Origin: Desulfomonilaceae bacterium
GTDB taxonomy: Bacteria; Desulfobacterota; Desulfomonilia; Desulfomonilales; Desulfomonilaceae
DNA: 41,820 nucleotides
Assembly: GCA_031082285.1 (NCBI GenBank)
Contig: JAVHLK010000038.1
Coordinates: 1-41,820 of the forward strand
Direction of reading: 5' to 3'
Shown here in pieces: positions 1 through 41,820 of the stretch (the first letter of the stretch is position 1; the number at the start of each line of letters is the position of its first letter). The translations under genes and the position numbers were made by a program. The notes under the pieces were generated by a model that searched no databases, had not been told where the DNA came from, and saw only the letters and a list, made by a program, of their open reading frames with translations.

Positions 1-195
1 CGTGCCGCTGGGGTATCGTTTGAAGATCGACAAGACCTTCTTGGGCACAAGTCGAGTCGGATGACTACTCACTATTGCAGGGCTGAACTGGTAAATCTCA
101 TTGAGGCTGCGAACACCGTTTGCGATCAAAACCCCCACAAAAACCCCACACTGGTCATTCTACAAAAAAAATCCCGCCTTGCCTTGGTTCGGTAA
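1..195 (+). CDS. Tyrosine recombinase (phage-type integrase), C-terminal fragment cut by the window edge
   Basis: Frame 1 is open from the first base to TAA at 193-195 (64 residues) and has no start in the window. The peptide contains LLGHKSSRMTTHY. This is the typical end of a tyrosine recombinase catalytic domain: the His of the LGH motif, then the nucleophilic Tyr nine residues later. The preceding R-K-HxxR part would lie to the left. The enzyme would catalyse site-specific integration and excision of a mobile element. Its 3' end points at tRNA-Leu only 24 bases away, which is where attachment sites of tRNA-targeting elements lie. The rest of the element is outside the window, so whether it is intact cannot be judged. 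The short peptide limits certainty, but the motif spacing is convincing. Confidence 0.75.
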   Translation, partial: RAAGVSFEDRQDLLGHKSSRMTTHYCRAELVNLIEAANTVCDQNPHKNPTLVILQKKSRLALVR

Positions 196-206
196 CTAAG
201 CGGGAT
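164..206 (-). terminator. Rho-independent terminator of the tRNA-Leu transcript
   Basis: Arms ATCCCGC (171-177) and GCGGGAT (200-206) are perfectly complementary. On the minus strand they are followed by a run of T (complement of A at 164-170). The site lies just downstream of the tRNA-Leu 3' end and overlaps the last codons of the integrase fragment on the other strand. The loop is long (22 bases), so efficiency is uncertain. Confidence 0.65.
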
Positions 207-219
207 TATTGTCGAATAC

Positions 220-306
220 TGGTGCTCGGAGCGAGAGTCGAACTCGCACACCCGTAAGGGCGGTGGATTTTGAGTCCACTGCGTCTACCAATTCCGCCAT
301 CCGAGC
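220..306 (-). tRNA. tRNA-Leu, anticodon CAA
   Basis: The minus-strand sequence folds as a class II tRNA of 87 nt. The acceptor stem pairs GCTCGGA with TCCGAGC, the discriminator is A, and the 3' CCA is genome-encoded. The D-arm is of the GGCGGAATTGGTAGACGC type usual for leucine. The anticodon stem GTGGA/TCCAC carries the loop CTCAAAA, giving CAA (reads UUG). A long variable arm precedes the T-arm GTTCGA. It lies next to an integrase end, so its 3' portion is the probable attachment core of the element to the left. The tRNA itself appears intact. Confidence 0.95.
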
Positions 307-348
307 ACGGACAACGTGCCGGCCTGGACCGCCGGCCGACTGACTATG

Positions 349-377
349 AGTATACCTCCAAGTTATTGGAGAATCAA
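349..377 (-). promoter_or_regulatory. Putative sigma-70 promoter of tRNA-Leu
   Basis: On the minus strand, TTGATT (372-377) and TATACT (349-354) are separated by 17 bases. The predicted start near 342 gives a leader of about 35 nt before the tRNA 5' end at 306, typical for a tRNA gene. Confidence 0.6.
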
Positions 378-464
378 TCGCTAAAACGTGCACGTGCAAA
401 ACGGATCGCACGGCTCGGGAATGGACACGGACCGTGAGCAAGAACTCCGGAACGCAACGTGAGA

Positions 465-977
465 TCAATTCCGTTTGAGCTTTCCCTTACGCACCTTGTC
501 CAGCATTTCGGCCGTTACCTCATCTAAGGTCAGGATGAATTCTCCTTGGTAATCCTCCTTGAGAGTCTGGGCGGCGGTTTCCCCTCGCACGGGAATAAGA
601 TCGAGTCCCATGGGACCGACGAGAGTCGTACCCACGACAAAGAGCACTTCGTGCGCGTCCGTTTGTTTGGTGGTGTAGTACTCGGTAACCCAAATCCCGC
701 GTACATTCTCGCGAGTTTGGCCGGGTTGGTACTTTGGCACGTTGTGCAGATTGTGGAGCAGGCACTTGGGACAACAGTGAAAGAAACGTGCGCCGGATTG
801 CAACACGAAGCCGGCAGCCCACTTGGGATACTTGTACACGAACATACCGCACACGGGGCAGCGATCGTCTTTCCCAGGCTTGGGAAATTCTCCGGCAAAC
901 GACGGGCCGTGTGCCGCGAAGAGCCACAGGAGTCCACAAAGCCCTCCGAAAGCTATGATGAAAGATCTTCTTTCCAT
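465..977 (-). CDS. NosL-family copper-binding protein, exported
   Basis: This 170-residue protein has a signal peptide (ERR followed by a hydrophobic stretch to about residue 28) and a NosL-type metal site CPVCGM (C40, C43, M45). A second pair, CCPKC, follows about 30 residues later, and the protein ends with the family's usual block containing VGPMGLDLIPV. NosL proteins bind Cu(I) and deliver copper to the CuZ site of nitrous oxide reductase; that role is family knowledge, not shown here. ATG 977 has a strong GGAGGAG site just upstream. It lies 80 bases after the membrane-protein gene on the same strand and looks like the last gene of the nos accessory module. CPVCGMxxYxYP resembles the second domain of the double NosL at 4310-5245 more than the NosL at 7464-8285. 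Confidence 0.85.
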   Translation of the reverse strand: MERRSFIIAFGGLCGLLWLFAAHGPSFAGEFPKPGKDDRCPVCGMFVYKYPKWAAGFVLQSGARFFHCCPKCLLHNLHNVPKYQPGQTRENVRGIWVTEYYTTKQTDAHEVLFVVGTTLVGPMGLDLIPVRGETAAQTLKEDYQGEFILTLDEVTAEMLDKVRKGKLKRN

Positions 978-1056
978 GCGCTCCTCCTATGAAGAGTAGC
1001 CGTTCAATTCGTCACATGTCGCACGACCAACCAGTGAGCCCAGTGGCCGACGAACG

Positions 1057-2091
1057 CTAATAGCCCACTTGGAACAGATCCGCGGTGCCTCCCGTTGCGA
1101 TCAGGAACTTGATGACGGGTCCATAGGCGGCAGCAAGGAACGCCGCCCACAATAATCCCGACGTCCAGACAAACCGCATCCTGATGGTGTGAGAAACGGC
1201 CGCCAAAAAGGGGAAACGGCGCTCGATTGCAACCAGAATTCCCACCGACGTGCCAAGAAAGGAAGCGGCAAAAAGTGGAAGATAGACCAGGTACCCGTAG
1301 TTAAAATGCTCTTCGTCCAAGAAAATGAAGGGGCAGTGCAGTGCAGGCATCATGTACACGTAAGGCGCAACGAACGCAACCACGCCTGCAATTCCCAGGA
1401 CAAGCCCCGCGGCGGAACCCAATGCGTACGCGATGCAACCGGCCTGTGTGCTTCTTCGTCTCAGCACGAGGGGAAAAATGAGCAAGACGGTCAACAGTCC
1501 CGCGAGGCCCAGCATTGTATGTTTGGGTGAAAGCGAAGCCACCGAGGAACCAAATCCTTCTCCTTCAACCTCGAACACAACCCCGCAACAGGATGTTATT
1601 ACTGCAGGATCAAGGTGTGTGAAGAATGCGATCTGCAAGAGAAGGTCGATGACAATCAAGGGGAAGAGCGCGATTAAATACCAGCTCTTAAGAATAGTCA
1701 GCAGAAAGCCCTCCACCTGGTTATCCAGATGGTTGAGAACGATCCACCACCCGTACAAGAACAACGCCGCCATCTTGATAAAGAGAACCGGCCATCCGAG
1801 AGGCTGCGCCTCAAGTATTCCGACCGTGCACATGGCTCCGGGAACAAAAGGAGCCAAGGATCTCGCCGTGATCTCGAAAACCATCAGCGAAAACACTTGA
1901 AAGAGCAGGCTGCATGAAACAATCGTGGCGATAAGTTCGGAACGGTGCTCCAGATCCAGTTGCATCGGAAGCGTTGATCTCGTGTCCCAATTGTGTACGA
2001 TCCTCAGGGCATTCGCGAACGCAACGGCGTTGATCGCGGCAGTTGCCGTTTGACCGATGATCAATCCCAAAACCCACGCGTTCCAGATCAT
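1057..2091 (-). CDS. Unrecognised polytopic membrane protein with conserved-looking Cys pairs
   Basis: I do not recognise this 344-residue protein with certainty. It has roughly eight hydrophobic segments. Short loops hold possible metal or thiol ligands: GAMCTVG, ITSCCG after a long hydrophobic run, and ALHCPF before an acidic DEEH stretch. Its ATG (2091) directly abuts the stop of the ABC ATPase gene (TAA then ATG), so it is translationally linked to the ATPase/permease pair and bracketed by NosL-family genes. From context I infer a part in copper or sulfur handling for the nos locus or another copper protein. It has no CXXCH, Rieske or DsbD-like CXXC motif that would settle the function. 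Confidence 0.75.
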   Translation of the reverse strand: MIWNAWVLGLIIGQTATAAINAVAFANALRIVHNWDTRSTLPMQLDLEHRSELIATIVSCSLLFQVFSLMVFEITARSLAPFVPGAMCTVGILEAQPLGWPVLFIKMAALFLYGWWIVLNHLDNQVEGFLLTILKSWYLIALFPLIVIDLLLQIAFFTHLDPAVITSCCGVVFEVEGEGFGSSVASLSPKHTMLGLAGLLTVLLIFPLVLRRRSTQAGCIAYALGSAAGLVLGIAGVVAFVAPYVYMMPALHCPFIFLDEEHFNYGYLVYLPLFAASFLGTSVGILVAIERRFPFLAAVSHTIRMRFVWTSGLLWAAFLAAAYGPVIKFLIATGGTADLFQVGY

Positions 2092-2775
2092 TTACACCTG
2101 CCGAATTATACGTCCGTCTCGAAGATGAATCACCCTCTCCGCCAGGCCGCCGGCGAGGACGAGAGGATCATGCGAGGCTATAATGAGGGTCTTACCTTCG
2201 TTTCTGAGATCCTCGAATAGGGCGATCACATGCTGAGACAGGGTGGTGTCGAGATGCGCCGTCGGTTCGTCGACGAGGAGGATTTCGGGATTGTTCATAA
2301 GAGCCCGCGCTATGGCCAGGCGTTGCTGCTCTCCGCCGGACAACACCGAAGCCTTCTCAGCCCTCTTAGTGATTAACCCGAACCGCTCCAGTAGGCTTGT
2401 CCGCCTCTCTCTTATCGCATTGAACGGTCTCCCATCCGGATAGAGCACGAGATCGAGGTTATCCTTGACGGTCAAATCCGTGATCAGCTGAAAATGCTGA
2501 AAAATAAATCCCATGTGTCCTCGGCGAAACAGGGTCCTGAAGTTTTCCGCCAGGAGCGTCGTTTCCTTGCCGAGGATGGTTATTCTCCCGGAGCTTGGCC
2601 GACTCATGAGACCTACCAGTGAAAGCAATGTGGTCTTGCCCGACCCGCTCGGTCCGGCCAGGATGGTGCACTGCCCGGAAGGTATGTCCAACGAGATCTC
2701 GCTGAGTGCCGCAAACTCGTTTGGTTTGCCCGGATTATAGGTCTTGGTGACTCTGTCCATTTTGATGATGCTCAC
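2092..2775 (-). CDS. ABC transporter ATP-binding protein, LolD/MacB type
   Basis: The 227 residues contain a complete ATPase: Walker A GPSGSGKTT (about residues 41-49), Q-loop FQHFQL, signature LSGGEQQRLAIARAL and Walker B ILLVDEPTAHLD. The size and RRGHMGFIFQHF context fit the LolD/MacB/FtsE group that partners FtsX-fold permeases, and such a permease is encoded just upstream. The start is GTG at 2773-2775, overlapping the permease stop as GTGA, a coupling signal. Family members power lipoprotein release or mechanotransmission across the envelope rather than ordinary solute import. The substrate here is unknown. The gene is flanked by NosL-type copper chaperones and is distinct from nosF in the same locus. 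Confidence 0.88.
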   Translation of the reverse strand: MSIIKMDRVTKTYNPGKPNEFAALSEISLDIPSGQCTILAGPSGSGKTTLLSLVGLMSRPSSGRITILGKETTLLAENFRTLFRRGHMGFIFQHFQLITDLTVKDNLDLVLYPDGRPFNAIRERRTSLLERFGLITKRAEKASVLSGGEQQRLAIARALMNNPEILLVDEPTAHLDTTLSQHVIALFEDLRNEGKTLIIASHDPLVLAGGLAERVIHLRDGRIIRQV

Positions 2776-3962
2776 GCCCTAAAGACCTCCTCCGGATCTC
2801 TGACCGCAGCTCGCCACACTGGAAGAATTCCCACTGCGATATATGGGACGACCGTGAGAAACATGAGACCAAAGACCTTGGAAATATCGAATGATGGGGG
2901 TATGGGATGCGGAGGATAGAGGACGGACCATCCGGCAAACACAATCCTCAGAAGAGGAGCTCCGGCAACAAACACATGACAGTACGACGCAACGATTCCG
3001 ACGAGAAAACCGGTCAAAGAGAGGATAATGCTCTGGAGCATGTTGAGACGGATCACGTTTCTCGTTTGCCATCCGATTGCCTTGAGAATTGCGATCTCGC
3101 GCTGTTCTTCCTGAGACAGGCGGGCCACCCGATCGTACGCCAAGATGAGAAAGGCGAGCAAACAAGTGATGTTAAGAGAAAGAACAACACCGCTTCTAAA
3201 ACCGTATGAACTGCCATAAGTACGCTTGAGTTGATTTGTAGCGATGACACGAGCGCCTGGATTAATGCGAAGAATCTTTTCTCCAACCTTGGGGACTTCA
3301 AACTCATTGGGGACGTCCACTGCTATGTCCCAGCCGCTCCCCGGATCAAGACCGAATAGTTTCCGAGCATCCTCCTCTGTTAAGACGATGAGATCGTGAG
3401 CCCACAGCGACACATTTGAAGAAAAGGTCCCTCTGATTTTCAGCGGTACCGGGCGGCCGGTGTGGTCCTGAAAGTTCAAGACCCCTCCTATGCGAGTACG
3501 CCGTATCTTGATGACCCCCTCACCAACGAGAGCTTCACCATTCTTCAGGAAAAGCGGCTCCGCACCCGAGGGGGCCGGATCCGGCAGGATCGCCCGAAGA
3601 TCCCATAACTCCTTGAGATCCCCGGAATCTCCAACTATCGTGTAGTTCGCTCCGGTGAAGGGATCGAAATAGTATCCCCACACGCGTCCCTTTACTGAGG
3701 AGACTCCGGGAATCTTGGCAATGTCGGCCATATCGGCCAAACTAATGGGGACTTGCCGACCGGCCCGAACGTCCTGAATGATAAGAGACGGCTGAAAGGC
3801 GAGGGCTTTCAACGTCTCGTTGTACAATGCGTTCGACATGAAATCGATCCCTGAGAAGAGGAACACGATCAGTGCAAACAGAGCAACGATGGACAAGTTC
3901 TTGGTCTTCTGGCGAAGGAGTCCTTTCAAAGCAAAGTCAACGGCATAGAAGATCGACCTCAT
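2772..3962 (-). CDS. ABC transporter permease, FtsX/MacB fold
   Basis: This 396-residue protein has one N-terminal membrane segment (about 22-42), a periplasmic domain of about 220 residues, and three C-terminal segments. The last three are separated by the family hallmark EEQREIAILKAIGWQTRNVIR, the cytoplasmic coupling region of FtsX-fold permeases, and the protein ends with LPVWRAAVRDPEEVFRA, the usual C-terminus of the family. It should pair with the ATPase at 2092-2775, whose start overlaps its stop. ATG 3962 overlaps the stop of the upstream small gene (ATGA). Type VII ABC systems of this fold move no small solute; they act on lipoproteins or periplasmic partners. A plausible partner is one of the neighbouring NosL proteins, but this is inference. 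Confidence 0.88.
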   Translation of the reverse strand: MRSIFYAVDFALKGLLRQKTKNLSIVALFALIVFLFSGIDFMSNALYNETLKALAFQPSLIIQDVRAGRQVPISLADMADIAKIPGVSSVKGRVWGYYFDPFTGANYTIVGDSGDLKELWDLRAILPDPAPSGAEPLFLKNGEALVGEGVIKIRRTRIGGVLNFQDHTGRPVPLKIRGTFSSNVSLWAHDLIVLTEEDARKLFGLDPGSGWDIAVDVPNEFEVPKVGEKILRINPGARVIATNQLKRTYGSSYGFRSGVVLSLNITCLLAFLILAYDRVARLSQEEQREIAILKAIGWQTRNVIRLNMLQSIILSLTGFLVGIVASYCHVFVAGAPLLRIVFAGWSVLYPPHPIPPSFDISKVFGLMFLTVVPYIAVGILPVWRAAVRDPEEVFRA

Positions 3963-4306
3963 CTCTTTGCTCCTTCACCCGTCGACTCGGCCGCCGGGAA
4001 CAAGGGATCTTGCGGCGCCGATCCCACAAAGAAGGGTGGAGGCGGCCACATCATGCCCGACGGCAAATAATCCGGCTGTCCCGGATAATCCGGGAAAGCC
4101 GAACCTGGAGTACTAAGGCCCCAATGGCGGATATAGCGCGCTGAATTGTCCATCCCATGGTCCGCTGACGGGAGCACGTTGGAAACGGCTCTCAGATCTT
4201 CGAAGCGCGCGGCGGAACGGCCTCGGACTCGGCTATCCATAAGGGTTGCGCCCAGGAGAAGCAACAGGAAGACCAGAACCGCACCATAAACCTTTGCGTG
4301 GATCAC
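3959..4306 (-). CDS. Small membrane-anchored hypothetical protein
   Basis: The 115 residues start with a single hydrophobic helix (about 8-22) followed by a basic, then Pro-rich periplasmic tail with MMWPPPPFF. No cysteines or recognised domain are visible. The start is GTG (4304-4306) with AAGGAA upstream, three bases after the double-NosL stop. Its own stop overlaps the permease ATG. Tight packing on both sides supports a real gene that is co-translated with the ABC permease, possibly as an accessory subunit. The function is unknown. Confidence 0.65.
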   Translation of the reverse strand: MIHAKVYGAVLVFLLLLLGATLMDSRVRGRSAARFEDLRAVSNVLPSADHGMDNSARYIRHWGLSTPGSAFPDYPGQPDYLPSGMMWPPPPFFVGSAPQDPLFPAAESTGEGAKR

Positions 4307-4309
4307 TTG

Positions 4310-5245
4310 TCATTCCTTTGGTACGATCTTCTCGATGCCGACTTCGGGAAACATTAGTACGTCTCCACCTTCCTGATTTCTCATGAACAGTGCCTCGGAG
4401 TTCTTGTCAAACGCGAGTGCTTCATGACCCATGGGGCCCTGGATTCTCGATCCCACCACATAGTAAGCGGTCTTTGCACTGATCCACGCGCCTGAGGGAT
4501 AATCCGTAACCCAGATCATCATCGGCTTCACATCCTTCTTCGCAAAGGACTTAGGATCTTCCAGGAATTTAAAGAGGCATTGCGTGGAGCAAAAATGATG
4601 GGTTGCCTTTTCCGCGTCAATGAGCCGGCACTTGTTCTTCGGATACCTGGCCGGGTACATGTTGCAGACCGGACATTGGTCCTTGTTGTCGACCGGTTCG
4701 ACCGTCTTGCCGTCTTTAATGCGCTTTTTCGCGATCATAGCCTTCTCTTTCGCGAGTTCTCGTCCGGCGAGCGAGAAGGTGTCCGGGAGCATCTGCACTG
4801 TTCCTCCGCAGGATCGGCTGAAAGCCTCCGCGTCATCTTTGGAGGCGAAGGCGATCTTGCTGTTCATGGTCATGGTACCCTTGGCTTTGGAGCCGACCAC
4901 AAACCAACCCTCGTTGGCGGGAATCATCTTTTCAGGGGCCATGTACAGAGCCGTCCGTACGGCTCGAGGTTCTTCTCCGGCCTTGACGGCCATGTCGGCC
5001 AGGCAATGAAAGGAACACACCCCATACTGTCCCGTGGAGTTCTCAAACTCCATCCAGGTACGAGCCCACATGCTGCGTACCATGCCGCAGTTTGGGCACT
5101 GTCCGGCGAACTCTGCCTTGGGGGGCATGAATGGGTGTTGAACGGCGCATGGGTCACTTGCAAGTACCGGGACCGACCAAAAGATGATCAGTGCAAGGCA
5201 TACCACAGCCGGCAGATTGTGTTCGAGACGAGAATAGAGTTGCAT
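4310..5245 (-). CDS. Double NosL-domain protein, exported
   Basis: This 311-residue protein has a signal peptide (to about residue 30) and two NosL-like halves. The first carries CPNCGM (C50, C53, M55) and a second CSFHC pair. The second carries CPVCNM (C191, C194, M196) and CSTQC. Each half also repeats a WFVVGS/YYVVGS block, and the second continues into RIQGPMGHEALAF. I chose ATG 5245 because GGAGG lies five bases upstream; the frame extends 11 codons further without a comparable site. NosL binds Cu(I) and helps mature the CuZ centre of NosZ, so two sites could let one molecule relay or buffer copper (inference). The gene heads the small-protein/FtsX/LolD set downstream. The 263 bases before the Cys-rich gene show no clear promoter. 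Confidence 0.88.
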   Translation of the reverse strand: MQLYSRLEHNLPAVVCLALIIFWSVPVLASDPCAVQHPFMPPKAEFAGQCPNCGMVRSMWARTWMEFENSTGQYGVCSFHCLADMAVKAGEEPRAVRTALYMAPEKMIPANEGWFVVGSKAKGTMTMNSKIAFASKDDAEAFSRSCGGTVQMLPDTFSLAGRELAKEKAMIAKKRIKDGKTVEPVDNKDQCPVCNMYPARYPKNKCRLIDAEKATHHFCSTQCLFKFLEDPKSFAKKDVKPMMIWVTDYPSGAWISAKTAYYVVGSRIQGPMGHEALAFDKNSEALFMRNQEGGDVLMFPEVGIEKIVPKE

Positions 5246-5508
5246 GCAAACCTCCTTGTTAGACCGGTCCCGCCGCAAGGTTGACCGGCCAATGATTTTT
5301 CGTGAGTACGTGCCCGGACGATCGGCTCACAGTTTGACCGTTGCAGAACAAGAGTCCGGCACTTCTTTCAACGTGACTGAGCGTGACGAGTAAGGCGGCG
5401 CATTCACGCCGAATCATTTCATTTGTTTCGGCAAGTGCTCGAACCGACCGTTTATCGGGACCAGCCCGCTCGGCTCATGTACACTTCCTAATGGCAAGGG
5501 AAGAAACG

Positions 5509-6006
5509 TTAACCCGGAGGGTCAGGTTGGCAGGGAATGGCCTCTGGAGACCTCCAATCGTCAGTTGGAATAATTCCGACGACCGGAAATGGACTCGCGC
5601 AGCTCATCTGCGCCTGGGGGACGAATGGTTTGGTGTCCAGTGAGATCTTCTTGATGTGCGAGTCGCACTCGCAGACGGATATTTGAGCAGGACTTTGAGA
5701 CGTGTTGAAGAGCCATGCGCTGCCTTGACCGGATATCAGGTCAATGAGTGATGCCCCTTCAGCGTTCTCTGTTTCCTCGATGTGTTTCGGTCTCAGGTGA
5801 CAAAAACTTCTGAAGCCGCCCCGGTTCTTTACACACTTTGGACAGTTGCAACAGCACCCATAGTTCGGTTGATCTTCCGGGCAGAAACAAGACCATTCCA
5901 CAAGTGGGGTGATCCACGCGAGATGCAGTACCACTACTGGAATAAACAGCATGGCAAACAGCCGGCGACCTTTGGCCCGATTTCTTGTGGTAAATCTGTC
6001 AGTCAT
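5509..6006 (-). CDS. Cys-rich membrane-anchored protein of unknown family
   Basis: The 165 residues from ATG 6006 have a basic N-terminus and one hydrophobic helix (about 17-36). A dense cysteine cluster follows: C40, C42, C51, C52, C53, C55, C58 and C69 (CFC, CCCNCPKC, FCH), then CEC at 112-114 and two more near the C-terminus, about twelve cysteines in all. This suggests a periplasmic metal-binding or Fe-S/zinc structural protein, but I know no family for it. A GTG at 6090, seven bases after the TlpA stop, is an alternative start that would add 28 polar residues before the helix. The region before 6006 has only a weak GAGAT site. The position between the thioredoxin and the double NosL suggests a copper-trafficking role (inference). 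Confidence 0.65.
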   Translation of the reverse strand: MTDRFTTRNRAKGRRLFAMLFIPVVVLHLAWITPLVEWSCFCPEDQPNYGCCCNCPKCVKNRGGFRSFCHLRPKHIEETENAEGASLIDLISGQGSAWLFNTSQSPAQISVCECDSHIKKISLDTKPFVPQAQMSCASPFPVVGIIPTDDWRSPEAIPCQPDPPG

Positions 6007-6096
6007 GATTCGGATCTCGCGGTCAATGGCAGTGAACCACACGTAACACCGTGCAGGTCTTCCCTCAGACACCCCAAAAATGCCGAGCACACCCCA

Positions 6097-6618
6097 CTAC
6101 GGGATTTTGCGAATCTCGTCCAGGAGTGTCTTCTCCTCAGCCCAGCCGAGTGTTATGTGCCTGATCGCACCTTGTCCGTCGATGAGAAAGTACGTGGGTA
6201 ATCCTTTGACTCCATAGCTCCTGGCCACTTTTCCGTCGTGGTCCATGTAGATTGGAAACGAGGTTTTCATCCTGTTTACGAAGTTCCGGACATGCTCCTC
6301 CGTCTGGCCGACATCAATGGAAATCAAGCGAGGAGCCTCCGCTTGCTTAGACCATTGTTGGTACATCTTCTCCAACAGGAGAAAGTCGTCTTCGCAACGA
6401 GGACACCAGTCTGCCCAGAAGTACACGAGATGCACTCTTCCTGAAACAGGATTGAAGATATACGGCTCTCCTTCCAAGCTTTTTATCTCAAACCCCAGGG
6501 CTCGGTCGCCCAGGTCCGGTGCGTCTCGGCTCATACATGACGACATGAGTGCGCACACCACTACGGTCGCAAGTCCGATCACGATCCTGTGAGCCCATGT
6601 AGTGTGAATAGCCGTCAT
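6097..6618 (-). CDS. TlpA/ResA-like thioredoxin lipoprotein
   Basis: This 173-residue protein has a membrane-targeting N-terminus ending in the lipobox-like LMSSC (C28) and a thioredoxin fold with active site WCPRC (C72, C75). The cis-Pro region VKGLPTYFLID and a terminal GWAEEKTL stretch are typical of TlpA/ResA. Such proteins reduce disulfides in the periplasm, for instance in apocytochrome c or copper chaperones of the Sco/NosL type. Its ATG lies immediately after the nosY stop, so it belongs to the nos operon. Likely substrates are the cysteines of NosL, of the CuA site of NosZ, or of the multiheme cytochrome; context alone cannot separate these. No regulator-specific signal is seen. Confidence 0.85.
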   Translation of the reverse strand: MTAIHTTWAHRIVIGLATVVVCALMSSCMSRDAPDLGDRALGFEIKSLEGEPYIFNPVSGRVHLVYFWADWCPRCEDDFLLLEKMYQQWSKQAEAPRLISIDVGQTEEHVRNFVNRMKTSFPIYMDHDGKVARSYGVKGLPTYFLIDGQGAIRHITLGWAEEKTLLDEIRKIP

Positions 6619-6619
6619 G

Positions 6620-7456
6620 TCACGTCATATCCTGTCGCCTGAACATCAGGGCAGCCGCAGTCAGCGGGACCAAGATCCATATGACGAACAGACCCGCCGC
6701 GGACATCGCAGAAGTCGCCGTGCCCCCAAACATCCGCAGCAGTCCCGCCCCCGCGGCCCCCAGGGCCGCCTCGCCTCCCACCGACATCAATACTACGACT
6801 CGTGCGATGTCAATGGGGTTTCCCAAGAGCGAGAAGTAGAGCATCGTTCTCAGGTAAGCTTCGTCGACGTAGTATGAGGCGGACAGAACGATCAGATCAT
6901 AGATGAAGAGAAAGAAGAGCCAAAGAATGAGACCGGTCACGATTGCCATTGGTTTTCGGTGAGCCATTATGGACAAGAGAGCGGCCAACGCGACGAAAAC
7001 GAGCCCAAGTGCCAGCGATACACCGACGAAAACGAAGTATTTCCAGATGCCTCCTGATTGGGTTTTCAGAGCTATGATCAGCCCGCCAAGCCCAAAGCCG
7101 AGGACCGTCATGACTGCGAGAGCGGCAAACAGGCCCAGAACTTTTCCCAGAAGAATGTCCGTGCGTCCCACAGGCTGTGACGCCAAGAACTCGAAATAGC
7201 CCGGGTCTCCGCACAAACTTTGTCCACCGGCCACGAGTGCGACCACGGGCACGATGATCATCACGAGATTGAGCATGGTCACCGTTGTGCGATAAAAGTC
7301 CTGAAACTCCGCCTCGTAGCCCAGGAAAGTTAAGCCGTAATAGGACACGCCGGAAACGAGTGCGGCGAACAGAATGCCGAATCCCAACATCCATCGGCCT
7401 CTCACTTGAATTCTGAACTCAAGCTTTGCTATTTCAGCAACCGCACCAACCCTCAT
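6620..7456 (-). CDS. nosY: NosY, ABC transporter permease for NosZ maturation
   Basis: The 278 residues form about six membrane segments. The first starts near residue 20, with an N-terminus IAKLEFRIQVRGRW typical of NosY/ABC-2 permeases, and a conserved SQPVGRTDILLGKVLG elbow follows the second segment. NosY pairs with NosF (ATPase) and NosD in a complex needed to assemble the CuZ centre of nitrous oxide reductase, probably by energising copper or sulfur delivery. It follows the NosL-fusion gene after seven bases and precedes TlpA. In this cluster nosL lies between nosF and nosY; the separation does not affect the assignment, because this is the only ABC-2-type permease near nosF. Confidence 0.9.
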   Translation of the reverse strand: MRVGAVAEIAKLEFRIQVRGRWMLGFGILFAALVSGVSYYGLTFLGYEAEFQDFYRTTVTMLNLVMIIVPVVALVAGGQSLCGDPGYFEFLASQPVGRTDILLGKVLGLFAALAVMTVLGFGLGGLIIALKTQSGGIWKYFVFVGVSLALGLVFVALAALLSIMAHRKPMAIVTGLILWLFFLFIYDLIVLSASYYVDEAYLRTMLYFSLLGNPIDIARVVVLMSVGGEAALGAAGAGLLRMFGGTATSAMSAAGLFVIWILVPLTAAALMFRRQDMT

Positions 7457-7463
7457 GGTGTGC

Positions 7464-8285
7464 TCACTTTCTCTTCAGTTCTTCCTGAAAATGGGCGCCC
7501 TCGACCCAGAATTTTCCAAGTATGTCGCCTGAATCCATGTCAATAAACGCAAAGTCCGCACCCGGCCGCACCGCGTTGAGTCTCAAAAATGCCGGGTGCC
7601 CCTTGGAGGCGACGGGGAACACTCCTTCATTGTCGTAACCTTTCACAGCGACTCGGTAGGTCTTGTCGTCTTCCACATTAAGCCGTATCTCCACGAGGTC
7701 TCCAAATCTCACGGTAACGACGTCGGGATTCATAGCTCCATCTTTGATGGTGACCTCTTTCTCGGCATTCGGCCTCTTGTAGATTTCCCAGAGTTCTTCG
7801 AAGGTCAGGATTTGTCCGGAAAATTCCTTTGAGAACCCGGTCGCACGATCTCCACTCTTGAATGCGACGACTCCGTATCCCATGACGGTTACCACATTGG
7901 CTTTGACAAAGTGAGCCCTCCCGGCCTCAACCCACTCTTTAGAATCATAATCCTTGACAAAATAGGCTCTGACATCTTCCCTCTTGGCAATCCCGAGAGT
8001 CGCCGCCATGTCGAAATACCGGATCATGCAGATTGGGTCGTCAAACTTCTTGGCCCGACCCTTTTTCATAAGGCATTCGGCGGCAAATCGTTGATCCGTG
8101 ATCAGCATGCGGCATGTTTCGCAGACGTCCTCCTCAGGGTAGATTTCCACTGGAACCGGATCACCCGTTTTCGCGCACCCGTGTGCGATCACCATCGCTG
8201 CAACGAACACCGGCAGCCTTGTCCGTGCGAAATGCACCAGATTCTTGTGCGAATTCGCAAGCTTGTTTACGACTCGATTCAGCAT
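7464..8285 (-). CDS. nosL: NosL with a C-terminal cupredoxin-like domain
   Basis: I start it at ATG 8285, eight bases after the nosF stop, with GGAGAG upstream. Longer frames run antisense-free into nosF and add a basic peptide with no signal. The 273-residue product has a hydrophobic N-terminal segment ending near AHGC (C37, an imperfect lipobox), then a NosL domain with CETCRM (C55, C58, M60) and FDDPICM (C86). Unlike typical NosL it continues for about 100 residues (about 176-264) with KEVTIKDGAMNPDVVTVRFG, a pattern that recalls cupredoxin beta-sandwich domains. No Cys of a type 1 copper site is present there; H230, M250 and H265 are possible ligands. It should deliver Cu(I) to NosZ. The role of the extra domain is not known. 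Confidence 0.85.
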   Translation of the reverse strand: MLNRVVNKLANSHKNLVHFARTRLPVFVAAMVIAHGCAKTGDPVPVEIYPEEDVCETCRMLITDQRFAAECLMKKGRAKKFDDPICMIRYFDMAATLGIAKREDVRAYFVKDYDSKEWVEAGRAHFVKANVVTVMGYGVVAFKSGDRATGFSKEFSGQILTFEELWEIYKRPNAEKEVTIKDGAMNPDVVTVRFGDLVEIRLNVEDDKTYRVAVKGYDNEGVFPVASKGHPAFLRLNAVRPGADFAFIDMDSGDILGKFWVEGAHFQEELKRK

Positions 8286-8293
8286 ACGAGGTA

Positions 8294-9244
8294 TTAGCTC
8301 TCCATGCGCACAGTGGGATTGATCGCCGCGGAACTGTGAATCCCGCATTCGCCGCCGACGGCCTGGTCGTATATTTGTTGCAAGGAGGGCTCGTATAGAC
8401 CGAATTCCTTTATGGCCGCTCCTTCCTGAAAGAGCGCATTGAGTATGGGAATTCTGAGGGTTTCCGCGCATTCCACGGTTATGGTGCTGCAATTCAGCAC
8501 GACGTTCTCTGCTCCCGATTGGAGTGCAATGATCCGGTGGGCCTCAGAAAGGTTCTCTACAGTAAGCCACATCTTGCGCGAATGGCTCAGGTCCTTGGCG
8601 AACTGCTCAATCTTCTTGGTGAACAGGTTCTTCCCATTCCCCATGACGACGATTCTATGTGCCAATCGTTCGACCTCTCTCAGAATATGCGTCGACATAA
8701 TCACCGATGCCCCGCGGCCTGCCGCTTCGATTGTCTGTTCTCGGAAGCGTGCGAGGCCTTCGGCATCCAGATTGTTCGTGGGCTCGTCCAACACATAGGC
8801 GTCAGATAGAGGCAGAAAAACCACGGCAATCGCCAGCCGTTGCAACATCCCGCCCGACAGTTCCCCAACTTTCTTTTTCTCGAATCCGTGAAATCCGAAC
8901 CTGGATATGAGCTCCGTTACTCTTTCCGCAGAAACTTGCCTGATCCGGGCAAAAAAGGTGAGTACCTCTTTCGCGGTAATCTGACTCGGGAACTCTATCC
9001 TTTGGGGCAGGTACGATAACCTGTTCCGCAACCTGACCGACGACATGTCGATAGTATCGGATCCAATCCTTGCTTCGCCGCCGTCCGAGCGCATAATGCC
9101 GGCAAGGATCCGCAGTGCCGTGGATTTCCCGCTGCCGTTAGGTCCGACCAACGCGACGATTTCTCCTGAGTCGCACTCGAAGTCGAGTCCATCCAGGGCT
9201 TTGACGGAACCAAATGTTTTCCGGAGGCCGCGTAACGTGATCAT
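8294..9244 (-). CDS. nosF: NosF, ABC transporter ATPase for NosZ maturation
   Basis: The 316-residue protein begins at ATG 9244, which overlaps the nosD stop as ATGA; a longer frame adds 12 residues inside nosD. It has Walker A GPNGSGKST, signature LSGGMLQRLAIA and Walker B DAYVLDEPTNNLD, and the H-loop STHILREVERLAH. A C-terminal regulatory extension of about 100 residues is typical of NosF and other ABC-2-type ATPases. NosF drives the NosDFY complex that supports CuZ biogenesis in the periplasm. Genes run nosD-nosF-nosL-nosY. It is clearly different from the LolD-type ATPase of the accessory module at 2092-2775. Confidence 0.92.
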   Translation of the reverse strand: MITLRGLRKTFGSVKALDGLDFECDSGEIVALVGPNGSGKSTALRILAGIMRSDGGEARIGSDTIDMSSVRLRNRLSYLPQRIEFPSQITAKEVLTFFARIRQVSAERVTELISRFGFHGFEKKKVGELSGGMLQRLAIAVVFLPLSDAYVLDEPTNNLDAEGLARFREQTIEAAGRGASVIMSTHILREVERLAHRIVVMGNGKNLFTKKIEQFAKDLSHSRKMWLTVENLSEAHRIIALQSGAENVVLNCSTITVECAETLRIPILNALFQEGAAIKEFGLYEPSLQQIYDQAVGGECGIHSSAAINPTVRMES

Positions 9245-10692
9245 TGCAAAGCCCGTCCTTTCCTCGCCATCAGTAGACAACCACCCAGAAGAACCGAAGA
9301 GAATAGCCCGACGAAGATACGCTCGGAACCTTCCACAACTCCCACGCGGCTCTTGGCGAGTGCTTCAGGGGGCGGTCCGGTGATTCTCACCGGTCTCATC
9401 AGCGGGAATTTGTCTTCAGCTGTTACAGTTACCTCGATGATCGGGAAAGCCCTTTCCGCCAACTCGAGTGCAGCCGTTAACGGGCTGAACAGGAACAACC
9501 GAAGTTCAGGTATATCGGCTTCCAAGGCGTCGAAAATCCCTTCCAGCTTGTACGGCTGGTCGCCGATACCATCCCCGTCAAGATCATATCCCCGATAATC
9601 ACTCCAATAGTTTCCTTTGCCGTCCTTGTAGAAGAGGTTGTTTCGACCTGTTTGAGTTCCGCCCCGCAACCGTAAGAGAGAAAGATTGTTGATGAAGTTG
9701 TTCTCAAAGATGGTGTTGTTCTCTGAGTTCTCCAGGATGACGCTCGCAACGTCGTTGGATATAACGAGGTTCCTGTGCACCTTGGACATGCCGGCATGGT
9801 CGAAGTACAAACCTATAGTGTTGTCATATATGAGATTGTCGAAGCAGTCCGAATGCCTCACATCCTGCCATAAGACCCCGTAAGCTCGGAACCCACGGTT
9901 ATGAGCGAACACGTTCCCTGCCCATTTGAATCGCTTCGCATACATTACGGCGGCTCCGGCCACATTGTCGATGAGCGTGTTGTACGAGAACGAGTTGTCG
10001 TCCGAATACATGTAATGAAGACCGTAGCGTGTCCTATGAATCTTGTTGTAATCAATCGTGCAGAAGTGTGAGAACGATATGTAAAAGCCGTCACGTGCGT
10101 CCGCGATATCGTTGTGCTCGATCCTGTTAAAGGGCGAATCCCACGTGTGAATTCCGTTGCCTCGATCTTCTTCGGTATCGTAGGTTCTCCCTCGAATGAC
10201 ATTATGAGTGATCACGCACTTCTCCGACTGTGACAAATACATTCCATAGAGGTTGTCTTCCAATCGGTTGTCAGTTACCAGGCATTCCTTTGCCTTCACA
10301 AACTTGATGCCCGCATCATCCTTGAGGAGATCCCGTCCTCCCCCTCGAATCAGGAAACCCTTAAGGGTGACGTGATCGGCCTCCAGCGTGACTGCGTTGC
10401 CGGTCTTTTCACCCTGGATCGTAGGCCGGCCGATCCCTTCTACAATGATATTGTTCGTCTTGATTCGGACGTTCCCTTTGTACACGCCCGGATACACGCG
10501 CACCGTGTCACCCGGAGATACCCTGTCGAGAGCCTCTTGAACGGAATTCAAGGTCGTTGCTTCATCCGGTTTGCCGACGGTAAAGACGGCTGCATGGAGC
10601 GGCGAGACCACTATCGCCAGGGAAAAAATCACCGCCGCAGCAAGGATCTTGCGCAGATCTCTCGAATAACGGTATCCTCTTTGGATTGCCAT
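9241..10692 (-). CDS. nosD: NosD, periplasmic beta-helix maturation factor
   Basis: This 483-residue protein has a signal peptide (about 1-34, ending HAA), then repeated parallel beta-helix (CASH/PbH1) coils. The coils are visible as recurrent N-x-I/V-x-x-N units such as DNRLEDNLYGMYLS and YNTLIDNVAGAAV. It ends in a C-terminal hydrophobic anchor (about 455-475) followed by basic residues. NosD is the periplasmic partner of NosFY; it interacts with NosL and is required for the catalytic copper-sulfur centre of NosZ. Length and the C-terminal anchor fit the family. A strong perfect hairpin sits in the 76 bases between the upstream small gene and this start, possibly setting relative expression. 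Its stop overlaps the nosF start. Confidence 0.92.
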   Translation of the reverse strand: MAIQRGYRYSRDLRKILAAAVIFSLAIVVSPLHAAVFTVGKPDEATTLNSVQEALDRVSPGDTVRVYPGVYKGNVRIKTNNIIVEGIGRPTIQGEKTGNAVTLEADHVTLKGFLIRGGGRDLLKDDAGIKFVKAKECLVTDNRLEDNLYGMYLSQSEKCVITHNVIRGRTYDTEEDRGNGIHTWDSPFNRIEHNDIADARDGFYISFSHFCTIDYNKIHRTRYGLHYMYSDDNSFSYNTLIDNVAGAAVMYAKRFKWAGNVFAHNRGFRAYGVLWQDVRHSDCFDNLIYDNTIGLYFDHAGMSKVHRNLVISNDVASVILENSENNTIFENNFINNLSLLRLRGGTQTGRNNLFYKDGKGNYWSDYRGYDLDGDGIGDQPYKLEGIFDALEADIPELRLFLFSPLTAALELAERAFPIIEVTVTAEDKFPLMRPVRITGPPPEALAKSRVGVVEGSERIFVGLFSSVLLGGCLLMARKGRALQ

Positions 10693-10710
10693 TCGCTCCT
10701 GCCTTGTGGG

Positions 10711-10739
10711 CCTTCTCCCGGCCGACGGCCGGGAGAAGG
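10711..10739 (-). repeat. Perfect 13-bp intercistronic palindrome before nosD
   Basis: Arms CCTTCTCCCGGCC (10711-10723) and its exact complement (10727-10739) flank a three-base loop GAC. It lies between the small periplasmic gene and nosD. No T run follows on either strand, so it is not a standard terminator. It may stabilise the upstream nosZ message or be a copy of a dispersed intergenic palindrome; the window has no second copy of this sequence. Confidence 0.8.
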
Positions 10740-10768
10740 AGAGGAGAAAAGGTTTGCCGGCGGGTAGG

Positions 10769-11173
10769 CTATTCCATCATGGATGCCCGTGTAATTTCCG
10801 ATCCGGCTTTAATAAACCACTGCCATGCTTGGTTGAGGTCAAGTACAAGGTCTTTGCTGAACTTCTTTTCATCAACCTGCTTCTTACACTGGGCAAGCAA
10901 CTCGTTACCTTTCTTGAACCACATTTTCGCCCCTTCCACCTCGCCTTTGAGGAGATTGCTGGCGTCTGGGGGCATCTCCTGTTCCATCTTCCGGATTACT
11001 CCCTCGACGAGCTTCTGGGTGCCCTCTGCATTGGCAAGAGCTTCTTGGGACAGCTTCTCGAGGTCGTCCATTCTTATGGCCTGGTCCTGAGCGTAGATCG
11101 TGCCGACCGTCAAAGCGAAGATCAACGCCACGATCAAGCCAAAGACGGTTTTTGTAGCTTTAGCCCTTATCAT
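10769..11173 (-). CDS. Small helical periplasmic protein of the nos cluster
   Basis: This is a 134-residue protein from ATG 11173 (GGAAG upstream; 15 extra codons in frame would overlap the previous gene's end). It has a signal peptide ending near YAQ (about 1-29) followed by a mostly alpha-helical, charged domain: EKLSQEALANAEGTQKLVEGV, then KMWFKKGNELLAQCKKQVDEKKF. One cysteine is present and no heme motif is seen. It lies between nosB-like and nosD. I do not recognise the family. The even spacing of long amphipathic helices is reminiscent of small helical-bundle periplasmic proteins, but this is only a pattern impression. Its position beside nosZ suggests a maturation or stability factor. 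Confidence 0.75.
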   Translation of the reverse strand: MIRAKATKTVFGLIVALIFALTVGTIYAQDQAIRMDDLEKLSQEALANAEGTQKLVEGVIRKMEQEMPPDASNLLKGEVEGAKMWFKKGNELLAQCKKQVDEKKFSKDLVLDLNQAWQWFIKAGSEITRASMME

Positions 11174-11186
11174 GCTGTACTTCCTT

Positions 11187-11813
11187 TCAATCCCCCGACG
11201 GGGGGTTAAGTCTCTCATGCCCGCGGCGAAAGGAAATGACGTCGATGACCCAAGCCGCCACTATCAGGAGGAACGCCATGACCAGGAGATATGTTCCCCA
11301 GTAGAAGTTTGAATAGGTGGTGAATTGGGCCAATTGGTACTCTCCGTAAATGCCCGGCATGAACGGGTCAATCTTGATGGCGGCTGTTGGGTCCAAGTGG
11401 TGTCCGAAGGAATACAGATTATAGACCAGTGCAATGACTCCCCCTACGGAGATAGCCGCAAAGAGAATAACTACGGCCAGACTGGTCCACTTCCTCCGAA
11501 ACAACGCGGCTGCAACACAAGCAATCGCCGCCAGTACCAGCACGACGGGCAGAACCTTGAATATCAGCATTTCACCGGAGATCTCTCTCATTCCTATGAA
11601 ATGGTTCAGAATGTTGATCTCTTTCAGACCTCCGTCCAAATCCGAAATGTCTTCCGGATCGCCCGGATGAGTTGCCCAGATCGACATTCCGATTCCATGG
11701 GGAAAGTTGTTGGAATCGAGATACATGTACCACATGGGGTAACGCATGCTGATGATAATGAGCACTGCCGCCGCGACCAGAATCACGAACCTTACAACCG
11801 CCACTAGTTTCAT
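11187..11813 (-). CDS. nosB: NosB-like membrane protein of clade II nos clusters
   Basis: The 208 residues start at ATG 11813 with GGAGGTG ideally placed. In-frame codons upstream lie inside nosZ and are ignored. There are about four membrane segments: 5-25, about 80-100 after a loop GIGMSIWATHPGDPEDISDLDGG, about 110-130 and about 178-198. In clade II nitrous oxide reducers a conserved transmembrane gene named nosB follows nosZ directly; this gene has that position, size and topology. Its biochemical role is not established. The gene ends within a short CCCCC/GGGGG hairpin. I base the name mainly on context, so it should be confirmed by a profile search. Confidence 0.7.
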   Translation of the reverse strand: MKLVAVVRFVILVAAAVLIIISMRYPMWYMYLDSNNFPHGIGMSIWATHPGDPEDISDLDGGLKEINILNHFIGMREISGEMLIFKVLPVVLVLAAIACVAAALFRRKWTSLAVVILFAAISVGGVIALVYNLYSFGHHLDPTAAIKIDPFMPGIYGEYQLAQFTTYSNFYWGTYLLVMAFLLIVAAWVIDVISFRRGHERLNPPSGD

Positions 11814-11830
11814 GATCACCTCCGTATCCC

Positions 11831-13732
11831 TTACTTCTTGGGATTCACGATGAGGTAGCCCTGCATTTCCTGATGGAGAGCCGAACAGAAGTTCGTGCAG
11901 TAGTAAGGCCACACGCCGGGTTTGTCCGCAATGAACTCAAAGGTGAGCGTTTCGCCGGGTGAAGGCACACCGTTGACGTCGTATCCACAGAGCCCGAAAC
12001 CGTGAAGCTCATCCCGCATCTCTTCGATGTTCGTGATGTGCATGATCACCTTATCGCCCTCGTCGCAGCGCACAACATTCGGAATAAGCGACGACCTGAT
12101 CTGTGTCATCCACACCGTCACGGTATTCCCCTCACGCACGACTTTGGCATCCTTCGGGTCCCAAATCGCGTTCGGGTTCTTGTTGTCCGCCTTGGTGTAC
12201 ACTTCTATAACGTTCTTGATCTTGTCCGCTTTGATGATTTGAGCGTAGTGGGGTTCAGGCTCAAAAAACGCCTGGTAGATCAGTTTCATTTTCGGACCGC
12301 CGACGTCTATCAGCTGACCGCTCTCCGGCTGGTCCGGGCCAACCGGAAGATGAGTGCCTTTGGAGAGCTTGTTGAGCGCAACCACCCATTGGCCCTTTGG
12401 CGAAACCGTGTCGCCTTCGCAGGAAGCGATGTGGCCGATGTTGTACTGGATAGGGATCTTGTCTACCATCTTCCATTCACGGCCGCCGCCGCCCCACTGC
12501 CACTTGGCGACTGCGCTTTCAACGAAAAGGGAGGTGTATGCGAACCCCTTGTCGTCAAATATCGTGTGGAGAGGTCCCAGGCCTACCGGAACATCGGCTT
12601 CAATAACCGCGTCAAACTTCACTACGGGAATCCCCATGTCCTCTCCCGCGAAGTTCTTCTCCTTTATGGCTTTCTGGAGTTTTTCGAAACTGAAGATGGA
12701 GACCGTGGGCGAGAGTTTGCCGTTCCCAACGAACCATTTGCCGTCGGGCGTAACGTCCACTCCGTGGGGAGACTTCGCACAGGGCACGGCAAACACGTAC
12801 CCGGGCGTCTTGACCGGATCAAAGACCTTTGCTCCGTCGATCTCGGTGAAGTTTCCCTTCTTGACTTCGCTTTCCACTCCCTTCCAGTTTACCGCTATGA
12901 TATAATCCTTGTCTCGCTGCGACGCGGTGACCTCAAGGGGTTTGCCGTCAATGAACTCGGCTTCGGTGTTGTAAGTCGTCACAAACCACCAATCACCGGA
13001 AACGAGCTTGCCGGCATCCGCGACGTCGTAGTCCCAGGGCGGCATCAGGATCTGCCAGCCAAGGCTCATGGTGCCGTCCTTGGGATCCACCGCAACAGCC
13101 GTGATAACTCCCTTGTATTTTTCCTTGTAATCCTTCACGTCGGCCACGGTACCCTTGGGAATGGGGATCGAGAACCTGGTTGCGCTAAAGACGTATTCAG
13201 TGTTCCAGGTAAGGTAGATCGATGCATGGTTGCCGGCAGCGTTGGGAATGGGGCCAAATATCTGTTTGGTTTTGAAATCTTTCAAGTCGATGCGCGCGAC
13301 TCGCGAATGGGCATTGTCGTTGATGAACAACCATCGTCCGTCGTACTCGCCTTTGGTTTCCGAAAGACCCGGGTGATGAGTGTCACCCCAGGTGAACTCA
13401 CCCAGCATCTTCTTTGACTCAACGTCATAGCCGTACCCGATTGCAGAGTAAGGGCTGAACACCGGAATAGTCCGGATGTGGCGCATGGAAGGCAAACCGT
13501 ACACATAGATATGACCGCTGTGGCCGCCTGAGAGGAACGCGTAGTACTCGTCAAAGTCTCCCGGCGGTACGTATACTTTGAGGGCATTCTCAGCTATGTC
13601 GGCCTTTGCCGGAACACCTGCCTTCACTCTCTCACGACGCTGCTGGGCGCTCAAGGGATCGCTCATGAGGCCGATCATGGCCGTCGCGGCAAACCACACG
13701 CCCACAAAGATTAACATTTTCTTCCAGTTCAT
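11831..13732 (-). CDS. nosZ: Nitrous oxide reductase NosZ, Sec-exported (clade II type)
   Basis: NosZ reduces N2O to N2 in the periplasm. The 633-residue protein begins at ATG 13732 with GGAGGT upstream; 35 earlier in-frame codons have no signal character. The leader MNWKKMLIFVGVWFA has no twin arginine, so export is by Sec, as in clade II enzymes. All seven CuZ histidines can be placed in a seven-bladed propeller: H119 and H120 (DTHHP), H142 (NAHSR), H323 (SPHGVD), H389 (PLHTIF), H434 (GHIASC) and H495 (EPHYA). The C-terminal cupredoxin domain carries a complete CuA site: H577, C612, C616, H620 and M623 (CTNFCSALHQEM). It should therefore be functional. Electrons probably come from the cytochrome c encoded just upstream. 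Confidence 0.97.
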   Translation of the reverse strand: MNWKKMLIFVGVWFAATAMIGLMSDPLSAQQRRERVKAGVPAKADIAENALKVYVPPGDFDEYYAFLSGGHSGHIYVYGLPSMRHIRTIPVFSPYSAIGYGYDVESKKMLGEFTWGDTHHPGLSETKGEYDGRWLFINDNAHSRVARIDLKDFKTKQIFGPIPNAAGNHASIYLTWNTEYVFSATRFSIPIPKGTVADVKDYKEKYKGVITAVAVDPKDGTMSLGWQILMPPWDYDVADAGKLVSGDWWFVTTYNTEAEFIDGKPLEVTASQRDKDYIIAVNWKGVESEVKKGNFTEIDGAKVFDPVKTPGYVFAVPCAKSPHGVDVTPDGKWFVGNGKLSPTVSIFSFEKLQKAIKEKNFAGEDMGIPVVKFDAVIEADVPVGLGPLHTIFDDKGFAYTSLFVESAVAKWQWGGGGREWKMVDKIPIQYNIGHIASCEGDTVSPKGQWVVALNKLSKGTHLPVGPDQPESGQLIDVGGPKMKLIYQAFFEPEPHYAQIIKADKIKNVIEVYTKADNKNPNAIWDPKDAKVVREGNTVTVWMTQIRSSLIPNVVRCDEGDKVIMHITNIEEMRDELHGFGLCGYDVNGVPSPGETLTFEFIADKPGVWPYYCTNFCSALHQEMQGYLIVNPKK

Positions 13733-13814
13733 TTGTCCTACCTCCAGAGTTTCGTGTTGCACATCGTTCCCTCCCAGGCCGAACCTTTCGGACTCCCTGC
13801 CGAGGTATCCGACG

Positions 13815-13831
13815 GTCCGCCTTAGGCGGAC
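13815..13831 (-). other. Short hairpin in the nosZ leader
   Basis: Arms GTCCGCC (13815-13821) and GGCGGAC (13825-13831) are perfectly complementary around a TTA loop, in the 220-base gap between the cytochrome c and nosZ genes. No T run follows. It could be a processing or stabilising element that lets nosZ be expressed above the electron-transfer genes. I see no convincing separate promoter in the gap. Confidence 0.5.
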
Positions 13832-13952
13832 TCCCATGACGCGTTATGCTCAAACTTGGGCAGAATGATTACCCTGTCCGCCTCCTTTCTGCATAATGGG
13901 AGGACGACACCGTGTCCGACCCTTCGATCCCGTGGCCTCGTCCCGGTTCTCG

Positions 13953-15158
13953 TTACTGCTTCATTTCCTCAGGAGCCTTATCAAAGGCTTCCTTCAACAG
14001 TGCGGTAGCCTGTTTCTTTTCTTCGTCGGTCAAGCGATATTGTGGAGTGGCCAGAATCACTCCCATAGTCCCTTTGGGTTCAAAGAGGAACTTGTCAACT
14101 TCCATCTGGTGCTTCTTCGGGACATTCTTGACCGCCAATGCCAAATCGGGGCCGATATTGGTGGGCGATTCGACACCCAGGCTTGATATGGTGTGGCAGA
14201 CAAAACAGCGCTTGTTGACGAAGAAGGCCCCTGCGCCTCTGAGCATGGCTTCTTCTTTGGCCAGTTCTTCCGGCGATCTTTCCGGAATGACTTTCACGTG
14301 GGGCAGATAGTGCGTTGCGAGTTTCTTCTTCTTCCAACTCAGGGTCAAGAGGGTCAGAGACTGGAGATCCTGAGTGGAAAACTGGAATTCGGGCATGATT
14401 GACGTGGGTACCACTGTTTTTGGATTTTTGTAATGGGCCATGTGCCAGTTGAAGATCGTAGGGTGGGTGACTGCCCCGGAGGAGAAATCGTACTCCTCTC
14501 TCCCCTTGTCGCCCTCATACGTCAGATCCGGCCCAATATTTCCGCCGGATCCGTTGATTACGTGACAGGCCTTGCAGCCCTTGGTCTTCACGAGTTCCTT
14601 GGCGTGGTCGATAAACTCCATACCGGCCACCTTTTCTTCGTACCGGTGGCAGTAATTACACTTCATCTGAATGAAACCACTTGTGTCCTTGAGGAGGTAG
14701 CTTTCGGCCAATTGAAGATCGGGCCGCGGGTCCTCCCAGTGTTCCACCCACCCGTGAGCTTCCTTCATGTCCGTGGCGTAGCCCTGACCTCCGTGACAGG
14801 ACGTGCATCCGAACTTGTCGATCGGGTGTTTTTGCATCAGTTCGGGGCGCGAGTGGCCGGAATACGGTATGAATTGATCTTCGAGCCCTTTCCACGTCAC
14901 TCCCATATGACAGGTAACGCACCTATCCGTAGTGTCGAGATCCGGGACCCAAATTTGGAGAATCCCTGTCTCCAGCTCGGCCGCTTTCTCCGGGCCGAAT
15001 TTCTCTGCTATGATTCTCTTGAATTCCGCCTGATGGGCCCTCCAGCCTTGCGTGAAATCAGTCCGAATCATGATCGCAACCAGCACGGCGAGGGCCGCAA
15101 CCAGTAACAAGACCATCAACTGAAGCTTGCGTGAAGAATAAAGAGGCAGTTCTCTCAT
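13953..15158 (-). CDS. Membrane-anchored pentaheme cytochrome c
   Basis: The 401-residue protein has an N-terminal membrane helix (about 12-31) and five CXXCH heme c sites: C80-H84, C118-H122, C167-H171, C195-H199 and C318-H322. The fourth and fifth are followed by INGSGGNIGPDL and SPTNIGPDLA, the paired pattern of bc-complex-associated cytochromes. It follows the cytochrome b gene after 11 bases. In a quinol oxidase complex it would take the place of cytochrome c1, passing electrons from the Rieske centre to a periplasmic acceptor. With nosZ as the next gene, direct or near-direct electron delivery to CuA is the simplest reading (inference). Confidence 0.88.
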   Translation of the reverse strand: MRELPLYSSRKLQLMVLLLVAALAVLVAIMIRTDFTQGWRAHQAEFKRIIAEKFGPEKAAELETGILQIWVPDLDTTDRCVTCHMGVTWKGLEDQFIPYSGHSRPELMQKHPIDKFGCTSCHGGQGYATDMKEAHGWVEHWEDPRPDLQLAESYLLKDTSGFIQMKCNYCHRYEEKVAGMEFIDHAKELVKTKGCKACHVINGSGGNIGPDLTYEGDKGREEYDFSSGAVTHPTIFNWHMAHYKNPKTVVPTSIMPEFQFSTQDLQSLTLLTLSWKKKKLATHYLPHVKVIPERSPEELAKEEAMLRGAGAFFVNKRCFVCHTISSLGVESPTNIGPDLALAVKNVPKKHQMEVDKFLFEPKGTMGVILATPQYRLTDEEKKQATALLKEAFDKAPEEMKQ

Positions 15159-15169
15159 GGTTCCTCATT

Positions 15170-16492
15170 TCAGTACAGTTTGGGCACCTGCGGCCAAGGT
15201 TCACCGAACCAGTAGAGCTCCCAGAACGGACCTCGGAGGTATGCAGCCACTATGATGAGTCCGATGACGGCGATGACGCCTATAGTGAAGACCACGTTTT
15301 GTAACCACCTTGACCGGTGAAACCACACTCCCATCGCGTCGTCAGGACTCCTGTCCAAGAAAGGCCATACTGCAAGAACAGCGAGCGCAATCGTAGGAAT
15401 CAGAATTCCTCCAACGAAGCCCCCGTTGATCACGTAGGTGCCCACTGTGAGGGTAGTGTCCGCAATGAGCTCTTGCAGCCAAAGGAAATACCAGGGGGCC
15501 TTCGCGGGATTCGGCGGGGCCAACGGATTAGCGGGTGCCTCCAATGGCGCCGCGACGTAAAGAGAAACACCCAATGTCACTACGTGGGTCAGCAGCATCA
15601 CAATGAGAAGCCGTGTGGTCAGCTCCGGATTGGCTCGAGCCAGGAGAGAATCCGGTAGGGCGCTGCTTCGCACTGAAAGCGTCGTTCCTTCCTTGATGCC
15701 GAGCAATGTGTACGTCTTGGTGGAACTTGGCTTCAATTCATCTCCCCCGGCACTCTGGAGCATCGTCAGACGATCAGTCGCAGCCAGCCCTCCGTCTCTT
15801 CTGAGGCGCCACATATGATACGCGCCGACGACGACGAGAAGAATCGGCAGAGCCACACAGTGGAGAATGTAAAATCGTATCAGGGTATTCTGCCCTATTT
15901 CCGTTCCTCCAATGAGGATTTCACGCATTTGGTCGCCCACCAGCGGAGCGCTTTTCGCCACGTTGGCCCCAATGACAAGCGCCCAGTACGCCAACTGATC
16001 CCAGGGGAGGAGATACCCTGTGTACGACAATGCCAACGTGAGTACGAAGAGAACGAGCCCTATCAGCCAGTTAATTTCTCTTCTGCTTCCCTGCCTCCGG
16101 GGGCCGCTGTACGCCTTGGTGTACCAAATCCTGACCATATGCAGAAACGCCACGGCAACCATGCCGTGAGCAGCCATTCGATGCATTGATCGGAGGATGG
16201 ATCCGTAGCTGACCACGAATTCAATGTCCTTCATGCTCTGATACGCCCTTTCAACCGACGGCACGTAGAGAAACATGAGGATCACTCCGGTGATCGTCAG
16301 GATTACAAACAGGACCCACGTGACGGTCCCCAACCAGAAGGTCGTGGCCAGGCTCAGGCTCTGCTTTGTGACATACGCAGGGAAGACGTGGAACAGGAAA
16401 TTCCTGACAACTGAATCCGACGACTCTCGGGCGGACTCCGGAGAGTATGACCAGAAGACACGACGGCTCCTTTGGAACACTTCCATGGTCAA
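15170..16492 (-). CDS. Cytochrome b (fused b6/subunit IV type) of a quinol:cytochrome c oxidoreductase
   Basis: The 440-residue membrane protein combines the diheme N-terminal half and the C-terminal half of a bc-type complex. Heme b ligands fit H104 and H118 (SMHRM...FLHMVRIW) and H211 and H226 (YILHC...AYHMW); the 14-residue gap in the second pair is b6-like. The quinol-site segments are LPWDQLAYWA and, in the C-terminal half, KAPWYFLWLQEL. The latter replaces the Glu of the classical PEWY motif, a variation known among menaquinol-using complexes. An insertion (about 235-290) carries a soluble loop. Its ATG overlaps the Rieske stop and the cytochrome c gene follows, so Rieske, cytochrome b and cytochrome c form one complex. 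Confidence 0.92.
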   Translation of the reverse strand: MTMEVFQRSRRVFWSYSPESARESSDSVVRNFLFHVFPAYVTKQSLSLATTFWLGTVTWVLFVILTITGVILMFLYVPSVERAYQSMKDIEFVVSYGSILRSMHRMAAHGMVAVAFLHMVRIWYTKAYSGPRRQGSRREINWLIGLVLFVLTLALSYTGYLLPWDQLAYWALVIGANVAKSAPLVGDQMREILIGGTEIGQNTLIRFYILHCVALPILLVVVGAYHMWRLRRDGGLAATDRLTMLQSAGGDELKPSSTKTYTLLGIKEGTTLSVRSSALPDSLLARANPELTTRLLIVMLLTHVVTLGVSLYVAAPLEAPANPLAPPNPAKAPWYFLWLQELIADTTLTVGTYVINGGFVGGILIPTIALAVLAVWPFLDRSPDDAMGVWFHRSRWLQNVVFTIGVIAVIGLIIVAAYLRGPFWELYWFGEPWPQVPKLY

Positions 16493-17037
16493 ACCTTCCT
16501 GACGTTGCAGTGTCCGGATTTCAGTACGAGGAGGGCCTTATGCCGTTCCACGACACTGCTGGTGTCCACAACCAGCTGGCCGTCATCCGGGGATACCGAT
16601 ACGGCGAACCACGGCAACGGCTCGGGTGCGGGTCCTTTGACTACATCGCCGTCAATGGTGAACTGGCTCCCGTGACACGCGCAGGAAAATCCCACGGTGG
16701 GTTTGTCTGTCGTTCCGCTCTTGCTTTCTTCGCTTTCCGTATGCTGAACGATACAGCCCAAGTGAGTGCAGACGGCAGATATGGCGTGAATCCTGGTTTT
16801 CCCTTCGGAACCGTGTTTGGAGACAAACGCCTTCGCGTCTTTGAAAAGGGTCACGCCATCGGGAATCAAATCGAGCGTCCCGATCTTCACTTTCTTGGAC
16901 GGCTCGTACAGAACGTTGGGGATCAGCGAACGGAGCGCGGCAAAAACGCCGCCTCCAACAGCCAGCCCACCGATCCAGATTGAAAGCCTGGCAAGAAACG
17001 ATCGCCTAGTGGATCCCTGCCTATCCGAGTTGTTCAA
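16489..17037 (-). CDS. Rieske iron-sulfur protein of the bc complex (TTG start)
   Basis: The best start is TTG at 17035-17037. It overlaps the flavoprotein stop (TTGA) and has AGGAGGAG a few bases upstream. The longer ATG frame would put 35 unrelated residues before the signal. The resulting 182-residue protein has a twin-arginine-like anchor STRRSFLARL followed by one hydrophobic helix, then a Rieske fold with CTHLGC and CACHGS, which ligate a [2Fe-2S] cluster through two Cys and two His plus a bridging disulfide. It moves electrons from quinol at cytochrome b to cytochrome c. It is translationally coupled to the flavoprotein on one side and to cytochrome b on the other. Confidence 0.92.
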   Translation of the reverse strand: MNNSDRQGSTRRSFLARLSIWIGGLAVGGGVFAALRSLIPNVLYEPSKKVKIGTLDLIPDGVTLFKDAKAFVSKHGSEGKTRIHAISAVCTHLGCIVQHTESEESKSGTTDKPTVGFSCACHGSQFTIDGDVVKGPAPEPLPWFAVSVSPDDGQLVVDTSSVVERHKALLVLKSGHCNVRKV

Positions 17038-18896
17038 GGTGTCTCCTCCTGAGTACAAAGGATCTGCTCTTCGACTTGGAAGCGCTCGAGTGTCATAGCG
17101 TTGGTCGGGCACACGTGCGCACATAACCCACAACGGATGCACAAGTCCTCATCTTTGACAAGCGCAGTTGTTTCCCCTGCCGGATATCCGGCCAGGAAAC
17201 TTTGCGTGGCATCGTCTTCAGATTCGAGAAGGTCTGCTGAAACAAATGTGATGCAGCGAGTCGGACAAATGTGTGTGCAACGGCCACAGAGAATGCACAA
17301 TTCGGGATCGTAAATTGTGTGAATATAGCAGTCCAGACACCGGAGAGCCTGATCGTTTGCCGTATTTTCGTCGTAGACTTTCTCGACCTCCGTCGGCCCT
17401 ATCCTCCGCTCGGAAGGTTCGAGCTGCGGGGTCTCCCGGTCAATCCGATCATAGTGAGGATCGCGGCGAAACGTTTCCGGGTTCAGTTCCTCGACGACGA
17501 TGTTTCTGCATTCTCTTAACGAGACTCCTCGGAGATACTGGTCGATGGAATACGCCGCTCTCTTGCCGTTGGCCACCGCATCAATAATAATGCGGGGACC
17601 GAAAGCCACATCACCTCCGGCAAAAACTCCGGATGCGGTAGTGGCCATTGTTACGGAGTCAACTTTGATGGTCCCCCGAGGCGTGAGCTCAATGCCGTCC
17701 TCATCCTTGAGAAAAGAGAGTTCCGGCGACTGACCAATGGCCAGGATCACTGCATCGGCTTCCAGTGTCGATTCGGTTCCTGGTTTGAACGTTGGGTGGA
17801 ATCGCCCTTCTTCGTCGAACAAACGTTCGACCTCAAGGAACTCGACACCCACCACTTTGCCGTTTTCCACAAGAATCCTCTTCGGGCCAAGGCCCGCCTC
17901 GAGCTTCACACCCTCCCGAAGAGCTTCCGCGAGTTCTTCTTTCCCCTGCTGACTACGAGACGCAGGCAATTCCTCTAGTGATTCCAAGCTCACCATAGTC
18001 ACGGAATCGGCTCCGCCTCGCAATGCCGACCGGGCGGCATCGAGCCCGGCGAGTCCCTCTTCGGTGGATGGGAACACCTCGGCATCTTCTCGGTAAGCGG
18101 GTCTCAGTGCCGTACGTGCAACGTCAACCGCTACGCTGCCCCCTCCGATGGCTACCACTTTCTTGCCAAGATCCACCCGGTAGCCTCTGTTGACGTTGAG
18201 TAAATAGTCTACCGCCCTAAATATTCCATCAGCGTCCCGGCCTTCAATGGCGAGATCAAGTCCCCTTGTGGCGCCGCAGGCCATGAAGAAAGCCTTGTAT
18301 CCCTGATCACGAAGAGAAGAAAGGCTCACCTTGTCGTTCAAAGGAGTCTCGAGACGGAGCTCAAGTCTCTTTTCCAATAGTGCACATACTTCGACGTCCA
18401 GAACCGACCGAGGCAATCTGTACTCAGGGATGAATTGCCAGAGTGCCCCGCCGACCATTTCCGCAGCTTCGAACATCGTTACCCGATAGCCCCAGTCAAG
18501 CAGTGCGTCAGCGCAGCCAATCCCCGCAGGACCGCCGCCAATAACGGCTACTTTATCTTGAGACGACGCACTCACGTCTTCCGGTCGAGGCGGCCCGCAT
18601 TCTGCGGGGAGCGATGCCTCGTATTTCTCACAGACAAACCGCTTCAAAGCTCGGATGGTCACGGGCGAATCGATCATTCCCCGGCGGCACCTATCTTCAC
18701 AAGGAGCAGCACATACTCGTGCACAGACCGATGCTAAGGGGTTGGGTCTTCTTGCGAGTCGATAGGCTTCCTCATAGTTCCCCCCGGCTATGGCGCGGAC
18801 GTAATTACCGGCGTCAGTGTGGACGGGACACGCCTCCCTACATGGTACCTTGATGGGGTAATCCTCCAGGCAGTTAAGTCTGACATGTATACCCAT
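17034..18896 (-). CDS. GltD-like FAD/NAD(P) oxidoreductase with C-terminal 2[4Fe-4S] ferredoxin domain
   Basis: The 620-residue protein from ATG 18896 has four parts: a DPD/GltD-type N-terminal Fe-S domain (CREACP, then CARVCAAPCEDRC); an FAD-binding motif VAVIGGGPAGIGCAD; an NAD(P) motif VVAIGGGSVAVDVART; and a C-terminal ferredoxin domain with CILCGRCTHICP and CIRCGLCAHVCP. No membrane segment is seen, so it is cytoplasmic. It is the first gene after the sigma-54 promoter and is coupled to the Rieske gene. I infer that it oxidises NAD(P)H or ferredoxin and feeds the quinone pool or cytochrome b complex next door. Glutamate synthase activity is unlikely, since no large subunit is present. 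A longer TTG-initiated frame starts inside the promoter and is rejected. Confidence 0.85.
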   Translation of the reverse strand: MGIHVRLNCLEDYPIKVPCREACPVHTDAGNYVRAIAGGNYEEAYRLARRPNPLASVCARVCAAPCEDRCRRGMIDSPVTIRALKRFVCEKYEASLPAECGPPRPEDVSASSQDKVAVIGGGPAGIGCADALLDWGYRVTMFEAAEMVGGALWQFIPEYRLPRSVLDVEVCALLEKRLELRLETPLNDKVSLSSLRDQGYKAFFMACGATRGLDLAIEGRDADGIFRAVDYLLNVNRGYRVDLGKKVVAIGGGSVAVDVARTALRPAYREDAEVFPSTEEGLAGLDAARSALRGGADSVTMVSLESLEELPASRSQQGKEELAEALREGVKLEAGLGPKRILVENGKVVGVEFLEVERLFDEEGRFHPTFKPGTESTLEADAVILAIGQSPELSFLKDEDGIELTPRGTIKVDSVTMATTASGVFAGGDVAFGPRIIIDAVANGKRAAYSIDQYLRGVSLRECRNIVVEELNPETFRRDPHYDRIDRETPQLEPSERRIGPTEVEKVYDENTANDQALRCLDCYIHTIYDPELCILCGRCTHICPTRCITFVSADLLESEDDATQSFLAGYPAGETTALVKDEDLCIRCGLCAHVCPTNAMTLERFQVEEQILCTQEETP

Positions 18897-18947
18897 AGTT
18901 GGAACTCGCTGAAGTAGTGAATCGACGAATGCTCGCGCAAATGTCAA

Positions 18948-18962
18948 GCAAGTTGCGTGCCA
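18948..18962 (-). promoter_or_regulatory. Sigma-54 (-24/-12) promoter of the nos electron-transfer operon
   Basis: The minus-strand sequence TGGCACGCAACTTGC matches the consensus TGGCACG-N4-TTGC at every defined position, with correct spacing between the GG and GC elements. It lies 52-66 bases before ATG 18896, predicting transcription from about 18937. The gene just upstream encodes a sigma-54 activator, which makes the match much more credible than chance. Confidence 0.85.
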
Positions 18963-19063
18963 ATATCAACCCGGCCGGAGATCGTGTGATTAACCTGTCG
19001 GGATGTCAATTCTTTTTAGTTTTGGTCTAGTTGATTGGTAGGAATTACTCACCGCGGTATCGC

Positions 19064-19078
19064 GTGTCACACCTGTGT
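19064..19078. promoter_or_regulatory. Candidate enhancer (upstream activator site) for the sigma-54 regulator
   Basis: GTGTCACACCTGTGT contains interlocking inverted repeats (GTGT-C-ACAC and ACAC-CT-GTGT). Its centre lies about 115 bases upstream of the -24/-12 promoter, the usual distance for a bacterial enhancer-binding protein site. It sits in the 286-base gap between the regulator and the first structural gene. Symmetry and position are the only evidence. Confidence 0.35.
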
Positions 19079-19182
19079 AGCTGAAGAAACACCTTTCGAG
19101 GACAAAACCAAGATATGTAACTCTGGGTGGACGGATACGCCGGCCGGCTGACGTGTGTATGCCAGGGAACGTCTTCGCGTGG

Positions 19183-20586
19183 TCAATCCATCTCGTGGAT
19201 GTCGAAGGGCAGGATTCCGATGCGTTTCAATTTATTATACAAGGTCTTACGAGCCAAACCCGCTTTTCGAGCTGCCTCGGAAAGGTTTCCCTGGCTGACG
19301 GCTAGGAGATGATTGAAGAATTCTTGATCGAAGGTATCGATTAGTTGGTCTCTTGCTGCCGCATAATCAAGAGTCTCTTTGTAATCATCTCTCTTGGGGC
19401 CGCCATGGCTGGATTTCTCCTGCAATAATGCTTCCGGCAAATCCGTCCTCGTTAATTTGGGGCCGTCGGAAAGCACCACGGCCTGTTCCACTGCGTTCAT
19501 CAATTCCCGAATGTTCCCGGGCCACTTGTATTCGATAAGTGCTTCAATGAAAGCCGAATCGCAGCCCAACAGATCTTGTCGCCCGTGAGTGCGCCTGAAC
19601 AACGCGAAAAAATGCTCACAAAGCAGGGGGATATCCTCCTTCCTTTCTCGCAATGGCGGGATGGTGAGTGAGACAACGTTCAATCTGAAATAGAGCTCGG
19701 GACGAAAGAGCCCCTTCTGAATGCCGCCCTCAAGATCTCGATTCGTCGCTGCTATGATTCGAACATCAACGGGTGTGCTGCGCCGTCCTCCAATTTGACG
19801 GATCTGTCCCTCTTGGAGGACTCTGAACAGCTTGGACTGGGTCGCCACATCGAGTTCTCCGATTTCATCAAGGAAAACCGTTCCATGATTGGCCACTTCA
19901 AAAAGCCCAAATCGGGATCTGTCTGCGCCTGTGAACGCTCCCTTCTCATGTCCAAAAAGTTCGCTCTCCAGAAGGGTCGGAGGCAAAGCTGCACAGTCCA
20001 CCGGCAAGAAGGGCGCCGATCGCCGTGGAGACAACTCATGTATCGCTTTTGCAAAGAGTTCCTTGCCTGTGCCCGTCTCGCCACGGATAAGGACGCTCGC
20101 GTCGGTTCGGCCAACTTTGGGCAGAATCTTCTTTAGCTTGAGGACAGGACGACTCGCTGCGACAATTGCATCAAGAGTCTTACCGGTCTTCGAAACCCCG
20201 TCTTCATGCGGGCCCTCGGCCGCTCCGAAACCAACGAGAGCCTCTTCTACCGATCGGACAAGCTGGTCCGCCGCGAAAGGGACGGCAAGGTAATCCGCTC
20301 CTCCTGCCTTGAGCCAGATGACGGCTTCGGGAATACTCGCGTGAGTCGTGAGCGCGATCACGGGTAGTCTCGGCCTGTCGGCCAGGATTGACTCCAGAAC
20401 CTGGAAACCGTCTTTGTCCGGCATCCTCACAGCCGTAAGTACCGCGTGCGGCGAGTGCTTGTCCATCAGTTCGGAAATCCGACCGGATTCCGCGTCACAC
20501 TTGACTCCGTACCCTTCCTTGCCGAGGATTCGTCTGCAATTGTCGTGCATTCGCTGCTCGGGATGAATTATCAGTACGACTCTCAT
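19183..20586 (-). CDS. NtrC-family sigma-54 activator with a degenerate receiver domain
   Basis: The 467 residues contain an N-terminal receiver fold (about 1-118) and an AAA+ ATPase domain with Walker A GETGTGKE, the sigma-54 contact loop GAFTGA and Walker [11 protein letters not shown] Fis-type helix-turn-helix, [20 protein letters not shown], follows near the C-terminus. The receiver lacks its active site: the usual acidic pair is H8-P9, the phosphorylated Asp is A52 (in VLTAVRMP), and the conserved Lys before Pro-Phe is V102. It therefore cannot be a normal phospho-switch. No histidine kinase gene is in the window. It most likely activates the -24/-12 promoter 220 bases downstream and so controls the nos operon. 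The input signal is unknown. Confidence 0.92.
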
Positions 20587-21258
20587 TTCTTCCAGTTGAG
20601 TTCTCCCAATTCACGCACACCGTCATTCAAGGTTTCGACTGGTCAAGATGCTCGGTCGAGAACTTTGCGGCATGGGACAAGATTTCTTGAAATGCACTCT
20701 ATGCACGCGATGTCTGTTGTTCTTCGCTGGTTTTTCCCTGGAAGAGCTACTGCTTGCCTGTTTTCAGGCCGGCATGTGGGAACTATCCTCTAGAACCGTG
20801 CCAACAGGGTTGCTATGGAACTTTTCCAGAAGCACCTGTGACGAACACTTAATTTTCCCATATTTCACTGTACTTCATCGACCACACACGGTCAAGCAGA
20901 ATGCTCCCTCACAATCCTCGGTCAACCTTCAGGAGATCGCCTTGGGCATCTTCAGTGTACGAGATGCCGGATAGTTTGACGGACGTGTGACCGAGGATTG
21001 TGGAGCCGCAATTGCTTGACAGCGAGAGGCCTCGGACCTAGAATCCGTCTTAACTGTGAGGGCTGCCGCTCATATCGAAGTTGGGGCTCCAAAGGACAAT
21101 CAACCGCGAAATTCGGTGCCCGTCGTCACGTACTTAGCGGCTTGAAGTCCGGCGTACACGGAGTAGACCTTGCAGCGCGCGGATCCTGATATATTCGCAC
21201 GCACTCGCGTCGGCAACCGGTGCTCGCCGATCGGCACGTCCCCTGGGGAGAGCGTCTT
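20587..21258. other. 672-base intergenic region between the regulator and the LOG gene
   Basis: I see no convincing gene here; the only longer frame (20648-20974) has no ribosome site or family resemblance. The region separates divergent genes. It holds a strong plus-strand promoter at 21016-21044. A -24-like TGGCACG on the minus strand (near 20797-20803) lacks a matching -12 element. The regulator's own promoter was not identified. Confidence 0.6.
21016..21044 (+). promoter_or_regulatory. Consensus sigma-70 promoter
   Basis: TTGACA (21016-21021), a 17-base spacer and TAGAAT (21039-21044) give a near-perfect match. The predicted start near 21051 leaves an unusually long leader of about 208 bases before the LOG gene, unless a small RNA or unseen peptide lies between. 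Confidence 0.75.
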
Positions 21259-21930
21259 ATGGAAAGGGAACTACGAATGAACGATAGGCAATACGTCATT
21301 GATGAGTTCAACATTCGAGACAGCTGGCGCATGTTTCGGATCATTTCCGAGTTCGTCGACGGTTTCGAGACCATGAGCGACGTATTTCCCGGAGTGTCCG
21401 TATTCGGGTCCGCGTCCATCAACGAAGCCAGCCCCATCTACGCATTGGGACGAGAGGTGGGTCGCTGCCTGGCGGAAAACGGTTTCACCGTCATAACCGG
21501 AGGAGGACCCGGAGCCATGGAAGCCGCGAATCGCGGCGCCCACGAGGCCGGCGGGAAATCCATCGGGTTGTGCATTGAACTTCCCAAGGAGCAAAAGGCC
21601 AATCCGTACGTCAATCTGAGACTCGATTTCAGGTATTTTTTCATCCGTAAGGTCATGTTCGTCAAATATGCCGTGGCCTATATCATTCTTCCGGGTGGGT
21701 TCGGCACTATGGACGAACTCTTCGAATCACTGACTCTCATTCAAACCCACCGGATCAAGCCCTTTCCTGTGATTCTCATCGGCAAGTCATATTGGAAGGA
21801 CCTGATATCCTGGATTAAAAAGACCGTGCTTGCAAACGGCATGATCGCACCGGACGATCTGGAACTCTTTCAGGTCGTCGACGACCCCGAATCCGCGGTG
21901 TCCATCATCAAGAGAATCGTCATCCTCTGA
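21259..21930 (+). CDS. LOG-family (TIGR00730-type) nucleoside-monophosphate phosphoribohydrolase
   Basis: The 223 residues from ATG 21259 (GGGGAG upstream) contain the two family signatures: GGGPGAMEAANRGA and PGGFGTMDELFE, the latter holding the catalytic PGGxGTxxE. LOG proteins cleave the ribose-base bond of nucleoside 5'-monophosphates, classically releasing cytokinin bases. In bacteria many act as general purine nucleotide hydrolases, so the older label lysine decarboxylase should be avoided. An internal ATG at 21277 is an alternative start. The gene stands alone, ending just before a hairpin terminator it shares with the convergent gene. The substrate cannot be told from sequence. Confidence 0.9.
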   Translation: MERELRMNDRQYVIDEFNIRDSWRMFRIISEFVDGFETMSDVFPGVSVFGSASINEASPIYALGREVGRCLAENGFTVITGGGPGAMEAANRGAHEAGGKSIGLCIELPKEQKANPYVNLRLDFRYFFIRKVMFVKYAVAYIILPGGFGTMDELFESLTLIQTHRIKPFPVILIGKSYWKDLISWIKKTVLANGMIAPDDLELFQVVDDPESAVSIIKRIVIL

Positions 21931-21972
21931 ACCGAAAACCCGACGTCTTCAAGTCCGCATCCCGTGTTCCCG

Positions 21973-22002
21973 AAAAAAAAAGGGCGCTCGAATCGAGCGC
22001 CC
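21973..22002 (-). terminator. Rho-independent terminator of the Pro-rich protein gene
   Basis: A 9-bp perfect stem, GGGCGCTCG (21982-21990) with CGAGCGCCC (21994-22002) and AAT loop, is followed on the minus strand by nine T (complement of A at 21973-21981). It lies between convergent genes, so the hairpin could also slow plus-strand transcription leaving the LOG gene, though that side lacks a T run. Confidence 0.85.
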
Positions 22003-22034
22003 CGGGGCCGGATCGCATAGACCCAATTTCCGGA

Positions 22035-22532
22035 TTATCGGTGTAGCGGAGAATAGCCCGGTGCCGGCCCGGAAGGTCCGTAACGACCGCGGCCCGCTGC
22101 CGGAGCAACCTCCGCGGATCCTCCGTAAGACGGAGGTTTCATCGGAGCACATACCAGCGGAGGACGGATGGGCGGCAGCCGACCGGTATCCTTTGAGACC
22201 GACCCGCCCACGACTCTGAAAGGGAAGGTGACAAGTGAGTAGAGGGCGGAAAGCGGTCCGTTGGAAGCCGACTCGTCCGCCCCGCGTGAGGGCCTGGGAA
22301 CGGGCGGCGGACTGTTGAACTGGGGAGAGACGTGATATCGACCCGCGGAACCAACGCCCCGCGTGGGATGTGAATATCCCGTTTCAGGTGAAGCGGACGA
22401 AGGCCGATATACGGGCACCCTGAGAGGAACGGTATTCACTTCCGCAGCGTACTGCGCGGGAATTGACGCATGATCGCCGACGATTGTGAATATGACGAAG
22501 GCCAAGACCGGAACGATACCACGCGCACCCAT
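22035..22532 (-). CDS. Pro-rich exported hypothetical protein
   Basis: The 165-residue protein has a signal peptide (about 1-28) and then a low-complexity, Pro/Ser/Gly/Tyr/Arg-rich chain without predicted helices (PVYRPSSASPETGY, PPPVPRPSRG, IRPPLVCAPMKPP). The single stretch with more order is LSALYSLVTFPFRVVGG. No domain is recognised. GGGAG precedes the ATG, a promoter and a strong terminator flank it, and this supports a real, single-gene transcript. A surface or periplasmic disordered protein is likely. Confidence 0.65.
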   Translation of the reverse strand: MGARGIVPVLAFVIFTIVGDHASIPAQYAAEVNTVPLRVPVYRPSSASPETGYSHPTRGVGSAGRYHVSPQFNSPPPVPRPSRGADESASNGPLSALYSLVTFPFRVVGGSVSKDTGRLPPIRPPLVCAPMKPPSYGGSAEVAPAAGRGRYGPSGPAPGYSPLHR

Positions 22533-22892
22533 ACCAACACTCCCATAAAGAAGAACAACAAATCAAATCATGTGAATGATTAAAATAATGAAAGTGATGG
22601 TATCACGTAGTGCACGATGAGTCAATCGAATGTCAATGCATTTGGCAGGATATGCCTACTCAATGAGGTGATTTGTGAGGTTGACGATGGCACCGTGCGC
22701 TTGTCAAGAGATCGGACGTCACATGTAAACTAACATTAAATTAGCGAAGTTGACGCAACATTTTAAACTGAATTATTAACATTTGCCGCGGCCCGACGTG
22801 CACACAAGAACCCCTTCGTCACCGCGTCCGCATCCTTTTGCCGGGGGGCGCGGATCCTCGTCGGCTTCACCGGCTACGACCGGTCACCGAGG
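22533..22892. other. 360-base AT-richer intergenic stretch
   Basis: No gene is seen. It carries the minus-strand promoter at 22597-22625 for the Pro-rich gene. The part at about 22720-22785 is notably AT-rich compared with the rest of the window. No clear terminator for the MacB-type gene that ends at 22893 is visible. Confidence 0.6.
22597..22625 (-). promoter_or_regulatory. Putative sigma-70 promoter of the Pro-rich protein gene
   Basis: On the minus strand TTGACT (22620-22625) and TACCAT (22597-22602) are separated by 17 bases, predicting a leader of about 58 bases before ATG 22532. Confidence 0.5.
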
Positions 22893-24080
22893 TTACTCGA
22901 ACCTCATGGCCGTGACCGGATCCAGTCGGCTTGCCTTGAGCGAGGGATACATGCCGCTCACGACGCCGATGGTGATGGTGAATGCCAGGTCGAGGGCGAC
23001 GCTCGAGGACATGGCGTACGCGGACACGTCCACCCCGAGGGGCCCCTTGAGAAGCTGAACCGAGGCGAGCCCCACAGCCACGCCCAGAAAGCCGGAGAGG
23101 AGACTGATGAAAACCGATTCCGTGAGAAACTGGGCCATGATGACCTCTTCTCTGGCGCCGAGCGCCTTACGAAGTCCGATTTCCCTCGTCCTGTCTTGGA
23201 CTGCGGCCAGCATGACGCTCGTGAGGCCGACCTTTCCGAGGAGAAAGGTCACTGCTATGGATGCGTAAATAAATAATTTGACAATATATACGGTGGTCGT
23301 AACGGTCTTGATTCTGCTGGGGTAGTATTCGACTCGGATCCCCTGCTCATAGCCTTTGTGGTATGCCTTCAGGGTCTCGAGCACGTCTTGACGGACGGTT
23401 TCCACCCGGTCCCAGTTGGCGGCCCGCACGTACATTTCCCTTATCCAGTACAGTCCCCCGAAAAGGTCCTGGCCGGTCGTGATGGGAACAAAGACAGAAC
23501 GGCGAATTTCCGTATGCTGGATGCCTCCGAGAACGCCGATGACGGTGAAGGTGATTTCACCGACGCGAAGCTTTCTACCGACTGGATCCGGCTCGTCGAA
23601 GAGGTACTTGATTACGTCCTGACCCAGGACGCAGACTCTCTTGCGTCCCACCACGTCGGACGGACCGATGAGGCGGCCGTGCAGAAGATAGGGGGTCTGG
23701 GTCCTCCAGTAGGATTGGTCTACCCCGGTTATGCTTGGAGCCCACTCGGTGGTCCCCACGTACGCTTTGATATGGGGCAGTGAAACGACCGGGGCCACCG
23801 CCATGACGTCGGGGATTCTCCTGATCCGGTTCACGTCCCGCATGTCGTACTTCCCGGGATGAAAGTTGTCATGGTACGCATCCCAGTGTACCCGCATCAC
23901 CGTGGCTTCACCCAGAAGTTCAAGGTGCTCTCCGAGGCTCCCTTCAACGGAACTTCCCATGGTGCGCACGATGATGAACCCCGCGGTGCCGAAGGCGATC
24001 GCGGCGATCACCGCCTTGTATCGCCGCCGGTTCCGAAGAACCAGATTCCAGCACATTGAGATGTGGTCCACGAGTTTCAC
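22893..24080 (-). CDS. Orphan MacB-type ABC transporter permease
   Basis: This 395-residue protein has the MacB/FtsX architecture: an N-terminal membrane helix (about 23-42), a MacB periplasmic core domain (about 43-265) and three C-terminal helices. The last three include the coupling motif RTREIGLRKALGAREEVIMAQFLTE region and the terminal YPSLKASRLDPVTAMRFE. MacB proteins work with an ATPase to drive efflux through an outer-membrane channel or to act on lipoproteins. No ATPase or fusion partner gene lies within several kilobases on this strand, so it either pairs with a remote ATPase or is a remnant. The start is GTG (24078-24080) with GGAGTGAG upstream. It is divergent from mnmG. Confidence 0.88.
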   Translation of the reverse strand: MKLVDHISMCWNLVLRNRRRYKAVIAAIAFGTAGFIIVRTMGSSVEGSLGEHLELLGEATVMRVHWDAYHDNFHPGKYDMRDVNRIRRIPDVMAVAPVVSLPHIKAYVGTTEWAPSITGVDQSYWRTQTPYLLHGRLIGPSDVVGRKRVCVLGQDVIKYLFDEPDPVGRKLRVGEITFTVIGVLGGIQHTEIRRSVFVPITTGQDLFGGLYWIREMYVRAANWDRVETVRQDVLETLKAYHKGYEQGIRVEYYPSRIKTVTTTVYIVKLFIYASIAVTFLLGKVGLTSVMLAAVQDRTREIGLRKALGAREEVIMAQFLTESVFISLLSGFLGVAVGLASVQLLKGPLGVDVSAYAMSSSVALDLAFTITIGVVSGMYPSLKASRLDPVTAMRFE

Positions 24081-24105
24081 AACGACTCACTCCGTGGGCG
24101 AGAGA

Positions 24106-24134
24106 TTGCATCTTTGTTCGTCAGGGCATATTAT
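24106..24134 (+). promoter_or_regulatory. Putative sigma-70 promoter of mnmG
   Basis: TTGCAT (24106-24111) and TATTAT (24129-24134) are spaced by 17 bases in the gap between divergent genes. The predicted start near 24141 gives a 175-base leader before the mnmG ATG. Confidence 0.5.
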
Positions 24135-24315
24135 AGCTCCTGTTGCCGAAGCCGGCAACCCGAGACGGTCGACATTTCCAGGAATGCCTCGACGCCCGTA
24201 TGTGTGTCGCACAGTGGTGCGTGCAATGAGGCGGAGTTCCGGCTTTGCCGCGGGTCCAACGCCCTGGGCATCGAGTGCGTGGGTATTGCGCCGAAGCAGG
24301 TACCCGTAGAGATTC

Positions 24316-26172
24316 ATGAGCGTGCACGATATAGACATCGTAGTGGTTGGGGCCGGCCATGCCGGTTGTGAAGCCGCACTGGCTCCGGCACGCATGGGGC
24401 TGTCCGTGTGGTTGTACACGCTGAGCGTCGACACCATCGGACTCATGCCGTGTAACCCCTCCATCGGAGGATTGGGCAAGGGCCACCTTGTGAAAGAGAT
24501 AGACGCGCTTGGTGGGGAGATGGGGCGAGCTGCGGACGCGTCGTGCATACAGTACAAGCTTCTGGGAACGAGCAAAGGTCCGGCCGTCCAGGGCTCCAGA
24601 ATGCAGTGCGACAGAACGGAATATTCGTGGGCCATGCGAGCCGCAGTCGAGAACGAGCCCGGAATTCTGGTTCGACAGGAAATGATCGACGGGCTCATCA
24701 TCAGGAAGGGCGCGTGTGCGGGAGTGAGGGAGCGGAGCGGGTACGAAGTGATTGCCCGTGCCGTCGTACTGGCAACGGGGACGTTCCTCGATGGGACGAT
24801 TCACGTGGGAGCCGTTTCCTATGCCGCGGGTCGTTCAGGGGAGTTCGCGTCCACCGCTCTGGCATCTCAACTCAAACGACTCGGACTCTCCTGGGGACGC
24901 TTCAAGACGGGGACTCCGCCACGTGTGAAAGGGGCCACGGTGAACACGGACGCAATGACCGAAGATCCCGGGAGCCCGTTCATCAGGCCGTTCTCTCTCC
25001 GGTCGCAGTCGATCTCACGTCCAATGCGCTCTTGCTTCCGAACCTATACCTCGCCTCGTACGCACCACATCATTCGATGCAACCTCACGAAGTCCCCTCT
25101 CTATTCCGGCGCGATCAAGGGCACGCCCGCCCGGTATTGCCCCTCACTGGAAGACAAGGTCGCCCGCTTTCCGGACAGGGAACGACACGCGGTGGTGGCC
25201 GAACCCGAAGGGCTCCACACGACGGAACTCTATCTCAAAGGACTCGGCAATTCTCTGCCGGCGGACCTTCAGCACGAACTGGTCCGATCCGTCCCCGGCC
25301 TCGAAGAGGCCGAGATTGTTCGACCTGCGTATGCAATAGAGTACGACTATATCGATCCTACCGGGCTCAAGCACACTCTTGAGACCAAGGCGATCTCGGG
25401 CCTGTATTTGGCCGGACAGATCAACGGCACCTCCGGGTACGAAGAGGCCGCGGCGCAGGGGCTCTGGGCCGGCATCAACGCGGCGCATTCGGTGATGGGC
25501 AAGGAGCCGTTGGTTCTTGACAGGTCGGAGGCGTACATGGGGGTAATGGTGGACGACCTGGTGACCCGAGGGGTATCCGAACCGTACCGCATGTTTACCT
25601 CGCGTGCCGAGTATCGGCTGCTCCTGCGGGAGGACAATGCTCCCGAGCGTCTCCTGAGGAAAGGCTGTTCTTTGGGCCTCATTTCCGAAAACAGCCTGCG
25701 TGACCTGGAGGAGAGGATTGAACTGCTGAAGCGCCAGATTGCACACGCCGAGGCAATCTCCGTCCGGCCCGATCTCGTCAACGACCTGATTCGCTCACGC
25801 GGCGCAACTGAACTCCGGGAAGCCGTTTCCGCGGCACGGCTTCTCAAACGCCCTGAAGTACGAGCAGAGGATCTGATTGCCCTGGGGATCCTTGACCGTG
25901 ATCTGGACCGTGACACGGTCGCCAAGTTGGAGATCCATCTGAAGTACGAGGGGTACATTGAGCGACAAACGCGTGAAGCCGGTCAATTCAGGCGGATGGA
26001 GAAGATCTCCATACCCGAGGATCTGGATTTCCATTCAATCCAAGGGCTTTCACGGGAAATAAGGGAGAGGCTCACACTCCTCCGGCCCCGATCTCTCGGC
26101 CAGGTGTCACGTATTCCGGGTATCACTCCGGCTGCACTGACCGCGGTCATGGTGCGTTTGCGCACCCGGTAG
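24316..26172 (+). CDS. mnmG: MnmG (GidA), tRNA U34 5-carboxymethylaminomethyl modification enzyme
   Basis: The 618 residues match MnmG throughout: FAD motif [13 protein letters not shown] at residues 9-21, the block [41 protein letters not shown] and [18 protein letters not shown], then the helical C-terminal MnmE/tRNA-binding domain with [17 protein letters not shown]. With MnmE it modifies the wobble uridine of several tRNAs using methylene-THF and FAD. Length is normal and no frameshift is seen. The stop codon lies inside a 10-bp palindrome. mnmE and rsmG, often nearby, are not in the window. Confidence 0.96.
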
Positions 26173-26190
26173 GAGGGATGTCCCTCCTAC
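26169..26190. terminator. Palindrome between convergent mnmG and DUF4340 genes
   Basis: Arms GTAGGAGGGA (26169-26178) and TCCCTCCTAC (26181-26190) pair perfectly. The mnmG stop codon (26170-26172) lies in the first arm. There is no T tract on either side, so it is a weak or Rho-assisted terminator at best, and might serve both converging transcripts. Confidence 0.45.
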
Positions 26191-26240
26191 CTTCAATCAC
26201 GCCTTGCGAGGTTACTGGTACGCACGCCGCGGGCTACCGC

Positions 26241-27773
26241 TCAGCGGCCTCGTGAGTCCTTCTCCTCGCTCAAAAGCTTCAGATCCTCGCGAAACCGGTC
26301 GACAAACTTGCCGTCTATGGTGAACAGCGCGTCCTTCTCATCAAGAGGATGCACCATGACGGAGATATCTTCCGGGATTGGTGCCGTGTCGCGAGATTCG
26401 CCCTCGGTATCTTCCTTCGCAGCCTCTTGAGGCTCCTTCTCGTCCGTGGCATCGGAGGCGGAGGGGCCGGCAGGGTCTTTCTCGGTGCCTGAGTCCGTCT
26501 TCCGGGCGGGAAGATTCTTCCAGCCCGCCTTGAACGTCATGGGCTCTTTGTCGTCCTTGTTCCACAGTGAGACGACCAGACGCGGTTTATCCAGGTGCAC
26601 CGCGGCAAGGTCGCTCGGTGCCGGTTTGGTCATGTCCTTCCATTCAAGGTTCTTGAGACTCCAGAGAAGTCCCATAAAGGGCCACGAGTCCACGTCTTCT
26701 CTCTTCTGAGGTTTTTCCAACGTCCACGTGCCGTTCTCGGACCGGACGGCCGACCATTGCTTCCCCTCCAATTCCACCTCGAGCTTGTCGATCCGGTCCG
26801 GCTTGAAGTCGAGGACAAACTTGTCCTGTAAATCCTTAGGATCGGTCTTCAGGTTGGCCAAAGTACGCCCGTCGATCAGATAGACCGTATCCATCCCCTC
26901 GATCCTCGCGTAGCGGTCGGGAGCGGAGCGGGCTTCCTTGTCTTCACCTTCCTTGGCCTTGCCGACGATAAGCGTCTGCGAGCGTTTCACCCCTGTGAGC
27001 TCGACTCGTTCCGTTGCATTCTCCAGGCCGTACGGGTCGCCGTCTTTTTTGGGCTCGTCAATAATATCTCTTGCCTGGAGGTTCGTCAGGTTGACCAGGT
27101 CACGCTTGATCTCCGAGGCTTTTACTCTCATTCGATCGGGTTTCACCATAATCCATTTGTCCGGAGTCTCCTTCTTCAGTTCGGTCTGCGTACCCTCTTT
27201 GACGATCAAGACTCGATCCACGTCATCGGGTGCCAGCCCAAAGACCGTCTTGTCCCGAAGGTCGTACACGGACTTGTCGAGCGCATTCTTGAGCGTGTCG
27301 GCGACGAGAAAGAGTCTTGGGTCGCCCTTTGCCCGCAGATAATAGGACGTCTTGGCCGGGTTGAGCGCACCGAAGAACAAATTGTACGTCTCGTCCCTCG
27401 TTGTAACCGATACGGTGAGCAGAGGTTTGTCCAGACCGTATTCATCCCATTTCACGTCTTCTTCCTTGAGGATCTTTTCATACTGAGCATCCGAAATGGT
27501 ATTGAGGAGCGATCGGACCGACGATGAATCGGCCTTCACCGCGACCGGTCGGGTCATCACCCACGTACCTGCGCTTTGTTCAAGACCGATCCTTCCGTGA
27601 TCCGCAGATTTCAGACTTACTTGCGATATCTTTTCCCGGTCGAGCTTGACGATCTTCTCGGCTTCGGCCTTTCGTGCCTCCAACTCTTGCTTGTGTCGAA
27701 TCTCGACGAAGTAGACATAGGCAGCGAGCGCCACAAATACACCTAGATATATCAACACCTTGCCAGGGTTCAT
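26241..27773 (-). CDS. DUF4340-family protein of a Gld-type ABC operon
   Basis: This 510-residue protein starts at ATG 27773 (GGAGAG upstream; 30 further in-frame codons overlap the gene before). It has one N-terminal membrane helix (about 6-22), a short coiled segment rich in Glu/Lys, and repeated DUF4340 domains: three stretches of the type WxxxxP...Vxxx...L, such as WVMTRPVAVKADSSSVRSLLN and WIMVKPDRMRVKASEIKRDL. An acidic Glu/Asp/Lys low-complexity region (about 410-470) precedes the end. DUF4340 proteins are commonly encoded right after a GldA/GldF/GldG-like ABC set, as here. The molecular function is not established. It probably sits in the periplasm anchored to the inner membrane. Confidence 0.85.
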   Translation of the reverse strand: MNPGKVLIYLGVFVALAAYVYFVEIRHKQELEARKAEAEKIVKLDREKISQVSLKSADHGRIGLEQSAGTWVMTRPVAVKADSSSVRSLLNTISDAQYEKILKEEDVKWDEYGLDKPLLTVSVTTRDETYNLFFGALNPAKTSYYLRAKGDPRLFLVADTLKNALDKSVYDLRDKTVFGLAPDDVDRVLIVKEGTQTELKKETPDKWIMVKPDRMRVKASEIKRDLVNLTNLQARDIIDEPKKDGDPYGLENATERVELTGVKRSQTLIVGKAKEGEDKEARSAPDRYARIEGMDTVYLIDGRTLANLKTDPKDLQDKFVLDFKPDRIDKLEVELEGKQWSAVRSENGTWTLEKPQKREDVDSWPFMGLLWSLKNLEWKDMTKPAPSDLAAVHLDKPRLVVSLWNKDDKEPMTFKAGWKNLPARKTDSGTEKDPAGPSASDATDEKEPQEAAKEDTEGESRDTAPIPEDISVMVHPLDEKDALFTIDGKFVDRFREDLKLLSEEKDSRGR

Positions 27774-27831
27774 GGGAACTCTCCAATCGTGAAAGGGTGC
27801 TCGGTGGATACCGTGTTTCTCGACGAGTTCG

Positions 27832-29334
27832 CTATGCGGCCGCGGTTCGCTTGCGGTACACATAGACGAACAATCCCGCGACGATCCACGCGAGCGGCAG
27901 GAACACCACGGGGATCAGCACGACCGCCCAGGATTGCTTTCCGGTGAGCACCAGGGGTTCTCCGGATCGGGATTTGGGACGAATGGCAATCAGGTTTTCG
28001 TCCGCAGCCAACCAGGAGACCGTGTTGAGAAACAGATCTCTGTTACCGGACAAGTTGTAGAACTTGTTGGAAGCGAAGTGAGAGCTTCCGAACGCAGCGA
28101 TGCGGGCCTTAATTGGGCCGGTCATCTCGGAACTCGTTTCCGAGGTTTTCTTGTCGGAGGAATCGCCCGTTTCGGCTTCCTTCTTTCCGGAATCCTCTCC
28201 CTCGGTGCTTTCTTGTTGCTCGTGGATCTTGTTCAGGGACTCATAATTGGTGTACGTGGATACCGCCATCACGGGAACCGGGCCCTTTGTTCCGGTTTTA
28301 GGGTCGAAATTGGCGTCTCCCGAGTCGAGCTGAGACTTACTGATGGTCCAGGAAACCTCGCTCGTCAGAGCAATCTCTTTGGCGGTCACGCTTGGTACGG
28401 GTTCCTTGGGCACACGTATGGACCGGGTCTCGGGGAAGAAGGAGGCGAGCTTGAAGTCCTTTGTTATGGGAGACTCGTTGTACTGCGTGATGACCGGGAT
28501 GAGGTAGTCTCCGCCGAGAGCGCGGCTCATGCGATCCACGACGATGTCGTTTCCCGCATCCACCCCGTAGGTCTTCAGGAATTCAGCGAACTTGGGAGTA
28601 TGAAAAGGATTCAGCAGCACCATGAGGGCTCCGCCCCTTTTCAGATGTTCGGCAATGGCCTCAAGTTCCTGCTCGAGCAGGTCGGCTTTGGGTCCGGCAA
28701 CGATAAGGATCGTGGCGTCGGGCGGAACCGCGCTCGACTGCAACAAGAGCAGCTCCTCCACCGTGTAGTTCTGCTTCCCAATCTGTTCCCCGGCGATACT
28801 CAACCCGTCGGGATCGGTGTCGTTCGGGGACAGTTCTCCGTGACCTTTGAGGAAGTAGACTTTTTTGACGTCGGTTCGAAGGAGTCGCGCGAGCGCATTG
28901 GTAAGTTCTTCTTCGGTGGCCTTTTCGATCCTCTCCTCTCGCTCGCCGGCCTTGAGCACGAGGGTCGGGTAGGAGTCGACTTTGTGCTTGTGCGCAGCGG
29001 CCCGGTCCATATCCGGATCGATAAACGAGTAAGTGAAGTCCGAGTCGACGTCTCGGTACTGGTCAAACAGGTCTCGAGCCGCTTGTCGTTGGGCGTCGTC
29101 CTGCGTTTCGTAGAATGCCAGGACGTGGACCGGTTTCTTTTTCTCCTTCAGGGTCTGCAGGATTTTCTTGCTCTGGGGAGCCAGAGTGTGCTCGCCAATG
29201 CTCGTCAGGTCCCATCTCTTGGGATTCTTCACGGTGATGTATTGCACGGCGACGACGATACCGAGAAATATGACGATCCCGGCCGCGGTTCCGCCGCCGA
29301 GAAGCAGCTTCCTCTGGAAATTCTTTTCCTTCAT
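27832..29334 (-). CDS. GldG-like ABC-associated auxiliary protein
   Basis: The 500 residues have an N-terminal membrane helix (about 11-30), a large periplasmic GldG/IFT52-type domain and a C-terminal membrane helix (about 470-492) with a basic tail. Family features seen are WDLTSIGEHTLAPQSKKIL near the start, VYFLKGHGE, and LKRGGALMVLLNP, which resembles ThuA/glutamine-amidotransferase-like Rossmann cores. A polar Glu/Ser/Lys-rich insertion (about 385-420) precedes ARIAAFGSSHFASN. In Bacteroidota GldG works with GldF and GldA in gliding, but homologues in non-gliding bacteria have unknown roles. It overlaps nothing and follows the permease after three bases. Confidence 0.85.
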   Translation of the reverse strand: MKEKNFQRKLLLGGGTAAGIVIFLGIVVAVQYITVKNPKRWDLTSIGEHTLAPQSKKILQTLKEKKKPVHVLAFYETQDDAQRQAARDLFDQYRDVDSDFTYSFIDPDMDRAAAHKHKVDSYPTLVLKAGEREERIEKATEEELTNALARLLRTDVKKVYFLKGHGELSPNDTDPDGLSIAGEQIGKQNYTVEELLLLQSSAVPPDATILIVAGPKADLLEQELEAIAEHLKRGGALMVLLNPFHTPKFAEFLKTYGVDAGNDIVVDRMSRALGGDYLIPVITQYNESPITKDFKLASFFPETRSIRVPKEPVPSVTAKEIALTSEVSWTISKSQLDSGDANFDPKTGTKGPVPVMAVSTYTNYESLNKIHEQQESTEGEDSGKKEAETGDSSDKKTSETSSEMTGPIKARIAAFGSSHFASNKFYNLSGNRDLFLNTVSWLAADENLIAIRPKSRSGEPLVLTGKQSWAVVLIPVVFLPLAWIVAGLFVYVYRKRTAAA

Positions 29335-29337
29335 TCG

Positions 29338-30108
29338 TTACCCCCTCCACCTGTAGGTTTCCAAAGTCCGGAGCGTGAGGAACAGACAGAATGCGGTGAA
29401 TAGGACAAAGAAGGAAATGTCGGATAATGACAAGACCCCTTTGTTGAACGAATCCAGATGCTCCAGTACGGTTAACTGGCGGATGACGGATCCAAGAGTG
29501 TCTCCCGCCAGGGTTGACGTCCAACTCATCACCCAGAACAGGAGGGCGATTGCGAATGAGACCGCGGCCGCGACAATCTGGTTTTCCGTCAACGAAGAGA
29601 TGAACATCCCGAGGGCCATGAACGACATGCCCATGAGAAGCATGCCGAGATATCCGGTCAGGATCTGGCCCGGATCCGGGTCGCTGAGCGCGAACATGAG
29701 AATGGGATACGACAAGGTTCCTGCGAGCATCACCACGACCACGACCATTGCTGCGAGGAACTTACCCGCCAATACTCCGGAATCGGTAATCGGGTACGTA
29801 AGGAGAAGTTCGATGGAGCCGGACCTCTTCTCTTCGGAGAACAGCCGCATGCTGAGCAACGGGATCACGAAAAGAAGAATAATGCTCATATTCTGGATCA
29901 ACGGCCGCACCACGAAGTCCGTAATGTTGATGCGTCCCGCAAACGCGGGGTTGCTCGCGGCCTGCAGGCTCACCAAACTCAACCAGGACATGTTGGCCCA
30001 GAAAAAGAAGCCCGAAATGAGGAGAAATACGGCTATCACCGCGTAGGCGATCGGCGACACGAAAAAGTTGGCGGTCTCTTTGCAAAATACCGGGTACCAT
30101 CCTTTCAT
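29338..30108 (-). CDS. ABC-2 type permease, GldF-like
   Basis: The 256-residue protein starts at ATG 30108, which overlaps the ATPase stop (TAATG); the longer frame upstream lies in the ATPase gene. About six membrane segments are seen, starting FFVSPIAYAVIAVFLLISGFFF. The characteristic MRLFSEEKRSGSIELLLTYPI motif follows the second segment, and a terminal segment ends the chain. It should form the membrane channel for the adjacent ATPase. The order ATPase, permease, GldG-like, DUF4340 is a conserved arrangement in several phyla. The substrate is unknown. Confidence 0.9.
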   Translation of the reverse strand: MKGWYPVFCKETANFFVSPIAYAVIAVFLLISGFFFWANMSWLSLVSLQAASNPAFAGRINITDFVVRPLIQNMSIILLFVIPLLSMRLFSEEKRSGSIELLLTYPITDSGVLAGKFLAAMVVVVVMLAGTLSYPILMFALSDPDPGQILTGYLGMLLMGMSFMALGMFISSLTENQIVAAAVSFAIALLFWVMSWTSTLAGDTLGSVIRQLTVLEHLDSFNKGVLSLSDISFFVLFTAFCLFLTLRTLETYRWRG

Positions 30109-31091
30109 TAGGCCACCTCCGCGGGTGCCTCTGCGGCATTTGCTCCGAAGGCTTGACTCTCTTCGGTTACGAGATCGATGAAGACATCCTCCAAGCTTAC
30201 TTGGAGCGGTCTCAGTTCCATGAGGTCCCATCCCTTCTCAATGACGGCTCGGGCCAGTTCCGGCCGAACGTCAGTTTCGGGCAGCGTTTCAACGATTACC
30301 GATGTTTCCGTGGAGTTCGTTGCCCCTTGAGATTCGACGGACGATACGCCCCGAACAGATGAGAGGAGCTGCAGGAGATCCGATTCCGGGGCCTTCACCG
30401 TCACGCGGGCCTTGCGTGCCCCGCCGTGCCCGCCGATGAGATTGTCCGGGGTGTCTTCGGCCACGATGGAGCCTTTGTTGATGATCACGACACGGCTGCA
30501 CACCTGGCTGACTTCGGGCAGAATGTGGGTGGAAAGGATCACGGTTCGATCCCTGGAGAATCCTTTAATAAGGTCGCGTATCTCGCGTATCTGTTTCGGG
30601 TCCAGTCCGATGGTAGGTTCGTCCAGGATTAGAATAGGGGGATCTCCTATGAGCGCCTGGGCCAGTCCCACTCGCTGTCGATATCCTTTTGAGAGAGATC
30701 GAACGATTCTGCCCATCACCTGGTCTACTCCCGCGGATTTGGCCACTCGGTCGATTTCGGTCTTGCGCTTGTCCGAAGGAATGCGCTTGGCCCGCGCCAC
30801 GAAGTCGAGGTATTTACCCACCCGCATCCAGTCGTAAAGAGGGACGTTTTCAGGCAGGTATCCTACCTTCTCGCGGATCTTAAGCGATTCATGACGAACA
30901 TCCATTCCAAGGATACGCGCCGTACCCGACGTCGCGGGGGAAAAACATGTGAGGATCCTCATCGTCGTTGTCTTTCCGGCTCCGTTGGGACCGAGGAAGC
31001 CAACGATTTCGCCGGATTCCACACGGAAAGTAACATCACGTACGGCCGGGAAATTTCCGTAGTACTTGGTGAGGCCTTCAACTTCAATCAT
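30108..31091 (-). CDS. ABC-2 type ATPase, GldA-like
   Basis: The 327 residues from ATG 31091 (GGAGG upstream) hold Walker A GPNGAGKTTT, signature SLSKGYRQRVGLAQAL, Walker B ILILDEPTIGLD and H-loop STHILPEV. A C-terminal extension of about 100 residues ends with PLQVSLEDVFIDLVTEE, the usual tail of ABC-2 export ATPases. The signature has SKG rather than SGG, common in this subgroup. It energises the GldF-like permease. It heads the four-gene operon; a clear promoter was not found in the 328 bases upstream, which hold AT-rich sequence. Confidence 0.92.
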   Translation of the reverse strand: MIEVEGLTKYYGNFPAVRDVTFRVESGEIVGFLGPNGAGKTTTMRILTCFSPATSGTARILGMDVRHESLKIREKVGYLPENVPLYDWMRVGKYLDFVARAKRIPSDKRKTEIDRVAKSAGVDQVMGRIVRSLSKGYRQRVGLAQALIGDPPILILDEPTIGLDPKQIREIRDLIKGFSRDRTVILSTHILPEVSQVCSRVVIINKGSIVAEDTPDNLIGGHGGARKARVTVKAPESDLLQLLSSVRGVSSVESQGATNSTETSVIVETLPETDVRPELARAVIEKGWDLMELRPLQVSLEDVFIDLVTEESQAFGANAAEAPAEVA

Positions 31092-31419
31092 CGGCCATCC
31101 TCCTTGCGTCCGAATATTCAAAAACTTCCTTCTACCGATTATTCGCTGTTTGTCAAGTCGTTCGGACTCGATCTTCGTTGCGTCCCGCACGACAGTGCGT
31201 AGTACCTAATCGAAAAAAGATTATTTTTGTAGGCGGTTATCAGAAGGTGCTTCAACCGGGTATTTCGAAAGGCGACTAGTTTATTGAATTATCAGTTGAA
31301 GCGACCATCTTGACATTGACCCACTTCGCGGCTCATGATATGTCTATGCCTATGAGCCTGCTGTTGCACACGGCTCTGGAAGTTGTGCTCGAAAATCGGC
31401 AGGAAGAGAGAAACAACCG
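31092..31419. other. 328-base divergent intergenic region
   Basis: It separates the minus-strand ABC operon from the plus-strand TPR gene. A plausible plus-strand promoter is at 31310-31339. An AT-rich patch at about 31205-31235 may hold the promoter of the ABC operon, but no hexamer pair there is convincing. No gene is seen. Confidence 0.6.
31310..31339 (+). promoter_or_regulatory. Putative sigma-70 promoter of the TPR gene
   Basis: TTGACA (31310-31315) is followed after 18 bases by CATGAT (31334-31339). The -35 is perfect and the -10 weak. The predicted leader is about 75 bases. Confidence 0.4.
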
Positions 31420-32841
31420 ATGGTGTTACGAATCAGTCACGTCAATCCGATCTTCAACATTGCATGGATCGTCCTGCTCTCGTTTGCCTTTGCGGCGAGC
31501 ATACAGGCCAAAGATACGGGCAACGGAGCGAACGCGGAATCCGAATTCTTCACCGGAAGCCACCTTCTGTCCCAGGACAAGCTGTCGGAGGCGATCAAGT
31601 CACTGGAAAGAGCCGTCCAACTCGAACCGGACAATGCCAAGTACAGACAGGTTCTCGCCGTGGCGTACAACAACTTCGGTCTGAAGAGCGCGGGTGAAGG
31701 AAGGGTGAAGGAAGGAGTTGACGCCCTTGCAAAAGCGATCGAACTTGCTCCCGAAGACGGAGACATACGGTCGAATTTCGTGCTGGCGGCCCAACGTGCC
31801 TCGTCGTTGCCGCCCGACAAGATGAGTATCACGGACAAGGTCGCGGTTCTCCGCAAGGTGATGGATGTCGATCCCGAAAACGCTCAGGCCCGGAAGGCTC
31901 TGGCCGCTCAATTGAACAACCTGGGAGTGGCCCAAGGCAAGAGGGGCGACTTTGAGAACGAGGCGGCCCATGTGGAGGAAGCGTCCGGGCTCGATCCCAA
32001 CAACCAAGAGATACGGGCGAACCTTGCCACGGCATACTACAATCTGGCCATTAAGAAGGGCAAGTCCGGTGCAGTCGCCGAAGAGGTGGAACTCCTGAAA
32101 AAAGCCGTACAACTGTCCCCAAAGGATAAGATGATCAAGGAGCGAATGGCTGGAGCGCTTTCCGACCTTGCCGTGGTGAAGGGCAAGCAGGGAGACGTGA
32201 AGGCCCAGATTGCGCTGTTGCAGGAATCCCTGAAAATCATCCCCCACGATCGGATCACCAAGAAGAACCTTGCCGCGGCATATAATAATCTGGCCGTCTC
32301 GGAGAACGGTCTCATGGAGACAGCGGAACGCATTGCCGGGTTGAAGGAGTCTCTCAAGCTTGATCCCAAGAACAGTGCCACCATTGGAAACTTGTGCAAT
32401 CTGTTGGCACGAGAAGCCGTAAAAGAGGCGAGGAACGGTTCCACGGACAAGGCGATCAAGATGCTGAAGGAGGCTGAAAAACTGGATCCCAACAACACCG
32501 TAGTGAAGAAGAATCTTGCCGCCCTGTACCACAACGAGGCCTTGAAGCAGGGAGAGCAGGGGAATCACTCGGCGGAAATCAAGTTGCTCAGGACGGCTCT
32601 TCAGCACGACGCTTCCAACACGGAGATCAAGTCGGATCTCGCACTGGCCTACAATGACTACGCAGTGAGTCTCGGAAACAAAGGCGAGGATGAACGAGAA
32701 CTGGATTACCTGACCAAAGCGGCGCAGCTGTATCCCGACCACAAGGTCATCCGAGAGAACTTGGCCAGAGCAAAGGAAAAGGTCGCTCGCAAAGCTCGGA
32801 AGAGCACAAAAGAGAAAAAGGGGAACCCTCCTGCCGGATGA
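31420..32841 (+). CDS. Exported tetratricopeptide-repeat protein
   Basis: The 473 residues begin with a signal peptide (about 1-30, ending SIQA). At least eight degenerate TPR-like units follow, each about 45-50 residues long. They are visible as repeated AYNNLA/LYHNEA helices followed by KGKxGD and ...LLKKAVQLSP or LKESLKLDP. Between units is a second motif of the form DxxIKxNLAxAYNNLA, so the array alternates two helix pairs per period. The C-terminus is Lys-rich (ARKSTKEKKG). TPR arrays bind protein partners; none is obvious here. The start codon at 31420 was taken because the signal peptide begins there. It stands alone in front of the primase gene, with a separate promoter for that gene between them. 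Confidence 0.85.
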   Translation: MVLRISHVNPIFNIAWIVLLSFAFAASIQAKDTGNGANAESEFFTGSHLLSQDKLSEAIKSLERAVQLEPDNAKYRQVLAVAYNNFGLKSAGEGRVKEGVDALAKAIELAPEDGDIRSNFVLAAQRASSLPPDKMSITDKVAVLRKVMDVDPENAQARKALAAQLNNLGVAQGKRGDFENEAAHVEEASGLDPNNQEIRANLATAYYNLAIKKGKSGAVAEEVELLKKAVQLSPKDKMIKERMAGALSDLAVVKGKQGDVKAQIALLQESLKIIPHDRITKKNLAAAYNNLAVSENGLMETAERIAGLKESLKLDPKNSATIGNLCNLLAREAVKEARNGSTDKAIKMLKEAEKLDPNNTVVKKNLAALYHNEALKQGEQGNHSAEIKLLRTALQHDASNTEIKSDLALAYNDYAVSLGNKGEDERELDYLTKAAQLYPDHKVIRENLARAKEKVARKARKSTKEKKGNPPAG

Positions 32842-32902
32842 GTTCGAGCAGACCGGGGTCCGTCAATGAGGACGCATAAATACTCGTTAATTCGACCTGT
32901 CA

Positions 32903-32931
32903 TTGACATTCGGGACGACCAATAATAGAAT
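32903..32931 (+). promoter_or_regulatory. Consensus sigma-70 promoter of the primase-like gene
   Basis: TTGACA (32903-32908), a 17-base spacer and TAGAAT (32926-32931). The hexamers and spacer length are identical to those at 21016-21044. The predicted start near 32938 gives a 39-base leader. It implies constitutive, independent expression of the gene that follows. Confidence 0.8.
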
Positions 32932-32976
32932 ACGTGCATAAGATCCTTCCCCCATCAATTCCGGCAGGGTTAACCG

Positions 32977-34131
32977 ATGATCGCAAAGTTCACGCGCAAA
33001 GATTTTCTCGATGCCATCTTTGCCCAATACTACAAGGAACACAGGGGGTTCATTTTAGTCAAGAGCTTCAAACGCGGGGACCCGAAGATGAGTACCCGGT
33101 ATTTCCCCAATATAGAGATCCTGGCCAAGGAACACTATGGGGAAGAACGCGACGTCTATTTTGGAATCTGTCCGCGCGAGCGAATGAAGGCGGAGAAGGA
33201 ACATGTCCACTATGTGCTCGCATTGTGGGCGGATTTGGACATCGGCTCCGAGGGACATGAGGACAAGAAGATTTTCTTCGAAGGCCCGCAGCAAGCGGCT
33301 AAAGCCATCAGGAGTTTTCCGAGAGCGCCGTCCATAATCGTCGAGTCGGGCAGGGGCGCACATTTGTACTGGCTCTTGAAGGAAGTGACCGAGGTGACGG
33401 ACCCGGAGAGGATCGAGAAGCTTCTCGGGAACATCAACGAGCATCTCCAATGCGACACGGATCCCGGCCTGGAAACCGTATTACGGCTCCCGGAAACCGT
33501 CAACACGAAGATTCCGGGAAAACCGGTGAATTGCGACGTGAAATTCATCAACCCGAACTTCCGTTACAGCCTTCAGGATTTCGAGAATCTCGGACAGCGA
33601 ATCGTGGCTCCTCCTCCCCGTGTGGCGGCCGCGGCCCCGGCGTTGCATAGACAGGTTCCTCAGGAGGCGCCTACGTTCACCGACGACGCCGACGACGTAC
33701 CCGTTTCGGGTGCCGTTTCCGCTCAGAACGTCGACGATTCATTGGTACTGGATGAAACAATTATTGACGAACTCATCGATGACATTTCCATGACCGGCAG
33801 TATGGTAGCCGATGTTCCGACGACTGCCGGAGACACGCCGGTTGTCTCGCAGGGTGCGTCACGGGAATCGACGTTCGTCGAACCCTCATATCCCGCGGGG
33901 GCTTCCACCGCCGGCCGGCGCCGTCCCACGGCCGTGGCCGCGTCCAGCAGTGTTCTGGAACAATTGTCGTCATCCCGAACCGAAGTTGAGATCTCCCTCG
34001 TAGGTTCCGAGACCACCATAAACGGGGTTCTCATCTGGAACGAGAACGGTCTCATCGGCGTAGAATCGGGCGAGAATCTCTATACCATTCCCTTAACAAG
34101 TATCTCCTTCATTAAGAGTGCGGCTTCATAA
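32977..34131 (+). CDS. Stand-alone AEP primase/PrimPol-like protein with C-terminal Sm/Hfq-like domain
   Basis: The N-terminal part (about 1-205) shows the archaeo-eukaryotic primase pattern found in phage and plasmid RepB/PrimPol proteins. Motif I is ALWADLD (D86, D88), motif II is VESGRGAHLYW (H129), and motif III/template segment is DTDPGLETVLRLPETVNTK (D160, D162, R170, K178). These residues would bind metal and nucleotide. A Pro/Ala/Ser/Asp-rich linker (about 210-330) follows. The last 50 residues (about 335-381), VEISLVGSETTINGVLIWNE then GLIGVES and YTIPLTSISFIK, have the beta pattern and Gly spacing of Sm/Hfq folds. No helicase domain, replication origin or phage gene is adjacent. The fusion suggests primer or RNA-linked activity. 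Family placement of both ends is by eye. Confidence 0.75.
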   Translation: MIAKFTRKDFLDAIFAQYYKEHRGFILVKSFKRGDPKMSTRYFPNIEILAKEHYGEERDVYFGICPRERMKAEKEHVHYVLALWADLDIGSEGHEDKKIFFEGPQQAAKAIRSFPRAPSIIVESGRGAHLYWLLKEVTEVTDPERIEKLLGNINEHLQCDTDPGLETVLRLPETVNTKIPGKPVNCDVKFINPNFRYSLQDFENLGQRIVAPPPRVAAAAPALHRQVPQEAPTFTDDADDVPVSGAVSAQNVDDSLVLDETIIDELIDDISMTGSMVADVPTTAGDTPVVSQGASRESTFVEPSYPAGASTAGRRRPTAVAASSSVLEQLSSSRTEVEISLVGSETTINGVLIWNENGLIGVESGENLYTIPLTSISFIKSAAS

Positions 34132-34363
34132 GACAAGTCGAGTATCATCCGGGGAGGGGGAGCGCAGTGTATCCGGAAAGGTCCCGGAAATGGGTTCGCT
34201 ACGCTTTCGCTTCGATGCTTTGGGTTTGCCGTGAGGTGATTTCCGTCGGGGTCGCTCCAGGGTGGAGGATGTATCGGTCACAGAGGATGCAGGACCGTTC
34301 GCAGCCGGTATGCGGGGCCGTGAGTTCTTCCGGTACGGGTCATGAAGGATGAGCCTAAAAGGA

Positions 34364-34456
34364 TGGCGGAGAGAGAGGGATTCGAACCCTCGGTAAGGCT
34401 CAACACCCTACACTCGCTTAGCAGGCGAGCACCTTCAGCCGCTCGGTCATCTCTCC
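34364..34456 (-). tRNA. tRNA-Ser, anticodon GCU
   Basis: The minus strand folds as a class II tRNA of 93 nt. The acceptor stem is GGAGAGA/TCTCTCC, the discriminator G and CCA encoded. The D-arm holds GACCGAGCGGCTGAAGG. The anticodon stem CTCGC/GCGAG has loop CTGCTAA, giving GCT (reads AGC/AGU). A long variable arm and T-arm GGTTCGAATCC follow. It lies just downstream of the helicase gene. No integrase is next to it. Confidence 0.95.
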
Positions 34457-34480
34457 GCTTCGGCCGACACGTACAGCTTA

Positions 34481-34503
34481 TTGACATGCAATGAGTATGT
34501 CAA
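34481..34503. promoter_or_regulatory. Inverted repeat overlapping the putative tRNA-Ser -35 element
   Basis: TTGACAT (34481-34487) and ATGTCAA (34497-34503) form a perfect 7-bp inverted repeat with a nine-base centre. Each arm contains a TTGACA, one on each strand. On the minus strand TTGACA (34498-34503) stands 17 bases before TAAGCT (34475-34480), a weak -10, upstream of tRNA-Ser. It may be the tRNA promoter, or an operator. Confidence 0.4.
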
Positions 34504-34517
34504 GGCTTTTCGTGACC

Positions 34518-36449
34518 CTACGTCCCGGGTGGAACGCGAAAGAAATCCCGCGGAACCTCCTCGAAGAACCGTGACACGTTCGTGGAAACCTGACCGATTC
34601 TCCTGTCAAAAAAAGTCCTTGGGGCGAGAACTACCAAGTTGTGCATTGCCCGAGTTGTGGCCACATAGACGAGCCGTCGCTCCTCTTCGATGTCCTCGAC
34701 CGAGTCTTCCGCTCTGGGGGACGGGATGCGTCCCTCCGTGGCCCACAGAAGAATCACGGTGTGCCACTCCAGCCCCTTTGAGGAATGAATTGTGGAGAGC
34801 ACCAGCGAGTCATGAGGACTTTCCGATCTTGGTCCGTCATCGTCGGGCGGTTCCAGCGCCATGTCGTTGAGAAAGCGATTCAGACTCCGGTAAGTGACCG
34901 TAAGGTTCGCCAGCTGCTCCAAATCGCGCATCCGTTTGGGATAGTTGTCGAACTTTTCCTTGAGAAAAGGAGCGTAATACTCGTTGATCATTGCCACTTT
35001 GTCCGCGATGGGTCCCTGGTTGTCTCTCAACCCGTGAATCAGCGAGAGCAGCTTCCGAACGTCGCCGGCGTATTTTCGACCGGGCGGCGCGAGATGCGAC
35101 GTGTCGTCGGGAACGCCGTTGGTCGCGATTTGGGTCGCCAGACTCATCGCGGTTTTTGCTCCAATGCCCGGGAGCAACCTCAGAATCCGGGACCAGCTCA
35201 GTCGGTCCTTGTAATTGTTGATGACCTTCAAGTGGGCGAGGACGTCCTTAATGTGGAGGCTTTCCAGGAACTTCATCCCGCCGTACTTGACGTAGGGGAT
35301 TCCGTTGCGTGCGAGTTCGCCTTCAAGATCGAACGAATGAAATCCCGCTCGAAAGAGCACCGCGATATCCCTGAGCGGGATGCCGTGCCCGTTGAGTTCC
35401 TTGACGCACTGAATCACGAATCGGCTCTGGTCTCTCTCCGTCATGGGTCTGGCCGCCATGGGCTTCGGGCCGTCTTCCTTCCGGGTAAACAGCTTCTTGG
35501 GATACCCCACGGACGCGCGACGGATGATGCTGTTGGTAACCTTCAAGATCTGATCCGTGCTGCGGTAGTTCTCTTCGAGCTTCACGATCTTCGCACCGGC
35601 AAAGAGGTTGGGAAACTCCATGATGTTGGTGAAGTCCGCGCCCCTGAAGGAGTAGATGCTCTGAGAATCGTCTCCGACCACCATCACATTATCGTGCGTC
35701 GATGCCAGCAACCGCACGATACGCGCCTGGAGCCGGTTGGTGTCCTGGTATTCGTCCACCAGAACGTATTGCCACCGGTTTGAGACTTCTTCGCGCACGT
35801 GCTCGTGTTCCTCCAACAAACGGATGGTGTTCACCAGCAGGTCGTCGTAGTCCATGAGGTTGTTGGTTTTCTTATGCTCTTCGTACAGGACACGGACTCG
35901 CTCCACATCCGCGGCATGTTCCGCGAGGTGGGGGTACCGGACTGAGAGTATCTCGGCCACGGTACCCCCGCCGCCGACGGAACGGCTCAGGACTTCGGCA
36001 ATGGTTCGGGTCTTGGGGAAGCGCTTGAGATCCAGAGGCTGGGGAGAAAGGTTCTTCCTGGCCAAATCGACGACTTCGTGAGTGTCGGCCTGATCCATGA
36101 TGGAGAATGAGGAGTCGTAACCCAACAGAGGAGCGTATCTCCGCAGCAACAGGTTGCCTATGGAATGGAAGGTTCCCCCGGCAACGCGTGACGCGCGGGA
36201 ATCGAGGAGCGCAGCCGCTCTCGAGAGCATTTCCTCCGCGGCTTTCCTCGTGAAGGTCAGCAGCAGTATGGACGCGGGGTCTATTCCCTGTTCGATGAGC
36301 CAGGCAACCCGGTAAACCACGGTGCGGGTCTTTCCGGAACCGGCTCCGGCTATGACCAGGATAGGGCCGCCGGGTGCCGTGACCGCCTCGGCCTGCGAGG
36401 GGTTGAGCTCGGCTTCGTAATCAATGGAGTGGACGTGTTGCTTTTTCAT
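34518..36449 (-). CDS. UvrD/PcrA/Rep-family superfamily 1 DNA helicase
   Basis: The 643-residue protein (ATG 36449, AGGAAG upstream; 45 extra in-frame codons lack support) carries the SF1A helicase motifs: NPSQAEAV (Q motif), Walker A GAGSGKT, LLTFTRKAAEEM, Walker B DEYQDTN, GDDSQSIYSFRGA, LEENYRST, TIHSSKGLEWHTVIL and RRLVYVATTRA. It unwinds DNA 3' to 5' in repair or replication restart. The C-terminus lacks the long tail of UvrD and PcrA, so I cannot tell UvrD from Rep or PcrA. It is monocistronic or cotranscribed with tRNA-Ser. The primase-like gene is on the other strand, ending nearby. Confidence 0.92.
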   Translation of the reverse strand: MKKQHVHSIDYEAELNPSQAEAVTAPGGPILVIAGAGSGKTRTVVYRVAWLIEQGIDPASILLLTFTRKAAEEMLSRAAALLDSRASRVAGGTFHSIGNLLLRRYAPLLGYDSSFSIMDQADTHEVVDLARKNLSPQPLDLKRFPKTRTIAEVLSRSVGGGGTVAEILSVRYPHLAEHAADVERVRVLYEEHKKTNNLMDYDDLLVNTIRLLEEHEHVREEVSNRWQYVLVDEYQDTNRLQARIVRLLASTHDNVMVVGDDSQSIYSFRGADFTNIMEFPNLFAGAKIVKLEENYRSTDQILKVTNSIIRRASVGYPKKLFTRKEDGPKPMAARPMTERDQSRFVIQCVKELNGHGIPLRDIAVLFRAGFHSFDLEGELARNGIPYVKYGGMKFLESLHIKDVLAHLKVINNYKDRLSWSRILRLLPGIGAKTAMSLATQIATNGVPDDTSHLAPPGRKYAGDVRKLLSLIHGLRDNQGPIADKVAMINEYYAPFLKEKFDNYPKRMRDLEQLANLTVTYRSLNRFLNDMALEPPDDDGPRSESPHDSLVLSTIHSSKGLEWHTVILLWATEGRIPSPRAEDSVEDIEEERRLVYVATTRAMHNLVVLAPRTFFDRRIGQVSTNVSRFFEEVPRDFFRVPPGT

Positions 36450-36523
36450 CGGGTGCTTCCTGTTAAGATTAATCATTTTAGCCTGTTTTTGGGAAGAGAA
36501 AAAGTGTCTTCGCAAGAAAAGCG

Positions 36524-36552
36524 TGGCCAAAAGCCGTCGTTTGTGATATGCT
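36524..36552 (+). promoter_or_regulatory. Possible sigma-70 promoter of the DUF2225 gene
   Basis: TGGCCA (36524-36529) and TATGCT (36547-36552) are 17 bases apart; each matches four of six consensus bases. The predicted leader is about 56 bases before GTG 36615. Confidence 0.35.
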
Positions 36553-36614
36553 GTCTCCGTCGCTGGATTCGCGGGGAGGTACAATTCGTTTGAGAGAGTC
36601 TTAAGGAGGATTGT

Positions 36615-37412
36615 GTGAACAATTCAACACAGGTGGTAGCTTGCCCCCTTTGTCACAATCATTTTTCTCATTCGCGCAGAAACGTAGGTCGTGACGCCAC
36701 GGTCTACGGGTATGGTTTGGATTTTCGCCTTGTTCCTCGTGACTGCAACATCTCCTCGGATGTAGTGTCCTGCCCGGAATGCCTTTACACGTCCAGGATC
36801 CAGGACATCAATGGAAGTATACCGGGCCACGTAAAAGAGTTGGTCCGCTCCGAGGACTACATGAACGTCTTTCGTGACAAACGTGGAGAGGACCGTGCGG
36901 CGAGGAGTTGGGTCGCTCTCATATCCATCCTCGACACGAAACGGCTGAATCCCAGAGATCTCGGGATACTGAGCTTGAAAGGATCATGGGTTGCGAGAGA
37001 ATTGGGGAGTCTGGAAACGGAGACGGAACTGCTGACGCTCGCCGACGCGTACCTCGAGGACTCCTTGCGTCGCGGTTTGACCAAAGGCGATCCCGGCATG
37101 ACCATCTACATGCTCGGTGAGATCAACAGACGCCGAGGCGAGTATCTAAAGGGGAGAGAGACGTTGACCTTCCTCGGAAACAATCCCCGCTATCGGTATC
37201 CTGCGCTGCTTCTCACCGTGCTCATAGAAGAAGAAGACTCCACCCCGTACTGGTCCCACCATCCGCCGGACCGAATGGAGAGACATTCGCCGGGCTTCAA
37301 AGGATTGTTTCCCGCGTTGAGGAGCATCCCGCCAAGAAAAATAGACTTCTCTCCCGATGAGCTGAGAGAAGAAACCCATCGGCACGATGAAGACGACGGT
37401 CAAAGATTCTAA
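36615..37412 (+). CDS. DUF2225 zinc-ribbon protein
   Basis: The 265 residues begin at GTG 36615, seven bases after AAGGAGGA. They open with two CXXC pairs (C10, C13 in ACPLCHNHF; C53, C56 in SCPECLY), a probable zinc ribbon typical of DUF2225. A helical region of TPR-like hairpins follows (ELLTLADAYLEDSLRRGL, MTIYMLGEINRRRGEYLKGRETL). The tail is acidic and His-rich (EETHRHDEDDG). The DUF2225 assignment is by pattern; the family has no established function. The protein is probably cytoplasmic. Confidence 0.75.
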   Translation: MNNSTQVVACPLCHNHFSHSRRNVGRDATVYGYGLDFRLVPRDCNISSDVVSCPECLYTSRIQDINGSIPGHVKELVRSEDYMNVFRDKRGEDRAARSWVALISILDTKRLNPRDLGILSLKGSWVARELGSLETETELLTLADAYLEDSLRRGLTKGDPGMTIYMLGEINRRRGEYLKGRETLTFLGNNPRYRYPALLLTVLIEEEDSTPYWSHHPPDRMERHSPGFKGLFPALRSIPPRKIDFSPDELREETHRHDEDDGQRF

Positions 37413-37582
37413 CACGGTATAGTCCGATATCTCATGCCGTAGCAGTGATGGGCCGTCCCGCGCACCGCGGGGTTGCCCGTCACTTCCTGCCCGCACAAGG
37501 CGTGACGTTCACAATGGTGAATCCATGCCTATAATTCTGCACGCTTTTCCTCCGAATTTGTCCCATCAAAAGGCCGTCATGG

Positions 37583-37611
37583 TTGAAAAGGCCGCGCTGT
37601 CTTGCTATTCT
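37583..37611 (+). promoter_or_regulatory. Putative sigma-70 promoter of the carboxyltransferase gene
   Basis: TTGAAA (37583-37588) and TATTCT (37606-37611) are 17 bases apart. The predicted start near 37618 gives a 43-base leader that includes the GGAGGGAAG ribosome site. Confidence 0.65.
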
Positions 37612-37660
37612 GTCGTACCTTGATGTGAACGTATGAACCGACCGGTACGGAGGGAAGTGG

Positions 37661-39394
37661 ATGAGACCGTATTTTGAGAAAATGGCCGAGATTGGGAAGC
37701 CGCTGCCTGAATCCAAGATGAAGGATACGGAAGAGAATGTGGCCCAGGTCATGGCCGTAATGAAAGAAATTGAAGAAAGTGTGGAGAAGGTCAAGGCGGC
37801 CGGTCTCCCCACGGAGAAGATCAACCAGAGGGGGCAGCTGACCGTATGGCAGCGTTTGGACTACCTCTTGGACCCCGGCACCTGGACGCCGCTCCACTCG
37901 ATTTTTAACCCCAACGACAACGAGGAAGGCACGACCAGCGTCGTCGACGGGATGGCCAAGATCGGCGGCCGATGGGCGGTCGTGGTCGGCTTCGACAACA
38001 AAGTCATGGCAGGAGCGTGGGTACCGGGGCAGGCCGAAAACGTTCTGAGAGCAACCGACCTGGCCAAACGGCTCCGAGTTCCACTGGTATGGCTCGTCAA
38101 TTGTTCCGGAGTCAAGCTCACGGAGCAACAGGAAGTCTATCCCGACAGAAGGGGCGGTGGAACGACCTTCTTCCGGCACGCGGAGCTCGTGAAGCTGGGA
38201 ATTCCCGTCCTGGCTGCCGTATACGGGACCAACCCGGCCGGCGGAGGGTATCACGGCATCAGCCCCACGATTTTGCTGGCGCACAAGGACTGCAACATCG
38301 CGGTGGGCGGCGGCGGAATCGTCAGCGGAATGTCGCCCAAAGGGTATTTTGATGAAGACGGGGCCGAGCAGCTTATTGAGGCCACCCGGCACTTCAAGGA
38401 AGTTCCTCCGGGGAGTGTACGCATACACTATGATGAAACGGGTTTTTTCAGGGCCGTGTTCGAGACCGAAGAGTCGGTGCTGGACGCCATCAAGGAGTAC
38501 ATGACGTACATCCCGGCGTACAATCCCAAGTTTTTCAGAGTGGCCGAACCTGCGGAACCCCGCTTCGATCCCGAAGACTTGAACCGGATTGTCCCCATGA
38601 ACCAGAAGATGGTCTACGGCTTCGATCAGGTGCTGTCGCGCCTGGCGGATAACAGTGAGCACATGGAGTTCAAGCCCAAGTACGGTCCTGAGGCGTACAC
38701 GGGTCTGGTCAAGATCGACGGTTTTCTTGTGGGGATCATCGGTAACAAACAAGGCTTCCTGGGCGCGGGCTACCCGGAATATGCCCCGTATCCGGGAATT
38801 GGAGGAAAGCTCTATCGCCAGGGTTTGATAAAAATGAACGAATTCGTTACCTTGTGCGGGAGAGACAGGGTACCGATCGTCTGGTTTCAGGACACCTCAG
38901 GCATAGACGTGGGAGACATAGCGGAGAAGGCGGAGCTCCTGGGATTGGGGCAATCGCTCATTTATTCCATCGAGCAAACCAATGTACCCATGATGCTGGT
39001 CGTGCTGCGCAAAGGAACCGCGGCCGCGCACTATATCATGGGAGGTCCTACGGCCAACAATCACTGCGCCTTCAGTCTGGGAACGCCGAGTTCGGAGATC
39101 TACGTCATGCACGGGGAAACCGCGGCCGCGGCGTCCTTTGCCAGACGCCTCGTCAAAGAGAAGGATGCGGACCGTCCTTTGCAGCCCGTCATCGACAAGA
39201 TGAACGCACTGGCCAAACAGTACTACGATCAGTCCCGTCCCATCTACTGTGCGAAACGAGGTTTCCTCGACGAAGTCGTTGCATTTCCTCAATTGCGCAC
39301 CTACATGAAAGCGTTCGCAGGGTGCGTGTACCAGAATCCGGATTCAATCTGTCCACACCATCAGATGATGCTGCCCAGGATCATCAAGGGATAG
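37661..39394 (+). CDS. gcdA: Glutaconyl-CoA decarboxylase alpha subunit (carboxyltransferase)
   Basis: The 577-residue protein is a two-domain acyl-CoA carboxyltransferase with the crotonase-like fold. Features include GTTSVVDGMAKIGGRW, the oxyanion-type GGGGIVSGMSPKGYFDEDGAEQL in the first half, and GNKQGFLGAGYPEYAPYPGIGGKLYRQG and MGGPTANNHCAFSLGTP in the second. Length and sequence fit the alpha subunit (GcdA) of glutaconyl-CoA decarboxylase rather than propionyl-CoA carboxylase beta subunits (about 510). It transfers CO2 from glutaconyl-CoA to a biotin carrier, giving crotonyl-CoA; in anaerobes the sodium-pump version also needs beta and biotin-carrier subunits, which are not adjacent here. 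This suggests glutarate, aromatic or amino-acid degradation. Confidence 0.9.
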   Translation: MRPYFEKMAEIGKPLPESKMKDTEENVAQVMAVMKEIEESVEKVKAAGLPTEKINQRGQLTVWQRLDYLLDPGTWTPLHSIFNPNDNEEGTTSVVDGMAKIGGRWAVVVGFDNKVMAGAWVPGQAENVLRATDLAKRLRVPLVWLVNCSGVKLTEQQEVYPDRRGGGTTFFRHAELVKLGIPVLAAVYGTNPAGGGYHGISPTILLAHKDCNIAVGGGGIVSGMSPKGYFDEDGAEQLIEATRHFKEVPPGSVRIHYDETGFFRAVFETEESVLDAIKEYMTYIPAYNPKFFRVAEPAEPRFDPEDLNRIVPMNQKMVYGFDQVLSRLADNSEHMEFKPKYGPEAYTGLVKIDGFLVGIIGNKQGFLGAGYPEYAPYPGIGGKLYRQGLIKMNEFVTLCGRDRVPIVWFQDTSGIDVGDIAEKAELLGLGQSLIYSIEQTNVPMMLVVLRKGTAAAHYIMGGPTANNHCAFSLGTPSSEIYVMHGETAAAASFARRLVKEKDADRPLQPVIDKMNALAKQYYDQSRPIYCAKRGFLDEVVAFPQLRTYMKAFAGCVYQNPDSICPHHQMMLPRIIKG

Positions 39395-39780
39395 GCAATT
39401 CTTCCGCTTTGACTGCAGCTGTCGGGGGAGGGCGACCGAAGGCGCGGCATGCCGCGCCTTCAAGTTCCCCCGCGTACGATACCTCATCATGTGACCGGTC
39501 TGCAAAGAGAAGTTCGGAAGGACTTGCGAGGTTCCCGCCCCCAACCCGACTCGAAGCACGGTTCGCATATTTCTGCCTGCACCTGCGACAGAGGGATACG
39601 GCCAACTACATGTTTTCTGCGGAAGTTGAACGTGGTATGATATCGTGTCCTTTGTATAGTGACGGATATTTGATGGAGGTTCCGCGGCACGGGCCGGACG
39701 CAAGTTACGGCCGCCGAGTGCCGGGGAAATCGGCCCTCCAAGAGACGATCACACAATTATGAAAGGAGAGGACGAGGGAA
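39395..39780. other. 386-base intergenic region before rubrerythrin
   Basis: No gene is seen. It holds the palindrome at 39438-39461 just after gcdA and a candidate extended -10 promoter (TGGTATGAT; hexamer TATGAT at 39636-39641) for rubrerythrin, with a weak -35. The predicted leader would be about 130 bases, and a TTTGTATAGT sequence at 39651-39660 might be an alternative -10. Confidence 0.5.
39438..39461. repeat. Perfect 24-base palindrome after gcdA
   Basis: Arms GAAGGCGCGGCA (39438-39449) and TGCCGCGCCTTC (39450-39461) are exact reverse complements with no loop. It lies 43 bases after the gcdA stop. There is no T run, so it may be a Rho-independent stem lacking its tail, an mRNA 3' stabiliser, or a dispersed element. 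Confidence 0.8.
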
Positions 39781-40284
39781 ATGAGCGAGACCGAAAAGAA
39801 CTTGCAGGAAGCGTTTGCCGGAGAATCCCAGGCCAACCGCAAGTACCTGGCATTTGCGAAGAAAGCGGAAGCAGAAGGCCACAAGGGGATTGCCAAATTA
39901 TTCAAGGCCGCGGCCGCGGCCGAGACAATTCATGCGCACACTCATTTGGAAGTCCTGGGGGGTATCAAGTCCACGCTGGAGAATCTCAAGGCCGCGTACA
40001 GCGGGGAACACCATGAGTTCACGTCCATGTATCCGCAATTCTTGGAAAAGGCCAAGGAAGAGAAACACGGCGAGGCGAGAAAGGGCTTTCACTGGGCCAA
40101 CGAAGTAGAGAAAGTGCACGGCAAACTCTATGAGCACGCCATAGAATCTCTCGAAGGCGGAAAAGATCTGCCGGATGTCGATTATTACGTGTGCGACAGG
40201 TGCGGTTACACCATTGCTGAGGCTGCTCCGGACAAATGCCCGGTTTGTGGCGCGAAAAAGGAATCGTTCTTCAAAGTGGATTAA
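39781..40284 (+). CDS. rbr: Rubrerythrin
   Basis: The 167 residues have a ferritin-like four-helix diiron domain (about 1-130) with E-x-x-H type ligands (AFAGESQANRKY, AAAETIHAHTH, NEVEKVHGKLYEHA) and a C-terminal rubredoxin-like domain with CDRCG and CPVCG. Rubrerythrin reduces hydrogen peroxide in the cytoplasm of anaerobes, drawing electrons from rubredoxin or NAD(P)H. GAAAGGAG lies upstream. Normal length and all metal ligands are seen. It is a single gene with no rubredoxin next to it. Confidence 0.95.
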   Translation: MSETEKNLQEAFAGESQANRKYLAFAKKAEAEGHKGIAKLFKAAAAAETIHAHTHLEVLGGIKSTLENLKAAYSGEHHEFTSMYPQFLEKAKEEKHGEARKGFHWANEVEKVHGKLYEHAIESLEGGKDLPDVDYYVCDRCGYTIAEAAPDKCPVCGAKKESFFKVD

Positions 40285-40714
40285 TGCGGCGATACGCAGG
40301 GAAGAGTCCCGGCGCTTGTACGGGGAGCGAAGAGCGTCGATAAGCAGCCGAGAAATTCGCTGAAAGGTTCGACGACCACTTTGGATACCCCGGATGGACG
40401 GGTGAAGCCCGAGGGGAGACAGTGAGTCTCTGAGGCGCTCACGTGGGGTAAGACGAGCCGATCGGGTACGCTCGGCACGCGCATTGTGGGCAGTGAAGCG
40501 AGGCGCGCTCTGTTCTTGAGCAGTGAAGCAAGAGGGGTGTGTTGCTTCGCTTGACATGACGGATCGGTCGCTGGTGGTCTCCGGTGTCAGGGACAATGTG
40601 ACTATTTGATAATCCGGGAACCGTCGACTTTCCGCCTCGACGCGGATCGACGCCCCCAAGGGCGCCCTGGCCGGGGTGACCCCATAGGCATATCAGAAAT
40701 ACAGTGAGGTTGGC
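40285..40714. other. 430-base intergenic region before citrate synthase
   Basis: No gene is seen. A direct repeat GCAGTGAAGC(G/A)AG occurs twice (near 40491 and 40520) and a hairpin GAAGCAA/TTGCTTC lies at 40525-40548. A TTGACA at 40551-40556 lacks a -10 at the right distance. GATAAT at 40608-40613 has only a weak partner. No confident promoter or terminator can be named. Confidence 0.5.
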
Positions 40715-41820
40715 ATGAGCGAAGTTGTGAGTGTTACCGTCAAGAACACCGGACTGCGCGGGGTGACCGTGGCGGATACGAAGGTGAGTTTCATAGACGG
40801 AGTAAAGGGAGTCCTCATTTATCGCGGGTATCGAATCGAGGAGTTGGCCGAACGGTCCACGTTCATGGAAACCGCGTACCTGCTTCTCCAAGGGGTTTTG
40901 CCGACGAAGAGGCAATTGGAGGACTTCGACGCCGATGTCCGCGATGCGCGGGATCTCCCTGATTATATCTATCCGTGCTTGGAAAAGTTTCCCAAGGACG
41001 CGGATCCCATGGACGTGCTTCAGGCCGCGGTGCCCATGCTGGCCATGGAGGATCCGGATACAGTGAATGAGGACCGGGAGGCCAACGTGCGGATGGCCAA
41101 ACGGCTCATAGCTCGGCTGCCTGGCGTGGTTGCGGCATGGGAGAGAATCCGCAAGGGCAAGGAGCCGCTCCCTCCGGACCGGTCACTTTCACACGCGGCC
41201 AATTTCCTGTGGCAGATGAACGGCGTGAAACCGGACGAGGGAACGGCCAAGGATCTTGACTGCTGTCTCATTCTCCATGCAGACCATACGTTCAATGCTT
41301 CGACCTTCGCGTGTCGAGAAGTCTGTTCCACAAGGGCCCACATGTACGCGGCCGTGGCCGCGGGAGTCGGAGCGCTCTCGGGGAGCCTCCACGGCGGAGC
41401 CAATACCAGGGTCATGAAGATGCTTCTGGACCTCGAAAAGGAGAAGGACGCGGCCGCGTGGGTCAGGCAACGTATTGACCGCGGGGAACGAATTATGGGC
41501 ATGGGTCACGCGGTGTACAAGACCATGGACCCGCGAGCGACCTATCTTAAGGCCATGGCCACGCGACTGGGCAAGACCAAAGGAATGGAGAAATGGGACG
41601 ATCTTGCCAAGTCGGTCGAGAAGATAGCCATGGAAGAATTCGACAAGCGCGGAAAAAACCAAATCAGACCCAATGTGGACTTCTTCAGCGCACCGGTCTA
41701 TTTCATGATGGGTATCCCGCTGGACCTGTTCACCGCGATTTTTGCAATATCTCGCATCGCAGGTTGGTGCAGCCACATCATTGAAGAAAAATTCGCCGAA
41801 GCTCAGGAGAAGCCGGCTCT
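40715..41820 (+). CDS. gltA: Citrate synthase, 3' end cut by the window
   Basis: The frame from ATG 40715 (GAGG upstream) is open to the last base, 368 codons, and would continue outside. It is a citrate synthase with catalytic regions LHADHTFNAST (His), GGANTRVM, GMGHAVYKTMDPRA and IRPNVDFFSAPVYFMMGIP. It condenses acetyl-CoA with oxaloacetate, or acts as a methylcitrate synthase, since the two cannot be separated here. The MGMGHAVYK segment has Ala where many enzymes have Arg. The gene stands alone after a 430-base spacer. Only the final part of the protein is missing. Confidence 0.9.
   Translation, partial: MSEVVSVTVKNTGLRGVTVADTKVSFIDGVKGVLIYRGYRIEELAERSTFMETAYLLLQGVLPTKRQLEDFDADVRDARDLPDYIYPCLEKFPKDADPMDVLQAAVPMLAMEDPDTVNEDREANVRMAKRLIARLPGVVAAWERIRKGKEPLPPDRSLSHAANFLWQMNGVKPDEGTAKDLDCCLILHADHTFNASTFACREVCSTRAHMYAAVAAGVGALSGSLHGGANTRVMKMLLDLEKEKDAAAWVRQRIDRGERIMGMGHAVYKTMDPRATYLKAMATRLGKTKGMEKWDDLAKSVEKIAMEEFDKRGKNQIRPNVDFFSAPVYFMMGIPLDLFTAIFAISRIAGWCSHIIEEKFAEAQEKPA

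Follow-up and report, generated by a model that had tools for sequence, protein, structure and literature searches.

Gene A, a resident chromosomal gene of a Desulfomonilaceae bacterium, encodes an archaeo-eukaryotic primase (AEP) domain of the PrimPol/RepB' type, which is joined by a disordered linker to a C-terminal Hfq-like domain. This architecture is secure. The AEP and Hfq folds are individually well known; the new part is their fusion, of which no description was found in the literature and databases searched (most subscription journals were outside this scope). The initial annotation had likewise known of no such link. A literature search on the primases of Desulfomonile yielded nothing relevant. 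In bacteria, most AEP primases serve phage or plasmid replication, and the small number that act for the cell itself (LigD, CAPP) have been informative. A primase complex built from a resident PrimPol with Hfq-type tail and pseudo-primase paralogues would be of a new design, and would add to the case, so far known from cyanobacteria, in which an Hfq fold does its work without binding RNA.

Sequence searches and structure prediction

The window is the whole stretch of DNA that was analysed (41,820 nucleotides) and is part of a 5.6 Mb genome assembly (G000). The following features were assigned (window coordinates, strand):

31420..32841, +, TPR protein, conserved upstream neighbour (synteny across relatives)
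32903..32931, +, near-consensus sigma-70 promoter TTGACA-N17-TAGAAT (11/12), starting 74 nt 5' of the ATG
32977..34131, +, whole gene A, ATG start, 384 aa; AEP domain, disordered linker, Hfq-like domain
32977..33594, +, AEP (PrimPol/RepB'-type) catalytic domain, residues 1-206 (PHROG, AlphaFold2, fold searches)
33226..33240, +, motif I WADLD, metal ligands D86 and D88 (8/8 A orthologues and all outgroup primases)
33346..33363, +, motif II SGRGAH (S124, R126, H129), nucleotide triphosphate binding (alignment to S-2L)
33454..33456, +, D160, third catalytic carboxylate, equivalent to S-2L D146 (alignment to 6zp9)
33484..33510, +, motif III RLPETVNTK (R170, N176, K178; orthologue alignment)
33595..33933, +, low-complexity linker, residues 207-319 (pLDDT mostly 38-67)
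33733..33792, +, conserved acidic helix motif DDSLVLDETIIDELIDDISM in the linker, residues 253-272 (orthologue alignment)
33934..34131, +, Hfq-like domain, residues 320-384, N-terminal helix and five strands (Pfam, AlphaFold2, fold search, hhalign)
34364..34456, -, tRNA-Ser(GCT), conserved at the locus with or without gene A (synteny)
34518..36584, -, UvrD-type SF1 helicase in convergent orientation, kept whether or not gene A is there (synteny)

Profile-based searches were needed because searches with the single window protein against Pfam, NCBIfam and PDB sequences gave no matches (Pfam none at E<=1). For structure prediction, AlphaFold2 was supplied with a 35-sequence alignment of the window protein and fetched loci. 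Mean pLDDT was 80, with values mostly >90 over both the AEP and the Hfq-like domain.

The motifs on which the gene had originally been singled out are all present in the ORF (WADLD at residues 84-88, SGRGAH at 124-129, RLPETVNTK at 170-178), and the low-complexity linker described between the two domains corresponds to residues 207-319, which are mostly disordered in the model. The checks proposed in the initial annotation came out as follows. Fold prediction and structural searches returned an AEP fold for the N-terminal and an Hfq/Sm fold for the C-terminal part. The HMM search succeeded for the AEP domain by way of PHROG primase profiles; for the tail it gave a PF21979 match below the cut-off and none to PF17209. 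In the homologue survey the fusion was kept in 8/8 full orthologues and in one fragment at a contig edge.

AEP domain and active site residues

PHROG phage DNA polymerase/primase profiles matched the N-terminal half of protein A (6.8e-9 and 5.1e-7). The Pfam family RepB_primase (PF16793) was matched by 6/35 aligned members, which are more distant relatives (best 4.3e-7); the window protein did not reach the curated cut-off of this family. Residues 4-207 were superimposed on S-2L PrimPol (6zp9) with Z 17.9 over 171 residues (rmsd 2.7) and on RepB' (3h20) with Z 15.1 (VIA-align). S-2L PrimPol and RepB' (3h20/3h25) thus have the AEP fold in common with gene A, at sequence identities of 13% and 11%, respectively. 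Both serve phage or plasmid replication and have no Hfq-like domain, whereas gene A is chromosomal and stands in stable synteny.

The roles of the active-site residues of S-2L PrimPol have been described (PMC8065100), and its catalytic residue set equals that of gene A. E85/D87 correspond to D86/D88, T112/K115/H118 to S124/R126/H129, D146 to D160 and R157 to R170. All mapped active-site residues except D160 are conserved in 8/8 full A orthologues, with D86, D88, R126 and H129 and the pattern S124-G-R126-G-x-H129 invariant. D160 is conserved in the window gene and 7/8 A orthologues. Judged by predicted fold and by motifs I, II and III, gene A is a member of the AEP superfamily. Because the metal- and nucleotide-binding residues of characterised PrimPols are retained, its AEP domain is probably catalytically active.

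Identity of the AEP domain to orthologues in other genera was 83-89% for 5/7 and 71-89% across all. Neighbouring products at the locus had 47-56% (TPR), 64-73% (ABC ATPase) and 63-69% (UvrD), and the AEP domain was the most conserved among the sequences tested there. The most divergent A orthologue (L008, Kiruna MAG, G009) retains the Hfq-like tail but no longer has D160, the linker motif or a near-consensus promoter, so that activity of A may not be universal.

AEP motifs I-III of gene A are also those of the PrimPol-PV1 supergroup of related phage and plasmid primases (Kazlauskas et al. 2018, PMC5862659). Members of this supergroup carry PriCT or helicase modules, whereas ORF A has no helicase domain and no PriCT was seen in it (a highly diverged PriCT could escape the scan). 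CAPP (7p9j/7nqf) has the AEP fold (Foldseek E 2.5e-4) and a cellular, non-replicative setting in common with gene A, but its C-terminal module is different, and no Cas-type gene was found among the neighbours of gene A that were scanned.

Hfq-like C-terminal domain and linker

Residues 317-384 matched dozens of Hfq chains with Z 10-11, mostly at rmsd 1.2-2.5 over 61-68 residues. PF21979 (Hfq_1, 'Hfq related'), the family to which Hfq of the cyanobacterial type belongs (7e-25 for 3HFO), was matched by the C-terminal 60 aa of 6/9 orthologues at E about 0.005-0.007 (best 0.0048). The tail reached 17.3 bits against PF21979, below the Pfam cut-off of 27, and had no match to PF17209. Using hhalign, the tail was aligned with 3HFO/3HFN over 54 columns with a score reached by 0/200 column shuffles. 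Against the canonical Hfqs of the class the alignment was weak (probability 5) and its score was reached by 2/200 shuffles. The C-terminal profile retrieved no Hfq from PDB sequences, nor did the tail of one orthologue. The proposed Sm/Hfq fold of the C terminus is nevertheless supported by the model, by the fold matches and by the PF21979 profile hits.

Cyanobacterial Hfq (Ssr3341, 3HFO; Asl2047, 3HFN; PF21979) has the fold of the gene A tail (Z 10.6) and is its best sequence match, and both are devoid of the RNA-binding residues of Hfq. The cyanobacterial proteins are free-standing, have very low RNA affinity or are reported as non-binding, and partner with PilB in motility (PMC10989914), whereas the tail of gene A forms the C-terminal part of a primase. 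The genome also has a canonical hfq, a separate gene beside miaA (L123) with intact YKHA and a PF17209 match at 1.2e-22. Its product and the tail have the V-E-[IV]-x-L core and the N-terminal helix pattern in common, but the tail lacks both YKHA and a PF17209 match. The YKHA segment of Hfq falls in YTIPLTSIS (residues 369-377), where Lys/His occur in 0/9 orthologues, and the KH signature is missing from the tail whatever the register. Variable residues take the place of the distal-face Tyr of Hfq, which is not retained in any of the nine orthologues.

The tail had been put forward as an RNA-binding module. With the Y-K-H signature replaced, the distal Tyr lost and a non-RNA-binding cyanobacterial Hfq as the nearest Pfam type, this claim was not upheld. 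Net charge was dropped as an argument against RNA binding; the canonical Hfq of the genome is likewise slightly acidic. Because of the cyanobacterial-type Pfam match, the loss of KH and the presence of a helix at the same place in the paralogues B and C, the Hfq-like tail would serve as an oligomerisation or docking platform rather than as an RNA-binding chaperone.

Within the linker, the motif DDSLVLDETIIDELIDDISM is present in 7/8 full A orthologues and in L019. It is similar to DDETLVLDESLVEVVED of the B protein L009, which forms the start of the B-type tail and precedes the tail helix. This similarity suggests that the tail was swapped between helix and Hfq domain in the history of the family.

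Paralogues and phylogeny

Most A-positive genomes additionally hold the paralogues B and C (AEP domain identity about 50%). D86 is replaced in 13/13 B/C paralogues (Gly in 12, Ala in 1) and D160 is kept in 0/13, that is, two of three catalytic carboxylates are gone in every one; the outgroup primases have D86 in all and D160 in most cases. The B/C pseudo-active sites still contain S124/G125/G127/H129 and the R170/N176 region. In the B-type model the AEP fold, also recognised by fold matching, is followed by a terminal single helix (288-328) at the place of the Hfq-like tail of A. B and C paralogues are located at unrelated chromosomal loci with metabolic neighbours.

In the family tree, A, B and C were grouped against the outgroup primases (96/99). 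With respect to the branching order of A, B and C, a single B+C clade was not rejected (AU p 0.46), and one single loss of catalysis in B/C is therefore possible from the sequences.

Genomic locus and occurrence within the family

Gene A was found in 9/18 Desulfomonilaceae genomes, as eight full orthologues and one C-terminal fragment. Among 42 genomes of the class, the tail profile matched only A genes. The conserved gene order is ABC transporter - TPR - A - (spmA-spmB) - tRNA-Ser(GCT) - UvrD - DUF2225. In genomes without A (G004, G011, G007) the TPR gene is directly joined to spmA; the tRNA-Ser is kept in G004 and G011, and G004 also has spmB, UvrD and DUF2225. Because sister genera show this intact empty site with TPR adjoining spmA, gene A was, on comparison of the loci, cleanly gained or lost within a housekeeping locus. 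The empty sites of G004 and G011 (L166, L167) are usable for dating the gain of gene A. In the window, 34131-34364 contains no spmA-spmB, which in most relatives stand between A and tRNA-Ser, and spmA was not found anywhere in the genome assembly.

Relatives of the PrimPol-PV1 type are nearly all located on mobile genetic elements (MGEs), often integrated in tRNA genes (PMC5862659). By this location criterion gene A is not part of an integrated or free MGE, its synteny with host genes being fixed. The annotated status as a resident gene is confirmed by this synteny, by the same tRNA-Ser in empty-site genomes, and by phage and plasmid matches that are distant and partial. The neighbourhood had also been described as free of helicase, phage and plasmid genes. 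Among the flanking genes scanned there was indeed none of phage type, but a convergent UvrD-type gene lies ~390 bp downstream, with the tRNA-Ser in between. A functional link between A and UvrD was set aside because UvrD is also at this position in G004, which has no gene A. No repair operon was found around gene A, and an Rfam scan of the window detected only two tRNAs.

Promoter analysis

The promoter ascribed to gene A from the sequence was recovered as TTGACA-17-TAGAAT (11/12) and is conserved in 7/8 A orthologues at nearly equal distance to the start. Most B/C paralogues have the same promoter type, with the site ~70 nt 5' of the start in most family genes. The pattern TTGAC[AT]-N17-TAnA[AG]T was searched for on both strands of family loci totalling 264 kb. 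It gave 16 matches, 14/16 of which lie directly 5' of A, B or C (related genes, not independent samples, so that a binomial figure gives no true probability here). Since the upstream regions of family genes are otherwise diverged, the family promoter is probably under selection. Codon usage of A, B and C showed no mark of high expression. The sole other strict-pattern match within the window is located at 21016-21044 (+).

Proposed function and alternative explanations

Gene A would encode a PrimPol-type primase-polymerase of MGE type that has been domesticated and is resident on the chromosome. A flexible linker of ~110 aa would tether the AEP domain to the Hfq-fold domain, which most likely assembles an Hfq-type ring, probably hexameric, bearing several AEP heads. 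B and C are probably non-catalytic partners or regulators. The likeliest cellular job, weakly suggested by residence behind a near-consensus promoter, would be DNA synthesis for damage tolerance or repair, by repriming or gap filling. The analysis shows the architecture, its conservation, the intact versus broken active sites, the common promoter and the host locus; catalysis by A, ring assembly, this role and cooperation of A, B and C are what we infer. We put the chances of the combined reading, a domesticated active PrimPol on an Hfq-type ring platform with non-catalytic B/C and a task in damage tolerance or gap-filling, at about even. A more specific version, in which catalytic A on a repurposed Hfq ring and dead B/C form a ring-organised PrimPol machine dedicated to DNA synthesis or repair in Desulfomonilaceae, is tentative; here, matching near-consensus promoters precede A and most B/C genes. 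Desulfomonile tiedjei is culturable, which makes the function testable.

A, B and C might all be oligomeric DNA-binding or sensor proteins, with catalysis lost in B/C and dispensable in A. The residues kept in the B/C pseudo-active sites, the common promoter type, a hint that active and dead members are expressed in concert, and the loss of D160 in L008 are compatible with such a scaffold. It is nonetheless unlikely, as 8/8 A orthologues keep D86, D88, R126 and H129 unchanged, in contrast to B/C, which lack D86 and D160, and as no sequence tested at the locus is more conserved than the AEP domain of A. An RNA-linked enzyme, in which the Hfq-like ring binds RNA that then serves the AEP domain as template or primer, starts from a genuine Hfq fold (fold searches) and from the ability of AEPs to use or make RNA. 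The RNA-templated or RNA-primed synthesis envisaged in the initial annotation is unsupported, because the Lys-His signature is absent and the best Pfam match is reported not to bind RNA. Loss of Lys-His and distal Tyr in nine/nine orthologues, and a genome already equipped with canonical miaA-hfq and intact YKHA, render the RNA-linked enzyme improbable.

AEP domains are found in conflict systems (TOTE, CAPP), and the distribution of gene A within the family is patchy, as might be expected of an anti-phage defence component. PADLOC gave no match for A, B or C, and the gene is fixed among housekeeping genes and not in a variable defence island; a defence role has accordingly a small chance. Smaller still is that of a decaying or passenger mobile-element primase, left by a prophage or plasmid beside the tRNA-Ser. 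Similarity of the AEP domain to Caudovirales RepB-type primases, the MGE location of nearly all superfamily relatives, often in tRNA genes (PMC5862659), and the empty site in sister genera would fit such an origin. Against it stand flanking genes that include no phage-type neighbour among those scanned, a constant syntenic position with strong conservation across several genera, the presence of the same tRNA-Ser in empty-site genomes, and diverged paralogues that lie at other, unrelated sites of the chromosome next to metabolic genes.

Related sequences outside the family

When the A profile was run against 395 genomes of the phylum, only the family of the window had the full fusion. Elsewhere the hits were partial and mostly fell in long open frames of about 700-880 codons. 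Partial AEP matches with ~30% identity came from two plasmids and one phage, and the viral contigs searched contained no relative. Two class relatives have ORFs of 974 and 842 codons (L010 and L011 in G031 and G022, respectively) that include an AEP domain related at ~30% identity and are probably MGE primase-helicases. In the Nitrospiraceae MAG SURF_11, a lone B-type pseudo-primase with the family promoter follows an rfaD-like epimerase (L055, 6001-7071). An rfaD-like epimerase is also the neighbour of B in the genome of the window (L025). For the L055 gene, horizontal transfer and a misbinned contig are alternative explanations.
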